DNA of 64,000 bases, taken from Dehalogenimonas sp. THU2. GTDB lineage: Bacteria; Chloroflexota; Dehalococcoidia; Dehalococcoidales; Dehalococcoidaceae. The position numbers were made by a program, and so were the translations under genes. Positions 1 to 64,000 of the stretch are shown here, in pieces; within the stretch, counting starts at the first letter, position 1; every line of letters begins with the position of its first letter. The notes under the pieces are model-generated. The model saw nothing but the letters and a program-made list of their open reading frames with translations, made no database searches and had not been told where the DNA came from. The stretch is from positions 62,001 to 126,000 of the forward strand of contig NZ_JBDLLU010000001.1 in assembly GCF_039749495.1 (NCBI RefSeq), read 5' to 3'.

Positions 1-1176
1 GCGGATATCGGACCAGCTCTCCTGGACGCGGGTGGGAAGGCGCTGGGATTCATCGTCGTCATGGCCGGTCTGGGCCTGTGGCTGTTGCCCCGCGTCCTGG
101 AACGCGTCGCCCGGGCGAGGTCCCGGGAACTGTTCCTAATCACCGTGGTGTCCCTGTCGCTGGCCGCGGCTATCGCGGCTCAGTTCTTCGGCGTCTCGGC
201 GGCGGTCGGGGCCTTCATCGCCGGTCTGCTTATCGGGCAATCGGTCTTTGCGCGGCAGGCCCTGGCGGATATCGTGCCTTTTCGCGACGCCTTCGGCGCG
301 TTGTTCTTTGTGTCCCTCGGCACCCTCGCCGATCTTTCGTTCATCGTTGGCAACCTGTGGTTGGTCATCGCAGTGGTGCTTTTCATCGTCTTTCTCAAGT
401 TCATCATCTGCGCCGCTGTTCCCTTGGTCTTCGGCTACAGCGCCCGAACCGCGCTCTTTACCGGCTTTGGACTGACCCAGATCGGTGAGTTCAGCTTCGT
501 ACTGGCCGGTGTCGGTGTGGCTGCCGGGATATTGCGGGAAACCACATACGCCCTGACGCTGGGGGCAGCCATTACTACCATGGTGTTGACGCCGTTCATC
601 ATCAGCCTGGGCAATTCACTCTACCGCCGTCTGGAGCGCGCAAGCTTCGGACAAAAATTGCTCAACCTGAGAGGCGAGATTTCCAGCGCCAGATCTACTT
701 TGATCATGTCCGGGCACGCTGTAATCTGCGGGCACGGACGTTCAGCGGAGGCATTGACCAAGGTGCTTACCCGGCGCAACCTATCATACCTGGTCATCGA
801 ACTCGACCCCAAGAAGATCGCCCAGTTGCGACGGCATGGTATCCCCTGCATCTACGGAGATGCCTCCAATCCGGAGATACTGGCCTGCGCCCAGGTGGAA
901 AAAGCCAAACTCCTGGTCTGCACTTTCCCTGGTTTCCTCGATGTTGAACTTACGGTCAAAAACGCCCGCACTTTGAACCCCAGGATCGACATCGTCGCCA
1001 GGGTGGAGCGCGACCGCGACGCCGATGTCCTCAAGAACATCGGCGTCAATGAACTGGTCCGGCCCCAGTTCGAGGCCAGCCTGGAGATTACCCGCCACGC
1101 CCTGCACCGCTACGGCGTGTCAGCCACGGAGATCCAGTACCTCCTCAACAGCCTGCGCCAGGGCACGATGAGCTGA
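1..1176 (+). CDS. Kef-type cation/proton antiporter with TrkA-N domain, 5' partial
   Basis: The reading frame is open from base 1, so the start lies upstream; 391 C-terminal residues are visible. The first half is a chain of hydrophobic segments of the CPA2 Na+/H+ exchanger type, including AVGAFIAGLLIGQS and a GLTQIGEFSFVLAGVG stretch typical of Kef/YbaL transporters. From about base 718 a Rossmann domain (HAVICGHGRSAEAL, then VIELD and YGDASNPEIL) matches TrkA-N/RCK domains that bind NAD(H) and gate monovalent cation efflux. It is expected in the cytoplasmic membrane. An NodIJ-like ABC pair follows after about 46 bp. The exact subfamily and ion cannot be told from this part. Confidence 0.88.
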   Translation, partial: ADIGPALLDAGGKALGFIVVMAGLGLWLLPRVLERVARARSRELFLITVVSLSLAAAIAAQFFGVSAAVGAFIAGLLIGQSVFARQALADIVPFRDAFGALFFVSLGTLADLSFIVGNLWLVIAVVLFIVFLKFIICAAVPLVFGYSARTALFTGFGLTQIGEFSFVLAGVGVAAGILRETTYALTLGAAITTMVLTPFIISLGNSLYRRLERASFGQKLLNLRGEISSARSTLIMSGHAVICGHGRSAEALTKVLTRRNLSYLVIELDPKKIAQLRRHGIPCIYGDASNPEILACAQVEKAKLLVCTFPGFLDVELTVKNARTLNPRIDIVARVERDRDADVLKNIGVNELVRPQFEASLEITRHALHRYGVSATEIQYLLNSLRQGTMS

Positions 1177-1222
1177 CCTCCCCCATTTGCCCATGTCTGA
1201 CTGCGGTGCTATCATTACCCAA

Positions 1223-2137
1223 ATGTCCGCAGCCATCGAGATCCGCAACCTGACCAAGCGCTTCAAAGACCTGACCGCTGTCGATGAAGTGTCGTTGGAT
1301 ATCATTGAAGGCGAATGCTTCGGGCTGCTCGGACCCAACGGAGCCGGTAAGACCACTCTGGTCAAAATGCTCACCACCACTTCCCCGATCACCGGAGGCG
1401 GCATCAAGGTGATGGGCATGGATCTGGCAACCGAACCGCGGCGCATCAAATCGCTCTACGGCGTGGTGCCGCAGGGCGACAACCTGGACCCGGAGCTTTC
1501 GGTCATCGAAAACCTGACCGTCTTCGCCCGGTACTTCGAGATCCCCCGCGAAGAAGCTCTCCGCCGCTCCCGGGAAGTCCTGGCATTGTTCAAGCTGGAA
1601 CACAAAGCCCTGGGAAAGATCAAGACTCTGTCCGGCGGCATGAAGCGCCGGCTCCTGCTCGCCCGTAGCCTGATGAACAAACCGCGCATCATCATATTGG
1701 ACGAGCCTTCGGTGGGGCTGGATCCTCAGTCCAAATACCTGGTGTGGCAGAAGCTCAAGGAGCTGAAAGGCGGCGGCGTCACCCTGCTCCTGACGACCCA
1801 GAACATGGATGAAGCGGCCGTCCTGTGCGACCGGGTGGCCATCATGCACCAGGGCCATATTCTTGCACTCGATACCCCCAAAAACCTCGTCGTGCAGCAC
1901 GTCGGACCAAGGGTGGTTGAAATACTGCCTGATGAATCCCGCCGCTCAGAACTGCTCGCCGATTTGAACAGCCGCGGACTCCAGTTCGACCAGGTGGAAG
2001 GTCTCGTGCAGGTCTTCCACAGCGACCCGGAAACACTTTGCGCCGATCTCGATAAAATCGGCTTCAACGTCTGGCAGCGGCTGGGTACTCTGGAAGATGT
2101 CTTTATCCGCCTTACCGGACGGGGGTTGGTGGAATGA
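1223..2137 (+). CDS. ABC transporter ATP-binding protein, NodI-like
   Basis: This 304-residue protein is the ATPase of an ABC-2 type exporter. It has Walker A GPNGAGKTT at residues 37-45, the signature LSGGMKRRLLLA, Walker B IIILDEPSVGLDP and a switch-region His/Gln stretch (LLLTTQNMDEA). The C-terminal approximately 80 residues form the extension seen in NodI/DrrA-type subunits. An in-frame ATG at 1187 exists, but homology begins right after the ATG at 1223 (SAAIEIRNLTKRF), so that start is preferred. The gene overlaps the following permease by ATGA, implying translational coupling. The exported substrate is unknown; drug, lipid or polysaccharide export are all possible. Confidence 0.9.
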   Translation: MSAAIEIRNLTKRFKDLTAVDEVSLDIIEGECFGLLGPNGAGKTTLVKMLTTTSPITGGGIKVMGMDLATEPRRIKSLYGVVPQGDNLDPELSVIENLTVFARYFEIPREEALRRSREVLALFKLEHKALGKIKTLSGGMKRRLLLARSLMNKPRIIILDEPSVGLDPQSKYLVWQKLKELKGGGVTLLLTTQNMDEAAVLCDRVAIMHQGHILALDTPKNLVVQHVGPRVVEILPDESRRSELLADLNSRGLQFDQVEGLVQVFHSDPETLCADLDKIGFNVWQRLGTLEDVFIRLTGRGLVE

Positions 2138-2901
2138 TCCACCTGCCTTCTTTCCGGGCCGTCCGCATGTGGCAGCGCAACCGCGACGTCTTCATCCGTT
2201 TGTGGTGGTCGTTAGCCCCGGCGTTCATGATCGAGCCGGTGTTGTTGCTTGGGGCTATCGGGTTGGGATTCGGGGCTTATATCGGCGTCATCGAGGGGCA
2301 GGACTATATCAACTATATCGTCCCCGGCATCCTGGCCAGCTACTCCATGACCACCGCCACCTTCGAGTGTACCTACGGCGCTTATTTCCGCATGGAATAC
2401 CGCAAGACTTACGACGCTATAATGGCAACACCCCTTAATATCGAGGACATCGTCGGCGGGGAGATTCTCTGGGGCGCCACCCGTTCCATCATTACCGCCA
2501 CCATCATCCTGACCGTGTCGCTGTTTTTCGGACTTCTAGAGTCCTGGTGGGCGCTTCTGATACCCTTCGCCGCTTTCCTTATCGGCCTGTTGTTCTCCTG
2601 TTTGGCCATCATCTTCGTCTCGGTGGCGTCTTCAGTGTACAGCTTCAACTATTACTTCACCCTGTTCATCGCCCCCATGACCTTCTTCTCCGGAGCCTTT
2701 TTCCCCCTGGATAATCTGCCATCGGTGGTAGGCGACATCAGCCCGTTCCTGCCGCTAACCCCAGCGGTTAACCTGATGCGAGCCCTGGTCACCGGTGAAT
2801 TTTCGGCGGCCACGCTGGGTTCACTCCTGGTCGTGGTCATCACCACCGTGGTTCTTTTCCTCATAGCGGCGATGGTCATGAGACGAAGAGTGATGGAGTA
2901 G
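2134..2901 (+). CDS. ABC-2 type transporter permease, NodJ-like
   Basis: This 255-residue integral membrane protein shows about six hydrophobic segments and the ABC-2 features PGILASYSMTTATFE near residue 70 and FFSGAFFPLDNLP near residue 190. It is the membrane partner of the preceding ATPase, whose stop it overlaps by four bases. The pair resembles NodIJ exporters, but such pairs are widespread and here no nodulation context exists. The gene ends 65 bp before the convergent rsfS, and a hairpin lies between them. Substrate unknown. Confidence 0.88.
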   Translation: MIHLPSFRAVRMWQRNRDVFIRLWWSLAPAFMIEPVLLLGAIGLGFGAYIGVIEGQDYINYIVPGILASYSMTTATFECTYGAYFRMEYRKTYDAIMATPLNIEDIVGGEILWGATRSIITATIILTVSLFFGLLESWWALLIPFAAFLIGLLFSCLAIIFVSVASSVYSFNYYFTLFIAPMTFFSGAFFPLDNLPSVVGDISPFLPLTPAVNLMRALVTGEFSAATLGSLLVVVITTVVLFLIAAMVMRRRVME

Positions 2902-2903
2902 CC

Positions 2904-2940
2904 GAAAAAGTCAGGCCGCTATCATCGACGACAGCGGCCT
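2904..2940 (-). terminator. Intrinsic terminator between convergent genes
   Basis: An eight-base-pair stem AGGCCGCT/AGCGGCCT encloses a 12-base loop at 2913-2940. Read on the minus strand it is followed by GACTTTTTC, giving the U-rich tail expected for a terminator of rsfS. On the plus strand it could also help stop the ABC operon, although the tail is poor there. Confidence 0.7.
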
Positions 2941-2966
2941 CAATGCCTGATTGTTTGCCAGAGACG

Positions 2967-3314
2967 TTATTGCAGCGCCAGCACCGTCTTGGCTTCGGGC
3001 CAAAGCCGATCGAAATCGAAAAGGGCACGCTTTTCCGGAACGAAGATATGTAGCATCACCGCACCATAGTCCACGATCAGCCAATCCGAGTCCGGACCGG
3101 CGCCTTCGGAAAAGAGTGGCCGGATACCGTCTTTCTTCAATTTTTCGATCACGTCATCGAACACCGCCCGCGCCAGTCGCTGGTTATCGGCGGATGCGAC
3201 CACCTGGTAATCCGTGATGCTGGATAAACCGCGGACATCGGTGACGATGATATCTTCGGCTTGCTTTTCTGAGGCTATATCGGCGATACGCCGGGCCAGG
3301 TCGATAGTTTCCAG
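2967..3314 (-). CDS. rsfS: Ribosomal silencing factor RsfS (Iojap/YbeB)
   Basis: RsfS binds ribosomal protein L14 and blocks joining of the subunits when nutrients are short. The 115-residue reading matches the family's usual length and opening: LETIDLARRIADIASEKQAEDI, then VTDVRGLSSITDYQVVASA and, near the end, DWLIVDYGAVMLHIFVPEKR. No ATG lies in frame upstream of the conserved start. A CTG at 3314 preceded by AGGAG is the best candidate; a GTG at 3203 would remove the conserved N-terminal third. The start codon is therefore inferred from homology. The gene stands alone on the minus strand, convergent with the ABC operon. Confidence 0.85.
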   Translation of the reverse strand: METIDLARRIADIASEKQAEDIIVTDVRGLSSITDYQVVASADNQRLARAVFDDVIEKLKKDGIRPLFSEGAGPDSDWLIVDYGAVMLHIFVPEKRALFDFDRLWPEAKTVLALQ

Positions 3315-3397
3315 TTGAGTTCTCCTGTGAATCAGATTCAGTTTAGTATATCATAAGGGCAGCTGCCGCGGGTATTGGTAGTCATAGGAGCCAGAGT

Positions 3398-3610
3398 ATG
3401 ATAATACGTTTCATAGGATTGGGTCTGATTTTGGCGGGCATAGCCACGATGTATGCCGCTGTTATTTTCAGCCAGGGATCGGTGATGTTCGGCGTAGCGA
3501 TAGGTTTGGGTGTCATCGGTGGTTTTCTGGCCTGGCTGGGCAAACACAGGATGGACACCAGGCAAAGACAGGCCGAAGAAGAACATCAAGCCGATTCGTC
3601 TGAAGACTGA
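3398..3610 (+). CDS. Small two-helix membrane protein, unknown function
   Basis: The product has 70 residues. Two hydrophobic segments (about residues 2-25 and 28-47) are rich in Gly, Ala and Ile, and are followed by a charged tail (KHRMDTRQRQAEEEHQ) ending in acidic residues. The ATG at 3398 has AGGAG seven bases upstream, so it is likely translated. It sits between rsfS (divergent) and a tRNA-Ser gene. I do not recognise a family; it looks like a small inner-membrane protein with a cytoplasmic acidic tail. Confidence 0.65.
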   Translation: MIIRFIGLGLILAGIATMYAAVIFSQGSVMFGVAIGLGVIGGFLAWLGKHRMDTRQRQAEEEHQADSSED

Positions 3611-3630
3611 GAGACTGCCCTGACCCCTAT

Positions 3631-3659
3631 TTGAGAGCGTTTGCCGCGTATGGTATATT
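3631..3659 (+). promoter_or_regulatory. Promoter of tRNA-Ser
   Basis: TTGAGA at 3631-3636 and TATATT at 3654-3659 are separated by 17 bases, a good sigma-70-type match located 19 bases before the mature tRNA 5' end. Confidence 0.65.
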
Positions 3660-3678
3660 ATACGGCCGGGCCTCGGAT

Positions 3679-3770
3679 GGAGGGATCGCATAGTGGTCTA
3701 GTGCGGGCGCCTGCTAAGTGCTTACCTCGGGTAACCGGGGTCGGGAGTTCGAATCTCCCTCCCTCCGCCA
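3679..3770 (+). tRNA. tRNA-Ser (anticodon GCU)
   Basis: A full cloverleaf can be drawn. The acceptor stem GGAGGGA pairs with TCCCTCC, followed by discriminator G and an encoded CCA. The D arm has GCAT/GTGC; the anticodon loop CTGCTAA gives anticodon GCT at 3713-3715. A long variable arm (TACCTCGGGTAACCGGGG) marks the type II tRNA expected for serine. The T arm is GGGAG TTCGAAT CTCCC. It decodes AGC and AGU. Confidence 0.96.
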
Positions 3771-3924
3771 GTTTCCCCCAGTTTTCCGTTGTGTCGGTGG
3801 TCTATGATAAGCTCACACAACCCGTACTATTTACTATCATGAATGGTACTAATGGGTAATTGCGCAGTTGTCGCGACCGGATTATCATTAGAAGGACGAA
3901 TGGCATCCGATCGGAGAACATATC

Positions 3925-4491
3925 ATGAGCGATAAAACCAACAGCGAATCCAACCAAACCGGCGATATCGAAATGGCCATCAAAACCGCCCTGCCGATGA
4001 TCGACCAGATAGCTATTCAGGCCAGATCCCAGGCTCAACGCGCCAGCGCACTGGCGATGCATGAATACCGACGCAAACTCCAGGGTATCGTGCTCGATCT
4101 TCAGGATACGGTCCGGGAGGAAGGAGCCAGACTCGCTGAGCAGATGCGGCAGGCGGTGATACTGCAGGCCGAGGAGAAAGCCCTTGACCTGGTGGATGAC
4201 TTCATTCATGGCCGTCAGGCCGAGGCGGCAAGCCTTTCGGACAACCTGTTGATGGCTGATGAATCAGCGGAAAACACAGTACTTGAACTTGAAGAAGCGC
4301 CCGCGCCCGTACCCGTTAATGAGTTCCCGATGCCGCCTCAAACCGAGGAACAGCTAACCTCCGTCGAGAACACCCAGGAAGAAATCCGATCCGAGGCGCT
4401 TAATTCGGTATCTGATCCTGTCGTCAAGTCTAAGACAACTGAGCCGAAAAAAACAGCAGTTGACTTTGCCAGCTTCATCTCCCGGCCTTAA
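3925..4491 (+). CDS. Hypothetical protein, helical N-half and acidic Pro-rich tail
   Basis: This 188-residue soluble protein has no signal peptide. Residues about 15-100 are predicted by eye to be continuous helix with many Gln, Glu and Arg residues (IQARSQAQRASALAMHEYRR, LAEQMRQAVILQAEEKALDL), suggestive of a coiled coil. Residues about 110-180 are low complexity, acidic and Pro-rich, and it ends with a short hydrophobic AVDFASFISRP. GGAG lies eight bases before the ATG. It is monocistronic, with a strong terminator just downstream. I do not recognise the family. Confidence 0.7.
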   Translation: MSDKTNSESNQTGDIEMAIKTALPMIDQIAIQARSQAQRASALAMHEYRRKLQGIVLDLQDTVREEGARLAEQMRQAVILQAEEKALDLVDDFIHGRQAEAASLSDNLLMADESAENTVLELEEAPAPVPVNEFPMPPQTEEQLTSVENTQEEIRSEALNSVSDPVVKSKTTEPKKTAVDFASFISRP

Positions 4492-4520
4492 TCCTAAACT
4501 ATAAAATTTCCCCATTCGCC

Positions 4521-4554
4521 ACTGCCGCCCCAACCGGGGGCGGCAGTACTTTTG
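4521..4554 (+). terminator. Intrinsic terminator
   Basis: A GC-rich stem ACTGCCGCCCC / GGGGCGGCAGT with an AACCG-type loop spans 4521-4549 and is followed by ACTTTTG. It would end the transcript of the preceding 188-residue protein gene. Confidence 0.75.
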
Positions 4555-4593
4555 TCCGAGTGAGTTTTACTTCGGGGTGACCGTCCGCTTTGG

Positions 4594-4622
4594 TTGTGCC
4601 TTGCGTTTTCGAAACGTATAAT
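4594..4622 (+). promoter_or_regulatory. Promoter upstream of miaB
   Basis: A perfect TATAAT at 4617-4622 is preceded at 17 bases by TTGTGC (4594-4599). It lies about 67 bases before the miaB ATG and after the terminator, so it probably drives miaB-yajC and perhaps nadB-nadC. Confidence 0.6.
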
Positions 4623-4688
4623 ATCGTTAACCCTCGATCCCGTATGTACGCCGCCAACCGAAGAAGCCTGTCGAATCTCAGGAGAATT

Positions 4689-5942
4689 ATGCCCAATTAT
4701 CATATATTCACTATCGGCTGCCAGATGAATCAAGCCGAAGCTGAGCGGTTGGAGGGCCTGTTCGAACAAAAAGGCTATCTACCCGTCGATGTGCCGGAGG
4801 AGGCGGACCTGGTGCTGCTGGTAAGTTGCGCCGTACGTCAGAGTGCCGAGGAACGGATCACCAATCGCCTGGCGATACTTAAAAAGCTGAAGGCGGGGCG
4901 TCCTTCTCTTCGTGTCGCTCTCACCGGTTGCATGGTGAGTGAAGACCCGCTGGAGATGAAACGCACTTTTCCCATGGTGGACTATTTTTTCCCCGCCGGC
5001 GCCCTGCCGTCATTCATCGACGATTTGCCTGGGGATATCCTGCCTAACAAACCGGAGGTGGCGACTCATGTCCCCATCATCCAGGGCTGTGACAATTTTT
5101 GCTCTTATTGCATCGTGCCTTACCGCCGGGGCCGCGAGAGGTCCCGTCCCCTCCAAGAGATCGTGGCTGAGGTGAAAACCCTGGTGAGTCGTGGCTCCCG
5201 GGAAGTAACGCTGCTTGGGCAGAACGTCAATGCCTACGGCCACGATCTCCCAGATCAGCCGGATCTGGCCGACCTTCTCGTCGCTCTCGATGGTGTCGAA
5301 GGGCTGTACCGCCTGCGTTTCCTTACCAACCACCCGAAGGATATGAGCCGCCGCCTGATCGACACCATGGGGCGGCTGGCCAGTGTTTGTCCGACACTCA
5401 ATCTGCCGGCTCAAGCCGGTGACAATGAGGTACTTTCGCGCATGAGACGCGGTTACACCATCGCCGAGTATCGTGCGTTGGTCGACGATATCAGGCAATC
5501 CGTACCCGGGATAGCTCTGACTACCGATATCATCGTCGGTTTCCCCGGTGAGACCGCGCCCCAATTCGAAAACACCCTTAAACTGATCGCGGACCTGAGA
5601 TTCAACGCGGTGCACGGGGCGGTGTATTCGCCCCGGCCCGGCACCGAAGCCGCCGAGAAATTTGAAGATGACGTGCTGAAGATTGAGAAAGAGCGGCGAC
5701 TGGCCCGGCTGGAAGAATTGCAAACCGGTATTGCCGCGGAAATCAATGCCTTTACTCTCGGTTCAAACGTTGAAGTGCTCGTGGAAGAATACGTCAAAGG
5801 CAAGTGGCGAGGGCGTGATAGACATGGTAAACTGGTCTTCTTCAAGAGTACGCGTGACTTGAAAGGGCAATTAGTAACTATCAGTATTACCGCCACCGGC
5901 CCCTGGTCGCTCCGGGGGGAGTTGACGGACGCTGACAGCTAA
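4689..5942 (+). CDS. miaB: tRNA-2-methylthio-N6-isopentenyladenosine37 synthase
   Basis: MiaB is a radical SAM methylthiotransferase that adds a 2-methylthio group to i6A37 of tRNAs reading UNN codons. This 417-residue copy has the N-terminal UPF0004 cysteines C11, C47 and C81, which hold one 4Fe-4S cluster. The radical SAM motif CDNFCSYC follows at 134-141. An NLPAQAGDNEVLSRMRRGYT stretch and a C-terminal TRAM domain (NVEVLVEEYVKGKWRGRDRHG) complete the family pattern. An ORF runs back to 4590, but AGGAG six bases before the ATG at 4689 and the family alignment fix the start. It is closely followed by yajC. MiaB fits better than RimO or MtaB by these motifs, though only a tree would settle it. 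Confidence 0.92.
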   Translation: MPNYHIFTIGCQMNQAEAERLEGLFEQKGYLPVDVPEEADLVLLVSCAVRQSAEERITNRLAILKKLKAGRPSLRVALTGCMVSEDPLEMKRTFPMVDYFFPAGALPSFIDDLPGDILPNKPEVATHVPIIQGCDNFCSYCIVPYRRGRERSRPLQEIVAEVKTLVSRGSREVTLLGQNVNAYGHDLPDQPDLADLLVALDGVEGLYRLRFLTNHPKDMSRRLIDTMGRLASVCPTLNLPAQAGDNEVLSRMRRGYTIAEYRALVDDIRQSVPGIALTTDIIVGFPGETAPQFENTLKLIADLRFNAVHGAVYSPRPGTEAAEKFEDDVLKIEKERRLARLEELQTGIAAEINAFTLGSNVEVLVEEYVKGKWRGRDRHGKLVFFKSTRDLKGQLVTISITATGPWSLRGELTDADS

Positions 5943-5952
5943 GGAGTTGATT

Positions 5953-6237
5953 ATGCAAGGCGATACTTTTACCCTGGTCGGTTTCATGATTCTGATGTTT
6001 GCGGCCTTTTATTTTCTGATAATCCGGCCCCAGCAAAAACGCCAGAAGCAGCAACAATCCATGCTTTCGGACCTTAAACGCGGCGATCGGGTGATTACCA
6101 TCGGCGGTATTTACGGCGTTATCGAGGCCCTGGATGAGAAAAGCATCGTTGTCAAGACGGAGTCCGGTGCGCTGCTCAGGCTGGTGCGAGGCGGGGTAGC
6201 GATGAAACAGGAAGATGAGGTCACCGTTCAAAGCTAA
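5953..6237 (+). CDS. yajC: Preprotein translocase accessory subunit YajC
   Basis: YajC is the small single-span partner of SecDF in the Sec translocase. The 94-residue product has one N-terminal membrane helix (LVGFMILMFAAFYFLIIRPQ), then the typical QQKRQKQQQSMLSDLKRGDRV segment and a KOW-like beta region (VITIGGIYGVIEALDEKSIVV). The start at 5953 is chosen because AAGGAG lies six bases upstream; a TTG at 5947 overlaps that site. It follows miaB by ten bases. No secDF is adjacent, unlike in many genomes. Confidence 0.93.
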   Translation: MQGDTFTLVGFMILMFAAFYFLIIRPQQKRQKQQQSMLSDLKRGDRVITIGGIYGVIEALDEKSIVVKTESGALLRLVRGGVAMKQEDEVTVQS

Positions 6238-6308
6238 TCACCGTTAACCCTGGGATGTTCTGAACATTCCATTCATGAAACCCGAAGCGGGAAGCAGACG
6301 GAGGACAA

Positions 6309-7844
6309 TTGGCGGCATACGACTATATCATCGTCGGATCAGGCATTGCCGGCCTTTACAGCGCCCTGCTTGCCCGCCGCCATGGTTCAGTGCTCATCGT
6401 CACCAAGGGAAGCATCGAGGAATGTAATACCCGTTTCGCTCAAGGCGGCATCGCCGCCGCGGTGGGGACCGGGGATTCTCCGGAACTGCATTTCAAAGAC
6501 ACCATAAGCGCCGGTGCGGGCCTTTGCAATGAAGCGGCGGTGCGCATTCTGGCCGAGGAAGCCGCTCTGGGTATCAAGGATCTCATCGAATTCGGGGTCC
6601 CTTTCGATACCGTGGAAGGGGAAATCGCGCTGACTCTCGAGGCGGCTCACTCGGTACCCCGGATTCTGCATGCCGGCGGTGACGCCACCGGCCGTTACAT
6701 TGAAGAGACCCTATCCGCACAGATCCGCTCGGCAGGCATTCCGGTGAGTGAGCATTGCCTGGCTACCGGGATAATCGTCGAGGGCGGGCGCGTAGTGGGG
6801 CTGGGCACTCTGCACACCGAAACCGGACAACGTGACGCCCATAGCTGTCGCCACCTCATCCTGGCCACCGGCGGTGCCGGACACCTCTTCAGCCTAACCA
6901 CCAATCCAGAAGTGGCCACCGGTGACGGTGTGTCCCTGGCATACCGGGCCGGCGCCGATATCATCGACATGGAATTCTTCCAATTTCATCCCACCGTGCT
7001 CAAGATCCCCGGTGCGCCGCCTTTCCTTATTTCCGAGTCAATGCGGGGTGAGGGCGGACTTCTAAGAGCGACCGATGGTCGCCGTTTCCTGACCGAATAC
7101 ACGCCACAAGCGGAATTGGCACCCAGGGATATCGTCTCCCGGGCGATCGTTTCCGAGATGAAAAAAAGTGGCGCCGACCATGTTTATCTGGATGTCACTC
7201 ATCTGCCGGCAACAACGGTCATGACCCGTTTCCCCCAGATCTACCGGCATTGCCTTGAGGCTGGATTCGACATTACCCGCGACCTCATTCCCGTAGCTCC
7301 CGCGGCACATTATATGATCGGGGGGGTAAGGGTCGATACCTGGGGGGCGACTTCCCTGCTCGGGCTCTATGCCGCCGGAGAGGTTTCCTGCACCGGTGTC
7401 CATGGCGCCAACAGGCTGGCGTCCAATTCTTTGCTCGAGGTGCTGGTGTTTTCCCGCCGGATCATCGAACGGAGTATAGGGCGGGGTGAAAATGTGATTA
7501 TGACGCCGTCAGAGCGGCGTAAACTTGCCGACATCAAGCCGCATAAGGTACTATCATTACCCGACAGGCAGGAGATACAGGAGTTACTCTGGCACGAGGG
7601 CGGAATAGAGCGAAACGGTCCTGGTCTGGAAGCCGCCGCCACGAAATTAGCGTCATGGTCCACGATTATATCCGGCGCAGAGCCGGGGGGACGGCCTGAA
7701 TATGAGATCGGCAATCTGATAATCACCGGGCGGCTTTTAGTAGAAGCGGCATTGTACAGGACAGAGAGCCGCGGCAGTCACTATCGCACCGATTTTCCGG
7801 AAACTTCTCACCGGTGGCTTCGGCATATTGTTATTAGCGCTTAA
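6309..7844 (+). CDS. nadB: L-aspartate oxidase
   Basis: NadB oxidises L-aspartate to iminoaspartate, the first step of de novo NAD synthesis. The 511-residue flavoprotein has the FAD-binding GSGIAG at residues 10-15. It also has HSVPRILHAGGDATGRYI, the FHPT motif in EFFQFHPTVLK, ESMRGEGGLLRATDGRRF, LAPRDIVSRAI and GLYAAGEVSCTGVHGANRL. These separate it from succinate dehydrogenase less than from other NadB, but the neighbouring nadC decides the role. Translation probably begins at TTG 6309, with GGAGG about seven bases before it. A short GGATGTT/AACATTCC palindrome lies upstream. Quinolinate synthase nadA is not in the window. Confidence 0.93.
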   Translation: MAAYDYIIVGSGIAGLYSALLARRHGSVLIVTKGSIEECNTRFAQGGIAAAVGTGDSPELHFKDTISAGAGLCNEAAVRILAEEAALGIKDLIEFGVPFDTVEGEIALTLEAAHSVPRILHAGGDATGRYIEETLSAQIRSAGIPVSEHCLATGIIVEGGRVVGLGTLHTETGQRDAHSCRHLILATGGAGHLFSLTTNPEVATGDGVSLAYRAGADIIDMEFFQFHPTVLKIPGAPPFLISESMRGEGGLLRATDGRRFLTEYTPQAELAPRDIVSRAIVSEMKKSGADHVYLDVTHLPATTVMTRFPQIYRHCLEAGFDITRDLIPVAPAAHYMIGGVRVDTWGATSLLGLYAAGEVSCTGVHGANRLASNSLLEVLVFSRRIIERSIGRGENVIMTPSERRKLADIKPHKVLSLPDRQEIQELLWHEGGIERNGPGLEAAATKLASWSTIISGAEPGGRPEYEIGNLIITGRLLVEAALYRTESRGSHYRTDFPETSHRWLRHIVISA

Positions 7845-7864
7845 CGACAGGAAGGATTCACGTT

Positions 7865-8728
7865 ATGGGAACTCAAAACCAAATTGAAAACACAATAGAT
7901 ATTGCTTTGGAGGAGGATGTCGCCCGGGGTGACCGGACCACCGAACTGCTCATCCCTCCGAACATGGGAGGCAACGCTGCCATCATAATTAAAGAACCAG
8001 CCTTAGTGTGTGGTGGCGAGATTGCCCGCATCGCGTGTATGAAAATCGATTCTAGCCTGCAAGTCAAGATTAACATCCCGGACGGGACTCGTGCGAACGC
8101 GGGCGATCCTGTAATCATGATTACCGGCAGGGTTGTCAGCATTTTAAAGGCCGAACGAGTTATGCTCAATTTTCTCAGTCATCTTTCAGGCGTAGCCACC
8201 CTTACCGCTCGCTATGTCGAACGAGTCAAGGGCCTGGATGTTAAAATCAGCGACACCCGGAAAACGTTACCCGGTCTCCGGCTTATCGAAAAATATGCCG
8301 TGTATGCCGCCGGTGGTATGAATCATCGCCCGGACCTGGCCAGCGGTATCATTATCAAGGATAACCACCTGGTCGCCATGACGGCTAAGGGCATCAGCAT
8401 CGCTGAGGGCATTGCCAAGGCCAAGGCCGGAGCCAAGGGGATGAAAGTGGAGATCGAGGTCCAGAATATGGATCAACTAAAACAGGCCATCGCAGCTGGT
8501 CCGGATATCATCATGCTGGACAATATGAGCGTAGACGACATCAGACAGGCGGTGAAAATGGTTCCTCCGTCTATCAGCCTGGAAGCCTCCGGTGGAATAA
8601 CCCTCGAAAACGTTCGCGATGTGGCTGAAGCCGGAGTAGATGTTATCTCTGTGGGCGCATTAACTCATTCGGCCCCGGCGATCGATTTCAGCCTGGAGTT
8701 CGTCACCGGCCGCCCTTCGGCTGCATAG
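7865..8728 (+). CDS. nadC: Nicotinate-nucleotide pyrophosphorylase (carboxylating)
   Basis: NadC, also called quinolinate phosphoribosyltransferase, converts quinolinate and PRPP to nicotinate mononucleotide and CO2. The 287 residues match the family length. Hallmarks are FLSHLSGVATLTARYV, ISDTRKTLPGLRLIEKYAV, the GGMNHRPDLASGIIIKDNHL loop, a VEIEVQNMDQL beta strand, DIIMLDNM and SLEASGGITLENV. It lies 20 bases after nadB with AGGA before the ATG, so the two are one operon. It converges on the diguanylate cyclase gene 75 bp away. Confidence 0.96.
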   Translation: MGTQNQIENTIDIALEEDVARGDRTTELLIPPNMGGNAAIIIKEPALVCGGEIARIACMKIDSSLQVKINIPDGTRANAGDPVIMITGRVVSILKAERVMLNFLSHLSGVATLTARYVERVKGLDVKISDTRKTLPGLRLIEKYAVYAAGGMNHRPDLASGIIIKDNHLVAMTAKGISIAEGIAKAKAGAKGMKVEIEVQNMDQLKQAIAAGPDIIMLDNMSVDDIRQAVKMVPPSISLEASGGITLENVRDVAEAGVDVISVGALTHSAPAIDFSLEFVTGRPSAA

Positions 8729-8803
8729 TTGTATCATCATGAAGTGACGCTCCACGGCTCGGGCTTTTAGGCCTTCCCCGCGGTAAAAGAATCTTGCCTT
8801 TAG

Positions 8804-11350
8804 CTACTCGTCCGAGGCGGTGAGTCTCGGTTCTGCGCGCCGCTCAATTTCAGCGCGGGTATTTTCACCCGGCTGCATGAGTTTGCAAAAGATCGCCACC
8901 AGTTTTGGATCGAACTGGGTGCCGGCACAACGGTTGAGTTCCTTGAGCGCGTCATCCAGGCTGAGTTGGGTCCGGTACGGCCTGGGCGAAGTGATAGCAT
9001 CGTAAGCGTCCGCGATTGATAGAATACGTGCTTCGAGCGGAATAGCCTCGCCTTTCAGTTGCTTCGGGTACCCGCTGCCGTCCCAATGTTCATGATGGTG
9101 CAGGATAGCCGGGAGGCATTTCGATAGATCGACGACATGCTTTAAAATTTCCACGCCCAATTCCGGGTGGGTTCGGATCGGCTCCCATTCCTTAGGTTCC
9201 AGTGCTGACGGTTTGGTCAGAATCGAATCAGGCACACCGATCTTGCCAATATCGTGGAGAAGACCAGCCGCCCGGATAAAATGCACTGTTTCTTCAGGGA
9301 GTTTCAACGCATCAGCTATCAAGACCGCGTATTCGCTGACCTTGCGGGAATGCCCGTAGGTGTAATGGTCTTTCGCGTCCACGGTAGCGGCCAGAGCATA
9401 GATGATCGACAGCGCCTGGGGCTGAGGCTCCGGTTCGCTGTTAAGGCTGGGCATTTCGGCACCGGCGGTATCTGAAGGGATGCACGTCCGGTTACGCCCT
9501 GAGCGCTTCGCCCGGTATAAGGCGGTATCAGCGCGGTGAATGATCTCTTCTTTCATCAACCCGTCACCGGGCCAGGTCGACACACCGAGGCTGGCCGTTA
9601 CCGGCATTTCGCGGAAACTGGATTTAGCTTCTATCGTCTTTCTAAGGCGTTCGGCAACCCTGTAGGCATCGTCCGTGCGGGTTTCCGGCAGCAAAATGGC
9701 GAATTCCTCACCGCCATACCGGAAGGGCAGGTCGATATTTCGGACTGAGCTTTGCAGCAGTTGACCGACCTTGCGGAGTAGCTGGTCCCCGGCCAGGTGT
9801 CCGTAGATATCGTTGTAAACCTTGAACAGATCGAGATCCAGAATGATCAGGGAGAAGGTTATGCCGAAACGGCTGCCGCGGCCGATCTCCTGTTCAATTC
9901 GTTCGTGGAAGTGGCGGTGATTATAAAGTCCGGTCAGTTCATCGGTATTTGCACGGGTCGTCGCTTGCACATAGAGCTGGGCGTTTTCGATAATGACCCC
10001 GGCTTGCGAAGCGATCCGGTCGATAAGTTCCAGGTCTTCGGTGGTATACACCCCTCCCCGATGTTTTTTACCAACGGCAATCAAACCGATAAGCTTGTCC
10101 CGGCTCTTGATGGGGTGCAATTGGGCGAGATCTGCATTAGCGAGCTGGTCTTTCTCAGATTGCCACAGGCCTTTGAACTCCGGCATGGAATTGACCTGAG
10201 ACGGAGCCAGAGCCTTGCCCTGACGATCCATCCATTCGATGATGGGGTTATCCGCCGGCAAACGGAAACCTGATCTTAATTCCTGGTTTTCCGGATAGAC
10301 ATATTGAACCGTAAAATCAGCAGCCGGATTATCCTGGAACAGCAGTGCAGCGTGAGTGACACCTACAGCTTTCGATAATGGTGGCAGCAGAGCTTGAGAC
10401 AACTCATCCAGGTTTAATATATGACTCATCTTGTCGGAGAAGTTCAACAGTTCCTGACGATGAGTATAATTGTCACGATAAAACAGCCGGTCGACAGATA
10501 CGGTGACAAATCGGGTGAAAGGTTTTGCCGATATCGCTATCAGCGTGATCACCACTCCGGAAAATACCACGATTGTGGTTTCCGGAAGACCAGGGAATAA
10601 CTCACGGAGGAAGACAACCATGAGGGTGTAAGCGCCAGCCAGGATGACGATCAGGGCGATCAGCGAGAGGCCGCGGCGGGCTACCAGCTTTATATCCAAT
10701 AGATGGAACCGCGAAATCGCATAGGCGATCAACGCAGCATTGACGATGTTTCCTATGTGATCGGTGGTCAATCCGGCCAGAGCGGGGGTGAACGGAGTGA
10801 TGTAACTGAGCAGGATCAACGCTCCGGAACCGATGATAAGGTATATCGTCCGGTTGCGATCGGTGGGATCGACTGATTTCTGATAACGCCGGATCAGCAT
10901 ATACATTCCAGCGATGACAAAGGGTGCGATTACCGACCCAATGAAAATGTCCCAGGGCCGTATGTCATGAAAAAGATAGCCATTCACCAGCCTGACGTTA
11001 GTAACGACCTGACCGCTCAATGTCAGGACCAGGATAGCAAAGGTAAACACATACCCCAGGTATATCCAGATACCACCCGGTTTATTATTATATACGCGAA
11101 CGAAGTGGTAATAAGCTATGCTCACCCAGGCGATTGCAGTGACAACCAACTCATTCCAGAACTGCAGCTGGGATGGGGACGCTGACGGGTTGAAAACGAG
11201 CATGAAGGAACCGAAGCTCCAGAAGGCAGCCACGCTCAGAAAATAGGCGAAAAAGCGATTGGCCTTGCGTTCTGTGTCCTGAAGTACAAGGAACAACAGA
11301 ATAACGTAAACAAAGCTGGCAACCAGCGGGATGATGGCCCAAGCGTTCAA
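8804..11350 (-). CDS. Membrane sensor with GAF, GGDEF and HD-GYP domains
   Basis: This 848-residue protein should both sense a signal and turn over cyclic di-GMP. Residues 1-290 hold about eight hydrophobic segments resembling the 7TM sensor region of some histidine kinases. Residues about 300-460 form a GAF-like domain. The GGDEF domain at about 465-620 has an intact GGEEF at 546-550 and an RxxD inhibitory site (R537, D540) five residues before it, so cyclase activity and feedback are plausible. The HD-GYP domain at about 640-820 has HDIGK, HHHEHWDGSGYP and the usual metal-binding His/Asp residues, pointing to phosphodiesterase activity. The gene follows pilT by 166 bp on the same strand, which suggests a role in surface behaviour. 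Confidence 0.9.
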   Translation of the reverse strand: MNAWAIIPLVASFVYVILLFLVLQDTERKANRFFAYFLSVAAFWSFGSFMLVFNPSASPSQLQFWNELVVTAIAWVSIAYYHFVRVYNNKPGGIWIYLGYVFTFAILVLTLSGQVVTNVRLVNGYLFHDIRPWDIFIGSVIAPFVIAGMYMLIRRYQKSVDPTDRNRTIYLIIGSGALILLSYITPFTPALAGLTTDHIGNIVNAALIAYAISRFHLLDIKLVARRGLSLIALIVILAGAYTLMVVFLRELFPGLPETTIVVFSGVVITLIAISAKPFTRFVTVSVDRLFYRDNYTHRQELLNFSDKMSHILNLDELSQALLPPLSKAVGVTHAALLFQDNPAADFTVQYVYPENQELRSGFRLPADNPIIEWMDRQGKALAPSQVNSMPEFKGLWQSEKDQLANADLAQLHPIKSRDKLIGLIAVGKKHRGGVYTTEDLELIDRIASQAGVIIENAQLYVQATTRANTDELTGLYNHRHFHERIEQEIGRGSRFGITFSLIILDLDLFKVYNDIYGHLAGDQLLRKVGQLLQSSVRNIDLPFRYGGEEFAILLPETRTDDAYRVAERLRKTIEAKSSFREMPVTASLGVSTWPGDGLMKEEIIHRADTALYRAKRSGRNRTCIPSDTAGAEMPSLNSEPEPQPQALSIIYALAATVDAKDHYTYGHSRKVSEYAVLIADALKLPEETVHFIRAAGLLHDIGKIGVPDSILTKPSALEPKEWEPIRTHPELGVEILKHVVDLSKCLPAILHHHEHWDGSGYPKQLKGEAIPLEARILSIADAYDAITSPRPYRTQLSLDDALKELNRCAGTQFDPKLVAIFCKLMQPGENTRAEIERRAEPRLTASDE

Positions 11351-11516
11351 AATTTACCGACTCCGGCAGGTATACGTTCGATGGCACCCATTATGTCTGA
11401 CACTACGTAAGATGTCAACGGAATTCAATCGTAAGCCACTGACGATGGTACCATAATGCACCACCCACCGGATTAGAGGCCCCTAATCGGAAAATGGGAA
11501 CTGTGTGATATCTCTA

Positions 11517-12614
11517 TCAACGCTTGAACGGGTCCGGTCCCTTGACACTGCGTTTGGTGTCCTCGATCAACCGCTCCAGGCGGTCGGGGTTGTCGCTTTT
11601 CATCAAGGATTCTTCTTTACTGATAATACCATTGGCTGCCAGTTCCGCCAGGTTCTGATCCAGCGTCTGCATGCCCATCTGGCGGTTCAGTTGCATTATG
11701 GAGTGAAGCTCGAAAGTCTTTCCCTCGCGGATGAGGTTCCTGACCGCTGTGGTTGCCAGCAGCATCTCGAAACATCCCACCCGGCCGCGGCCATTGGCCC
11801 GGATTATAAGGGTTTGGGAGATGATCGCTTCCAGAACCTGGGACAACTGCATCCGTATCTGGTGCTGTTGTCCCGGAGGGTACATGTCGATAACACGATC
11901 GACGGTCTGCACGGCGTTGATGGTATGCAATGTCCCCAGAACCAGATGGCCGGTTTCCGCCGCGGCGATGGCGGTGGTGATGGTTTCAACGTCCCGTATC
12001 TCACCGACGACGATGACATCAGGATCATGACGCAAAGCGTGTCTAAGGGCAATGGGGTACGTCGTGGTGTCTCCTCCGAGTTCACGCTGGGCGATGATGC
12101 ACTTGTTATCCTGGAAGACATACTCGATAGGGTCTTCGATGGTAATCACGCTGGAGTAACGGTTTTCGTTCAGATGTTGCAGCATGGCAGCCATGGTAGT
12201 GGATTTTCCTGAGCCAGTTGGTCCGGTGACAAGGATCAAACCTCGCGGCTTCATGATCAGGCTCTTGAATATACTTGGCAGATTCAGCATGTCGATGGTC
12301 ATGATATGAAAAGGCACCTGCCTTGCTACGATAGAAATGGTACCGCGCTGGTACATGATGTTTACTCTGAAGCGTGAGACGTCGGGTATCGATAAGGCAA
12401 AATCAAGCTCCTTAGTCCGGAGAAAAATCTCCTGCTGGACGGGAGTGGTCATTTCTCTGAATAACCGTTCCATGTCACCCGAAGTTACACAGCCGTAGTT
12501 GGGCTGCCGCTTCAGTACGCCGTCGACTCGGAAAACCGGCGGATTCGGAACCTTAAGGTGCATGTCTGAGGCCCCTGCTTTGACCATTGCTCGCAAGAGT
12601 TCATCTGCCTTCAT
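11517..12614 (-). CDS. pilT: Type IV pilus retraction-type ATPase PilT
   Basis: PilT is the hexameric ATPase that powers pilus retraction. The 365-residue protein has an N-terminal PAS-like region (ASDMHLKVPNPPVFRVDG), Walker A GPTGSGKSTT at 131-140, the Asp box region with ITIEDPIEYVF, Walker B near VIVVGEIRD and the His box (ETGHLVLGTLHTI). The family's C-terminal AIRNLIREGK-like motif appears as VRNLIREGK. No other pil genes are nearby. A PilT alone beside a c-di-GMP protein is a context hint rather than proof of function, and some relatives belong to twitching-unrelated secretion systems. Confidence 0.93.
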   Translation of the reverse strand: MKADELLRAMVKAGASDMHLKVPNPPVFRVDGVLKRQPNYGCVTSGDMERLFREMTTPVQQEIFLRTKELDFALSIPDVSRFRVNIMYQRGTISIVARQVPFHIMTIDMLNLPSIFKSLIMKPRGLILVTGPTGSGKSTTMAAMLQHLNENRYSSVITIEDPIEYVFQDNKCIIAQRELGGDTTTYPIALRHALRHDPDVIVVGEIRDVETITTAIAAAETGHLVLGTLHTINAVQTVDRVIDMYPPGQQHQIRMQLSQVLEAIISQTLIIRANGRGRVGCFEMLLATTAVRNLIREGKTFELHSIMQLNRQMGMQTLDQNLAELAANGIISKEESLMKSDNPDRLERLIEDTKRSVKGPDPFKR

Positions 12615-12691
12615 AGCGCCTCCAATTATTGACCCTTTAGGATACCGTAAAATTGGTTTAAATAATACACCAATACTATTGACTTGTGTAG

Positions 12692-12729
12692 TATAATAGT
12701 ACTAGCTCTAAAATAATTGCTTACGTAAG
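12692..12729 (+). promoter_or_regulatory. Promoter -10 and palindromic operator before the wHTH gene
   Basis: TATAAT stands at 12692-12697 inside an imperfect inverted repeat (ACTATT at 12675 and AATAGT at 12695). A perfect ten-base palindrome CTTACGTAAG sits at 12720-12729 between the expected transcription start and the AAGGG ribosome site. No good -35 is visible, which would fit an activated or autoregulated promoter. Confidence 0.45.
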
Positions 12730-12741
12730 TAAGGGTTCAAG

Positions 12742-13038
12742 ATGAGATTAGACCGACGACGGTCCAGCATTGAAATTATCGCCGACATGTTGCGGCTCGG
12801 TGAAGCCGGTAAAACGGAGATCATGTATTCCGTCAACATGAGCTATTTCCAGTTGCAGAAGTACCTCAATTTCATGATCGAGCGGGAGCTCATCGACACA
12901 GTGAAACTGGGCAATCCCTCGGTTGCTTACCGCGTGACCAAGAAGGGTCTTGTCCTTTTGCGTCATATCGACGAAATCCTCGACACCCTTGATCTCAAAG
13001 ACGACGGCGAAGACGCGTCAAAGACAGGAGCTTTATGA
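12742..13038 (+). CDS. Winged-helix DNA-binding protein
   Basis: The product has 98 residues. RRRSSIEIIADMLRLGEAGKTEIMYSVNMSYFQLQKYLNFMIERELI is a typical compact winged helix, of the small archaeal-style regulator type (HTH_45/ArnR1-like by pattern). Then comes a wing (GNPSVAYRVTKKG) and a dimer-like C-terminal helix. It probably regulates its own two-gene operon through the palindromes just upstream. It overlaps the next gene by ATGA. Targets are unknown. Confidence 0.82.
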   Translation: MRLDRRRSSIEIIADMLRLGEAGKTEIMYSVNMSYFQLQKYLNFMIERELIDTVKLGNPSVAYRVTKKGLVLLRHIDEILDTLDLKDDGEDASKTGAL

Positions 13039-13445
13039 CCGAAAAGCGCATGTTGATCTTACCGGCTGAGCTGGTAAAGAAGATCGACGACAACCGTGGC
13101 GACCTTTCCCAGGCCGATTTCATCAACTTCGTGATCGACAGCCATTTCAAGGAAACGGCTAAGCCGGCCGCCGGCGTGGGTAAGGAAGAGTTGGAGCAAC
13201 TCCGGGCGGAATTCGCCAAGATGCTCAACAAGGAAAGCTACCGTTACGCCCTGAAGGAAGAGATGGCAGGCTTTCAGGAAGACACGAAAAAACTCCTGAA
13301 GAGTTTTGTCGATTTCTTCATCGGCTATGGGTTGGAACTGGGCAAGGACGGACCGCTCGATCTCAAGGAACTCACCAGCAAGATGGCCGGCCTGGACAAG
13401 GATATCCCGGAAGAAGGCCGCGAAGTCAAGATCAAGTGGAAGTAG
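13035..13445 (+). CDS. Hypothetical protein with RHH-like N-terminus
   Basis: The 136-residue product is coupled by ATGA to the wHTH gene. Its start, RMLILPAELVKKIDDNRGDLSQADFINFVIDSHF, has the strand-helix-helix layout of ribbon-helix-helix proteins. The middle (residues about 50-110) is helical and charged and could form a coiled coil; the end is acidic with EVKIKWK. It may act with the wHTH protein as a two-part regulator. That is inference from coupling, and I cannot name a family. Confidence 0.7.
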   Translation: MTEKRMLILPAELVKKIDDNRGDLSQADFINFVIDSHFKETAKPAAGVGKEELEQLRAEFAKMLNKESYRYALKEEMAGFQEDTKKLLKSFVDFFIGYGLELGKDGPLDLKELTSKMAGLDKDIPEEGREVKIKWK

Positions 13446-13483
13446 CTTTCCTGCTGTAACGGCCAAAAGAATAGGGTTCCGGT

Positions 13484-13516
13484 TAATCTCCCCAAAACGG
13501 GGAGATTATTTTTTTA
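13484..13516 (+). terminator. Intrinsic terminator
   Basis: AATCTCCCC and GGGGAGATT form a perfect nine-base-pair stem with a short AAAAC loop, followed by a run of eight T residues. It ends the wHTH/RHH-like operon and insulates the next promoter. Confidence 0.9.
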
Positions 13517-13529
13517 TTCGTAGCCAGCT

Positions 13530-13559
13530 TTGACTAGAACATTGTTCTAGTACTATATA
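13530..13559 (+). promoter_or_regulatory. Promoter with 19-bp palindromic operator for methyltransferase-GH3 operon
   Basis: TTGACT at 13530-13535 and TATATA at 13554-13559 are 18 bases apart. Between and overlapping them lies ACTAGAACATTGTTCTAGT (13533-13551), a palindrome of nine-base half sites around one central T. A dimeric repressor bound there would block RNA polymerase directly. The regulator is not identifiable from sequence; the adjacent wHTH protein is one candidate. Confidence 0.65.
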
Positions 13560-13603
13560 CCTTCCAATCGTCTCAAACGCCTGTCATAGTATTTCCAGAT
13601 ACT

Positions 13604-14194
13604 ATGAATTACATATTACTTGGCGCCGCCGGTTTCCTCCTGATGCACCTCCTGGACTTTGCGTCCATGAAGGGGGTGCTGGTGATCAAGCCCGTCTTAT
13701 GGCTCCTGGGCACCGGTATGCTTGTAGTCGCAGCAGTGATGACCGCGGTGACCGGACCGGAATTACCCCTACCGCTGTGGCTGGCGCCGATGGGCTGGGT
13801 CCTCCTCTTCGTCTCGGTGTACATGATGGTTTACTCCCTCTACGTCGCGTTGCCCTTCGGCAAAACTTACGTCGAACCCGGCTCGAGCGGCCAACTGGTC
13901 ACCGGCGGCTTATACCGCCTGGTGCGCCATCCATGGCTGTTATTCTTCGCTCTCTCGATGGGCGGATTGACGCTGGCTTCCCGTTCCATACTGGCGCTGG
14001 AAGCCGGCATCATCTGGACGGTACTGTCCGCCGGACTGGTTTATCTCCAGGACCGCTGGATATTTCCCCGCATGTTCCCCGGTTACACGGCGTACCAGAA
14101 GGTCACCCCCATGCTGGTACCCACCAAAAACAGTCTCTCCGCCTTCCTCAAAGGCTTAAAAAGAAATAAATTATCGGAGGTCCAAACCAAATGA
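13604..14194 (+). CDS. Membrane methyltransferase-like protein (PEMT/ICMT family)
   Basis: This 196-residue protein has about five membrane helices. The motif LVTGGLYRLVRHPWLLFFAL near residue 98 is the SAM-binding signature of isoprenylcysteine carboxyl methyltransferases and phospholipid methyltransferases (also NnrU relatives). A RxxxPRMFPGYTAYQKVTPML stretch near the end fits the same superfamily. It is coupled by ATGA to a GH3-family gene, so the two probably act on one substrate or product. The acceptor (lipid, carboxylate or other) cannot be told. Start at 13604 has a weak ribosome site. Confidence 0.75.
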   Translation: MNYILLGAAGFLLMHLLDFASMKGVLVIKPVLWLLGTGMLVVAAVMTAVTGPELPLPLWLAPMGWVLLFVSVYMMVYSLYVALPFGKTYVEPGSSGQLVTGGLYRLVRHPWLLFFALSMGGLTLASRSILALEAGIIWTVLSAGLVYLQDRWIFPRMFPGYTAYQKVTPMLVPTKNSLSAFLKGLKRNKLSEVQTK

Positions 14195-15822
14195 GCCAGT
14201 TAGCCGAACTCTTCGCCCAGGGCAATTACGACGAGATGTGGGACCGCTGCTGCGGCTTTATCGATCTCAGCCTGAGCGAGTTCATGGGCATTCAGAAACG
14301 CTTGCTCCTGGAGCAGATGGAACTGCTCAAGAACTGCCAGTTGGGCCGCGGTATCCTCAAGGGCGCCAATCCGACCACCGTCGAGGAATTCCGGCGCATG
14401 GTGCCGCTGACCAGTTACGAGGATTACGCCCCTTACCTCCTGAAACGCCGCTGGGAAGTCCTGCCGCGCAAGCCGATCATGTGGCAGTACACCTCCGGCA
14501 AGAGCGCCGAATACTCCTTCCGCTGGGCCCCGGTGACTGCCCGGATGATGGACGAGACCGAAGCCCTGGTCTTTGCCCTGTCATTCTTCTCCGGCGCCAA
14601 GAAACGCCGCGATGTGAAGATCCGCCCCGGCGACCGCGTCCTCTACGGTATGGCGCCTCCCCCTTACGCCACCGGCACCATGACCCGGGTCTTCCCCCAC
14701 GAGATGTTCGACTTCCTGCCGCCCGTGGCTGAAGCTGAGCAGATTTCCTTCGAGGACCGCATCAACATGGGTTTCAAGATGGGACTGGACCGGGGTATGG
14801 ACTACTGCCTGTCGATGTCATCGGTGACGGTGGCCATCGGGGAGAAGTTCAAGAACTCCGGCGGCAAGGTCGATATCAAGAAGCTGGTTAAAAAACCGCG
14901 CACCCTGGCCCGTCTCCTCAAGGGTAAGATGGCGGCCAAACTGGCAAACCGGCCGATGCTGCCTCGGGATCTCTGGAAGCTCAAGGGTCTCATCACCTAC
15001 GGCATCGACGGCGACATCTTCCGCGACAAGATCAAGGATATGTGGGGTTGCTACCCGCTGAACTTCCACGGCTGCACCGAGGCTCCGATCATCGCCATGC
15101 AGACCTGGGACTACGAGGGCATGAGCTTCATCCCCCACATGAACTTCTTCGAATTCATTCCCGAAGCTGAAGCGGTCAAATGCTGGCAGGATCCGTCCTA
15201 TCAGCCGCCGACCTATCTCATGGATGAGCTGAAGCCGGGCAATTACGAACTCGTCATCACCAACTTCCACGGCGGCGCTTTCGCCCGATATAGACTGGGA
15301 CACCTGGTTCAGATCACCGCCCTGCGGAACGACAAGCTGAATATCGACATCCCGCAGATGCGCTTCCTGTCCCGTGTCGACGACCAGATCGATATCGCCG
15401 GGTTCACCCGCCTCTCGGAGAAGGTCATCTGGAAAGCTCTGGAGAACTCCGGCGTCCACTATGAGAACTGGACGGCCCGTAAAGAGGTCCACGGCGGGAA
15501 GCCCCAACTGCGGGTATACGTGGAACTTAAGAAGGGCGAGCACATCGCCGCGGCTGAGGCAGCCGCGCGGGTCCATGCCGAACTCAAGGAACTGGACAAG
15601 CCATATGCCGAGCTGGAGGACTTCACCGGGCTGCGGCCGCTGGAAGTGACCATCCTGCCGCACGGAGCCTTCAAGCTCTACAAGCTGAAGCAGCAGGCAG
15701 CCGGGGCGGAACTGGCCCACCTCATGCCGCCGCACCTGAACGCCTGCGACGAGATCGTAGGATTCCTGACCTCGACGGCGAGCCGGGTGAGGGTGGCCGA
15801 ACCGGAGCCGGTGACCGTGTAA
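14191..15822 (+). CDS. GH3 auxin-responsive-promoter family protein (acyl-adenylate enzyme)
   Basis: GH3 proteins adenylate a carboxylic acid and usually conjugate it to an amine. The 543 residues match the family length. The ATP-loop equivalent is TSGKSAEYSF at 101-110; further GH3-like blocks are YGIDGDIFRDKIKDMWG, FHGCTEAPIIAMQTWDYEG, FFEFIP, YELVITNFHGGAFARYRLGH and FLSRVDDQIDIAGFTRLSEK. The ATP loop departs from the plant SSGTSxGxxK form, so catalysis should be tested rather than assumed. GGAGG lies ten bases before the ATG. It is cotranscribed with the membrane methyltransferase-like gene. The bacterial substrate is unknown. Confidence 0.85.
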   Translation: MSQLAELFAQGNYDEMWDRCCGFIDLSLSEFMGIQKRLLLEQMELLKNCQLGRGILKGANPTTVEEFRRMVPLTSYEDYAPYLLKRRWEVLPRKPIMWQYTSGKSAEYSFRWAPVTARMMDETEALVFALSFFSGAKKRRDVKIRPGDRVLYGMAPPPYATGTMTRVFPHEMFDFLPPVAEAEQISFEDRINMGFKMGLDRGMDYCLSMSSVTVAIGEKFKNSGGKVDIKKLVKKPRTLARLLKGKMAAKLANRPMLPRDLWKLKGLITYGIDGDIFRDKIKDMWGCYPLNFHGCTEAPIIAMQTWDYEGMSFIPHMNFFEFIPEAEAVKCWQDPSYQPPTYLMDELKPGNYELVITNFHGGAFARYRLGHLVQITALRNDKLNIDIPQMRFLSRVDDQIDIAGFTRLSEKVIWKALENSGVHYENWTARKEVHGGKPQLRVYVELKKGEHIAAAEAAARVHAELKELDKPYAELEDFTGLRPLEVTILPHGAFKLYKLKQQAAGAELAHLMPPHLNACDEIVGFLTSTASRVRVAEPEPVTV

Positions 15823-15846
15823 TTTCCAGTCATTATCGAATAAGTC

Positions 15847-15880
15847 GAGACGGGCGGTGTAAGCCGCCCGTCTCCGTTTG
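15847..15880 (+). terminator. Intrinsic terminator after GH3 gene
   Basis: An eleven-base-pair stem GAGACGGGCGG / CCGCCCGTCTC with loop TGTAAG is followed by CGTTTG. It lies 25 bases after the GH3 stop. The T tract is short, so termination efficiency is uncertain. Confidence 0.7.
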
Positions 15881-15913
15881 CCATCATGCAGGTGGGACGA
15901 ACCGCCGGGGCGG

Positions 15914-16768
15914 TTATTCGGTTTGATTCAGCAAAGCGTCGTAGCCGGCGCGGATGATGGCGGCCGCCTGGTCCATGGCGGCCTGCACCGCCGGTGAGGC
16001 TCCGGTCGGGACGTTGCTAGCCAGGTTGTTCAACTGACTGGTTTTATAATTCTCCAGGTTGGTGTCAGAGGTGGAGAGGTTTTTAGTCTCCGTCCTGATA
16101 TCGGTAGCGTCCGGCGTGGTAGCGATGCCGGGCACCGTCGCTTCGAACGAAGGCGGCGCAGCCAGTATACCGGCCGTGGCGTCGAACTGAAAACCCTTCA
16201 AGGCGGCGGCGGCGGTGAAGTTATCCTGCAACCGGCCGGTGACCTCGACGATAGTCAGGGAGTCGCCTATACTGGCCAGATAGACGATCTCATCGACGCG
16301 ACGGTCGTTCAAAGCGGCGTACAGCTCTATCCTGGCATCATCGCCGGGAGTTATGGCGACCAGAGCCTGTTCCATGCCCAATTTAAGGTCGTACAGCGTC
16401 TGGCCGGGCATACTGCCGGAGGCGGCATAGGCCAGCCCGCCGCCGGTGAGGCTGAGGCCGAGGACGAAGGTAGCCACGGCGTTGGCCCAACCGAGACGCC
16501 AGAAGGGCTTCGGTTTGGGTTTGGCCCACTCCGCCATCTTCTCGTTCAGGGCGACGCGGATGCGCATCCGGGCGCCGGGGGTGGGATCCAGTTCCGGCGA
16601 TCGGGCGATGGCCAGCGACGTCGAAAGCAGCCCCTGCAGCTCTTCGGCGTGGGCCGGGTGGCGTTCGAGGCAGGCTTCGATAGTGGCGGCGCCGATTAAA
16701 ACAGCCTCCAGGCACTCGTCGAAGATGTCGTCGATATTCATATTTTCGTTGTTATTTGAGTCGTTCAT
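15914..16768 (-). CDS. Anti-sigma-like membrane protein (DUF5667-type pattern)
   Basis: The 284-residue protein is coupled by ATGA to an ECF sigma gene. Residues 1-90 are soluble and acidic (DDIFDECLEAVLIGAATIEAC, then HPAHAEELQGLL), as in proteins that hold an ECF factor. A single membrane helix follows at about 97-118 (VATFVLGLSLTGGGLAYAAS). The outside part begins with MPGQTLYDLKLGMEQALVAI, a pattern I associate with DUF5667 proteins, and ends in a Thr/Asp/Asn-rich linker and a short helix. There is no HxxxCxxC zinc motif, so if it is an anti-sigma factor it is not the ZAS type. Function is inferred from context. Confidence 0.72.
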   Translation of the reverse strand: MNDSNNNENMNIDDIFDECLEAVLIGAATIEACLERHPAHAEELQGLLSTSLAIARSPELDPTPGARMRIRVALNEKMAEWAKPKPKPFWRLGWANAVATFVLGLSLTGGGLAYAASGSMPGQTLYDLKLGMEQALVAITPGDDARIELYAALNDRRVDEIVYLASIGDSLTIVEVTGRLQDNFTAAAALKGFQFDATAGILAAPPSFEATVPGIATTPDATDIRTETKNLSTSDTNLENYKTSQLNNLASNVPTGASPAVQAAMDQAAAIIRAGYDALLNQTE

Positions 16769-17301
16769 ATCTGTTCACACATTATCCGCCGCAGGGCGGC
16801 CACAGCACTGTGCTGCATCGCCTTGACAGCACCTTCGGTCCGGCCGGTCAGGCGGGCGACCTCGGCGATAGGCAGTTCCGCCCCGAAGCGCAGGGCCAGG
16901 ACCTCCTGCTGCGCCGCGGTCAGTTTCTTGGTCGCCGCGATAAGTTCCTTGCTTTCCATTTTAATTTCGACCTCGGCGGCAGGGTCGTCGTCAGCAGCCA
17001 GCGGCATCGTCTCGTCGAGCTCCACCGTCGGCCGCCGCGTCCTTCGTCGCAAACAATCGACTATCAGGTTATGAGCGATGCGGTAGAGCCAGGCGCTGAA
17101 AGGCACTTCACGAACCTTATAGGAGCCGATGGATCCCAGGGCGTTGATGAACACCTGCTGGGTCAAGTCCTCCGCCTCCGTCCGGCTGCCGATCTTGATG
17201 CAGATATACCGGTAGATCTTGTCGAAATACTTCTCATACAGCAGGCCGAACGCCTCCGTATCCCGCGCTTGAGCCCGCGCTACTATCTCTCGCTCATCTT
17301 G
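16765..17301 (-). CDS. ECF-type RNA polymerase sigma factor
   Basis: Region 2 (FGLLYEKYFDKIYRYICIKIG, then AEDLTQQVFINALGSI, then FSAWLYRIAHNLIVDCLRR) and region 4 (LTAAQQEVLALRFGAELPIAEVARLTGRTEGAVK) are both complete, giving the usual two-domain ECF sigma of about 178 residues. A longer frame starts at GTG 17379, but a TATAAT-like -10 lies only a few bases upstream of that codon. The GTG at 17301, with GAGGGGG before it, also gives the typical length; either start is possible. It directs polymerase to a stress or envelope regulon; its own anti-sigma-like partner follows with a four-base overlap. Confidence 0.9.
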   Translation of the reverse strand, partial: QDEREIVARAQARDTEAFGLLYEKYFDKIYRYICIKIGSRTEAEDLTQQVFINALGSIGSYKVREVPFSAWLYRIAHNLIVDCLRRRTRRPTVELDETMPLAADDDPAAEVEIKMESKELIAATKKLTAAQQEVLALRFGAELPIAEVARLTGRTEGAVKAMQHSAVAALRRIMCEQI

Positions 17302-17379
17302 CACCTGGGAAAAACCCCCTCTGGCCGGTAGATTGGCGGTATCGAAGTTTACCGGCGTCCGGTTTTTTTGCCGGTGCAC

Positions 17380-18215
17380 TTATTATAACGAAGAACCCGC
17401 TCCGGAGATAGGAGTGGCGGAGAAGCTCCAAATTCCAAGCTCCAAATTACAGACAATATCCAAGTTTCAAATTTCAATGACCAAACGAGGCTGCGAGGGG
17501 GGGATTGTTTTTCTTGCGATGTCATCATTGGGAAACAATCCCGATTTTTCACGATTGAGATCCGACGGTCCAAACGTGGGATTGCTTCGCTGAAACAATT
17601 CGGACAATTGGAACAATTCCTTTAGCCAAGCTATCAGCTATCAGCCGTCAGCTGTCAGTTATAAGTATTCAGTATTTAAGATGTGGTTGACGGGCGGTTG
17701 TATCAGCCTCGATGATATTTTCGGGTGACAATCTCGTGGGACACATGGCGATATGCTCAGTACCGGCGTTGCGCGGGTCCTGGTATCGGGTTGTTTTCGG
17801 AGGGGAAAACAATTGAAACAATTCCTTTGGGCAGCTATCAGCAATCAGCCTTCAGCCTTCAGCTTTAGACAGGACTGATAGATTCGTGTGCTTCGCGGAA
17901 ACGAAGGAAACGAATCCGTTTTTCTGTGCCCAGCCAGCGGCAGGTGGCTCATGGCGTCCGACCAGGTAGATCCAAAGTGACGGTTGTTCAAGGCGGTCCT
18001 TTCGGTTAGTTTCCCGGTGATCCATCCTAAGGCCTGCAGCGGAGTGAGGCGAACGGGCATAGCGAAGGCTGGTGTCTGACCGGGGAGAACATATGATACC
18101 ACACGGTTACTCGTGGGTTGTCAATGGGATTTTGGCGGGTTTGGGAAATAATTATTTGGGGGGGGTGGGGACGTACTGAGGTGATCGCGGTTTCAGGGAC
18201 GAAAATAATTCCAAG
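17380..18215. repeat. Gene-free repeat region
   Basis: About 830 bases hold no convincing gene. At 17424-17480 there are imperfect copies of CCAAGCTCCAAATT-like units. At 17640-17690 and 17830-17875 there are seven-base-periodic runs of ATCAGC/TTCAGC. A segment running AACAATTCCTTT to ATCAGCC occurs twice (about 17608-17655 and 17813-17858). Near 18155 is a G-rich run (GGGGGGGGTGGGG-like) that could form a quadruplex. These are mini-satellite-like sequences common in intergenic DNA of several bacterial groups. Confidence 0.6.
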
Positions 18216-18497
18216 TCAGCCCAAGAAAGTTTTGAGTCTACAGGAGAGGGTATCGAGGTTGTTTAACTCGCATTCCCAGACTGTCAGAATACTCCACCCC
18301 TGGCTTTTCAGAATTTGTTCGTTGCGGAGATCACGAGCAATAGTCTGTTCCCTTTTGTCTTTCCAAAAACCTGTATTGGTTGCGGGTGTGACCCTGCCCG
18401 ATGAGCAGGAATGAGAATGCCAAAAGCATCCATGAACGAATATCAATTTATTCCGGGATTTGAAGACAATATCAGGTTTTCCCGCGATACCTTTATC
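18216..18497 (-). pseudogene. vsr: Very-short-patch-repair endonuclease, N-terminally deleted
   Basis: Vsr nicks DNA next to T:G mismatches made by deamination of 5-methylcytosine. The frame keeps the family core: GKPDIVF with the catalytic Asp, then HGCFWHSHSC with His and Cys ligands, PATNTGFWKDK, RD and GWSILTVWECEL. About 45 N-terminal residues are missing. Instead, the sequence runs directly into the 5' fragment of a cytosine methyltransferase gene in a different frame, without a start codon or ribosome site of its own except an ATG at 18446 that would cut off the catalytic Asp. I call it a remnant left by a deletion. Confidence 0.8.
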
Positions 18498-18927
18498 CAG
18501 CGATAGAGAATGGCTGGCACGGGAATCCTGCTGCTAAGACGTCATGATCAGGTATATCAGCGGGGCATATTGAGTTTATGTCCCCTCTAGGAGTTTCTCC
18601 AAACCAAGAGCGATAAGTCTTTTGGCAGTTGATATCCCATTCGCTGGAAAAAAGACAGAACCCCCCGGCTTCCTGAAGACCGAGCCTCAGACCACCGATA
18701 CCAGCAAACAAGTCAATGAAACTGAAGGAGCTTCCATAACGGTTGCCGGAATCGTCTGTGATCACTGAATCATTGAAAAGAGTGCGCTGGCGCCCGTTGT
18801 CATAAGCTTCACATACAACCGACAGAAGAAAGTCCTGCTGGCTTAAGCAGCGTTTTTTGCTTTCCTCCGCTACCCACAATTTTATGTTCTCCGGGACTCC
18901 TCGTATCAGCATAGACTCAGTGGACAT
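18493..18927 (-). pseudogene. DNA cytosine-5 methyltransferase, 3'-truncated
   Basis: The 144-residue frame holds motif I (FIDLFAGIGGLRLGLQEAGG), then SSEWD, GDI and motif IV with the catalytic Cys (GFPCQPFSIAG). It stops at TAA directly after motif IV; motifs VI-X and the target-recognition domain are absent, so it cannot be active. The first 45 residues (IRGVPENIKLWVAEESKKR) resemble a ribbon-helix-helix domain. GGAGG lies six bases before the ATG at 18927. Downstream the DNA continues straight into vsr. The pair once formed a Dcm/Vsr unit, likely with a restriction enzyme now gone. Confidence 0.85.
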
Positions 18928-19079
18928 TATCAACCTCCAACGTTACCAGCATGATATCAAAAATACCCAGCAAAGTATAGTAAAATTTCAGACAAGAAAG
19001 GAGGTTTGTCATAAGGGTGAGGTGTTGTGTGAAAAATGGCTCCATGTATATCAAAGCAACTCTCCCTAAGATGAGATGG

Positions 19080-19085
19080 TATAAT
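19080..19085 (+). promoter_or_regulatory. -10 element immediately before ATG
   Basis: A perfect TATAAT ends five bases before the ATG of the next gene. If used, transcription would begin at or next to the start codon, giving a leaderless message; no Shine-Dalgarno sequence is visible. No convincing -35 is seen. Confidence 0.4.
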
Positions 19086-19090
19086 CAGCC

Positions 19091-19525
19091 ATGTTGAGTA
19101 AAATGGCTTCATTCCTCGAAGACATTTGGGTACGCGTTCCTGAAACATGGCGCCGACGTGTCATCATAGGTGTCATCGTGATGTTGTTAAGTCAAACCAT
19201 AAAATTGGTATGGGGAGATGACACCTTAATTGTGGTCCTGATGATTACCGGATGTGTTGGTGCTTTCTTGTACTATTTTGGTGTCCGAGAAGCAAGATAT
19301 GCAGATCAGATGTTGGGGAAAGTATGGGATTATTTCAGAGGCGCAATCGTTTTTGCGATAGTTCCAGCTGCATGGCCTGCCTTGCATTTAATATTGAAAG
19401 GGAATATTGTTGATGGGCTGCTTCAAATATCGATATTTGGGCTTATAATAGCTTCGGTCTTTGAGAAGTTCTCCCTACTCCCTAGAAAAATGTCTCAAGT
19501 TATTTTCCCCCGACGCAGACGATGA
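19091..19525 (+). CDS. Hypothetical integral membrane protein
   Basis: The 144-residue product has four likely membrane helices (about residues 23-40, 46-64, 84-102 and 108-124), preceded by a short amphipathic start and followed by a basic tail ending in Arg-Arg-Arg-Arg. Its codons and surroundings are more AT-rich than neighbouring genes, as are the dcm/vsr remnants next to it, so it may belong to the same acquired segment. Its 3' end overlaps the convergent mug gene by 31 bp. No family recognised. A second possible start is ATG 19103. Confidence 0.6.
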   Translation: MLSKMASFLEDIWVRVPETWRRRVIIGVIVMLLSQTIKLVWGDDTLIVVLMITGCVGAFLYYFGVREARYADQMLGKVWDYFRGAIVFAIVPAAWPALHLILKGNIVDGLLQISIFGLIIASVFEKFSLLPRKMSQVIFPRRRR

Positions 19526-20061
19526 TACGCATCCCGTTTAGATAAACCCCAGTCATCATGGCTGAGATGGGACACCATTTTTATCAAGTCCTCCCAACGT
19601 TCCTCCCCCCACCACCGTCGCGCCGCCCCCGAAGTCGAAGGCAAGACAAATATGGCGGTATCGCCGATCCGGTCATCGAATAACGGCCCGCCGTATGCCA
19701 CCGAACGACCGAAAAAGGCTTTGGCAGCGGCTTTGCCGTTGAATGCGATGATTTTTGGCCTGAATCTGTTGATCCGGTCGCAGAAACCGGGAATATCGAA
19801 ACCGGAAAGCGACAGGTCACGGTCACAGCCGGATTGAGTCTTCACCAGGTCGGTCAAACCGAGCCGGTAGTCAAGAAGGGTGAGGAATTCTTCCGGGTTA
19901 AGTTTCCGGGGGGTCAGTCCGGTGGCGGCGAGGGTTTGCCAGAAGAGGTTGCCTTGGCCGGCGTAGTAGGCGCCGATTTCGGCGGACCTGGAACCGGCGG
20001 CGGTGCCACAGAAGACGATAGCGAGGTCCGGGGCAAGGACGTCCGGCAGTTTGGCGGTCAT
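19495..20061 (-). CDS. mug: G/U (T) mismatch-specific uracil-DNA glycosylase, Mug family
   Basis: Mug removes uracil or thymine opposite guanine to start base-excision repair. The 188-residue reading has the family opening PDLAIVFCGTAAGSRSAEIGAYYAG, GNLFWQTLAATGLTPRKL, the LGLTDLVK block, IIAFNGKAAAKAFFG and the C-terminal loop VLPSTSGAARRWW. In the GINPG-type active-site motif this copy reads CGTAAGSRSA, a variant also seen in the Mug/TDG side branch. The frame extends to 20124, but the ATG at 20061 fits the homology better. It overlaps a membrane-protein gene at its 3' end. Confidence 0.85.
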   Translation of the reverse strand: MTAKLPDVLAPDLAIVFCGTAAGSRSAEIGAYYAGQGNLFWQTLAATGLTPRKLNPEEFLTLLDYRLGLTDLVKTQSGCDRDLSLSGFDIPGFCDRINRFRPKIIAFNGKAAAKAFFGRSVAYGGPLFDDRIGDTAIFVLPSTSGAARRWWGEERWEDLIKMVSHLSHDDWGLSKRDAYHRLRRGKIT

Positions 20062-20231
20062 GGGGGTATTATAGGGGATGAAAGAGTGGAAGGGAACCGA
20101 GATTGCTTTGCCGTAGGCTCGCAATGACGAGGGTTGGGGTATTCTCAGCCATGCGTCATGCCCTTTTGGCGGTATTGAGATCGTTTCGCCGTAGGCTCAC
20201 GATGACGGTTTATATGGGGGGGAACTGCCCG

Positions 20232-20285
20232 ACGACGCGGATGCGCCGCCTAGGGCCGATCTGAGATCGGCCCCTACAAAACGAG
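20232..20285. repeat. Dispersed palindromic repeat, copy A
   Basis: The core AGGGCCGATC-TGA-GATCGGCCCCTAC (20252-20277) is a long palindrome. It is flanked by GACGCGGATGCG on the left and AAAACGAGGG on the right. A near-identical block, including flanks, recurs at 21770-21824. Confidence 0.75.
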
Positions 20286-20310
20286 GGGGATGAGAGAACG
20301 AACCCCGTTT

Positions 20311-21600
20311 TTAAGTATCAACCCAATCCGAAAAGCTCTCGTCCACGGCGTATCCCCCGTAAACGATCTGAACGAGGATGCGGGTGTGCTCACCGGCGGG
20401 CACTCTGATGGTGATGGTAATGGTGGCTGTTTCCCCGATACCGAGGTCAAATACCGGTGATCTTTCGGAATTCCGCACCATATCGTTACCAGCGTCAAAC
20501 CCGGTGAAGACATAAACGCCCTTTGCTTCCGCCGACCCGAAGTTAGAGACGGAGATCGTTAAATCTGCATACTGGCCCCGTCCCGAACCGGTCCACTCAT
20601 GAGTCAGGATGGGAACTGGCGCCATGGGATAGATATGCGCCGAGCGGTTTTCGTATTCGACAGGAATATCGCCAATACCCCAGTTATCACCGGTGGTTTC
20701 CAGGTAAAAGTACTTGCTGCCCGTGTATTCCCAATAAGAGCCGTAAACACTCTCTCCACCCTTGATGCCCACCGCCATGTGCCCGGAATCGGAACCGGCG
20801 GGCGCGTCGAAACCGAGCAGGACGACTCCAAAATTCATCACGTCGATAAACGAAGCCATCAGTATCGAGGTATCCTCACAATCACCGCCGTTGTCGATCA
20901 GCGTTTCGATGGGGTAACGGGGGTATTCATCGAATTTGGTGGTAACGTTGTCCGAGGTGTAGGGCAACGATTGGACGAACGCTGTCGCGAATTCTATAGT
21001 TTCATATTCGGAATAGCCCTTTGTTTTGGCGGCTTCCTTGATCTTTGCGACCAATGCTTCGATATACGGATCGTCATAGGGGTGAGTGACATAGACGGAA
21101 TAGTTCTCTGTCGGCGGTCTCGGCAGGCTTTTGTAGTAGTCATACAGCGCCTGGGGCACACTGAATTCCCACGTCCATTCCGCACCTTTGAAATTCCACT
21201 TGTAAGAGCGGGACACGAATCCGGTGGATGCCTGTGTTGGGGCAGGCGAATTGATGCTTATCGATGACGGGACGGAGGTGACCGGGGGCACTGTAACCGA
21301 GACGGGGGGAGGGACGGGTGCTGTGATCAGGGGGTCAACTGTAACAGTTGGACCGGGAGACGGCCAGTAAGCCCAAACTAAGATGGCGATGCCGACAATC
21401 ACGCCTACCCAGGATTGGGAACCGGAATTTTTCTGCTTGGGAGGTGAGGGTTCGGCGGGGGGTGGGTTTAAAGGCTCAGGCGGCTTTCCAACAATCGGGC
21501 TCAAATAGGTGTCTATACAAAGCTGGGTTGCCTTGCCGCAATTCCCGCAGTACAGCGTTTCGGAGCGTAAATGTTTCCCGCAATGAATGCAGAAGGGCAT
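20311..21600 (-). CDS. Zinc-ribbon, membrane-anchored transglutaminase-like protein
   Basis: The 429-residue protein starts with a zinc ribbon (CIHCGK at 4-9 and CGNCGK about 15 residues later), then a Pro-rich linker. One membrane helix follows (VGVIVGIAILVWAYW, about residues 66-80), then a Pro/Thr/Val-rich spacer and a globular outer domain. That domain carries a transglutaminase-like core: DNGGDCEDTSILMASFI supplies Cys, and GHMAVGIKG and a later Asp could supply His and Asp. The C-terminal 110 residues look like a beta-sandwich (ADLTISVSNFGSAEAKGVYV). A longer frame to 21654 exists, but the zinc ribbon start at ATG 21600 is preferred. It may act as a peptidase or amide-bond enzyme on the cell surface. 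Confidence 0.75.
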   Translation of the reverse strand: MPFCIHCGKHLRSETLYCGNCGKATQLCIDTYLSPIVGKPPEPLNPPPAEPSPPKQKNSGSQSWVGVIVGIAILVWAYWPSPGPTVTVDPLITAPVPPPVSVTVPPVTSVPSSISINSPAPTQASTGFVSRSYKWNFKGAEWTWEFSVPQALYDYYKSLPRPPTENYSVYVTHPYDDPYIEALVAKIKEAAKTKGYSEYETIEFATAFVQSLPYTSDNVTTKFDEYPRYPIETLIDNGGDCEDTSILMASFIDVMNFGVVLLGFDAPAGSDSGHMAVGIKGGESVYGSYWEYTGSKYFYLETTGDNWGIGDIPVEYENRSAHIYPMAPVPILTHEWTGSGRGQYADLTISVSNFGSAEAKGVYVFTGFDAGNDMVRNSERSPVFDLGIGETATITITIRVPAGEHTRILVQIVYGGYAVDESFSDWVDT

Positions 21601-21984
21601 AGTGTCTGGGGTTCTCCCTTTGTGACGGACTGAAACCCAGGTGAATCTAAACAACTGTATTATAGTTCGTTTATCCTGTCAAGACTACGCGGTGACCGAA
21701 CGAGGGTGCCGGGATTGCCTGGGCGGGGGTTCGAGAAAATGCGGCGGGCGGCAAGGGGGAACGCCCCGGCGACGCGGATGCGGCGCCTAGGGCCGATCTC
21801 AGATCGGCCCCTACAAAACGAGGGAGAGGTGGTAGGAACGAACGAAGATTGCTTCCCTTCGCAGGCTCACTTCGTAGTGACTCACTGGAACCAGGACAAG
21901 CGGTGTGGCCTCGTGATCATGCAAGTTAACCAGCGGGGCGGGTTAACCCTTTCCTCTTTGAGAAGTAATCAGATGCACTCGATA
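21601..21984. repeat. Intergenic repeat region with palindromic repeat copy B
   Basis: No gene is seen in these 384 bases. Palindromic repeat copy B (AGGGCCGATC-TCA-GATCGGCCCCTAC) lies at 21789-21814 with the same flanks as copy A. At 21847-21885 is a fragment of the GATTGCTTCCCTTCGCAGGC type, related to 20100-20125 and 20168-20205. The rest shows nothing distinctive. Confidence 0.65.
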
Positions 21985-22398
21985 CTATGGTTTGGTCGTA
22001 CTCTGTCGCCAAAGGAAGAAATAGAACGCGATGATCAAAGCGATCACAGGCAATGCGACCTGCCACGTTTTATCCTTATCCAGATTGGTTAGTTCACCCA
22101 GCGCCAAGGCAGCACAGACAATCACCATTACACCGCGGAATACGACCACACCCCGTGAATATCCAGAGAGAGTCATGAGGTGGATGGCAGAAATCAGTAA
22201 AATCGGAGCCGCTCCAGCGACGAAGATAGCTCCGGCATCCATCCTTTCATTAGAATCGATTAATAAAGCCTGGAGAATCAGGGAAACAGTGAGCCAAACC
22301 GCCAATGTCACCCAAGTGGCCATCGAATTACGTTGGACCGGGGATTTTGCTTTTAATGCAGGAGACTCCAGCTTGTCAGCCTGATTTGAATCAGCCAT
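21985..22398 (-). CDS. Hypothetical four-helix membrane protein
   Basis: The product has 137 residues. A short charged N-terminus is followed by about four hydrophobic segments (ATWVTLAVWLTVSLILQALL, IFVAGAAPILLISAIHLM, VVFRGVMVIVCAALALG, VALPVIALIIAFYFFLW). The start ATG at 22398 has a good AGGGAGGTAA ribosome site seven bases upstream. It is alone between two repeat-bearing gaps. No known family or role can be assigned. Confidence 0.65.
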   Translation of the reverse strand: MADSNQADKLESPALKAKSPVQRNSMATWVTLAVWLTVSLILQALLIDSNERMDAGAIFVAGAAPILLISAIHLMTLSGYSRGVVVFRGVMVIVCAALALGELTNLDKDKTWQVALPVIALIIAFYFFLWRQSTTKP

Positions 22399-22525
22399 GA
22401 TTTACCTCCCTTCGTTTATTCGATGTTATTCACAAGTATCATAATCCTGTTATATGGGCTGGTCAATGGGTTAGTTCTTGGGACAATCACGATGATGGTA
22501 TTTTTTAGGGACGGTCAACCAGGAG

Positions 22526-23305
22526 TCAGGGTTTTACCGCCCGGATGGCCATGCAGGTGGCCATGTAACGGGGCAGAGGATTAATATCATCCGCCGGCTC
22601 ACGGTCCTCGAAGAAGCCGGCGATGAAGAATCCGGCAGCTAATGGCCCGCCGATTTGCTCATCCAGGGTATGACTGAATTCCATGGGCTCCGAGCACTCA
22701 ATCCGTTTGTTCAGTATCGATTCAGGCAGGTGAGTGGTGTCGGCGTACGGCAGAGAATAGGCGACACGCAGTTCGCCGGTGCTTTCTGCCAGTTCCCAGT
22801 CGAACAGGTAAACGGCAGGGTTCATAAATCCCGCCAGAAGCGAACCGCCTTTGCGCAGGACGCGGAAAGCCTCACGCCAGACCGGCAGCACGTCCGGGAC
22901 GAAGACATTGGAAACCGGATGGACGATCAAGTCGAATTCGCCATTGGAGAAGCAACCCAGGTCTTTCATGTCACCCTCGACCGTTTGGATCTTCAAGCCG
23001 TCGCGCTCCGCGACCATACGGTCGGCGTCGAGCTGGCTGGGACAATTGTCGAAAACGGTTACATCGGCGCCCGCAGCGGCCAGAATGGGGCCTTGCTGTC
23101 CGCCACCCGAGGCGAGACAAAGGATTTTCAGCCCTTGAAGGGGCGGAAACCAGTCGCGGGGGACCGGCAGGGTCGGAGTCAGGACGATGCTCCAATCGCC
23201 TTCGCGCGCTGCCTGGATAGCTTCCGGGGTGACGGGTACGGTCCAGATATTTTGTTTAGCCGACTCCCGGGTCCAGGCGGTCCGGTTGTAGTCTCGAATA
23301 TCCAT
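22526..23305 (-). CDS. SAM-dependent methyltransferase, class I
   Basis: The 259-residue protein carries the Rossmann-fold methyltransferase motifs: LKILCLASGGGQQGPILAAAG (motif I, SAM binding), VTVFDNCPSQLDAD (acidic strand 2), GDMKDLGCFSNGEFDLIVHP (motif II/III) and EAFRVLRKGGSLLAGF. It resembles UbiE/COQ5-type proteins, but no substrate can be named. An upstream GTG at 23332 is possible; ATG 23305 with TTGGAG upstream is preferred because homology starts at DIRDYNRTAW. Confidence 0.85.
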   Translation of the reverse strand: MDIRDYNRTAWTRESAKQNIWTVPVTPEAIQAAREGDWSIVLTPTLPVPRDWFPPLQGLKILCLASGGGQQGPILAAAGADVTVFDNCPSQLDADRMVAERDGLKIQTVEGDMKDLGCFSNGEFDLIVHPVSNVFVPDVLPVWREAFRVLRKGGSLLAGFMNPAVYLFDWELAESTGELRVAYSLPYADTTHLPESILNKRIECSEPMEFSHTLDEQIGGPLAAGFFIAGFFEDREPADDINPLPRYMATCMAIRAVKP

Positions 23306-23395
23306 TTCAGATTTCTCCAAGGGGGGTATCACAGGTATTATCGCAATTCGGGGCGCCGCTTTTCCAGTTGCCCAGGACCCATCTGAGATCTACCC

Positions 23396-23539
23396 CTACG
23401 AGTGCTCCTTGAGCGACTTTTGATAGGCTTTCCAGCCGGGGCACCAGGTGGTGTGCCATTTCCATAGGCGTGACATGAATGATTTAGGATTGGCTTCCGC
23501 CTTTTTCCGCATGGCGCAATCTGCGCATCCACTTGACAT
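23396..23539 (-). CDS. 47-residue Cys/Trp-containing small protein
   Basis: This frame is too short for common gene-calling thresholds, yet has a strong GGAGG eight bases before its ATG. It reads MSSGCADCAMRKKAEANPKS, then a basic linker, then LWKWHTTWCPGWKAY and a charged end. The CxxC near the start and the Trp/His/Cys cluster (WHTTWCPGW) look like a metal or cofactor site. I have the impression of similar small proteins in related genomes, but cannot cite one. It lies upstream of the methyltransferase on the same strand, 90 bp apart. Confidence 0.65.
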   Translation of the reverse strand: MSSGCADCAMRKKAEANPKSFMSRLWKWHTTWCPGWKAYQKSLKEHS

Positions 23540-23540
23540 A

Positions 23541-23941
23541 ATGGTTTCCTCCGATCTTCCGTCGAGGGTGTGTCCTGGGGACGGGGTTCAATAAACAAAT
23601 AATAATACCGGCATGGTGGCGATGCAAGAGTTGTTTGGATAGTTTATTTGGGGCTGGTGGTGGATGATGTGGCGGGAAGAGGATGACCCTTCGACGGGCT
23701 CAGGGCGAGCGTGGGGGAAGAGGATGACCCTTCGACGGGCTCATGGCGAGCGTGGGGGAAGAGGATGACCCTTCGACAGGCTCAGGGCGAACGTTGATTT
23801 CATCGTGACAAGCAGGGCGTACGTGTGGCGGGGGGAGGGAAGGGTGGTTCTGAGAGGATGACCCTTTGACAAGTTCCCCTGGTGCTAACTCCCCGAGTGC
23901 TGACTCGGGACAAGCGGGACAAGCAGGACAGGCAGGACAAC
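23541..23941. repeat. Repeat-filled intergenic region
   Basis: Three copies of a roughly 26-base unit GACCCTTCGACRGGCTCAKG-GCGARCG lie at about 23685, 23725 and 23765, spaced 40 bases with GGGGAAGAGGAT between them. A nine-base tandem repeat GGGACAAGC / AGGACAGGC runs at 23907-23941. Apparent reading frames here are made of the repeats. Confidence 0.7.
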
Positions 23942-23976
23942 AAGAAGGGGTATGAACCTGATTCATACCCCTTCTT
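23942..23976 (-). terminator. Terminator-like hairpin after the small secreted protein gene
   Basis: AAGAAGGGGTATGAA and TTCATACCCCTTCTT form a perfect fifteen-base-pair stem with a five-base loop CCTGA. It sits just past the stop of the 97-residue protein gene. The T tail is partial on either strand, so it could also protect the message 3' end. Confidence 0.7.
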
Positions 23977-23993
23977 AATACGACTTGAAAGGC

Positions 23994-24287
23994 TTATTTG
24001 AGCGTGGGGTCTCTCAACTGATCCCTTTGCTGAATTCTGTCCTGGATTGCATCTACTACAGAATCACAATCCTGCAAGCGGTCTCTAAGCTGAACACGAT
24101 CTTGTAGTTGATCAGCTGTGAGGGTATCACAAGTCTGGAGGCGATCTGCCTGTTGAATACAATCCTGATTTCCACTACCGTAACCGGCTGGCCCGGCGGC
24201 CATGGCCACGGTTGCGAAGGATCCAGCCATGATAGCAGCTAGACCTAAGGTAACCATTAGCATCTTCATTTTCTTTTTCATTTTCAT
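23994..24287 (-). CDS. Small secreted Gln/Asp/Arg-rich protein
   Basis: The 97-residue product begins with a classic signal peptide: a basic KMKKKMK stretch, a hydrophobic LMVTLGLAAIMAGSFATVAM core and AMA-A cleavage near residue 31. The mature 66 residues are almost only D, Q, R, L and C. They contain two related units, each ending RLQ(T/D)CD, and further DRIQQRDQLRD copies; the repeats look alpha-helical and amphipathic. The two Cys could pair. AAGGAG precedes the ATG. No family recognised; it may be an envelope or export-related structural peptide. Confidence 0.7.
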   Translation of the reverse strand: MKMKKKMKMLMVTLGLAAIMAGSFATVAMAAGPAGYGSGNQDCIQQADRLQTCDTLTADQLQDRVQLRDRLQDCDSVVDAIQDRIQQRDQLRDPTLK

Positions 24288-24699
24288 TCTCCTTTTATAT
24301 TTGGGGTCTTTGACCCTCTGTTTATAATCATAGTCTTAGACTGTGGTCACAATGTGGAGGCGGGGTCGGATTAATGTGTTTTTAATTTAGATTGAATTGC
24401 TGCTTGATAAGCCCTTCGACAGGCTCAGAGCGAACGTGTTTTGGTTGGCTCTGAGTGAATCCTTCGGTAAACTCAGGATGAACCCTTCGACTTCGCTCAG
24501 GGCGAACGTTGGCGAGGAGGATGACCCTTCGACAAGCTCAGGGCGAACGTGTATTGGAAAAGGATGACCCTTCGACAGGCTCAGGGTGAACGTGTTTTTA
24601 GAGTGAAGACCCTTTGCTAACTCCCGAGCGCAACTTGGGACAGGCAAGGCGAACGTGGATGAAGGAACCCTTCGACAAGCTCAGGGCGAACGTTGTTGG
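24288..24699. repeat. Cluster of CCTTCGACAGGCTCAGG-type repeats
   Basis: At least five copies or variants of the unit CCCTTCGACAAGCTCAGGG-CGAACG lie at about 24412, 24481, 24526, 24566 and 24667, with a degraded copy near 24459. Each has a short internal inverted part. Open frames here (FALSLSKG-like) are translations of the repeat. The region also holds the upstream part of the small secreted protein gene, and nothing else is seen. Confidence 0.75.
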
Positions 24700-25410
24700 T
24701 TACGCTCCCAGCAGGCGTTCCAGGCCAGGGCTGCCGCTTTTGCCGGGGAATTTTTTGAGGCGGGTCAGGGCTTTCTTGGTGTCCGAGGCGACGCGGGCTT
24801 TGTCGGTGTGTTTCAAGCGGTATTTAAAGAGCCAGTAGGTGAACTCCCGCATTTCTCCGAGTTTCAGGGAGCGGGACGCGCGTTCGGTGCGGTCTCGGCG
24901 GAAGAGTTTCAGTAGATCGGTGCGCGGCAGGTCGTAGATGCGTTTGAAGCTCTCGTCGATGGTGTCGTACTCCTTGATGACCAGGGAGCGTTCCTCTTTG
25001 CGGACCTCGTCCTGCACCGCCAGGATGAGCGCCTCTTCCACGGTGATGCCATAGAAATAGTTGAGGTGCTGCTGGTAGCGGGTTTCGCCCATGAAGTGGC
25101 GCATCTCGTCGGTGGAGACGTCGACAGGCGGGCGGGAGTCGAACAGCAGGGCGACGCGTTCCGGTTCCGGAATCAGGTCGGGGACGGTGGCGGTCAGGCG
25201 TTCGGCCAGGAGCAGGAAATCGAAGGCTTCGCCATCGATGAGGTAGCGGTAGGCCCGGCCGTCCACGCATTCCTCGTCCGCCTGCCACATACCGATGGTT
25301 TCCAGGAGGGCCAGGTACCAGTGCTGACCCATCTCGATGGCGGCGCGCAGGTGGTGGATGGCGCGGGCGGACGATTCGGTTAGTTCGGTGGTGGGGGGTT
25401 TTTCAGTCAT
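24700..25410 (-). CDS. Conserved-looking hypothetical protein
   Basis: The 236-residue soluble protein has no membrane segment. It opens with SSARAIHHLRAAIEMGQHWYLALLETIGMW, then DGRAYRYLIDGEAFDFLLLAERL, HFMGETRYQQHLNYFYGITVEEAL and a basic C-terminal third (LLKLFRRDRTERASRSLKLGEMREF). Codon use resembles neighbouring housekeeping genes. It lies downstream of secA on the same strand, beyond two palindromic repeats. The function is unknown; the amphipathic helices suggest an all-alpha fold. Confidence 0.72.
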   Translation of the reverse strand: MTEKPPTTELTESSARAIHHLRAAIEMGQHWYLALLETIGMWQADEECVDGRAYRYLIDGEAFDFLLLAERLTATVPDLIPEPERVALLFDSRPPVDVSTDEMRHFMGETRYQQHLNYFYGITVEEALILAVQDEVRKEERSLVIKEYDTIDESFKRIYDLPRTDLLKLFRRDRTERASRSLKLGEMREFTYWLFKYRLKHTDKARVASDTKKALTRLKKFPGKSGSPGLERLLGA

Positions 25411-25433
25411 TTTGATGCCTCGAGACAGAGATC

Positions 25434-25566
25434 ACGGGCACGGCATGCCGTGCCGCTACCGGTGATGGTGACCGGCTGGTCGCCTCTGCGGGTTTGTCAT
25501 CATGTTGTGATATCAGCATATTTGTCGGCATCACGTTTACGCGGGCGAGGCATGCCTCGCCCCTAC
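25434..25566. repeat. Palindromic repeats, copies C and D
   Basis: Two members of the palindromic family sit in the secA-to-hypothetical gap. Copy C (25434-25459) has core GGGCACGGCATGCCGTGCC followed by GCTAC. Copy D (25543-25566) has core GGGCGAGGCATGCCTCGCCC followed by CTAC. Copy D begins just after the secA stop and may help end its message. Confidence 0.7.
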
Positions 25567-25569
25567 GGG

Positions 25570-28809
<3,240 letters not shown>

Positions 28810-29063
28810 TTATTTACAACCTCATTTTGCTGTTTAGTCCGGTGTCTATAGAGTATAACGCTGGAAACCGGATTTAGTATTCTACCACAACCGGAGGGGG
28901 AAGGGGGGATGGAAGAGGGGGAGTGAATAATACCAATACTACCAATTCAAATGTCCAATGAGGGGGACGGGGGTCATGGATCCTCCGCTGTTGCGTAGGA
29001 TGACAGAAGCTGGGTTTTGAACTTTTGGTATTTGGGTATTGGAATTTGTTTAGAATTTAGATA
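28810..29063. repeat. Intergenic low-complexity region
   Basis: The 254 bases include the secA leader and a run of AT-rich units near 29015-29080 (GGTATTTGG, GGAATTTG, TTAGAATTTAG, TTAGAATTTCGG). These units run into the 3' end of the next membrane protein gene. No gene is seen. Confidence 0.55.
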
Positions 29064-30248
29064 TTAGAATTTCGGATTTGGGGAGTGGGGGTGGAGATGG
29101 GAGAGGATGACGCCGGTGATGCCGACGGCGCCGGCGAAGATGCTGAAGAAGAGGATGGGGCGGAGGGCGCTCTCGACCAAGCCGGGCAGCCAGACCTGGA
29201 CGGCGGAAGGCACGTCACCGAAGTCAGTGCCGGTACCGACGATGGCGTTGGTCACCATGACTCCGACGAAACCGATCAGGCCGAAGATGAAGAAGATGAT
29301 GCCGGCGTAAAGCAGCAGCTTGCGGCGCTCACGGAGCATCAGGTAGGCAGCGCCGATCAGAAGCGCGATGAGCAGGAATAGGCCGTAAAAGCCAAACCAG
29401 TAATAGCCCAGGTTCTTTTTGAGTTCTTCGATGTCGGCTTTCAGTTCGTCAAGCCCCTGGTTGATGCTTTCCGGCGCCGCGGCGAAGAAGCTGGAATCGA
29501 TCTCGATAGCGGTAGGCCAGCCGGCCACAAGTTGGAAAAAGAAAAAATCATCGAATGCCGCCTGTTTCTGAGCCAGGGTCAAGCCGGACAGTTCGGGAGG
29601 TGGGTAACGGTTATATACGTCGAGTAATGTAATATAAAGGGTAGTCAAAGGCTGGTCGAGAGGAATGAAAATATCCAGAGACTGGCTTGTGCCGAGGAGG
29701 TATTCTTTCATGGGAGGGAATAGCTTTCTCAAGGCATCTTTGTACCAGTCCTCCATTTTCACGGTCGCGTTATCAATATAATCCAGCAGGTAGGCGAAGA
29801 TCGGATCGATATTTGGGCCTGTGTTTTCCTGTATTAATTCCTCGGCCAGATCGGGCCAGTCGATCCGGTCGGCCAGCGAATAGACCAGTTCCGGGGCGAA
29901 AACCGTTTCACCCAGTGCGACCTGTAGGTCAAGAGTATCGGTGCGGCCGTGGAGGTAATCGTAAAAACGGTCGACCGCGCCAGATACCGCCGCTTTCATC
30001 TCATCGGAAAACTCGGGCAGTTCTTCATCGAGAAAGACTCGGATAGCCCGCGGTGTATCGTCAATGGTGCCGCTTTCGATGACTGCCTCCCGGAAGACAT
30101 CGGCCACATCCAGCCGTTCGATCTGACCGTTGATAAAGCCGGGGTTGAGGACGGTGAAATTGAGACTTAGCCCAACACCGAGGAGCAGGAGCGACAGGAA
30201 AAGTAGAATACCGACCACCCCAAGCACCAGACCTCTAATAAAACCCAT
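29064..30248 (-). CDS. Hypothetical membrane protein with large extracytoplasmic domain
   Basis: The 394-residue protein has one N-terminal membrane helix (about residues 8-30), a soluble domain of about 250 residues, and three C-terminal helices (about 290-308, 316-338 and 360-382). The soluble part has repeated acidic helices (FREAVIESGTIDDTPRAIRV, then DLAEELIQENTGPNIDPIF). The last residues, HSPNPKF, are read from the AT-rich repeat that follows. I know similar layouts in Chloroflexota hypothetical proteins but cannot assign a role. The start at 30248 is supported by ACTGGAG-like upstream bases. Confidence 0.72.
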   Translation of the reverse strand: MGFIRGLVLGVVGILLFLSLLLLGVGLSLNFTVLNPGFINGQIERLDVADVFREAVIESGTIDDTPRAIRVFLDEELPEFSDEMKAAVSGAVDRFYDYLHGRTDTLDLQVALGETVFAPELVYSLADRIDWPDLAEELIQENTGPNIDPIFAYLLDYIDNATVKMEDWYKDALRKLFPPMKEYLLGTSQSLDIFIPLDQPLTTLYITLLDVYNRYPPPELSGLTLAQKQAAFDDFFFFQLVAGWPTAIEIDSSFFAAAPESINQGLDELKADIEELKKNLGYYWFGFYGLFLLIALLIGAAYLMLRERRKLLLYAGIIFFIFGLIGFVGVMVTNAIVGTGTDFGDVPSAVQVWLPGLVESALRPILFFSIFAGAVGITGVILSHLHPHSPNPKF

Positions 30249-30306
30249 GCAACTCCAGTCCTGTCGATTATCTACGTTAAAAATAATTATCAGTTGAAAG
30301 CGACCC

Positions 30307-31164
30307 TTAAGTCAAACTAACAGGCGTGGCGCCGGCGTCCGTTTCCACCCGAACCAGGCTCCTGTAGGCCCTACGCAGACGGGTGGTTACCGGGCCGATG
30401 TTTTTGTCACTGACGGACATCCCGTCGATAACCGTGAGCGGCATGATCTCGATCAGACTAGAAGAGATGAAAACCTCATCGGCCTCAAGCAGTTCGGCTG
30501 GCGACAACCGCCCCTCGATCACCTCAATGCCGAGCCGGGCGGCCAGTTCCAGTACCGCGCTTCGGGTGATGCCCGGCAGGATGCCGCTGTCGAGGCCGGG
30601 AGTCTTTAAAATTCCACCCTTAACGGTGAACAGGTTAGCGCGGTTGGTCTCTGTAACGTCGCCCCGTTCGTTCAGGATGATGGCTTCGGCGACGCCCTGC
30701 CGCTGCGCCTCAGTACGGGCCAGCGAATTCTCCAGTTGATTGAGCGTTTTGTAACGGCAAAGTGGGGAACCGGTATGCCGCCTGACGGTTGAGGTGATAG
30801 CGGCCAAACCAAGGCGATATTCCTCTTCCGCCGGTGGGCGATAATGTTCCACGGTGATCACCGTGGTAGATTCACCCGCCTGACCGGATGTGACGGTAAG
30901 ACGAACCCGGGCATCGGCCAGATGGCTTTCGGTCAGCGTCCGCAGAGCCGCAGCTTCGGCTTCGCCACGGTCGATCGACACACCGAGGAAGGCCGCACCG
31001 GCGTAAAGGCGGTCCAAGTGCCGGTCCAGGCGAAACAACCGGTCGTCGTAACCGCGCATAGTCTCGAACACGCCGTAACCCAGGCGAAAACCGGCGTCCG
31101 CGACATGGATTTTCGCCTCGACCAAGGGTGTAATGATACCGTTGACATAAGCTAGTTCGAGCAA
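30307..31164 (-). CDS. pabC: Aminodeoxychorismate lyase / class IV aminotransferase
   Basis: PabC turns 4-amino-4-deoxychorismate into p-aminobenzoate and pyruvate, using pyridoxal phosphate. The 285 residues show fold-type IV features: FRLGYGVFETMRGYDDRLFRLDRHLDRL, then SPLCRYKTLNQLENSLARTEA with the PLP lysine, EAIILNERGDVTETNRANLF, and GILPGITRSAVLELA. D-amino-acid or branched-chain aminotransferases are related, but the pabB-pabA context supports PabC. Translation starts at TTG 31164, overlapping pabA by 13 bases, with GAGG upstream. Confidence 0.85.
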   Translation of the reverse strand: MLELAYVNGIITPLVEAKIHVADAGFRLGYGVFETMRGYDDRLFRLDRHLDRLYAGAAFLGVSIDRGEAEAAALRTLTESHLADARVRLTVTSGQAGESTTVITVEHYRPPAEEEYRLGLAAITSTVRRHTGSPLCRYKTLNQLENSLARTEAQRQGVAEAIILNERGDVTETNRANLFTVKGGILKTPGLDSGILPGITRSAVLELAARLGIEVIEGRLSPAELLEADEVFISSSLIEIMPLTVIDGMSVSDKNIGPVTTRLRRAYRSLVRVETDAGATPVSLT

Positions 31165-31763
31165 GACAAGACCTCAGATTGGACCGCCTCTCGCAGTGAC
31201 AGAAAATTGCGGATGATATCGTGTCCGGCGCCAGTCATGATGGACTCCGGGTGGAACTGCACCCCCTCGATGACGAAGCGCCGGTGCCGGATCCCCATGA
31301 TGACACCATCGGCGGTGGCGCTGACCTCAATGCAGTCCGGCAGGGAGTCCGGGTCGATGACCAGCGAGTGGTAGCGCCCGCCTTCTATGGGGCTGTGCAG
31401 GCCGGCGAAGATGGTCCGGCCGTCATGGCTTACCGGAGAACTCTTGCCGTGGGTCGGCTGCGCCGCGGCAGTGATGCGCCCGCCGAAGACCTGGCCGATG
31501 CACTGGTGCCCCAGGCAGACGCCCATGATGGGGATCTTGCCGGCGAAGCGGCGGATAACGGCGTTCGAGATACCGGCGTCGTCCGGTGTCCCCGGACCCG
31601 GGGAGATGATCAGGTGTCCGGGGGCGATTTCGGCGATGCGTTTCAGGGTGATCCGGTCATTGCGGAAGACCAGCGGGGTAAAGCCCATTTCACCGACGTA
31701 CTGCGCCAGGTTGTAGACGAAGGAGTCGTAGTTGTCGATGATGATGACCGGTTTATCGTTCAT
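31152..31763 (-). CDS. pabA: Aminodeoxychorismate/anthranilate synthase glutamine amidotransferase
   Basis: This subunit releases ammonia from glutamine for chorismate amination. The 203 residues contain IIDNYDSFVYNLAQYVGEMG, HLIISPGPGTPDDAG, the nucleophile in GVCLGHQCIGQVFGG and the HPES motif in FHPESIMT. PabA and TrpG are not separable by sequence, and one protein may serve both enzymes. Its position between pabB and pabC supports the PABA role. The ORF reaches 31793, but ATG 31763 begins the conserved part. It overlaps the end of pabB by a few bases upstream. Confidence 0.88.
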   Translation of the reverse strand: MNDKPVIIIDNYDSFVYNLAQYVGEMGFTPLVFRNDRITLKRIAEIAPGHLIISPGPGTPDDAGISNAVIRRFAGKIPIMGVCLGHQCIGQVFGGRITAAAQPTHGKSSPVSHDGRTIFAGLHSPIEGGRYHSLVIDPDSLPDCIEVSATADGVIMGIRHRRFVIEGVQFHPESIMTGAGHDIIRNFLSLREAVQSEVLSCSN

Positions 31764-31770
31764 GCTGACC

Positions 31771-33273
31771 TTACGGAGGGGCGGGCGACTCATGAGTCGC
31801 CCCTACACCCAATTTTCCACCCCCCAAAGCTTGGAAGAGCGCCCGCGCTTTGTGTAGGGTTTCCTGGTATTCCGCTTCCGGATCGGAGTCGAAGGTGACG
31901 GCGCCGCCGACTTGAAACCAGGTTTTCCTGCCCCTGGCGACGATGGTGCGGATGGCGATGTTCAGGTCGAGGTCGCCGTTGAAGCCGAGCCAACCGATGG
32001 CCCCGGTGTAGATGCCGCGACGCACCGGTTCCAGTTCGTCGATGATTTCCATCGACCGCACCTTGGGGGCGCCGGTGATGGAACCGCCGGGAAAGGCGGC
32101 TTTCAGCAGGTCGATCCGGTCTTTACCTTCGGCCAGTTCGCCGGTGACCGTCGAGGTCAGGTGAAAAACGGTGGGGAAAGTTTCCAGCGCGGCCAGTTCG
32201 GTCACTTTCACCGAACCATAGCGGCAGACCCGGCCGAGGTCGTTGCGTTCAAGGTCAACGATCATCATGTTCTCGGCGCGGTCTTTTTCACTGGCTATGA
32301 GTTCGGCGGCAAGGCGGTGGTCTTCTTCCGGCGTGCCGCCGCGTTTACGGGTGCCCTTGATAGGCCGGGTCTCGACGGCGATGCCATCGAGCTTGAGAAA
32401 GCGCTCCGGGGAGGCGGAAATAATCGAAAACTCCCCGCAATTGAGAAAGGCGGCGAAGGGGGCGGGATTGATGCGTCGCAAGCGCTGGTACAGTTCAGGC
32501 GGCGCGAATTTCAATTCCACCTCGAAACGCTGAGACAGGTTGACCTCGAAGATATCCCCGGCGATGATGTATTGTCTGGCACGTTCCACCGCCGCCATAT
32601 ATGATTTCCTGGTGAAGTTGCTTTTCACGGCTGGCGGCGCTTCAACCTCGGACGGCACCTCCATCGCAGAATCGACTGGACGGGTCGCGGACATCCGCTG
32701 CCTGAATTCCCCGATTCGGTGGACGGCGCGATCTATCCTGGCCGTTTCATCAAGCGCGGGAAACCCTGTACTGACGATATAACCGCGGTTTTCAAGATGA
32801 TCGTACGCGAAGATGACATCGTAAAAACCGAAACGGAACTCGGAAAGCTTCAGGTCATCCGTCGCGTTCCGGGGCAGTTTCTCCAGGTGGCGTCCGGCGT
32901 CGTAGGAAATGTAACCGACGGCGCCGCCGGTGAAGGGCATTCGTGCATCGTTCCGGTCGAGCTTGTATTCATCGAGCAGACGTCCCAGCGTGTCAAACGG
33001 ATCGTCGGAGCAGTTCTCTACGGCATCGCTGCGGGTGATGGTGATGCGCCGCCCGCGGCTGGTGAAGGTAAGAAAAGGCTGGCTGCCGGCGAAGGAGTAC
33101 CGGCCTGATCTGCCTCCGGCCATGCCGCTGTCGAGAAAGAAAACACCGGCTGATCTGCCTCCGGCCATGCCGCTGTCGAGAAAGAAAACACCGGGCTCGT
33201 CCCGCAGGGCATGGAAAATGTCAGCGGGGGTGAGGGTGGTTGGCCATTCCTCGATTATCGGAAGTTTGCTCAT
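31771..33273 (-). CDS. pabB: Aminodeoxychorismate synthase component I
   Basis: PabB aminates chorismate on the way to p-aminobenzoate and folate. Of the 500 residues, the C-terminal 260 carry the chorismate-binding core: ETRPIKGTRKRGGTPEEDHR, RNDLGRVCRYGSVKV and GSITGAPKVRSMEIID. Lys in PIKGT is the PabB mark, where TrpE has Ala. Near residue 30 a 15-residue unit GVFFLDSGMAGGRSA is repeated exactly at the DNA level, just before the conserved GRYSF. The last residues (ATHESPAPP) are encoded by a palindromic repeat. The leading promoter looks like TTGACG with 17 bases to TAGACC, about seven bases before the ATG. Confidence 0.9.
   Translation of the reverse strand: MSKLPIIEEWPTTLTPADIFHALRDEPGVFFLDSGMAGGRSAGVFFLDSGMAGGRSGRYSFAGSQPFLTFTSRGRRITITRSDAVENCSDDPFDTLGRLLDEYKLDRNDARMPFTGGAVGYISYDAGRHLEKLPRNATDDLKLSEFRFGFYDVIFAYDHLENRGYIVSTGFPALDETARIDRAVHRIGEFRQRMSATRPVDSAMEVPSEVEAPPAVKSNFTRKSYMAAVERARQYIIAGDIFEVNLSQRFEVELKFAPPELYQRLRRINPAPFAAFLNCGEFSIISASPERFLKLDGIAVETRPIKGTRKRGGTPEEDHRLAAELIASEKDRAENMMIVDLERNDLGRVCRYGSVKVTELAALETFPTVFHLTSTVTGELAEGKDRIDLLKAAFPGGSITGAPKVRSMEIIDELEPVRRGIYTGAIGWLGFNGDLDLNIAIRTIVARGRKTWFQVGGAVTFDSDPEAEYQETLHKARALFQALGGGKLGVGATHESPAPP
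31783..31806. repeat. Palindromic repeat copy E, inside the pabB 3' end
   Basis: GGGCGACTCATGAGTCGCCC followed by CTACA matches the other repeats in flank but has its own core. It lies inside pabB and encodes the protein's last residues, with the stop a few bases further on. Confidence 0.75.
33105..33194 (-). repeat. Exact 45-bp tandem duplication in pabB
   Basis: Two identical 45-base units (33105-33149 and 33150-33194) lie head to tail and in frame. Each encodes GVFFLDSGMAGGRS plus one residue that differs only through the next codon context. No other sequence separates them. Confidence 0.97.
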
Positions 33274-33454
33274 GTTCGGGGTCTACGCTCCATCTTTCGC
33301 AGCGTCAAGATTATCTCAGTTGTTCGGCGGCATCGGGGAAGTTTTGGAACCGATGCCCGGCGACGCTGGTGCGTCCCGTAACTACGTCAGGGATGACCGT
33401 GGGTTTCGTTGCACTACACCCACCCTACACGTCTACAGGGCCCCATTTTAAACG

Positions 33455-34333
33455 TTATTCCTGGCGGCGATTGGCGAGGTGGTAAAGTTTCTGATAGGAG
33501 GCGCCGAAATCAGGGTTGGCGGCTTCCAGTTTGGATTTGAGGGCGCTCATACGGCTGACGAACTCTTCCCGGCGGCCTTCTTTGACCATCTCCGCCCAGT
33601 CGCGCGCGCGGTCGCTGAAGAGGGCTTCCGTTTCCGGCAGAGAGGGCAGGTTGAGTTGCAGCGACGCGTAGAGCGACGGGTCTTCCGATAACACGCTCTC
33701 GACCAGCGTCAGGAGGGCCTTATAGGTGATGCCGCCGGCGCCGCTCATTTCGGTCAATTTGTCGAGACTGACCAGGGCATCGGCGGTGACGATGGCGATG
33801 AAGTGCGCCAGCCCCAGGGAGATGGACATCAGCCGGTCATGCTCCTCCGGCGAGGTGATGCGGACGCGGGAGCCGCGAGCGGTGAGCCACTCCGATACCC
33901 TGGCGGCTAACGCGGCCTCTGCGTCATCGGTCGGGGTCAGGATCACGTTCTGACCCTTGAGGCTCTCGGCACCGGGGCCGAAGACCGGATGGATGCCGAG
34001 GATTTGGGCTCCCTTGAAATGGCGGTGCATCGCCGCCACCGGCATCACCTTGACCGAGGTCAGATCGAATATCTTGTGATGAGGCTGTACGAACGGGGCA
34101 AGGTCGCGGCAGACCGTCTCGAAATTGTCCACCGGCACCGAGATGATAACGATATCGGCGTCGCTGATACTGCTCAGCCGGTCGGTGGCAGCCACGCCGA
34201 GTTCCGTGGCGACAGCGGCCAGCTTGTCCTTGTCGCGGCCGATGACGGTCACCTGATGACCTTCTTTTTTCAGGAGGCGGGCGAACCAGGCGCCCATCTT
34301 GCCGTAACCGCCGATGATGGCTGTCTTTTTCAA
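33455..34333 (-). CDS. tyrA: Prephenate dehydrogenase
   Basis: TyrA oxidatively decarboxylates prephenate to 4-hydroxyphenylpyruvate, the tyrosine branch. The 292-residue protein starts with the NAD-binding AIIGGYGKMGAWFARLLKK and carries DIVIISVPVDNFETV, IFDLTSVK, GIHPVFGPG and the LAHFIAIVTADAL helix region. There is no chorismate mutase or ACT domain. Translation is judged to begin at TTG 34333, one base after the pheA stop; the longer frame to 34420 runs inside pheA. It is the last gene of the aromatic operon. Arogenate as substrate cannot be excluded. Confidence 0.88.
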   Translation of the reverse strand: MKKTAIIGGYGKMGAWFARLLKKEGHQVTVIGRDKDKLAAVATELGVAATDRLSSISDADIVIISVPVDNFETVCRDLAPFVQPHHKIFDLTSVKVMPVAAMHRHFKGAQILGIHPVFGPGAESLKGQNVILTPTDDAEAALAARVSEWLTARGSRVRITSPEEHDRLMSISLGLAHFIAIVTADALVSLDKLTEMSGAGGITYKALLTLVESVLSEDPSLYASLQLNLPSLPETEALFSDRARDWAEMVKEGRREEFVSRMSALKSKLEAANPDFGASYQKLYHLANRRQE

Positions 34334-34334
34334 T

Positions 34335-35402
34335 CTATTTCGCCTTCGGGTACGAGCCCAGGATCTTGATGAACAAAACATGCTCTTCCAGAGCAGGCAG
34401 CGCCGCCCGGAAATTCTCATCCTGCCGGTGACCCTCGAAATCGAGGTAGAAGTTGTACTCCCAGGCCTTCTTGCGGGTGGGGCGGCTCTCGATCTTGGTC
34501 AGGTTGATCTTATGCTCGGCCAGGATGCGCAGGAATTCATACAGCGCGCCGGGCCGGTGCTTCACCGCGAATACCAGCGAGGTCTTGTCATCGCCGGAGG
34601 GTGGGGCGTCCTTTCGCCCGATGGCGAAGAAACGGGTGAAGTTGTTGGGGTTGTCCTGGATATCCCGAGCCAGGATTTTCATGCCGTAGATGACGGCGGC
34701 GCGTTCCGAGGCGATGGCGGCGCCGTCCATGATGCATTTTTCTTTAATGAGTTTGACCGAGCCGGCGGTATCGTAGGTGGGGATGAGTTCGAAGCCCATC
34801 TGGCGCAGGAAATGGCCGCATTGCCCCAGCGCCTGGGGGTGGGAATAGACGCGCCGGATGCTGTCCAGGGTGGCGTCCGGGTTGCCGATGAGGCAGTGGT
34901 TGACCCGCAGATGCAGCTCTCCGGAGACCATCAGGCTGGACTCCAGCATCAGGTCGTAAGAACGGGAGATGCTGCCCTCGATGGAGTTCTCCATGGGGAT
35001 GATGCCAAACTGGACGGTGCCGCTCTCCACTTCCTTAAAGACGCCTTCCAGCGACTCGCAGGCTTTCACCGCGGCGCGGGAGCCGAAGTATTGAAATGCG
35101 GCCTGTTCCGAATAGGCGCCGGCCTCGCCCTGGAAGGCGACGCTGCGCGCCTGGCGCTGGCGGGCGAGTTTGATGATCGAGCGGTAGAGCTCTGTCACCT
35201 CGTCGGCGGTCATGCCCCGGGCGGCGGCGGCGCCGGTCACGTGCTCGATGACCAACCGTTCACGCCCAAGATCCTGCGGCGGCACTTCCCCAGCCGCCTT
35301 TTCCCGGCCGATGGCTTCCGCGATCGACAGGCGCTCGGCTAGGAGTTCGACGATGTTATCGTCGAGTTCATCGACGCGGCGGCGCAGTTCTTCCAGGCTC
35401 AT
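34335..35402 (-). CDS. pheA: Chorismate mutase / prephenate dehydratase (P-protein)
   Basis: This bifunctional enzyme makes phenylpyruvate from chorismate. Its 355 residues consist of an AroQ-type mutase helix bundle ([20 protein letters not shown], residues about 1-85), then the dehydratase domain ([49 protein letters not shown]). The C-terminal ACT domain is about 285-350 ([18 protein letters not shown] and [17 protein letters not shown]). In E. coli the ACT domain gives phenylalanine feedback. It overlaps aroC by four bases and is followed by tyrA one base later. Confidence 0.95.
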
Positions 35403-36496
35403 TTAAGCACTCTTCCTATCTTACCGGCGCGGATGGCCAGATCGGCCAGCACGACGGCGGTCATCGATTCAGCCACCGCGGCGGCGCGGGGCACGATGCA
35501 GGTATCGTGCCGGCCGCCGACGGCGATGGTGGTGGGTTCGTTAGTGGATAAATCCACGCTACGCTGTAATTTGGCGATGGAGGGCGTCGGCTTCACCGCC
35601 AGTCGGGCGACCAGCGGCATGCCGCTGCTGATGCCGCCTAAAATGCCGCCGGCGTTGTTGGTGGTGGTGACGATCCGGCCGTCCATGACATCGTAAGCGT
35701 CGTTGTCCTCCGACCCTCTCATCCGGGCGGCGTTGAATCCGGCGCCGAAATCCACGCCCTTGACGGCCGGTATGGCGAAATAGGCCTTGGCGAGGCAGCC
35801 TTCCAGGGTGTCGAATACCGGCTCGCCGACACCCACCGGCAGGCCTTCCACCCGCGCCTCGATAATGCCGCCCACCGAATCCCCGTCGCGACCCGCCTCT
35901 TTAATGGCTTCTATCATCCTGGCGGCTGCCGAGGCGTCGGCGCAGGAGACCTCGTTTTCAACCATCGCTGCCCGGATATCGGCGACGCTTGGGGGAGGAT
36001 TGCTTTTCACTCCGCCGATCTCGACGGTATGGGCCACTACTTCCACGCCGATGGTCGAAAGCAGTTTTTTTGCGACCGCGCCGGCCATGACGAAGCCGGC
36101 GGTGATGCGGCCGGAAAACCGGCCGGAGCCGCGCCAGTCGTGAAACCCGCCGTATTTTTCAAAGGCGGTGAAATCGGCGTGGCCGGGCCGGATGAGGTCC
36201 TTGACCTTCTCGTATTCCGAGGAGTCGATATTGCGGTTCCAGATAGCCAGGCAGATGGGCGCGCCGGTGGTGCGGTCGTTAAAGACCCCGGAGAAAATCT
36301 CCACGCGGTCTTCCTCTTTACGGGCGGTAGCCAGGGGGCGGCTGCGGCCGCTCTTACGCTTGTCGGCTTCGCGCTGGATGTCTTCGACAAAGAGCGGCAG
36401 GCCGGCGGGGCAGCCGTCGATAACGATGCCGACGCAGTCGCCGTGGCTCTCACCGAAGCTGGTAATACGAAAAATCTCTCCCAGGGAGTTATTCAC
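35399..36496 (-). CDS. aroC: Chorismate synthase
   Basis: AroC converts EPSP to chorismate with reduced FMN. The 365 residues hold the three classical signatures: [19 protein letters not shown] near the start, then [12 protein letters not shown]-like [20 protein letters not shown], and [14 protein letters not shown] near 255 with the later [16 protein letters not shown] region. It overlaps aroA (8 bases) and pheA (4 bases), consistent with a tight operon. Confidence 0.97.
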
Positions 36497-37751
36497 TTAT
36501 GATCACCTTTCCGCCGGCGGTTTCAAAATCCTGCCAGAAGCCGGGATAGGTTTTGGCGACGCATCCGGCGCCTTCAATGACTGTGTCGCCGCAGGTTGCC
36601 GCCAGCATGGCGAAGGCCATGGCGATGCGGTGGTCGTCATGGCTGTCGATGACCGCGCCGCGCGGTGTCCCGCCGGTTACGGTCATCCGGCCAGCTTCCT
36701 CGACGACCTCTATACCCATGCGCTTCAGGTTGCCGGCTACCGCCGAAACACGGTCCGATTCTTTCAATCTGGCCCGTTCCAACCCAGTGATGGCGCTCTC
36801 GCCCTCAGCCACAGCGGCCAGGCAGGCCACGGTGGGGAGGAGATCGATGGCTTCATTGAGGTCGATCTCTACCGCCCGGAGCGGCGAGGGGCTGACGGTC
36901 ACCGAATCACCGGCGATATTCACTCCGGCGCCCATCCGGCGCAAGCAGTTTAACATGAAACGGTCGGCCTGAAAACTGTTCTCGTTAAGCCCGGTTACCG
37001 TCAAGCCGCCGGCGATGGCCCCCAGGCCGATGAAGTACGAGGCGCTGGACCAGTCACCTTCGACGGTGTAGTCCGCAGCCTGGTAAGCCTGGTGCTGGAC
37101 CCGGAATTCGGTGAGGTTACCGGCAGTCTCGACAACGATCCCGAAACGTCGCAAACAATAGACCGTCATCCGGAGGTAGTCCCTCGATTCCGCCGGGGTG
37201 GTCAGCCGAACGTTCAACCCGTCTGGGGCGAGGGGCGCGGCCAGCAACAGGCCGGAAATGAACTGCGAACTGATGTTGCCGGGCAACGATACCACGCCGG
37301 TCTGGAACCGGCTGCCGCCGCCGTGGATATCAAGGCAGGTATCGGTCAGTTCCGACTCTACGCTTAACTGACTGAATACCTCCAGTATCGGGGTCATCGG
37401 CCGCCGCGCCAGGCCGGGGTCGAAGGTGATGCGGCTCTCGCCATCCAGCATGGCGCACACCGGCGCCAGGAAACGCAGCGTGGCCGCCGACTGGCGGCAG
37501 TTCAAATTCTGGCGCGGCGGTTTCAGATGCCCGCCGGAGACGGTCCAGACGCCGGGCTGGCGCTCGATGACGGCGCCGAGCTGCGCCAGAACCTCCGCGG
37601 CGGCTTCGGTGTCGTCGGCGACCAGGGGGTTGGATATGCGGCTCACCCCCTCCGCCAATGCCGCAGCGAAAAGGGCGCGAATGGTGTAGCTCTTGGAGGG
37701 CGGGGCGGCGATGGCACCGCTGACGACGCTTTTACTGATGCTGGCTTTCAT
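36489..37751 (-). CDS. aroA: 3-phosphoshikimate 1-carboxyvinyltransferase (EPSP synthase)
   Basis: EPSP synthase joins PEP to shikimate-3-phosphate. The 420 residues have [19 protein letters not shown] near the N-terminus, [18 protein letters not shown] (equivalent of the LFLGNAGTAMR region), [39 protein letters not shown] and [16 protein letters not shown]. The PEP-binding loop reads SAATLRF rather than GNAGTAMRP, which places it with the class that differs from plant-type enzymes. It overlaps both aroK and aroC. Confidence 0.95.
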
Positions 37752-38262
37752 CTATCCCCAGTTTTTCAATAATCTCATTGATAACGGCGGCGAAGGGGCG
37801 CCCTCCGGTCTTGACCGTGATATCCGCCGCCGCCTCGTAAAGCGGCCTCCGCGCGGTATGAAGATCCGCTATGATCCGGTCACGGTCCGGATGTTCCAGC
37901 AATGGCCGGTTCCGGCTGTTGGAGAGACGGTCCTGGAGGCTGGCGGTATCGGTTTCCAGGTAAACGATATGCGACGAGTTTCTCAGGCGGTCGATGTTGA
38001 CCGGCCTCTGTACTACGCCGCCGCCGCAGGCGATGACGGCGCCGCGGGCGGATACGCTTACCTTATTAATGATCTCCTCTTCCAAATCCCGGAAGCCCGG
38101 TTCTCCCAGCTCGGCGAATATCTGAGCGACACTTTTACCGGCCTGCTGTTCGATAAGCCGGTCGATTTCCACAAATTCATAGCCCAGCCGCCGGGCCATT
38201 CTTTTACCAGCGCTGGATTTGCCGGAGCCCATGAAGCCGATGAGAGCGATATTGCGTTTCAT
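37732..38262 (-). CDS. aroK: Shikimate kinase
   Basis: AroK phosphorylates shikimate at the 3-hydroxyl. The 176-residue protein has a P-loop GFMGSGKSS at 9-17, EIDRLIEQQAGKSVAQIFAE, FRDLEEEII and the GGGVVQRPVNID Walker B-like shikimate site, then RNRPLLEH (LID). The frame continues to 38325, but ATG 38262 gives the usual start MKRNIALIG. It overlaps aroE by four bases and aroA by 20. Confidence 0.95.
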   Translation of the reverse strand: MKRNIALIGFMGSGKSSAGKRMARRLGYEFVEIDRLIEQQAGKSVAQIFAELGEPGFRDLEEEIINKVSVSARGAVIACGGGVVQRPVNIDRLRNSSHIVYLETDTASLQDRLSNSRNRPLLEHPDRDRIIADLHTARRPLYEAAADITVKTGGRPFAAVINEIIEKLGIDESQHQ

Positions 38263-39092
38263 GGGAGCAACGCCTCGGCGGCCGCCTGCCGCATGACCTG
38301 CCGCGGCGCGGGAATACCGGTCCAAAGCTCAAATGCCAGCGCGCCCTGCTCGACTAGCATCTCCAGCCCGCCGACGACGGTGCAGCCCGCCGCTTCGGCC
38401 TCCGCCAGGAGGCGGGTCCGCCGGGGGCGGTAAACGGTGTCGATGACTGTCATGCCAGGTCGCAAAAAGGTGGCGGGCAGCGGCGTCGAACCATCGTCAG
38501 GGCTCATGCCGACGCTGGTGGCGTTGACCACCAGGGAGACACCCTCAAGCGCCGCGTGGAAGCCGTTTTCGGTCATTTCAAATACGCTGGAGCCGGTTTC
38601 ACCGGCCAGTTTCCGGGCGGCGGCCGCCGTGCGATTGACGATGGCTACCGAAGCCCCGGCATCCCCCAGGGCGAATACGGCCGCGCGGGCCACCCCGCCG
38701 GCACCGAGGACGACCGCCTTCTTGCCTTCCGGTTCGAAAGAACCGCCTTTCAGCGCGGCAAGAAAACCCGAGGCATCGGTGTTGTAGCCGATGAGCCGGC
38801 CGTTCTGGTTCATAATGGTATTGACGGCGCCGATGCGGTTTGCCTGGGAATTGACGCTGTCGAGGAGAGGCAGTACCGCCGTCTTATGCGGGATAGTGAC
38901 GTTGGCGCCAGCGAGTCCCAAGCCTCTGATACCTTCGATCGCCTGGGCTAGACCGGCAACCGGCACCCGGAAGGCCAGGTAAATGTAATTCAGCCCCAGC
39001 GCCTTGAACGCGGCGTCGTGCATCGCCGGGGACACCGAGTGTCCTACCGGGTCGCCGATGAGGGCAATGACTCTGGTATCGGCGGTGATCAT
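38259..39092 (-). CDS. aroE: Shikimate 5-dehydrogenase
   Basis: AroE reduces 3-dehydroshikimate with NADPH. The 277-residue protein shows ALIGDPVGHSVSPAMHDAAF, NVTIPHKTAVLPLLD with the catalytic Lys, GAVNTIM, GYNTDASGFLAAL, the nucleotide loop VVLGAGGVARAAVFAL, and VVNATSVGM. ATG 39092 overlaps the aroD stop by four bases; an upstream extension of 52 residues in the ORF is inside aroD and is not used. Confidence 0.95.
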   Translation of the reverse strand: MITADTRVIALIGDPVGHSVSPAMHDAAFKALGLNYIYLAFRVPVAGLAQAIEGIRGLGLAGANVTIPHKTAVLPLLDSVNSQANRIGAVNTIMNQNGRLIGYNTDASGFLAALKGGSFEPEGKKAVVLGAGGVARAAVFALGDAGASVAIVNRTAAAARKLAGETGSSVFEMTENGFHAALEGVSLVVNATSVGMSPDDGSTPLPATFLRPGMTVIDTVYRPRRTRLLAEAEAAGCTVVGGLEMLVEQGALAFELWTGIPAPRQVMRQAAAEALLP

Positions 39093-39742
39093 CGTTCGAT
39101 CATCCGGTAGAGTTCGGCCATTTGGGCCACCGTCAATTGCCCAGGGGCCGACGGACGGCCGGTCTGCAGGGCGGCATAGGTGAATGCCGCTCCGGCGAGT
39201 GGCGCCATCACCCGGCTCAATAGTCCGGTCTCGCCCATGCCGAAGCAAATAAGGTTATGATCGCTGAACTCCCCGTACAGGCGGAGTAGCCGGAGATTGT
39301 CGTCGAATATGGTGGCGGTGGTCACCAACTTGCATATATCGGCCCCGGCAGCCAGTTCCTTTTTAATAATGTCGATCAGCATCCCGGAAGCAGGGGTGCC
39401 GGTAAAATCATGGTGAGAGACCAGGCAGCGGGCTCTTTTTTTGACCAGTTCAACCATCTTTTCCAGGTTGGGGGTGGCCAGTTCCAGGTCGATGATCGAG
39501 GCGCCCATGTCGAGCGCTCTCAACAGTTCCTGCTTGCGTTTGGCCTCCGTTCCCCGCCAGGCCCCGCCCTCGGTGGCGAGGCGGTTGCAGGCCATCCATG
39601 GCTTGGTCAGCTTCCGGGCCAACCCGGCCCAGGACTCGCCGATAAGGTCGATCCTGACCTCATAGAGATCGGCTAGCGGCGCGGCGGCGGCGATCGCCGC
39701 CTCATCGGACGAGGTTATGACGGCGCAGATGGCAGGGTTCAT
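39089..39742 (-). CDS. aroD: 3-dehydroquinate dehydratase, type I
   Basis: AroD forms 3-dehydroshikimate by a Schiff-base mechanism. The 217 residues carry the type I features YEVRIDLIGE, LVSHHDFTGTPASGML (His pair) and KLVTTATIFDDNLRLL with the Schiff-base Lys; FGMGETGLLSRVMAPL is near the end. It is slightly shorter than the usual 225-250. It is translationally coupled to aroB and aroE through ATGA overlaps. Confidence 0.95.
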   Translation of the reverse strand: MNPAICAVITSSDEAAIAAAAPLADLYEVRIDLIGESWAGLARKLTKPWMACNRLATEGGAWRGTEAKRKQELLRALDMGASIIDLELATPNLEKMVELVKKRARCLVSHHDFTGTPASGMLIDIIKKELAAGADICKLVTTATIFDDNLRLLRLYGEFSDHNLICFGMGETGLLSRVMAPLAGAAFTYAALQTGRPSAPGQLTVAQMAELYRMIER

Positions 39743-40815
39743 GCCGACAGCACTTCAGCGACGATCTGAGGGTCGATATCGGCTCTGGTGACGACGCTGC
39801 CGATGCCGGTGGGCAGGATGAACTTCATTCGGCCTTCGGTGACTTTTTTATCATGCTGCATGGCGGCGATGACGGCGGCGGGGCGGGTGACCGGTATCGA
39901 CACCGGCAGACCGGCGGCGGTGATGAGCCGTAAAATGCGTTCCATATCGGCGCCGTTCAGCAGCTCAAGCCGGTTGGCCAGCCGGGCGGCCATGGCCATA
40001 CCGAGGGCGACCGCGGTGCCGTGGGGGATCCTGAAATCCGAGACGCACTCGATGGCATGGCCGTAGGTATGACCGAAATTGAGGATGTGGCGGAGTCCCT
40101 GGTCGCGTTCGTCTTTTTCAACCACACGGGCTTTTACCTCCGCAGCGCGGTGCACGGCGTAGGTCAACGCCCCGGGGTCTTTATCCAGCAGTACCGGCGT
40201 GCTCTCTTCCAGGAAAGCGAAAAGCTCCGTATCCTCGATGACGGCGCACTTGATGACTTCGGCCAGCCCGTTTTTGATCTCTTTGGGGGGCAACGAGCCC
40301 AAGGCGGCGGTGTCGCTCACTACCATCACCGGTTGGTAGAAGGTTCCGGCCATGTTCTTGAGCCTGCCGGTGTTCACCGCGACCTTGCCGCCGATGCTGG
40401 AGTCCACCTGGGCCAGCAGGGTGGTGGGTACCTGGACGAAGGGCAACCCGCGCTGATAGGTGGCGGCCACGAAGCCGGCCAGGTCGCCGATGACGCCGCC
40501 GCCGAGGGCCAGGATGGGGGTGTTCCGCTCGACGCGCCGGCGGGACAGACTCTCATAAAGCTTGCCGGCGACGGTCAGCGACTTGTAAGCCTCGCCGTCG
40601 GGTATGGCGATCATCTCCACATCGCGGTCCGCCGTTTTAAGGGCTTCTACCAGGCCGGCGCCGTAGAGGCGGGCGACGGTGCGGTTGGTGATGACGACGA
40701 ACCGCCGGCCCAGACCGTGGTGTTCCAGCATTTCGGGTAATTTTCCCAGAAGGCCTTCACCCATATAGACGGGATAACCGCGTTCGCCAAGGTTTACGTT
40801 TATCTGGTAAGTCAT
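39739..40815 (-). CDS. aroB: 3-dehydroquinate synthase
   Basis: AroB cyclises DAHP to 3-dehydroquinate using NAD and a divalent metal. The 358 residues contain VVITNRTVARLYG, IPDGEAYKSL, ILALGGGVIGDLAGFVAATY, VQVPTTLLAQVDSSIGGKVAVN, GLAEVIKCAVIED and the metal-ligand stretch LRHILNFGHTYGHAIE. It follows aroF after four bases and overlaps aroD. Confidence 0.97.
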   Translation of the reverse strand: MTYQINVNLGERGYPVYMGEGLLGKLPEMLEHHGLGRRFVVITNRTVARLYGAGLVEALKTADRDVEMIAIPDGEAYKSLTVAGKLYESLSRRRVERNTPILALGGGVIGDLAGFVAATYQRGLPFVQVPTTLLAQVDSSIGGKVAVNTGRLKNMAGTFYQPVMVVSDTAALGSLPPKEIKNGLAEVIKCAVIEDTELFAFLEESTPVLLDKDPGALTYAVHRAAEVKARVVEKDERDQGLRHILNFGHTYGHAIECVSDFRIPHGTAVALGMAMAARLANRLELLNGADMERILRLITAAGLPVSIPVTRPAAVIAAMQHDKKVTEGRMKFILPTGIGSVVTRADIDPQIVAEVLSA

Positions 40816-40819
40816 AGCC

Positions 40820-41869
40820 CTATTTTACGGCAATTTGGCGCAACTGTCTTGCCACGGTGATGATCTCTTTAAGTTCCGCGGGACTGATCATCTGGGAGGC
40901 GTCCACCAAGGCTTCTTCCGGGCGGTCGTGGACCTCTATCATCAGGCCGGAAGCGCCGGCGGCGATAGAAGCCAGGCTCATCGAACGGATGAGATCCCGG
41001 CGGCCGGTGGCGTGGCTGGGGTCGACGATGATGGGTAGAAAGGTCTCCTTTTGGACGACCGGCACCGCCGCCAGGTCCAGGAGGTACCGGGTGAAGTTTT
41101 TGCCCTTGCCCACCGGCACGATGCCGCGCTCGCACAGGATGATGTCCTTGTTGCCCTCGGCGGCGATGTACTCGGCGAAGCACAAGAACTCCTCCACCGA
41201 GGCGCCGAAGTGACGCTTGAACATGACGGGGAGGTTTTTACGGGCGGCGGCCTGGAGCAGGTCCTGGTCGTACATATTGCGGGAGCCGATCTGGATGATA
41301 TCGACGAACTGGCTGACCAGCTCTACCTGGGCCTCGCCGCGGACCTCGGTCACCACCGGCATGCCGAAAGCCTCACCGGCTTCCTTGAGCCAGGTCAGGG
41401 CTTCCACGGCCTCGTCATTACCGGCCGAACCCAGCCCCTGAAAGGAATGGACGCTGGAGCGCGGCTTGAAGACACCGCCGCGGAGCACATGGGCACCGGC
41501 GGCCTTCACCTGTTCGGCGATGCGAAACAACGCTTCCCGGCTTTCCACGGCGCAGGGGCCGGCGATGAACAGCGGCTCTTCTCCACCGATTTCGACCGGG
41601 CCGATCTTGATTATATGCGTGCTGGTCTCGCCGTAAGCGCTGGAGTATTCCCTGTTGATCAGTTTATAGGGCGCCTCTATCATTCTAGCCTCCTTTACTC
41701 CGGGAAGGGCCGCCAGGTGGGCAAAATCCACCCGGCGTTCGTCACCGACCAGGCCCAGCACGGTGAGATGCTGGCCGCGGGAGACATCCGTGCGCAGGCC
41801 TGCCCTGGCCACTTCGTCGATAACGTGTTGAATCTGCTCCGGGGTGGCGTCCTTTTTCATGATGATCAT
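40820..41869 (-). CDS. aroF: 3-deoxy-7-phosphoheptulonate (DAHP) synthase
   Basis: DAHP synthase commits PEP and erythrose-4-phosphate to aromatic synthesis. The 349-residue protein has an N-terminal ferredoxin-like regulatory domain (residues about 1-70, MIIMKKDATPEQIQHVIDEV) and a type I-beta TIM barrel with IAGPCAVESREALFRIAEQV, GGVFKPRSSVHSFQGLG, IGSRNMYDQDLLQ, VMFKRHFGASVEEFLCFAEY, CERGI and PIIVDPSHATGRRDLI. The regulatory domain in relatives binds Tyr or Phe. It is the first gene of the aro operon and lies behind the aromatic leader peptide and terminator described separately. The symbol could equally be aroG by convention. Confidence 0.95.
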   Translation of the reverse strand: MIIMKKDATPEQIQHVIDEVARAGLRTDVSRGQHLTVLGLVGDERRVDFAHLAALPGVKEARMIEAPYKLINREYSSAYGETSTHIIKIGPVEIGGEEPLFIAGPCAVESREALFRIAEQVKAAGAHVLRGGVFKPRSSVHSFQGLGSAGNDEAVEALTWLKEAGEAFGMPVVTEVRGEAQVELVSQFVDIIQIGSRNMYDQDLLQAAARKNLPVMFKRHFGASVEEFLCFAEYIAAEGNKDIILCERGIVPVGKGKNFTRYLLDLAAVPVVQKETFLPIIVDPSHATGRRDLIRSMSLASIAAGASGLMIEVHDRPEEALVDASQMISPAELKEIITVARQLRQIAVK

Positions 41870-41898
41870 CTGATCCGATTCCTTTCCTGTCCTTAAAC

Positions 41899-41925
41899 TA
41901 AAAAATCCTCCCGGTTGGGAGGATT
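41899..41925 (-). terminator. Attenuator terminator before aroF
   Basis: On the minus strand AATCCTCCC-AACC-GGGAGGATT forms a nine-base-pair stem followed by TTTTTAG. It stands about 30 bases before the aroF start, behind a leader peptide ORF, so it is positioned to stop the operon message unless prevented. An alternative pairing partner GGGAGGTTC lies 54 bases upstream (plus-strand 41976-41984). Confidence 0.9.
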
Positions 41926-41960
41926 CACTGCCTGATGGTCTTTATGTGTTTTAGGTGCAC

Positions 41961-42044
41961 TTACGCAAAAACGCCGAACCTCCCTGATGTGCCTTTAAGG
42001 CACCAGGTAAAGTAATAATAGGCATTGAAGCTATGAGCAATCAT
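41961..42044 (-). CDS. Aromatic amino acid leader peptide
   Basis: A 27-codon ORF on the minus strand reads MIAHSFNAYYYFTWCLKG and then eight further residues including two more Phe, ending GVFA and TAA. Six aromatic residues out of the seven from Phe6 to Trp14 sense all three pathway products, with the triple Tyr, Phe and Trp codons (42020-42003) abutting a stem GTGCC TTAAA GGCAC. There is no Shine-Dalgarno; the promoter places transcription start almost at the ATG, so it may be read as a leaderless message. It is followed by the terminator and aroF. Its role in transcription attenuation is inference from arrangement. Confidence 0.85.
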   Translation of the reverse strand: MIAHSFNAYYYFTWCLKGTSGRFGVFA

Positions 42045-42051
42045 TGATAGA

Positions 42052-42080
42052 AGATTATCACGAGCGCCGGGGGATGTCAA
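42052..42080 (-). promoter_or_regulatory. Promoter of the aro operon
   Basis: On the minus strand TTGACA (plus positions 42075-42080) and TAATCT (42052-42057) are 17 bases apart, a strong sigma-70 match. An overlapping GATAAT is at 15 bases. Transcription should begin near 42045, at or one base before the leader peptide ATG. Confidence 0.8.
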
Positions 42081-42110
42081 GAACTGCCGGGCAGCGCTGA
42101 TAATCCGTGA

Positions 42111-42137
42111 AAGGGTGCCCGCCCGAGCGGGCACCCT
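42111..42137 (-). terminator. Intrinsic terminator after bacterioferritin gene
   Basis: AGGGTGCCCGC-CCGA-GCGGGCACCCT is a perfect ten to eleven-base-pair stem with a tetraloop. It follows the bacterioferritin stop by 37 bases and ends in CCCTTTC on the minus strand; it also separates bfr from the aro promoter. Confidence 0.85.
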
Positions 42138-42173
42138 TCGATGCCGGACAATTACGGAAAGACCGTTAATCGG

Positions 42174-42641
42174 CTACTCGGTTTTAGTGGAAAGGAAAAT
42201 CTGGAGACCCATCTGGCCGATCTGGTCCTGAACGCCCTCGATCTCGTCGATGTGGGAGTCCTCTTCATCCAGGATGTGCTGAAGCATGTCCCGGGTGGCG
42301 TTGTCCGCCGCTTCGCCGCAGAGAGCGATGGCTGAATTGTAGCTCTTGATGGCGCCTGCCTCGGCGAGGCGGTCGTTCTCGAACATCTTGGGCACGTCGG
42401 CACCGATGTAGATCTTACGGTATTCACTGACCACGGGGATCCCTTCAAGGAAGAGGATGCGCCCGATGAGTTTTTCGGCGTGAATCATCTCCGTGATGGC
42501 GCGTTTCTCGATAGCCTTATGAAGCTTTTCATAATTCCAGTTAGCGCACATCTCCGAGTGGACCATGTACTGGTTGATGGCGGTGAGTTCATCGGCCAGC
42601 AGGGAATTGAGAACCTCTATAACTTTGGGATCGCCTTTCAT
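42174..42641 (-). CDS. bfr: Bacterioferritin
   Basis: Bacterioferritin stores iron in a 24-subunit shell. The 155-residue product is typical in length and has the diiron ligands: LADELTAINQYMVHSEM, KRAITEMIHAEKLIGRI and LDEEDSHIDEIEGVQDQIG. The haem-binding Met equivalent is likely in the HSEMCANW region. The ORF extends to 42749, but GGAGG six bases before ATG 42641 and the family start (MKGDPKVIEVLN) fix the gene. A GTAATA-N6-TATTAC palindrome lies just upstream. Confidence 0.95.
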   Translation of the reverse strand: MKGDPKVIEVLNSLLADELTAINQYMVHSEMCANWNYEKLHKAIEKRAITEMIHAEKLIGRILFLEGIPVVSEYRKIYIGADVPKMFENDRLAEAGAIKSYNSAIALCGEAADNATRDMLQHILDEEDSHIDEIEGVQDQIGQMGLQIFLSTKTE

Positions 42642-42659
42642 GGTTACCTCCTGATTAGA

Positions 42660-42677
42660 GTAATAATTATATATTAC
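42660..42677 (-). promoter_or_regulatory. Palindrome upstream of bacterioferritin
   Basis: GTAATAATTATATATTAC is a perfect six-base inverted repeat with a six-base spacer, about 20 bases before the bfr ATG and overlapping a TATAAT. It could be an operator for an iron- or redox-responsive regulator; none can be named. Confidence 0.45.
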
Positions 42678-42841
42678 CAAAGATATCACCGGTTCCAAAT
42701 AGTGTTGGTGGTGGTGAGAGGGGGGATAGTCGAACCGGGTAGGGCGCATTTATCAAAGGTCAGGATGATGAAAATAGGAGAAAACCCGCCGGGCTCCGAG
42801 AGCCAGATTGTCCGAGAGTGGTAGGATGGACCAGGTGACGC

Positions 42842-42870
42842 TTGTCGAATATGGACAAAAGGCATATGAT
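42842..42870 (+). promoter_or_regulatory. Promoter of the PAS histidine kinase gene
   Basis: TTGTCG at 42842-42847 and TATGAT at 42865-42870 are 17 bases apart. This lies downstream of possible earlier starts and argues for translation from ATG 42904. Confidence 0.5.
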
Positions 42871-42903
42871 TACGAATTAATTGATGAAGAATATTTATAT
42901 GCC

Positions 42904-44205
42904 ATGACTTTCCCGAATGAATCGGAGAATCGGGTTCCGTTACGTGTCGCCGCGGTATATCTGGCAATATCGACGCTATGGATCATATTCTCCGATCGGG
43001 CGGTGATACTGCTGGCGGGGGACTCAGCGGCGTCATGGCAGACCGCTAAAGGCATACTTTTTGTGGGGGTGACCACCCTCCTCATTTTTGAACTGGTACG
43101 CCGGCCGATGAAGCGGTTGTCCCAGGCGAACCGGCGGCTGATGCAAACAAGAGAGCAATTGCGCCTCGCCTTCGATTCTATCCAGGAAGGCATCGTGTCC
43201 ACCGACAGCCGAGGCGCCATTGTCAGCGTAAACAACGCATTGGTGACTCTCATCGGCGCTAACGGTAAGGCGGATCTGTGGAACCGGCCGGCCAAGGAAC
43301 TGCTGGCAGAGGCGGACCGGCCGGGACTGGAACGGCAGATGGCGCTGGCGTTGAAAGACGGGAGCGCGCCCTCCATCAGCGAATATTCGATAAACATAGA
43401 CGGCGGCCGGACCGCGGCGGTGGAACTTTCGGTGGCGGCTATAAGATCGGAAATTCCGCTTGAGCAGGGTCACATTATGGTCCTGCGGGATGTAACTGAG
43501 CGCAAGCGGATGCAGGAAAAACTGCTGGTGGCTGACCGCTTGGCCTCCGTGGGGGAATTGGCGGCAGGGATCGCCCATGAGATCAATAATCCCCTGACCG
43601 GCATCATCGGGTTTTCTGAGATGTTGCTGCAGGAAGAGTTACCGGAGAACCATCGTCGTGACGTTCAAACGATACACGAAGAGGCGCAGCGGGCGGCCGG
43701 GATCGTTCAGAGTCTGCTGGGCATTTCCCGCAAGCATAAACCGGACGTACGGCCGGTAGCGGTGCGCGAAGTCATCGACAAAGTGCTGGCGCTGAGGCAG
43801 TATGAGCACCGGGGCAATAATATCGTCACCAAAATCGATTCAGACGACAGTTTGATGGTGGTGGCCGATTATTTTCAACTGGAACAGGTCTTCCTTAATA
43901 TGGTAATTAATGCCGAGTTCTTTATGAGTAAGGAAAACGGGGGCGGTCAACTCACCATCAAAACCGAACGGGTGGGACGGATGGTCAATATCAGCTTCTC
44001 CGATACCGGTCCCGGCATACCGTTGGAAATTCAGGACCATGTTTTCGATCCTTTTTTCACGACTAAACCTGAGGGCAAGGGAACCGGCCTGGGATTGACT
44101 ATCTGTCACGGCATTATCGAGCAATACGGCGGGCGTATCGGCGTTTCCAGCCAGCCGGGTGAGGGCGCCACCTTCGTTATCGAATTGCCACAGCCAACGG
44201 ATTGA
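42904..44205 (+). CDS. Membrane PAS-domain sensor histidine kinase
   Basis: The 433-residue protein has two N-terminal membrane helices (VPLRVAAVYLAISTLWIIFS and KGILFVGVTTLLIFELV), a PAS domain (IQEGIVSTDSRGAIVSVNNALVTLIG), a HisKA domain with the phosphoacceptor in AAGIAHEINNPLTGIIGFSE, and an HATPase. The HATPase has a modified N-box (VFLNMVINAEFFM), DTGPGIP, F-box FDPFFTTKPEGKG and GLGLTI. A longer frame begins at 42808, but a promoter lies inside that extension. No response regulator is next to it, so it is an orphan here. The signal is unknown. Confidence 0.9.
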   Translation: MTFPNESENRVPLRVAAVYLAISTLWIIFSDRAVILLAGDSAASWQTAKGILFVGVTTLLIFELVRRPMKRLSQANRRLMQTREQLRLAFDSIQEGIVSTDSRGAIVSVNNALVTLIGANGKADLWNRPAKELLAEADRPGLERQMALALKDGSAPSISEYSINIDGGRTAAVELSVAAIRSEIPLEQGHIMVLRDVTERKRMQEKLLVADRLASVGELAAGIAHEINNPLTGIIGFSEMLLQEELPENHRRDVQTIHEEAQRAAGIVQSLLGISRKHKPDVRPVAVREVIDKVLALRQYEHRGNNIVTKIDSDDSLMVVADYFQLEQVFLNMVINAEFFMSKENGGGQLTIKTERVGRMVNISFSDTGPGIPLEIQDHVFDPFFTTKPEGKGTGLGLTICHGIIEQYGGRIGVSSQPGEGATFVIELPQPTD

Positions 44206-44511
44206 TTCGATCCGGCGGCAGATTTTCAGCGTGCGGCATTCAGATACTCATATGGATCAAGGATAATTGAACTCGCGACTTAGATCCGCCCCTCTCGTTC
44301 AACAGACCGCGCCTGCGTGTCGCCGGTTTGCCGGGGACAGGATTGAAGTATTGACACTGCCTCCGGGAAGTGATACACTAACCGATTGTTTGTGGTATGA
44401 CAACGCAAACGGCAGATGATGCGTAAAATAAGCAGTCTGCCGCGGGCCTGTAGAAGGGTGAGCTTGTCTCATCCTTTATATTTGTCCGGAAGATAATTAA
44501 GGAGCACATAC
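44206..44511 (+). promoter_or_regulatory. Leader region of the ribosomal operon
   Basis: TTGACA at 44351-44356 and TACACT at 44374-44379, 17 bases apart, form a good promoter. Its transcript would hold two hairpins. CGGCAGA/TCTGCCG (44410-44442) has an inner TGC/GCA pair. AAGGGTGAG-CTTGT-CTCATCCTT (44454-44476) has nine pairs and is followed by TATATTTG. The rpsL ribosome site AAGGAG is at about 44500. Bases 44206-44340 show nothing else. Confidence 0.65.
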
Positions 44512-44955
44512 ATGCCGACGGTAAACCAGTTGATCAGAAAAGGGCGCCGTAAACTAACCAAGAAAGCCAAGACGCCCGCACTGCATTATAATTTCAATGC
44601 GCTCAAGAACCGCAACGTCTATGGCGCTGGTTCTCCGCAAAAACGCGGCGTGTGTCTCCAGGTGAAAACCACGACCCCCAAGAAACCGAATTCGGCGCTG
44701 CGGAAAATCGCCCGCGTCCGTTTGTCCAACCATATGGAAGTCACGGCTTATATTCCCGGCGAAGGCCACAACCTGCAGGAACATTCAGTAGTGCTAATCC
44801 GCGGCGGCCGCGTGCCGGATTTACCGGGTGTCCGCTACCACATCGTCCGCGGCACTCTGGATACAGCCGGGGTGGCCAACCGCAAACAGGGGCGCTCCAA
44901 ATACGGCGCCAAAGTGGCCAAAGCGGGCAAGGCCGGACCGGTCAAGAAGAAATAG
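44512..44955 (+). CDS. rpsL: 30S ribosomal protein S12
   Basis: S12 helps decode at the A site. The 147 residues include the conserved [40 protein letters not shown] and [13 protein letters not shown] 13- to 15-residue insert lies near position 27-42 ([16 protein letters not shown]), as in several non-proteobacterial S12. At the streptomycin site RVKDLPG of E. coli this copy reads RVPDLPG. The tail is Lys/Ala-rich. First gene of the cluster. Confidence 0.98.
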
Positions 44956-44988
44956 AACCCCGACAAACTGGGAGGCATATAGAGGATT

Positions 44989-45462
44989 ATGGCAAGACGT
45001 AGTTCCGGCATAAAAAGGAATCCTGTGGCACCTGACGCGAAATACAACAGCGTAATAGTCGCCAAACTTATCAACCGCCTGATGTACTCCGGCAAACAGA
45101 ACACCGCGGAGCAGGTGGTGTATGGTGCCATGGATATAATGGGTGCCCAGGAGGGCAAGGACGCCGTTACCCTGGTGGAACAGGCGGTCAAAAATGTTAC
45201 CCCCCTGATCGAGGTCAAGGCTCGCCGCGTCGGCGGAGCCAACTACCAGGTACCGGTGGAAGTACGCCCCGAGCGCGCCTTCTCCCTGGCGCTGCGGTGG
45301 CTGGCCAAATCATCACGGGCCCGCACCGGTAAGTCCATGGCGGAAAAACTGTCAGCCGAACTTACTGATGCCGCCAAGGGGCTTGGATCAGCGGTCAAGA
45401 AGCGTGAAGAAACACATAAGATGGCCGAGGCCAACCGTGCCTTCGCTCACTATCGCTGGTAA
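44989..45462 (+). CDS. rpsG: 30S ribosomal protein S7
   Basis: S7 starts assembly of the 30S head and touches the tRNA exit site. The 157 residues show MARRSSGIKRNPVAPDAKYN, VAKLINRLMYSGKQNTAEQVV, VKARRVGGANYQVPVEVRPERA and the C-terminal helix KREETHKMAEANRAFAHYRW. GGAGG lies 16 bases upstream. In E. coli S7 represses its own operon. Confidence 0.98.
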   Translation: MARRSSGIKRNPVAPDAKYNSVIVAKLINRLMYSGKQNTAEQVVYGAMDIMGAQEGKDAVTLVEQAVKNVTPLIEVKARRVGGANYQVPVEVRPERAFSLALRWLAKSSRARTGKSMAEKLSAELTDAAKGLGSAVKKREETHKMAEANRAFAHYRW

Positions 45463-45507
45463 TTAACAGGAGATTTTCGGTTCCCCGGAAATATTGAAAC
45501 GAACAAC

Positions 45508-47598
45508 ATGAGCCAAGATAGAACATTTCAATTAGATAAAATCCGCAATATCGGCATCATCGCCCATATTGATGCCGGTAAGACGACAACGACCGAGCGC
45601 GTCCTTTATTACACTGGACGCACCTACAAGATCGGCAACGTCGATGACGGCAACACGGTGATGGACTGGATGCAGCAAGAACGTGAACGCGGCATCACCA
45701 TCACTTCCGCGGCTACCGCCTGTCACTGGCGGGATTATCGCATTAATATCATCGACACTCCCGGACACGTGGACTTCACCGCTGAGGTCGAACGTTCCCT
45801 TCGGGTCCTCGACGGCGGCGTGGTCGTCTTCGACGGCGTGGCCGGCGTGGAAGCGCAGTCGGAAACGGTATGGCGTCAGGCCAACCGCTACGGTGTGCCT
45901 CGTATTTGTTTTATCAATAAGATGGATCGCACCGGCGCTGATTTCTGGCGCTGCCTCAAGATGATTGAGGATCGCCTCAAGGCGCATCATATCGCCGTAG
46001 CCATCCCCATCGGCAGCGGGGAATGCTTTGGCGGTATCATTGATCTTATAAAAGGCACAGCCTATAGCCAGGACGGTGATCAAACCACTCCTGAGTCGGT
46101 CGAAATACCCATCCCCGATACCGAAAAGGAACGTTATGAGGCCGCCCGGCACAGTATGATTGAAAAATTGGCTGAGGCCGATGATGAGATCATGTGCGCC
46201 TATCTTGACGGTCAAGTGCTGACGGCGGATCAGATCATCAAGGCATTGAGACGCGTTACCCTTAGCAACAAGGCCATACCGGTGCTGTGCGGCAGTTCTT
46301 TCCGGCAGAAAGGCGTCAAAGTATTACTGGACGCTGTAATTAATTATCTACCCTCGCCGCTCGATACGCCGCCGGTTGTCGGCATTGATCCACGTACACA
46401 GGAAGAGGTCAGTTGCCCGGTCAACGATGACGCACCATTCGCTGCCATCGCTTTCAAGGTGGTTTCCGACCCATTTGTCGGCCGCCTGGTTTATTTCCGG
46501 GTTTATTCCGGCACTATCAACGCCAGCGCCGGCGTGCTTAACAGCACCCGCGACGGGCGGGAACGCATCGGCCGCTTATTGGTTATGCATGCCAACGCCC
46601 GGGAAGAAGTGGATAAAGCCGATACCGGCTCCATTATTGCCAGCCTGGGTCTAAAGAACACCTTTACCGGCGATACCCTGTGCGACCCGAGCCATCCGGT
46701 GCTGCTGGAGAATATTCAGTTTCCTGAACCGGTCGTTTCCATTTCAATTGAACCCAAAACACGCGCCGACCAGGACAAGATGGTGGACGCGCTGCAGAAA
46801 TTAGCCGACGAAGATCCCACTTTTAAGGTTTCTTATAATGAAGAGACCGGCCAGAATATCATCGCCGGCATGGGTGAACTTCACCTGGATGTTCTCGTCA
46901 GCCGTATGCTGACCGAATATAAAGTAGCCGCTAAAGTCGGGCAGCCCCGCGTAGCCTACCGTGAAACGATCACCGCACCGGCCGACGCCGAAGGGCGCTT
47001 TGTACGGCAGTCCGGCGGCCGCGGTCAGTACGGTCACGTCAAGATCAAAGTGGAACCCTTGCTCGAATCCACAGCCATCGAAGTAACCGACGATATCCGC
47101 GGCGGCACCGTACCCAAGAACTTTGTGAACGCAGCCGCCAATGGTATCAAAGACGCGGCCACCACCGGCGCCTACGCTGGTTATCCCATGGTCGGTATCA
47201 AGGTGAGTATCTACGACGGCAGTTACCATGATGTTGATTCCAATGAAATGGCCTTCAAGACGGCCGGTTCCATGGCGCTCAAAGCGGCGGTGGCTAAGGC
47301 CAAACCGGTGCTGCTGGAACCCATCATGAAAATGGAAGTGGTCACACCGGAAGAGTACATGGGGGATATCATCGGCGACCTCAATTCACGCCGCGGTCAT
47401 ATTTCGTCCATCGAGCCACGCGGCGACACCACGGTCATTCATGCCTTCGTGCCTTTGGCCGAGACCTTCGGCTACGCCACGACCATTCGCAGCATCTCCA
47501 AGGGGCGCGCCACCTCTTCCATGGAGTTCCACAAGTACCAGGAACTGCCCGCTAATATCGCCAAGACGGTCATGGAGACCGAGGCAGTGACGAAATAG
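45508..47598 (+). CDS. fusA: Elongation factor G
   Basis: EF-G hydrolyses GTP to move tRNA and mRNA through the ribosome. The 696 residues hold the P-loop [49 protein letters not shown], then domains II-V with [30 protein letters not shown] and [16 protein letters not shown]. Unlike the usual str order, no tuf gene follows; rpsJ comes next after 18 bases. Confidence 0.98.
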
Positions 47599-47616
47599 GG
47601 GATAAGTAGAAAAAAC

Positions 47617-47925
47617 ATGGGCAAACAAAAAATCCGCATCAAGCTCAAGGGATTCGATCACAAAGTGCTCGACCAATCCGCCGTGCAGATCGTCGAAGCG
47701 CTGGAACGCACCGGCGCGATCATTTCCGGCCCGGTACCGCTGCCGACCCATATCAAAAAGTACAGCGTAATCCGGTCGTCATTCATTGACAAGGATTCCC
47801 AGGAACAGTTCGAGATACGCACCCACAAACGCCTGATCGACATAGTGGAAACGACATCCAAGACCATCGACGCCCTCACCAGCCTCAATATGCCGGCCGG
47901 TGTCGATATCGATATTAAGCTTTAG
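47617..47925 (+). CDS. rpsJ: 30S ribosomal protein S10
   Basis: The 102-residue protein matches S10 throughout ([37 protein letters not shown] and the [10 protein letters not shown] loop). S10 is also NusE in transcription antitermination. There is no long leader before it; the S10 operon here appears fused to the str genes. Confidence 0.98.
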
Positions 47926-47936
47926 GAAGACGCGAG

Positions 47937-48560
47937 ATGATTAACGGCATTATCGGCAAGAAGCTGGGCATGACCCAGGTTTATACCGCCGGTGGCAAGA
48001 TGGAACCGGTAACGGTTCTACAGGTCGGGCCCTGCACCGTAGTGCAGGTCAAAACGGCCGAGCATGACGGCTATACCGCCGCGCAACTCGGTTTTGGCCA
48101 GGCTAAGAAGCTGCCAAAAGCGGAAAAAGGTCACCTTAAGGATCTTGGTGATTTCAGGCACCTGCGCGAGTTCCGTCTCGACGACGTGTCCGATGTGGAG
48201 GTTGGCGCCAAGGTTGACGCCAGTCTGTTCGCCGACGGCGAACTGATCGATGTTACCGGCATCAGCAAAGGGCGAGGTTTCGCCGGCACGGTCAAGCGGC
48301 ATGGTTTCGCCGGTGGTCCGAAGACCCATGGTCAAAGCGACCGCCACCGCGCGCCGGGTTCCATCGGTTCCACCACCACCCCCGGTCGGGTGCTCAAGGG
48401 GACGCGGATGTCGGGTCACATGGGCAATGAGCAGGTGACCGTCAGCGGACTCAAAGTAGTGAAGACGGATCTTGAAAAAAACCTGCTACTGGTAAGAGGC
48501 GCGGTTCCCGGATCCAAGAACGGCCTCATATTGATTAAAAAATCGAAGAAGAACAAGTAA
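47937..48560 (+). CDS. rplC: 50S ribosomal protein L3
   Basis: L3 is an early-assembling 50S protein near the peptidyl transferase centre. The 207 residues include GKKLGMTQVYTAGGKMEPVT, VTGISKGRGFAGTVKRHGF and GSIGSTTTPGRVLKGTRMSG with the loop that touches 23S RNA. It follows rpsJ by 11 bases. Confidence 0.98.
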   Translation: MINGIIGKKLGMTQVYTAGGKMEPVTVLQVGPCTVVQVKTAEHDGYTAAQLGFGQAKKLPKAEKGHLKDLGDFRHLREFRLDDVSDVEVGAKVDASLFADGELIDVTGISKGRGFAGTVKRHGFAGGPKTHGQSDRHRAPGSIGSTTTPGRVLKGTRMSGHMGNEQVTVSGLKVVKTDLEKNLLLVRGAVPGSKNGLILIKKSKKNK

Positions 48561-48561
48561 G

Positions 48562-49194
48562 ATGGAAATTCCTGTCTATAACATCAGCGGCCAGGTGGTC
48601 AAGAATATCACAGTGCGTGACGACGTTTTCGGCGTACCGATGAACGACGCCGTGGTGCACCAGGCGATGGTTGCCCAGCAAGCTAATGGCCGGCAGGGCA
48701 CCTCCAGCACCAAGACGCGTTCCGAGGTTGCCGGCTCGACCCGGAAGCTGTTCCGCCAGAAAGGTACCGGTGAAGCACGTGCCGGATCCAGGAACAGTGG
48801 TCTGCGTCCCGGCGGCGGTGTTATGTTCGGCCCCAAGCCGCGCGACTATTCCAAAGCGTTGCCCAAGAAGATGCGTCAGCTGGCCATCCGGTGCATGTTG
48901 TCCGATAAAGTTAATACTGGCGGCCTGAAGGTTGTGGAAGCCATCGAACTCGATACTCCCCGCACCAAGGAAATTGCGGCCATATTAACCACTTTAGAGA
49001 TGACCACCTCAGCTATGATCGCCACCGCCGGCGCCGATGCCAAGGTGATCATGGCCGCCCGAAACCTGCCCAAGGTTAAAACCACTCCGGCCAACCAGCT
49101 GAATGTGGTCGATCTGCTGAAATACGAAAAGCTCCTCATGACGGAGCAGGCCCTCGAAGTTGTCCAGAAACTCTGGGGCTCCGAGACCGCTTAA
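48562..49194 (+). CDS. rplD: 50S ribosomal protein L4
   Basis: L4 lines the peptide exit tunnel. The 210-residue protein has YNISGQVVKNITVRDDVF, the extended loop STKTRSEVAGSTRKLFRQKG with RNSGLRPGGGVMFGPKPRDYS, and VDLLKYEKLLMTEQAL at the end. It starts one base after rplC. Confidence 0.97.
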   Translation: MEIPVYNISGQVVKNITVRDDVFGVPMNDAVVHQAMVAQQANGRQGTSSTKTRSEVAGSTRKLFRQKGTGEARAGSRNSGLRPGGGVMFGPKPRDYSKALPKKMRQLAIRCMLSDKVNTGGLKVVEAIELDTPRTKEIAAILTTLEMTTSAMIATAGADAKVIMAARNLPKVKTTPANQLNVVDLLKYEKLLMTEQALEVVQKLWGSETA

Positions 49195-49204
49195 GGAGAC
49201 ATAT

Positions 49205-49489
49205 ATGAATTTATTAGAAGTTTTACGCCGGCCGCTGATCACCGAAAAAACCGCCCGCCTGCAGGATACCGGAAAGTATGTCTTCGAGGTTTCCGATGGA
49301 GCCACCAAACCGCAGATCAAGGCAGCGGTGGAATTGGCCTTCAAGGTGAAGGTGACCGCGGTCAACATAATCCGGGTCAAAGGTAAGATGCGGCGCATGG
49401 GCAAGGGACTGTTCCTTACTCCCGACTGGAAAAAAGCGCTGGTTACTCTAAAGCCCGGCGACAAGATTGAGTTGTTCGAAGGGGTCTAA
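49205..49489 (+). CDS. rplW: 50S ribosomal protein L23
   Basis: L23 sits at the tunnel exit and docks trigger factor and SRP. The 94 residues show [39 protein letters not shown] and [18 protein letters not shown] 49205 with AAGGAG upstream is preferred over an earlier start inside rplD. Confidence 0.97.
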
Positions 49490-49491
49490 GC

Positions 49492-50316
49492 ATGGCAGTT
49501 AAAGCATATAAACCTACATCGGCGGGACGCCGCCATCAGACCGGGTATGATTTTTCGGATATCACCAAGAGCACTCCGGAAAAAGCGCTGATAAAAAGCG
49601 TCAAGAACAACGCCGGCCGCAACTCCCAGGGCAGGATGACGGTGCGTCACCGGGGCGGTGGGGCAAAAAAACTTATTCGCATTATCGACTTCAAACGTGA
49701 TAAACTGGGCGTTCCCGGCAAAGTGGCGGCTATCGAATACGATCCCCACCGCTCTGCCCGTATCGCGCTCATTTTCTACGTCGATGGCGAAAAGCGCTAC
49801 ATTTTGGCGCCCCAGGGACTTAAGGTCGGGGATGCCATCATGACTGCGCCGGATGCCGAACTCAAGGTAGGTAACGCCCTGCCTTTAGGTTCCATGCCCA
49901 GCGGTACATTGATTCATAATATCGAGCTTGAGCCGGGGCGCGGTGGTAAGCTGGTACGCTCGGCCGGTGCCGCGGCACAGCTCATGGCCAAAGAGGGTGA
50001 CTACGCCCTTATTCGCCTGCCCTCCGGGGAAATGCGGCGGGTGCGCATTGAAGCCTACGCCACCGTCGGCCAGGTGGGTAACGAAGAGCACCAGACGATT
50101 TCTATCGGCAAGGCTGGCCGGGCGCGGCACATGGGTATGAGGCCTCAGGTCAGAGGCTCGGCCATGAACCCCCGTGACCATCCGCACGGCGGCGGCGAGG
50201 GCCGCTCACCCATCGGTATGCCCGGACCCAAGACACCCTGGGGTAAACCGGCACTGGGTTACAAGACGCGCCCGACCAAGGCTTCGGATAAGCTCATTGT
50301 CAAACGGCGGAGGTAA
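49492..50316 (+). CDS. rplB: 50S ribosomal protein L2
   Basis: L2 is needed for subunit association and peptidyl transfer. The 274 residues carry [20 protein letters not shown], the ligand region [19 protein letters not shown] and the catalytic-site [18 protein letters not shown]. It follows rplW by two bases. Confidence 0.98.
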
Positions 50317-50324
50317 GCAGATAA

Positions 50325-50606
50325 ATGTCTCGTTCAATTAAAAAGGGGCCGGCAGTACACCCCAAGCTTATGAAAAAAGTAGAAGAGGCCAACCGTGCCG
50401 GTAAGAAGGTCCTGATAAAGACCTGGGCACGCTGGTCGACCATTCTACCGGAGATGGTGGGTCTCAACTTCGGTGTGCACGACGGACGGCGCCACGTGAC
50501 GGTGTTTGTGACTGAAAACATGGTCGGTCATAAGCTGGGCGAATTCGCTCCGACACGGACCTTCCGCGGGCACGGCGGTAAGTCTGAGGTCAAGGCCAAG
50601 AAATAA
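50325..50606 (+). CDS. rpsS: 30S ribosomal protein S19
   Basis: S19 lies in the 30S head beside S13. All 93 residues fit: [40 protein letters not shown] and [20 protein letters not shown]. Confidence 0.98.
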
Positions 50607-50620
50607 GGGGTCTTTGAAAG

Positions 50621-50959
50621 ATGCAAGTTAAGTCGATATCAAAAAATACCGGTGTCTCAGCCAGAAAGGTACGGCTGTATGTCGATCTGGTGCGCGGCAA
50701 AGGTGTGGCTGAGGCACTAACCCTTCTTCGCTTCGCGCCGTCGCCGACGGCGGTATTGGTGGCTAAGACGGTCAAGTCGGCGGCTGCGAGTGCTGAGAAC
50801 AACTACCAGATGGAGCCGGCCGATCTTAAAATAGTTCAAATCTACGCTGACGGAGCGCCCTTGATGAAGCGCCACAAGCCGCGATCTCGCGGCCGGGTGT
50901 CACCCATCTTGAAACGCTCAAGCCATATCACCGTCATCGTGGCAGACCAGGAGGGTTAA
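50621..50959 (+). CDS. rplV: 50S ribosomal protein L22
   Basis: L22 contacts all 23S domains and the exit tunnel. The 112-residue protein shows GVSARKVRLYVDLVRGKGV, the tunnel beta hairpin and KRHKPRSRGRVSPILKRSSH. Its stop overlaps the next start (TAATG). Confidence 0.97.
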   Translation: MQVKSISKNTGVSARKVRLYVDLVRGKGVAEALTLLRFAPSPTAVLVAKTVKSAAASAENNYQMEPADLKIVQIYADGAPLMKRHKPRSRGRVSPILKRSSHITVIVADQEG

Positions 50960-51861
50960 TGGGACGCAAGGTTCATCCGTACGCTTTCCGCATCGGTACC
51001 ACCAAGGGCTGGAACTCAAAGTGGTATGCCGACAAGAACTTCTCAGAGAACCTCCTGGAGGATCTGAAGCTGAGGCAGTCCATCAGGGAAAAATATAGCG
51101 ACGCTGGTATTTCCAACGTCGAGATAGAGCGGCAGGCCGCCAAGGTAACCGTTACTGTTTCCACTTCCCGTCCAGGTATCGTCATCGGGCGGGGTGGGCA
51201 ACGGGTTGATGAGATGCGGCGCTTCCTCGAAGGCGTAGCTGGCAAGCGGATTCAGCTTAACATTCATGAAATCGGTCAACCGGAACTGGATGCTTACCTG
51301 GTGGCCCGGTCGGTAGCCGATCAGATGGAACGGCGTATCGCCTACCGGCGCGCCATGAAGCAGGCTATGTTCCGCACCCGTCAGTCCGGAGCCCAGGGCA
51401 TCAAGATTAAGTGCGCCGGCCGTCTTGGCGGCGTGGAAATCGCCCGGCGTGAAGAGATGCATAACGGACGGGTGCCGCTCCATACCATCCGGGCTGATAT
51501 CGATTACGGTTTCGCTGAAGCAAAGACGGCACTGGGTCGTATCGGTGTAAAAGTGTGGATCTACCGGGGCGACATTCTGCCGGAGGCCAAGGCCGTAGTG
51601 GAAGAGGACTTCATCACTGGAGCCCAAGCCGCCGCTGCTGAAGCCGAAGCGGAAGCCAGAGTTGAAGAAGAAGTTGTTGAAACGGTAAACGAAGCGGCGG
51701 TGGGGACGACGCCTGTGGAAGCAGTCAAACCGCGCAGTCGCAAGAAGACGGTTACCGAAGAACCGGCAACCGCGTCCGCCACCGAAGCCAGCGGTGATGA
51801 GGAATCAAAACCCAAGCGCCGCGTCCGCAAGACCGAAGAGAAAACTGAAGAGGCCGCTTAA
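50959..51861 (+). CDS. rpsC: 30S ribosomal protein S3, with long acidic tail
   Basis: S3 forms the mRNA entry pore and helicase. Residues 1-210 are standard, with KH motif VIGRGGQRVDEMRRFLEG and RRAMKQAMFRTRQSGAQGIK. The last 85 residues are an Ala/Glu-rich tail (AAAAEAEAEARVEEEVVETV) ending in a basic, Lys-Arg stretch, making the protein 300 residues against about 233 in E. coli. The start overlaps rplV by one base. Confidence 0.97.
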   Translation: MGRKVHPYAFRIGTTKGWNSKWYADKNFSENLLEDLKLRQSIREKYSDAGISNVEIERQAAKVTVTVSTSRPGIVIGRGGQRVDEMRRFLEGVAGKRIQLNIHEIGQPELDAYLVARSVADQMERRIAYRRAMKQAMFRTRQSGAQGIKIKCAGRLGGVEIARREEMHNGRVPLHTIRADIDYGFAEAKTALGRIGVKVWIYRGDILPEAKAVVEEDFITGAQAAAAEAEAEARVEEEVVETVNEAAVGTTPVEAVKPRSRKKTVTEEPATASATEASGDEESKPKRRVRKTEEKTEEAA

Positions 51862-51892
51862 CCATTCCGGCCTTATTAATTAGAGGAAGACC

Positions 51893-52330
51893 ATGCAGCA
51901 ACCAAAACGCGTAAAATATCGAAAGAGCCATAAGGGTCATCGTCACGGCGAGGCTCAGGCCGGCAACAATGTGGACTTTGGGGATTTTGGCCTACAGGCC
52001 ACCTCCACCGCCTGGATCACGTCGAGACAAATAGAAGCCGCCCGGCGGGCCATGACCCGCTATATCAAGCGCGGCGGCAAGGTATGGATCCGCATTTTCC
52101 CTGATCATCCGGTGACTAAAAAGCCGGCGGAAACCCGCATGGGTTCAGGTAAGGGTTCTCCGGATCATTGGATCGCGGTGGTCAAGCGCGGCCGCATGAT
52201 GTTTGAGATGGGCGGGGTGGCTGAAGATGTCGCCCGCGAAGCGATGCGGCTGGCTTCATATAAACTGCCGCTTCAAACCAAGTTCATCGTCAAGGAAGTC
52301 GAAGCCGTGACCGTTGGAGAGGTGGCCTAA
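51893..52330 (+). CDS. rplP: 50S ribosomal protein L16
   Basis: L16 organises the A-site tRNA region. The 145 residues include [40 protein letters not shown] and [20 protein letters not shown]. It is followed without gap by rpmC. Confidence 0.98.
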
Positions 52331-52528
52331 ATGAAAATCGAAGAAATCAGGGGCCTTTCGGTCGAAGAGATCAAAAAGCAGCTGGACGGCGCACACCGTG
52401 AAGCCATGGAGCTGCGTTTCAAACTGGCGACTAAACAACTTCAGAACCATCGCGAGTTGCCTCGGGTGCGAAAGAATATCGCCCGGCTGGAAACGGCGCT
52501 TCGCGAACGTTCCCTGGGCATAAGGTAG
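52331..52528 (+). CDS. rpmC: 50S ribosomal protein L29
   Basis: The 65-residue two-helix protein shows EIRGLSVEEIKKQLDGAH, FKLATKQLQNHRELPRVRKN and IARLETALRER, as expected for L29 at the tunnel exit. It starts directly after the rplP stop. Confidence 0.96.
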   Translation: MKIEEIRGLSVEEIKKQLDGAHREAMELRFKLATKQLQNHRELPRVRKNIARLETALRERSLGIR

Positions 52529-52534
52529 GATAAG

Positions 52535-52828
52535 ATGGAAACAGAACGCAAGACCAAGACGATGATCGGCCGGGTCGTCTCCGACAAAATGGATAAAACG
52601 GTGGTGGTGGCTGTCGAGACACGGCGACAGCACCCCATCTATAAAAAGTCTTACCGGGTGGTAAAAAAGTACAAGGTTCATGATGAAACCGGAACCGCCC
52701 ATTACGGTGACACCGTAGAGATGCTGGCAACCCGGCCGCTGTCACGGACAAAGCACTGGAGATTAGGCCGCGTTCTTACCAAAGGCGAGGTGGCCGAGTC
52801 TGCCGAGCTTAAGGAGATCTCCAAATGA
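52535..52828 (+). CDS. rpsQ: 30S ribosomal protein S17
   Basis: S17 is an OB-fold 16S binder. The 97 residues have [39 protein letters not shown] and [15 protein letters not shown]. It overlaps rplN by four bases. Confidence 0.97.
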
Positions 52829-53193
52829 TACAAGCGTATACCCGTTTGAAAGCAGCCGACAACACCGGCGTTAAATCATTGATGTGCATAAACGTCCTTG
52901 GGGGATCCAGGAAACTGCGCGGACGCATCGGTGATATTATCATCTGTGCCGTTAAGCGCACGGCCCCAGATTCGGCTATTAAGCAGGGCAGCGTCGTAAA
53001 AGCGGTGATCGTACGGCAGGTGGCACCGCTACGCCGGGCCGACGGCTCCTATATTAAATTCGATGAGAACGCCGCCGTGCTGCTCAACGATAAGAACGAA
53101 CCCCGCGGCACCCGCATTTTCGGGCCGGTTGCCCGCGAACTCCGCGACAAAAAATTTTTAAAAATTGTGTCGCTGGCGCCCGAGGTACTGTGA
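52825..53193 (+). CDS. rplN: 50S ribosomal protein L14
   Basis: L14 lies at the subunit interface and is the target of RsfS, which is also encoded in this window. The 122 residues fit fully, with [40 protein letters not shown] and [20 protein letters not shown]. Confidence 0.98.
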
Positions 53194-53200
53194 GGCTAAG

Positions 53201-53512
53201 ATGAAGATAAAGAAAGAAGATAACGTGCTGGTAATCGCTGGCAAAGACCGGGGCAAGAGCGGTAAGGTGCGGCAGGTTTACTCAGATGCAGATCGCCTGC
53301 TGGTTGACGGCGTAAACATGATCAAGAAGCACACCCGTGCCCGCGGCCAGGTGAAGCAGGCCGGAATTATCGAGCGGGAAGCGCCAATCCATGCCTCCAA
53401 CGTGATGCTGGTATGCGCCAAATGCAGTAAACCGGCCCGTGTGGGGAAACGGGTGCTGGCAGACGGCAAAAAGGTGCGCTTCTGTAAATCGTGTGGCGAG
53501 GTAATTGACTAA
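53201..53512 (+). CDS. rplX: 50S ribosomal protein L24, zinc-ribbon form
   Basis: L24 starts 50S assembly. The 103 residues have a KOW motif ([20 protein letters not shown]) and end in two Cys pairs (CAKC and CKSC), a zinc-binding form present in many bacteria. ATG 53201 is favoured over a start inside rplN. Confidence 0.96.
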
Positions 53513-53513
53513 C

Positions 53514-54059
53514 ATGGCCGGACTTAAAGAAAAGTATCAGAAAGATGCGGTGCCGCGGCTTCAGGAAGCTTACGGCTATCGTAATATTATGGAAGTACCG
53601 CGCTTGACCAAAGTGGTTCTGAATGTCGGCGTCGGCAAAGAAGCTTCCTCCAACCCCAAGGTAGTGGAGATAGTCCAGGCCGATCTCGCTGCTATCGCAG
53701 GACAGCATCCGGTGGTAACCCGGTCCAAGCACAGCATCGCGAATTTTAAGCTGCGTGCTGGCATGCCGGTGGGTCTAAAGGTGACTCTCCGGGGCAAGAA
53801 CATGTACAACTTCCTTGACAAGCTGATCAGTGTAGTATTACCGCGTCTGCGTGATTTTCAGGGAGTGCCGGTTGACGCATTCGACGGCCGGGGCAGCTAT
53901 GCCCTGGGTCTTAAAGAACAGACGGTGTTTCCGGAGATTGATTTCAGTAAGATCGATAAATTGCGCGGGTTGGAAGTCTGCATCGTCACTTCAGCCAAAA
54001 CAGACGCCGAGAGCCGCACTCTTTTAGAGGGCATTGGCATGCCGTTCGCGAAGGAATAG
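53514..54059 (+). CDS. rplE: 50S ribosomal protein L5
   Basis: L5 binds 5S rRNA and contacts the P-site tRNA. The 181 residues show [57 protein letters not shown] and [22 protein letters not shown] 53514 follows the rplX stop by one base. Confidence 0.97.
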
Positions 54060-54067
54060 GGGAAAAC

Positions 54068-54253
54068 ATGGCTAAAACATCCAAGATCGCTAAATCTCGC
54101 CGGGAACCGAAATACCCGGCTCAGCAACACAACCGCTGCTTGAAATGCGGGCGGCCGCGCGGTTATATGCGCCAATTCGGTATTTGCCGCATATGTTTCC
54201 GGGAACTTGCTTTGCAAGGCAATATCCCTGGCGTACGGAAGTCGAGCTGGTAA
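54068..54253 (+). CDS. rpsN: 30S ribosomal protein S14, zinc type
   Basis: The 61-residue product is the short S14 form with two Cys pairs, [20 protein letters not shown], that bind zinc. It follows rplE by eight bases. Confidence 0.97.
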
Positions 54254-54295
54254 CATGAAAAATAAATTAACTTGTCCAATTTCAGGGGGTTCGCT

Positions 54296-54691
54296 ATGAT
54301 GACTGACCCGATCGCCGATATGTTGACCCGGATCCGTAACGCCGTTATGGCGGGACACGAGACCACAATGGTGCCGGCTTCACGTATCAAACAAAATATC
54401 GCCAAGCTTCTGAAGCAGGAGGGATTTATCTCCGGCTATGAGTTGACCGGCGATAAACCACAACGGCAGATCAAGGTCCATTTACGTTACGACGAAAAGG
54501 GCACACCCTTGGTGAATGGTCTGGAGAGAATATCCAAGCCGGGTCTGCGGGTGTATGTGCAACGGGGCGAGGTTCCCCGCGTTTACGGTGGGCTCGGGAT
54601 CGCCGTCCTGTCCACCTCACGGGGAATTATGACCGGCTACCAGGCCTGGAGGCAGGGTGTCGGCGGCGAACTTCTTTTAAAAGTTTGGTAA
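54296..54691 (+). CDS. rpsH: 30S ribosomal protein S8
   Basis: S8 nucleates the 30S platform and is the classical spc operon repressor. The 131 residues show [38 protein letters not shown] and [19 protein letters not shown]. The ORF opens at 54272, but ATG 54296 (or 54299) after GGGGGT fits the family. Confidence 0.96.
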
Positions 54692-54710
54692 TAGAGTCGA
54701 GGGTTTTACA

Positions 54711-55259
54711 ATGTCACGAATAGGAAGATTACCGGTGGCGCTGCCCAAGGGGGTAAAGGTGTCCATCGAGGCGAGCGAAGTGACGGTCACCGGTCCTAAA
54801 GGCGAGCTTAAACGCGCCTTCAGCCCGGAGATGGTCATCAAGCAGGAAGATGGCAAACTTTTAGTGGAACGGCCTTCCGACGCACAGTCCCACCGTGCCC
54901 TGCACGGACTGACCCGGTCCCTGTTGTTCAACATGGTCAAGGGCGTCAGCGACGGGTACGTCAAAGGGCTGGAAATCGTCGGTGTCGGTTTTCGCGCTGA
55001 GAAAGACGGCGAAAAACTGGTACTGAGGGTGGGTTACTCCCACCTCGTTAATGTGCCGCCGCTTAGCGGGGTCTCATTTACGTTGGAATCGCCGACCAAG
55101 CTTAAAGTGGTAGGCATCGACAAAGAAAAGGTCGGACAGATGGCGGCGGAGATCCGCGCTATCAGGAAACCCGATTCTTATAAAGGCAAAGGCATCCGTT
55201 ATGCCGGCGAAGTCATCAAACTTAAACCGGGCAAAGCGGTTGGAAAGGCGGGTAAATAA
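54711..55259 (+). CDS. rplF: 50S ribosomal protein L6
   Basis: L6 supports the sarcin-ricin loop side of the factor site. The 182 residues have [39 protein letters not shown] and [19 protein letters not shown]. The stop overlaps the rplR start. Confidence 0.97.
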
Positions 55260-55621
55260 TGGCTAAAGTAACTTCACAATATGCCCGCAAGATGCGCCAT
55301 GAGAGATTGCGCAAGAAAGTGGACGGCACGACCGAACGCCCCCGGTTATGCGTCTTTCGGTCGCTGGAGCATATTTACGCCCAGGTCATCGACGATACGC
55401 GCGGTGCTACCCTGGCGCAGGCTTCAACCCTGGACGCTGAGTTTAAAGAAAAAACCGCTGCGGCCAAGATGAACCAGGCGGAGCAGGTGGGGAAAGTTAT
55501 CGCCCGGCGCGCTCAGGAAGCCGGTATCAAAGAAGTAGTATTCGATCGTGGCGGATACAAGTATCACGGCCGGGTCAAAGCCCTGGCCGACGGGGCCCGC
55601 GCGGCCGGATTGTCGTTCTAG
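55259..55621 (+). CDS. rplR: 50S ribosomal protein L18
   Basis: L18 carries 5S rRNA into the 50S. The 120 residues have [39 protein letters not shown] and [20 protein letters not shown]. Confidence 0.97.
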
Positions 55622-55629
55622 GAGGCTAT

Positions 55630-56154
55630 GTGGTTAAAGAAGTAATTTCGAAGATAGACCCCCAGGAGCTGTCGTTGAACGACAAGCTCATCTATATCAA
55701 CCGGGTGACCAAAGTGGTTAAAGGCGGCAAGCGCATGGCGTTCTCCGCCCTGGTGGTCACGGGTGACGGTGCCGGGCATGTCGGCGTCGGCATGGGCAAG
55801 GCCAAAGAAGTACCGGTGGCCATCGCCAAGGCCAGCGCCACCGCCAAAAAGAACCTGATCAAAGTCGAAATGAATGGTACGACCATTTTTCATGAAATAC
55901 GGGTCCGTTTTGGAGCAGCCGAGGTCTTTTTAAAACCGGCCTCTCCCGGTACCGGTATTATCGCCGGCGGCAGCGTCCGTGCTGTGATGGAAACTGCAGG
56001 CATTAAAGATATCCTGACCAAGTCATTGGGCAGCCCCAACAAGGTGAATGTCGCCCGGGCGGCGGTATCCGCCCTGTCACAGGTCAAAGATCCTAAAGAA
56101 ATGATTGCCCGGCGTCGCGCCGGCGTTCGAAACGAGGAGGCCGCTGGTGGCTAA
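55630..56154 (+). CDS. rpsE: 30S ribosomal protein S5
   Basis: S5 guards decoding accuracy at the mRNA entry. The 174 residues show [58 protein letters not shown] and [17 protein letters not shown]. Translation starts at GTG 55630; GGAGG precedes it, and an out-of-frame ATG lies two bases upstream. Confidence 0.97.
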
Positions 56155-56329
56155 ACTCGCTATTACACTGGTTAAAAGCTCCATCGGCTACAAAGCCGAT
56201 CAGAAAGCTACCCTCGAATCATTGGGGCTGAAAAAGATTCGCCAGACGGTGGTCCAGGAAGACAACCAGGCCATCAGGGGCATGATCATCAAAGTGAGAC
56301 ACCTTGTCGAAGTGGCGGAGGCCAAATAA
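56147..56329 (+). CDS. rpmD: 50S ribosomal protein L30
   Basis: The 60-residue L30 shows [20 protein letters not shown] and [23 protein letters not shown] 56147 with GAGGAGG upstream is the likely start; it overlaps the rpsE end by eight bases and rplO by one. Confidence 0.96.
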
Positions 56330-56772
56330 TGAAAGAACATGAACTGTTTCCCTCACCCGGCGCCACTAAAAAGCGCAAACGGGTAGGACGGGGCGACGCC
56401 AGCGGCCATGGCGCTTATTCCGGAAAAGGTATGAAAGGCCAGAAAGCCCGAGCCGGAGGTAAAACCCGGCCAGGTTTCGAAGGCGGTCAGAACCCGCTGA
56501 TCAAGAAATTGCCGCAGAAACGCGGTTTCGTTAATCCGTTCCGGGTTGAATATGCCGTGATCAATGTCAGTTCTCTCAACCGTTTTGAAGCTGGCACAGT
56601 GATCACGCCGGAACTCCTGATCGAGGCGCGACTTCTGAAAAATCTCGACACGCCGGTCAAGATTCTAGCTAATGGCGAAATTGAAAAAGCGCTGACGGTC
56701 AAAGCCAGTCGCTTTACCGAGGCCGCCAAGTCCAAGATCGAAGCCGCCGGCGGTAAGGTAGAGGAAATCTAA
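56329..56772 (+). CDS. rplO: 50S ribosomal protein L15
   Basis: L15 is a late 50S assembly protein. The 147 residues have the basic N-terminal arm [40 protein letters not shown] and the C-terminal [20 protein letters not shown]. Overlaps secY by one base. Confidence 0.97.
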
Positions 56773-58088
56773 TGGCCGAGAAATCGAGCCGCCCCAAGCT
56801 GTTACAAGCGATGGTGGATGCCTTCAGCTTGCCGGATCTGCGGCGGCGCATCCTCATCACTATCGGTATTTTGGTGGCTTTCCGTTTCATCGCTCACGTG
56901 CCGATGCCCGGTGTCGACTCGCAGGCACTTTCTGATTTGATGCAATCGAACGCCGTGCTGGGTATGCTCGATATATTTTCCGGCGGCGCATTACGCAATT
57001 TCAGCTTGGTAGCCCTGGGTGTTTATCCGTACATCACGGCCAGCATCGTTATGACTTTGATGACACCAGTCATCCCTGCGTTGCAGCGCTTGTCCCAGGA
57101 AGGTGAAACCGGGCGCAACAAGATTAATATGGTCACTCACTGGATGACAGTCCCGCTGGCCGCCATGGGCGGCTGGGGACAACTGGTTCTCCTGCAACGC
57201 GAAGGCGTAGTGGCGGCTTCGGAACCGTTGGTGACCGCGGCGATCATCGTCTCGCTTACCGCAGGAACGCTTTTCCTAGTATGGCTCGGAGAGCAGATCA
57301 CCCAATACGGCATCGGTAACGGCGTTTCGATTATTATCTTCGCCGGCATCGTCGCCGGGTTACCCCAGCTTATCGGCCAGGGCTTTTTAGCCAGCGAACA
57401 GTTCTTCGGACTGGCGGCCTACCTGGTGATCGCTTTGGCGACAACTGTGTTGATCGTCATATTCACGGAAGCCCACCGGCGCATACCGGTGCAATATGCA
57501 AAAACGGTGATCAAGAGTGGGCGCATGTACCGTCAGAGCGGCGCGTCCCATATTCCGCTACGGGTGAACACCGCCGGCATGATCCCGCTGATCTTCGCCT
57601 CGGCGCTGGTCATCTTTCCCGGCACCGTAGCGAGCTATTTCGCTAACCCGGCCGGGGTCGATCCCAACTTCGCCAACACCCTGGTCAACTGGTTCAACCC
57701 TAACGCCGCCTTACCGGTCGGTCTGTTCTACTGGGTGTTGTTCTTCCTGTTGACCATCGCTTTCGCCTTTTTCTATACCATGGTCGTTTTTCAACAGCAG
57801 GACCTGCCAGGCACACTGCAGAAACAGGGCGGTTTCATCCCCGGCATACGTCCCGGTAAACAGACAGCCACTTACCTGAACGCCGTCATCAGCCACATCA
57901 CCTGGGCAGGCGCGTTGTTCCTGGCCGCTGTGGCGATCATGCCCTTCCTGGCACGGGAGATAACTTCGGTTCAGACGTTGCAGCTTTCCAGCTTCGGTAT
58001 GCTCATCGTGGTCGGCGTAGTGTTGGACACCATGAAGCAGTTGGAAGCCCAGTTGGTGATGCGGCGTTACGAAGGCTTTATCAAATAG
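56772..58088 (+). CDS. secY: Preprotein translocase subunit SecY
   Basis: SecY is the channel of the Sec translocase, partner of SecA. The 438-residue protein has ten membrane helices, including the plug region (SGGALRNFSLVALGVYPYI) and the cytosolic loop motifs YAKTVIKSGRMYRQSGASHI and IRPGKQTATYLNAVISHITW. It lies in the spc operon between rplO and adk, the standard place. Confidence 0.98.
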   Translation: MAEKSSRPKLLQAMVDAFSLPDLRRRILITIGILVAFRFIAHVPMPGVDSQALSDLMQSNAVLGMLDIFSGGALRNFSLVALGVYPYITASIVMTLMTPVIPALQRLSQEGETGRNKINMVTHWMTVPLAAMGGWGQLVLLQREGVVAASEPLVTAAIIVSLTAGTLFLVWLGEQITQYGIGNGVSIIIFAGIVAGLPQLIGQGFLASEQFFGLAAYLVIALATTVLIVIFTEAHRRIPVQYAKTVIKSGRMYRQSGASHIPLRVNTAGMIPLIFASALVIFPGTVASYFANPAGVDPNFANTLVNWFNPNAALPVGLFYWVLFFLLTIAFAFFYTMVVFQQQDLPGTLQKQGGFIPGIRPGKQTATYLNAVISHITWAGALFLAAVAIMPFLAREITSVQTLQLSSFGMLIVVGVVLDTMKQLEAQLVMRRYEGFIK

Positions 58089-58097
58089 GACCGAATC

Positions 58098-58742
58098 ATG
58101 TATAATGTAGTTTTTCTGGGCGCTCCGGGTGCGGGAAAAGGAACCCAGGCAGCCGTGATCGCTGAAAAGATGAACATGGCTCACCTGGCTTCCGGTGACC
58201 TGTTTCGCAAGGCAATCGAGCGGGACGATGATCTGGGGCGTCAAGTAAAAACGTACCTTGAAAACGGGCAACTGGTGCCTGACGAAGTGACCGTTAATAT
58301 GGTACTTAAGCGCATCGCTGAGCTTGACGATGTAACCGGGGTCATTTTAGATGGCTTTCCCCGGACGCTATCTCAGGCTGCGACACTGAACCTAGCCCTC
58401 GGCGGACATGGCGAAAAAGTAGACCGCGTGGTGTATATCGCCGTGCCGGAGGCAGAACTGGAACGCCGTTTGTCGGATCGATGGGTATGCCGCGGCTGTC
58501 AGGCGACCTATACCAGCGCCGATAAAGAAGCTATGGAAAGCTGTCGAAAATGCGGGGGTGAGTTATACCAGCGTCCTGACGATACGCCGGAGACGGTCAA
58601 GAGACGTCTGGCGGTTTATTTTCGGGAAACGGCGCCGCTCATTGATTATTACCGGCAGACCGGTACCCTGGTTGAAGTCGACGGGCAAGGCGAAGTTGAC
58701 GGAGTTACCGCACGAATCGCCCGGGCGATCACAAACAGGTAA
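58098..58742 (+). CDS. adk: Adenylate kinase
   Basis: Adk balances ATP, ADP and AMP. The 214 residues have the P-loop GAPGAGKGT at 8-16, GDLFRKAI, LDGFPRTLSQA and a zinc LID with four Cys at 131, 134, 149 and 152, as in Gram-positive forms. The stop overlaps the map start. Confidence 0.97.
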   Translation: MYNVVFLGAPGAGKGTQAAVIAEKMNMAHLASGDLFRKAIERDDDLGRQVKTYLENGQLVPDEVTVNMVLKRIAELDDVTGVILDGFPRTLSQAATLNLALGGHGEKVDRVVYIAVPEAELERRLSDRWVCRGCQATYTSADKEAMESCRKCGGELYQRPDDTPETVKRRLAVYFRETAPLIDYYRQTGTLVEVDGQGEVDGVTARIARAITNR

Positions 58743-59494
58743 TGGGGATTATTATTAAATCAGAACGGGAAATAGCTATCATGCGCCGGGCGGGTCGGAT
58801 TGTCGGCACGGTGCTTGAGGAGTTGAAGCAAAAACTGAAACCGGGTATGAGGACTATAGAACTGGATAGAATGGCCGAAGCAATGGTACGGACCATGGGC
58901 GGGATTCCCTCGTTCAAAGGTTACCATGGCTTTCCTGGCAGTTTATGCGTTTCAGTCAACGAGGAGATCGTTCATGGCATCCCCGGTGACCGCGTGCTTA
59001 AAGAAGGAGATCTCGTATCACTCGACCTCGGGGTTATTCTGGATGGTTTTCAAGGCGATGCCGCGATAAGCGTCGGAGTCGGCAGGATTTCTGATGAGGC
59101 TGCGGCTCTGATCGCCGCCACTGAAGAGTCACTCTCTGTCGGCATCGCGACGGCCAGAGCTGGAAAACGACTGGGTGATGTCGGTGCCGCTATTCAGGGG
59201 TTTGCCGAAGCCCGCGGATACAGTGTGGTGCGGGAATATGCCGGTCACGGTATCGGTCGAGATATGCATGAAGACCCGTCAGTGCCCAACTACGGTCGGC
59301 CGGGTTCGGGTGCGCTTTTAAAAAAAGGGATGACCATTGCTCTTGAGCCGATGCTAAATCGGGGCACATGGCGTACCAAGGTCGGCGGGGACGCATGGAC
59401 TGTATCCACCGGGGACGGGGCGCTGTCCGCTCACTGCGAACACACCATAGCAATTACTGACGGTGAAGCGGAGGTTCTAACGGTCGCCCGGTAG
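58742..59494 (+). CDS. map: Methionine aminopeptidase, type I
   Basis: Map removes the initiator Met. The 250 residues show FKGYHGFPGSLCVSVNEEIV, GDLVSLDLGVILDGFQGDAA with the two metal Asp residues, YAGHGIGRDMHEDPSVPN with His ligands, and TIALEPML. A usual neighbour of adk and infA. Confidence 0.97.
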   Translation: MGIIIKSEREIAIMRRAGRIVGTVLEELKQKLKPGMRTIELDRMAEAMVRTMGGIPSFKGYHGFPGSLCVSVNEEIVHGIPGDRVLKEGDLVSLDLGVILDGFQGDAAISVGVGRISDEAAALIAATEESLSVGIATARAGKRLGDVGAAIQGFAEARGYSVVREYAGHGIGRDMHEDPSVPNYGRPGSGALLKKGMTIALEPMLNRGTWRTKVGGDAWTVSTGDGALSAHCEHTIAITDGEAEVLTVAR

Positions 59495-59509
59495 GGTGGA
59501 TCGTGTATT

Positions 59510-59731
59510 ATGCCTAAAAAAGACGCTATAGAGGTTGAGGGTACGGTGCTGGAAGCGCTGCCCAATACCACTTTCCGGGTGGAACTGGCCAACGGACATG
59601 AGGTGCTGGCGCACATCTCCGGGAAAATGCGGGTGCATTATATCCGGATTCTGCCAGGAGACAGGGTGCTGGTGGAACTGTCACCATATGATCTTACCCG
59701 GGGCCGGGTCACCTATCGTTTTAAGTCATAA
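59510..59731 (+). CDS. infA: Translation initiation factor IF-1
   Basis: IF-1 blocks the A site during initiation. The 73-residue OB fold has [39 protein letters not shown] and [13 protein letters not shown]. Confidence 0.98.
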
Positions 59732-59749
59732 CAGTCAGAGGAGAAAATC

Positions 59750-59863
59750 GTGAAAGTCAGAGCTTCGGTTAAACCGAGATGTGAAAAATGCAAAATAGTC
59801 AAGCGTGAAGGCGTGGTCAGAAATATCTGCCCCAACGTCAAGCACAAACAGAGACAGGGTTAG
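59750..59863 (+). CDS. rpmJ: 50S ribosomal protein L36
   Basis: The 37-residue frame (GTG start at 59750, with AGAGGAG before it) reads [20 protein letters not shown] and ends [13 protein letters not shown]. The three Cys and one His form the zinc site of the C+ form of L36. It is too short for many gene callers and lies in its normal place between infA and rpsM. Confidence 0.97.
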
Positions 59864-59872
59864 GAGGCATAG

Positions 59873-60262
59873 ATGGCACGCATTGCCGGTGTTGATATCC
59901 CCCAGAACAAGCAGGTTGTGTACTCCCTGCCGTATATCTTCGGCATCGGGCCGACCTTGGCCGCCAAGATTCTTGAGCGGCTAAACATCGATCCGACCGC
60001 CAAGGTCAGCGCGCTGACCGAGGAAGAGCTTAACAAACTACGCGAGGTTGTCGACAGAGAATACCGCGTCGAGGGTGATCTCAGGAAAGAGATCACTCTA
60101 AACGTCAAGCGATTGACCGACATTGGCTCTTTACGCGGCATTAGGCACCGCAGGGGTCTGCCGGTACACGGGCAGCGCACAAGGACCAATGCCCGCACCC
60201 GTCGCGGACCGAGGAAGACCGTTGCCGGTCGCGGCCAGAAACGCGGCGCGGCTAAGAAGTAA
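59873..60262 (+). CDS. rpsM: 30S ribosomal protein S13
   Basis: S13 contacts tRNA and the 50S head bridge. The 129 residues show [36 protein letters not shown] and [20 protein letters not shown]. Starts after an AGGAGG site. Confidence 0.98.
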
Positions 60263-60290
60263 TGTCAGTGATACCAAGTAGGAGGCTTTA

Positions 60291-60683
60291 ATGGCAACCA
60301 AGAAACGCGTGGGCGTCAAGAAAAAAGAAAAGAAAAATATACCGGTAGGAAAAGCCTTTATTCAGGCGACGTTCAACAACACCATCATCACGTTGACCGA
60401 TCTGCAGGGTAACGCGCTGGCCACGACCAGTTCCGGTAATGCCGGTTTTAAAGGGTCACGGAAAAGCACTCCCTATGCCGCGCAGATGGCTGCTCAGAAT
60501 TGTGCTAAAAAGGCCATGGAAAGCGGTTTGCGGCAGATCGAGGTCTTCGTTAAAGGCCCCGGTTCGGGACGGGAGGCGGCTATCCGCTCCCTGCAGACCT
60601 CTGGTCTGGTGGTTACAGGTATCCGGGACGTGACGCCCATCCCCCATAACGGTTGTCGGCCTCCCAAGAGAAGGCGGGTATAG
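60291..60683 (+). CDS. rpsK: 30S ribosomal protein S11
   Basis: S11 lies in the platform near the mRNA exit. The 130 residues include [39 protein letters not shown] and [19 protein letters not shown]. Confidence 0.98.
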
Positions 60684-60689
60684 AGGAAT

Positions 60690-61313
60690 ATGGCAAGATA
60701 TTATCTGGCAGTCTGTCGTCAATGCCGCCGCAGCGGCGAAAAACTGATGCTCAAGGGCAACAAGTGCCTGGCCAACTGCACTTTTGACAAGCGGCCCAAG
60801 CCCCCGGGCCCACAGCCTAACCGGCCGCGCCGCATGTCTGACCGTGGCACTCAGTTAAGGGAAAAACAGAAGATCCGTTACAGCTACGGCATCCTGGAGA
60901 GGCAATTCAGGCGCTTCTTCTCCGAAGCCGAGCGTTTGCCTGGCGTCACCGGTGACACCTTCATGCTGTTGTTGGAGCGCCGGTTGGACAACGTGGTTTA
61001 CCGCCTGGGACTGGCGGATTCCCGTGCTCAGGCAAGGCAGTTGGTGAGACACGGTCATTTACTGGTCAACGGTAAGAAACTTGATATCCCGTCATACATC
61101 GTGAAAGAGTCCGACGGTATCACTTTCTGCGAAAAAAGTCTCAAGAACGAATACTATAAAAGGGTGCTTGAAGTCATAGGCACTAAGGCGGTTCCCGGCT
61201 GGCTGGTCATCGACAGGAAAACCCTTTCCTGCCAGGTGGCGTCCTTGCCCACCCCTGGTGATCTGGACCAGAAGCTGGATGCCCAGGCGGCGGTGGAATA
61301 TTACTCACGTTAG
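60690..61313 (+). CDS. rpsD: 30S ribosomal protein S4
   Basis: S4 starts 16S folding and controls the alpha operon in E. coli. The 207-residue product has an N-terminal zinc-type Cys set ([16 protein letters not shown]), [20 protein letters not shown] and an S4 RNA-binding motif ([20 protein letters not shown], then [19 protein letters not shown]). Confidence 0.98.
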
Positions 61314-61338
61314 CTTTATGGTCTTAAGGAGGTAGGCT

Positions 61339-62361
61339 GTGTTGGATATTGCTCAGCCCATAATCGAAACTAAAGAGGCTCGGGACGGATATGCCCACTT
61401 TACCGTTGAGCCGCTTGAAAAAGGATACGGCGGGACGCTGGGCAACGCCTTGCGGCGCGTGCTGTTAAGCTCGCTTAACGGCGCTGCGGTAACCCAGGTG
61501 CGCATCGAAGGTGTGCAGCATGAGTTTTCGCCGCTACCCAACGCAAAGGAAGATACGATGGACTTCCTGCTGAACCTGAAAAACTTGCGTTTGCAGCCCC
61601 TTTCTGGCCGACCCGGACGACTGATCCTGGATGTCAAAGGCAAACGTAAGGTGACCGCTGCGGACATCGAACCGTCAAGCGATTTTCTGGTAGCCAACCC
61701 GGATCTGTATCTTTTCACCCTGGATGATAAGGATGCGCACCTTTACGTAGAAATGGACGTGGAAATCGGGCGGGGTTTCCTGATGGCGGACTCAAAAGAC
61801 AATCCGACTATCGGTACAATTCCCCAGGATGCCATTTTCAGCCCGGTGGAAAAGGTCAACTATACAATTGAACCGGTTCACATGGGTCAGGAGATGAGCT
61901 ATGAGCGGCTCCACCTGCATATTTGGACCGACGGTACGATCAACCCCGCTGACGCCCTTTCGCAGTCAGCGTCGATTCTCGTGTCGCAGTTGCAGCCTTT
62001 TACTGCCATAGGTGGCGCTCCGCTGGTGATACATGAGCGGCGCATTGAAAAGCTGGCGATTCCCGAAGAAAAGTTCAATATGCCCATTGAACAATTGGAT
62101 CTCTCGGTGCGCTCTTTGAATTGCCTGAGGCATGCGGGTTTGAGCACCGTAGGTGAACTATTGACCAAAGGGATCGATGAACTCATGGGACTCAGGAATT
62201 TTGGTTTGAAGAGTCTTAACGAGTTGGAAGAACGGCTCCAGGTATTCGGTATGTCAATCAATCAACCTGAAGGCGTCTGCCCTCCGGTTGAAACTGCTGA
62301 AGAAGAACAAGAAGAAGATAAAAAGCCCAAGCGCAAACGCGCTGAGGCGGCTGCGGAATAG
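61339..62361 (+). CDS. rpoA: RNA polymerase alpha subunit
   Basis: RpoA nucleates RNA polymerase and binds promoter UP elements. The 340 residues have the N-terminal domain (GTLGNALRRVLLSSLNGAAV) and the C-terminal helix-hairpin region (LDLSVRSLNCLRHAGLSTVG, RNFGLKSLNELEERL), then an acidic and basic tail (EEEQEEDKKPKRKRAEAA). GTG 61339 with AAGGAGG upstream is the start. Confidence 0.98.
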   Translation: MLDIAQPIIETKEARDGYAHFTVEPLEKGYGGTLGNALRRVLLSSLNGAAVTQVRIEGVQHEFSPLPNAKEDTMDFLLNLKNLRLQPLSGRPGRLILDVKGKRKVTAADIEPSSDFLVANPDLYLFTLDDKDAHLYVEMDVEIGRGFLMADSKDNPTIGTIPQDAIFSPVEKVNYTIEPVHMGQEMSYERLHLHIWTDGTINPADALSQSASILVSQLQPFTAIGGAPLVIHERRIEKLAIPEEKFNMPIEQLDLSVRSLNCLRHAGLSTVGELLTKGIDELMGLRNFGLKSLNELEERLQVFGMSINQPEGVCPPVETAEEEQEEDKKPKRKRAEAAAE

Positions 62362-62371
62362 GTGAGATAAA

Positions 62372-62725
62372 ATGCGACACGGATTAAGAAGCAAAAGGTT
62401 TGACCGTGATTCAGGGGCGCGCCAAGCGCTTTTCCGCGGTCTGGTAACTGATCTGCTGGGCTATGAAAAAGTGACCACTACCGAGTCACGAGCCAAGGAG
62501 ATCCGCCGGGTAGCCGAAAAAATGGTAACTCTCGGTAAAAAAGGCGACTTGAATGCTCGCCGGCGGGCACTGGCTTTTATCTACGATGAGAAGATAGTTT
62601 CCAAGTTGTTCGACGATCTGGCCAAGCGCTACGCCGAACGCGCCGGTGGTTACACCCGTGTGACCAAACTGGTTCCGCGGCTGGGAGACGCCGCCCCCAT
62701 GGCCGTGGTGGAACTGCTTAAGTAG
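62372..62725 (+). CDS. rplQ: 50S ribosomal protein L17
   Basis: The 117-residue protein shows [40 protein letters not shown] and [19 protein letters not shown]. It follows rpoA by ten bases, as usual. Confidence 0.98.
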
Positions 62726-62730
62726 GGCAA

Positions 62731-63516
62731 TTGACCGGTATCTCCAAATCCAAACTGGCTTTAATAATTGAATATGACGGTACGAGGTTCTGCGGCTCCC
62801 AGCGGCAAGGTAAAGGAGTCACGGTGCAAAGTGAACTGGAGCTGGCCTTACAAAAATTGACCGGTGCGGCGATCCGGGTGAATCTGTCCAGCCGCACTGA
62901 CGCCGGGGTTTCGGCGCTGGGTCAGGTAGCCAGTTTCCGCAACGCTTCGACGGTGCCACTGGAAAAGGTTGTGAAGGGACTCAATCACTATCTACCTGAG
63001 GATATAGCGGTGCAGGCGGTCTGCCGCATCCCGGATGACCTCGATGTACGGCGCCACGCAGTGAGCCGGGAATATCGCTACCGTATCTGGAACAGCCCCA
63101 TGCCTTCTCCCGTAATGGAAAGGCACGCCCATCTCGTCAGCGGGGCTCTGGATGAGGGGCTGATGGACACTGCAGCCAGGATGCTGATCGGCACTCATGA
63201 CCTGGTTTCATTCGCCAGCCGCATGGCAAAGTTTGAAAAAACTACCGTGCGCAGTGTTCATGAAGCGGGAGTGAGCCGGGAGGGAAAAGAGATACTTTTT
63301 CGTATCGTGGCAGGATCCTTCCTGCCACACCAGGTGCGGAACACGGTGGGGGCTTTGATCCGGGTGGGGCGGGGTAAGATGACCTTGGAAGAATTCGGGG
63401 AACTTTTAGAGACGAAAATACCGGGAACAGCCGGCCCGGCGGTGCCGGGTCGGGGGCTATGCCTGGTCAGGATAAATTATCTGAGGGACTTGGGAGATTA
63501 CAATGAAAACTTATAA
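62731..63516 (+). CDS. truA: tRNA pseudouridine(38-40) synthase
   Basis: TruA makes pseudouridine at positions 38-40 of the tRNA anticodon arm. The 261 residues have IIEYDGTRFCGSQRQGKG, the catalytic Asp57 in SSRTDAGVSALGQVASF, YRYRIWNSPMPSP and the FLPHQVRNTVGALIRVGRGK block. A TTG at 62731 with weak AGGG upstream is the likely start. It overlaps rplM by 14 bases. Confidence 0.95.
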   Translation: MTGISKSKLALIIEYDGTRFCGSQRQGKGVTVQSELELALQKLTGAAIRVNLSSRTDAGVSALGQVASFRNASTVPLEKVVKGLNHYLPEDIAVQAVCRIPDDLDVRRHAVSREYRYRIWNSPMPSPVMERHAHLVSGALDEGLMDTAARMLIGTHDLVSFASRMAKFEKTTVRSVHEAGVSREGKEILFRIVAGSFLPHQVRNTVGALIRVGRGKMTLEEFGELLETKIPGTAGPAVPGRGLCLVRINYLRDLGDYNENL

Positions 63517-63931
63517 CGTAAAAGCGGGTGAGATCACTCGTGAATGGCACATCATTGACGCCGATGGCAAAGTGATGGGGCAGATCGCGGTGGAAGCGGC
63601 GCGACTTTTAATGGGCAAACACAAGCCCATTTTTAGCCGCCATCTCGATACAGGCGACGGTGTCATTATCGTCAATGCCGCTAAAATGACCTTTACCGGT
63701 AAAAAAGGCACTGACAAATTTTATTATCGCCATTCCGGCTATCCCGGCGGTTTCCGCAAGGCCAGCCTTAATGAGATGATGCAAAAGAAACCGACTTTCG
63801 CGCTGGATCGTGCGGTTCGCGGTATGCTGCCGCGTAATCGGCTCGGTACAGCCATGCATAAAAAACTGCGCGTTTACGCCGGCGCAGATCACCCGCACAT
63901 GGGCCAGATTTCAGTAATAGCTGAAGCCTAA
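63503..63931 (+). CDS. rplM: 50S ribosomal protein L13
   Basis: L13 is an early 50S assembly protein. The 142 residues show REWHIIDADGKVMGQIAVEA, LLMGKHKPIFSRHLDTGDGV, FYYRHSGYPGGFRK and AVRGMLPRNRLGTAMHKKLR. It begins inside the end of truA, which suggests coupling. Confidence 0.98.
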   Translation: MKTYNVKAGEITREWHIIDADGKVMGQIAVEAARLLMGKHKPIFSRHLDTGDGVIIVNAAKMTFTGKKGTDKFYYRHSGYPGGFRKASLNEMMQKKPTFALDRAVRGMLPRNRLGTAMHKKLRVYAGADHPHMGQISVIAEA

Positions 63932-63949
63932 TAACAAAGAGGACTGAAG

Positions 63950-64000
63950 ATGGAAAAGAAAAATTACTTCCAAGGCACCGGTCGGCGCAAATCCGCTGTC
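63950..64000 (+). CDS. rpsI: 30S ribosomal protein S9, 3' partial
   Basis: Seventeen codons are visible before the window ends: MEKKNYFQGTGRRKSAV, the typical S9 opening with the GTGRRKSAVAR motif. GAGGAC precedes the ATG. It follows rplM by 18 bases as in most bacteria. Confidence 0.9.
   Translation, partial: MEKKNYFQGTGRRKSAV

Follow-up and report, generated by a model that had tools for sequence, protein, structure and literature searches.

A predicted ribosome-mediated attenuator with Tyr, Phe and Trp codons in front of the shikimate operon of Dehalogenimonas sp. THU2, and probable copies of it in other operons of Dehalococcoidales

The region in front of aroF in Dehalogenimonas sp. THU2 is very probably a ribosome-mediated transcription attenuator of the trp/phe/his type, acting on the whole chorismate/Phe/Tyr operon. 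Ribosome stalling, termination and a response to starvation are what we infer from the sequence of this leader and of its homologs, together with their computed folds. Moreover, the same RNA architecture probably precedes other operons as well.

The leader and the nine-gene aro operon

The window, i.e., the whole stretch of 64,000 nucleotides that was analyzed, carries the leader on its minus strand, where the following features were located:

42075-42080, minus strand: -35 element TTGACA, read from the sequence
42052-42057, minus strand: -10 element TAATCT, extended by a TG at 42060-42059, with a 17-nt spacer to the -35
41961-42044, minus strand: leader peptide ORF MIAHSFNAYYYFTWCLKGTSGRFGVFA, 27 codons plus TAA, its ATG 7 nt past the -10
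42003-42020, minus strand: control codons Tyr9-Tyr10-Tyr11-Phe12-Thr13-Trp14, read from the sequence
41989-42003, minus strand: hairpin H1, GTGCC-TTAAA-GGCAC, the first G of which is also the third base of the Trp codon
41983-42007, minus strand: H1 extended by CCTG (42007-42004) with CAGG (41986-41983), from the sequence and a free-RNA fold
41976-41984, minus strand: 5' strand of the antiterminator, GGGAGGTTC, with the GGGAGG segment, pairing with 41926-41917
41917-41926, minus strand: 5' arm of the terminator (CCTCCC arm), common to terminator and antiterminator
41903-41926, minus strand: intrinsic terminator stem of 10 pairs including G-T, with a T-tract to about 41899

A sequence-only reading of this DNA had described the promoter TTGACA-N17-TAATCT (42080-42052), the 27-codon ORF with Tyr-Tyr-Tyr-Phe-Thr-Trp at codons 9-14 (42044-41961), and GTGCC-TTAAA-GGCAC just past the Trp codon (42003-41989), and all three were recovered. 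The -35 element is kept in relatives though the -10 is weak, matching the consensus at three of six positions, and it is because of this weak match that the promoter scanner left it unflagged. The same reading had placed a nine-pair intrinsic terminator 30 nt before aroF: its presence and its distance to the aroF ATG at 41869 stand, while the stem has ten pairs when the G-T is counted. As only 7 nt separate the -10 and the ATG, the leader mRNA of the window is probably translated without a 5' leader (leaderless); this gap measures 7-8 nt in eight of eight members of the genus, and 5' ends are longer in many other families.

The operon behind the leader consists of the following genes:

40820-41869, minus strand: aroF, DAHP synthase, first gene (NCBIfam NF006421, 436 bits)
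39739-40815, minus strand: aroB (TIGR01357)
39089-39742, minus strand: aroD (TIGR01093, best match, just below cut-off)
38259-39248, minus strand: aroE (NF001319; the match begins at residue 54)
37732-38325, minus strand: aroK (NF010553, best match, below cut-off)
36489-37751, minus strand: aroA (TIGR01356)
35399-36496, minus strand: aroC (NF003793)
34335-35402, minus strand: pheA, chorismate mutase/prephenate dehydratase (NF008865)
33455-34420, minus strand: tyrA (NF006409)

The proposed order aroF-B-D-E-K-A-C-pheA-tyrA therefore rests on seven identities above the NCBIfam cut-off, with aroD and aroK assigned as best matches below it; the start of aroE as listed is probably too early. Located 181 nt past tyrA, a pabB-pabA-pabC-like set (30307-33273, minus strand) may share the transcript of the aro operon. 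Its pabB/trpE-like protein (31771-33273, minus strand) carries a tandem duplication near the N-terminus, GVFFLDSGMAGGRSAGVFFLDSGMAGGRS, which may reflect either a recent duplication event or faulty assembly. The window's genome has a second DAHP synthase locus; it lies outside any trp operon, and no lead came from it. Proteins 58-60% identical to the AroF of the window were also seen in Bathyarchaeota bins (L313 and L314), with transfer or a binning error as possible explanations.

Conservation of the leader and of its alternative helices

Homologs of the aroF protein were sought in 60 relatives, and the DNA upstream was inspected in both orientations. The conservation set comprised 45 orthologous aroF loci with at least 60% identity; about 30 families of the order are represented, and the relatives that bear taxon names are Dehalococcoidia/Dehalococcoidales. 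At 44 of these 45 loci, a short ORF with a dense aromatic run was found, and behind it came a hairpin, a G-rich stretch and a terminator; the exception (L020) is without a clear leader. Three further genomes, which belong to the class but not to the order (L070, L072 and L073), also have this arrangement. At L070, a Moco riboswitch (RF01055; 1036-1155, minus strand) was observed a few hundred bases upstream of the aro leader and opposite to it. TTGAC precedes all 44 leaders, in 42 of them as the full TTGACA, and nearly all homologous leaders have a terminator hairpin with a U-rich tail.

Across the 44 control stretches, 169 Tyr, 97 Phe and 29 Trp codons were counted. Sensing of all three aromatic amino acids, as had been suggested from the window, is thus only partly general: Tyr and Phe control codons occur in every leader, and Trp codons in 29 of the 44. 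Both Tyr codons are used (TAT 88, TAC 81). Codon third-position bias in the leader ORFs is weak, a within-genus codon-position test being uninformative, and the peptide sequence varies widely between families, with the aromatic content alone kept. As checks, the sequence-only reading had asked whether relatives keep the aromatic runs and whether their stems show compensatory changes; both were found, the latter in the alternative helices, so that its refuting condition, a lack of such conservation, does not hold.

Complementarity between leader and terminator arm, taken as the best 10-mer match, averaged about 20.75 in the 44 leaders, against 11.5 in dinucleotide-shuffled sequences (z 19). In gapless antiterminator pairs, 86.6% of the cells were paired, compared with 79.5% after shuffling, and cells with changes on both sides numbered 36 against 13.7; when the partner was slid by one column, pairing fell to 61-64%. 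Examples of compensatory pairs are GCTTGAGAGG with CCTCTTAAGC, GCCTGGGGGG with CCTCCCAGGC, and TGCCTGGGGG with CCCCCAGGCG. Together with the common 5' arm, this covariation and the excess over shuffles uphold the earlier claim that terminator and antiterminator are mutually exclusive. Relative to the ORF, the antiterminator motif uses all three frames (17, 14 and 13 loci), which indicates that it is constrained as RNA and not for the peptide. Moreover, it usually lies 18-25 nt before the stop codon, a near-constant spacing, so that a ribosome that has reached the stop would cover it.

The hairpin after the control codons likewise scored above dinucleotide-shuffled sequences (14.5 against 10.5, z 10, 44 leaders), and its stem is built from many pair types across relatives, as given by loop-anchored counts only, because MAFFT aligned the H1 arms with shifts. 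With its extension, H1 of the window looks like the classical 1:2 protector or pause hairpin, since CCTG:CAGG overlaps the start of the GGGAGG strand.

Copies in front of other operons and their codon content

A covariance model built from 24 aro leaders matched 125 of the 156 genomes of the order, with second copies in many of them. Across the phylum it matched 22 of 400 genomes, with a single weak match outside the class; this match (G424, L123, E 0.002) was rejected as chance, and it has no aromatic run. In the window's genome, the second copy (G000:C5:125518-125647, corresponding to L104:1019-1148) has the Phe-rich leader MFFGRFSYTFAFTKRTRVRLGWSNTN and precedes genes for an acyl-CoA ligase and for a livH-like permease; most members of the genus keep this copy, as does the sister genus. 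Other copies precede pheS-pheT, hisC-hisB, family III CoA-transferases, an aminotransferase and another DAHP synthase. The non-aro copies retain the antiterminator (21.2 against 10.1 in shuffled sequences, n=43), and the device is probably not limited to the aro operon, in which case it would form a regulon. At 60 pheS and hisC loci of the nearest relatives the covariance model gave no match, and no such leader was found; those copies are hence lineage-specific additions and not general ones.

Some further operons behind aromatic leaders deserve mention in their own right. At L119 and L126, an octopine/nopaline-dehydrogenase-like gene and a TrpX-like ABC protein were found, a candidate opine or aromatic amino acid uptake route. 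At L120, a CoA ligase is followed by an IorA-like 2-oxoacid:ferredoxin oxidoreductase, and this operon possibly serves to convert aryl acids into aromatic amino acids. As a separate observation, a single TGA breaks the pheS frame in two genomes that belong to one genus (L208 and L209).

The codons in these leaders differ with the gene downstream. The pheST leaders hold 12 Phe and 2 Tyr codons and the ligase/Liv leaders 51 and 19, respectively, against 51 Phe and 105 Tyr in the aroF leaders (Fisher p 1.5e-4 and p 2e-8), and a His codon stands next to the Tyr run in 10 of 10 hisC-hisB leaders, against 3 of 25 aroF leaders (p 1.6e-6); all these p-values are optimistic, because leaders of related genomes are non-independent and the model favours aromatic codons. 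The bias of the aro-trained model is, however, towards aromatic codons, and not towards a shift from Tyr to Phe or an added His; the shifts run in the direction predicted by codon sensing. The hisC-hisB operons with His and Tyr/Phe leaders were those at L131, L134, L135, L136, L138, L139, L147, L149, L153 and L156 (e.g., MLIYTTAHYYYYYYYYAFTGR). As their leaders mix His with Tyr/Phe codons, it is suggested that HisC of these lineages also transaminates aromatic amino acids.

We therefore lean towards a Dehalococcoidales regulon, in which one attenuator RNA architecture would have been copied to many operons and reprogrammed by codons (Tyr/Phe/Trp for shikimate, Phe for pheS-pheT and acyl-CoA ligase-Liv, and His with Tyr and Phe for hisC-hisB), with leaderless ORFs in several genera and OR-gates over several aminoacyl-tRNAs.

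That codon content tracks the downstream gene also argues against non-ribosomal control, i.e., a terminator governed by a metabolite aptamer, a T-box or an RNA-binding protein, next to which the ORF would be incidental. Chloroflexota do use other RNA switches: upstream of trpE, a T-box (RF00230) was found in L050 (2948-3229, minus strand), L051 and L052, the trpE of the window's genome included, and the T-box of trpE in Dehalococcoides was reported in 2008 (PMC2494555). A Trp leader peptide upstream of trpE, which had been a candidate, was ruled out, as T-boxes are there instead. Nevertheless, the aro leader matched none of the T-box or riboswitch families. The T-box model failed to match L001, L014, L011 and L070, all of them aro leaders, and Rfam gave no match in the aro leader at the gathering cut-off; the Phe leader family (RF01859) reached a weak 28.0 bits, against the 55 required, in the terminator region, and the Trp leader family (RF00513) had no match at E up to 10. 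The conserved upstream features are only the promoter, the aromatic codons, H1 and the antiterminator/terminator, and control of this kind is considered highly improbable. Since a T-box reads one tRNA and a leader peptide several, there is a simple possible reason for finding a leader peptide on the common pathway.

Even less probable is arrest of the ribosome by the leader peptide itself, in a TnaC- or Erm-like response to a free aromatic amino acid or another small molecule instead of to a lack of charged tRNA. The run is long and hydrophobic, and arrest of the nascent chain by Trp is known from TnaC (PMC8429421), but the sequence diverges between families with its aromatic content alone retained, and the geometry of such an arrest would activate the operon when the amino acid is abundant, which is the wrong sign for biosynthesis. 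Moreover, the Phe-rich pheST leaders and the His-containing hisC leaders fit codon sensing.

The proposed switch and its relation to known attenuators

We compared the folds available to the RNA as it exists before the 3' arm of the terminator is made, with the ribosome stalled at aromatic codons, at the stop codon or absent. In the window, the computed probability of the antiterminator core was 0.98-0.99 with a stalled ribosome, 0 with the ribosome at the stop and 0.08 without translation, the means of the 44 leaders being 0.79, 0.00 and 0.44, respectively. With a stalled ribosome the probability exceeded 0.5 in 38 of the 44 leaders, and at the stop it was zero in all 44; by this computation, untranslated RNA would form the antiterminator as well in roughly half of the relatives. 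At equilibrium, the terminator of the full-length leader wins in nearly all cases, a stalled ribosome included, and the states are told apart only by the folds that precede the terminator; the proposed switch would therefore have to act kinetically, like those of trp and other known attenuators. The same equilibrium result would favour a constitutive partial terminator past a small expressed peptide, with conservation due to promoter and terminator only, but this is the least probable reading of all, as GGGAGG and the terminator arm covary, all three frames are used for this segment, and the antiterminator match is very unlikely to arise by chance (z 19).

In the attenuator that we propose, RNA polymerase would transcribe the leader with a ribosome trailing on the short ORF. 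When charged tRNA-Tyr, tRNA-Phe or tRNA-Trp is scarce, the ribosome would stall in the Tyr-Tyr-Tyr-Phe-Thr-Trp run and disrupt or bypass H1, leaving GGGAGG free for the CCTCCC arm once this is made; with these segments paired, no terminator would form and aroF to tyrA would be transcribed. When all three charged tRNAs are plentiful, the ribosome would reach the stop about 20 nt downstream and cover GGGAGG, allowing the terminator to form. Without translation, H1 and its extension would sequester GGGAGG in the RNA of the window, and the operon would be off. The alternative pairing and stall-dependent switch put forward in the sequence-only reading are supported by this geometry in most relatives, and the starvation response is what the model would predict.

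Overall, the class of mechanism is already known from the trp, pheA, his and ilv leaders. Like the pheA, pheST and trp leaders of E. coli, the aro leader has a short ORF with tandem cognate codons, alternative antiterminator and terminator, and the first structural gene directly downstream; those leaders, however, serve a single amino acid and a terminal branch or a synthetase, while the aro leader has Tyr and Phe (and Trp) codons in front of the whole common pathway. In the ilvGMEDA and ilvB leaders, mixed branched-chain codons allow one leader to integrate several end products. They resemble the aro leader in that several end products of a shared pathway are read together, and differ from it in being branched-chain, not aromatic, and in belonging to different phyla.

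The nearest published case found is the uORFC-13-1 motif, a leader ORF with a terminator upstream of aroF in Acholeplasma, whose Phe codons were proposed as the sensed ones (PMC8632094). It is described there from 24 representatives with at least one Phe codon, from Acholeplasma and environmental sequences only, and this description, which gives no Tyr/Trp run and no multi-gene regulon, sets the motif apart from the aro leader. The T-box of trpE (PMC2494555) shares with the aro leader the organism group, the pathway area and the reading of tRNA charging, but it reads one tRNA directly, without a ribosome, and is absent from aroF. The His leaders of Firmicutes and proteobacteria have tandem His codons before his genes (PMC9413887); unlike these, the hisC-hisB leaders described here add a Tyr/Phe run to His.

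In agreement with the sequence-only reading, which regarded three-aromatic sensing for the whole shikimate pathway as undescribed in Chloroflexota, no aromatic leader of this phylum was found in the open literature, the attenuator survey of Lopatovskaya et al. 2010 (cited in PMC4833913) lying outside that scope. As far as this search shows, mixed-aromatic sensing for the whole shikimate operon, leaders combining His with aromatic codons and the Dehalococcoidales regulon would be new. If true, amino-acid leader-peptide attenuation would extend to Chloroflexota, and codon content would predict operon response. Functions open to testing could then be assigned to genes with poor annotation in organohalide-respiring Dehalococcoidia and in uncultured ones: HisC would be an aromatic aminotransferase, and the acyl-CoA ligase-Liv operon a system for Phe or aryl acids. 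Moreover, one leader would read all three aromatic end products for the entire common pathway, beside the single-tRNA T-box that trpE has in this genome, as an OR-gate over several aminoacyl-tRNAs beyond what a single T-box can provide.
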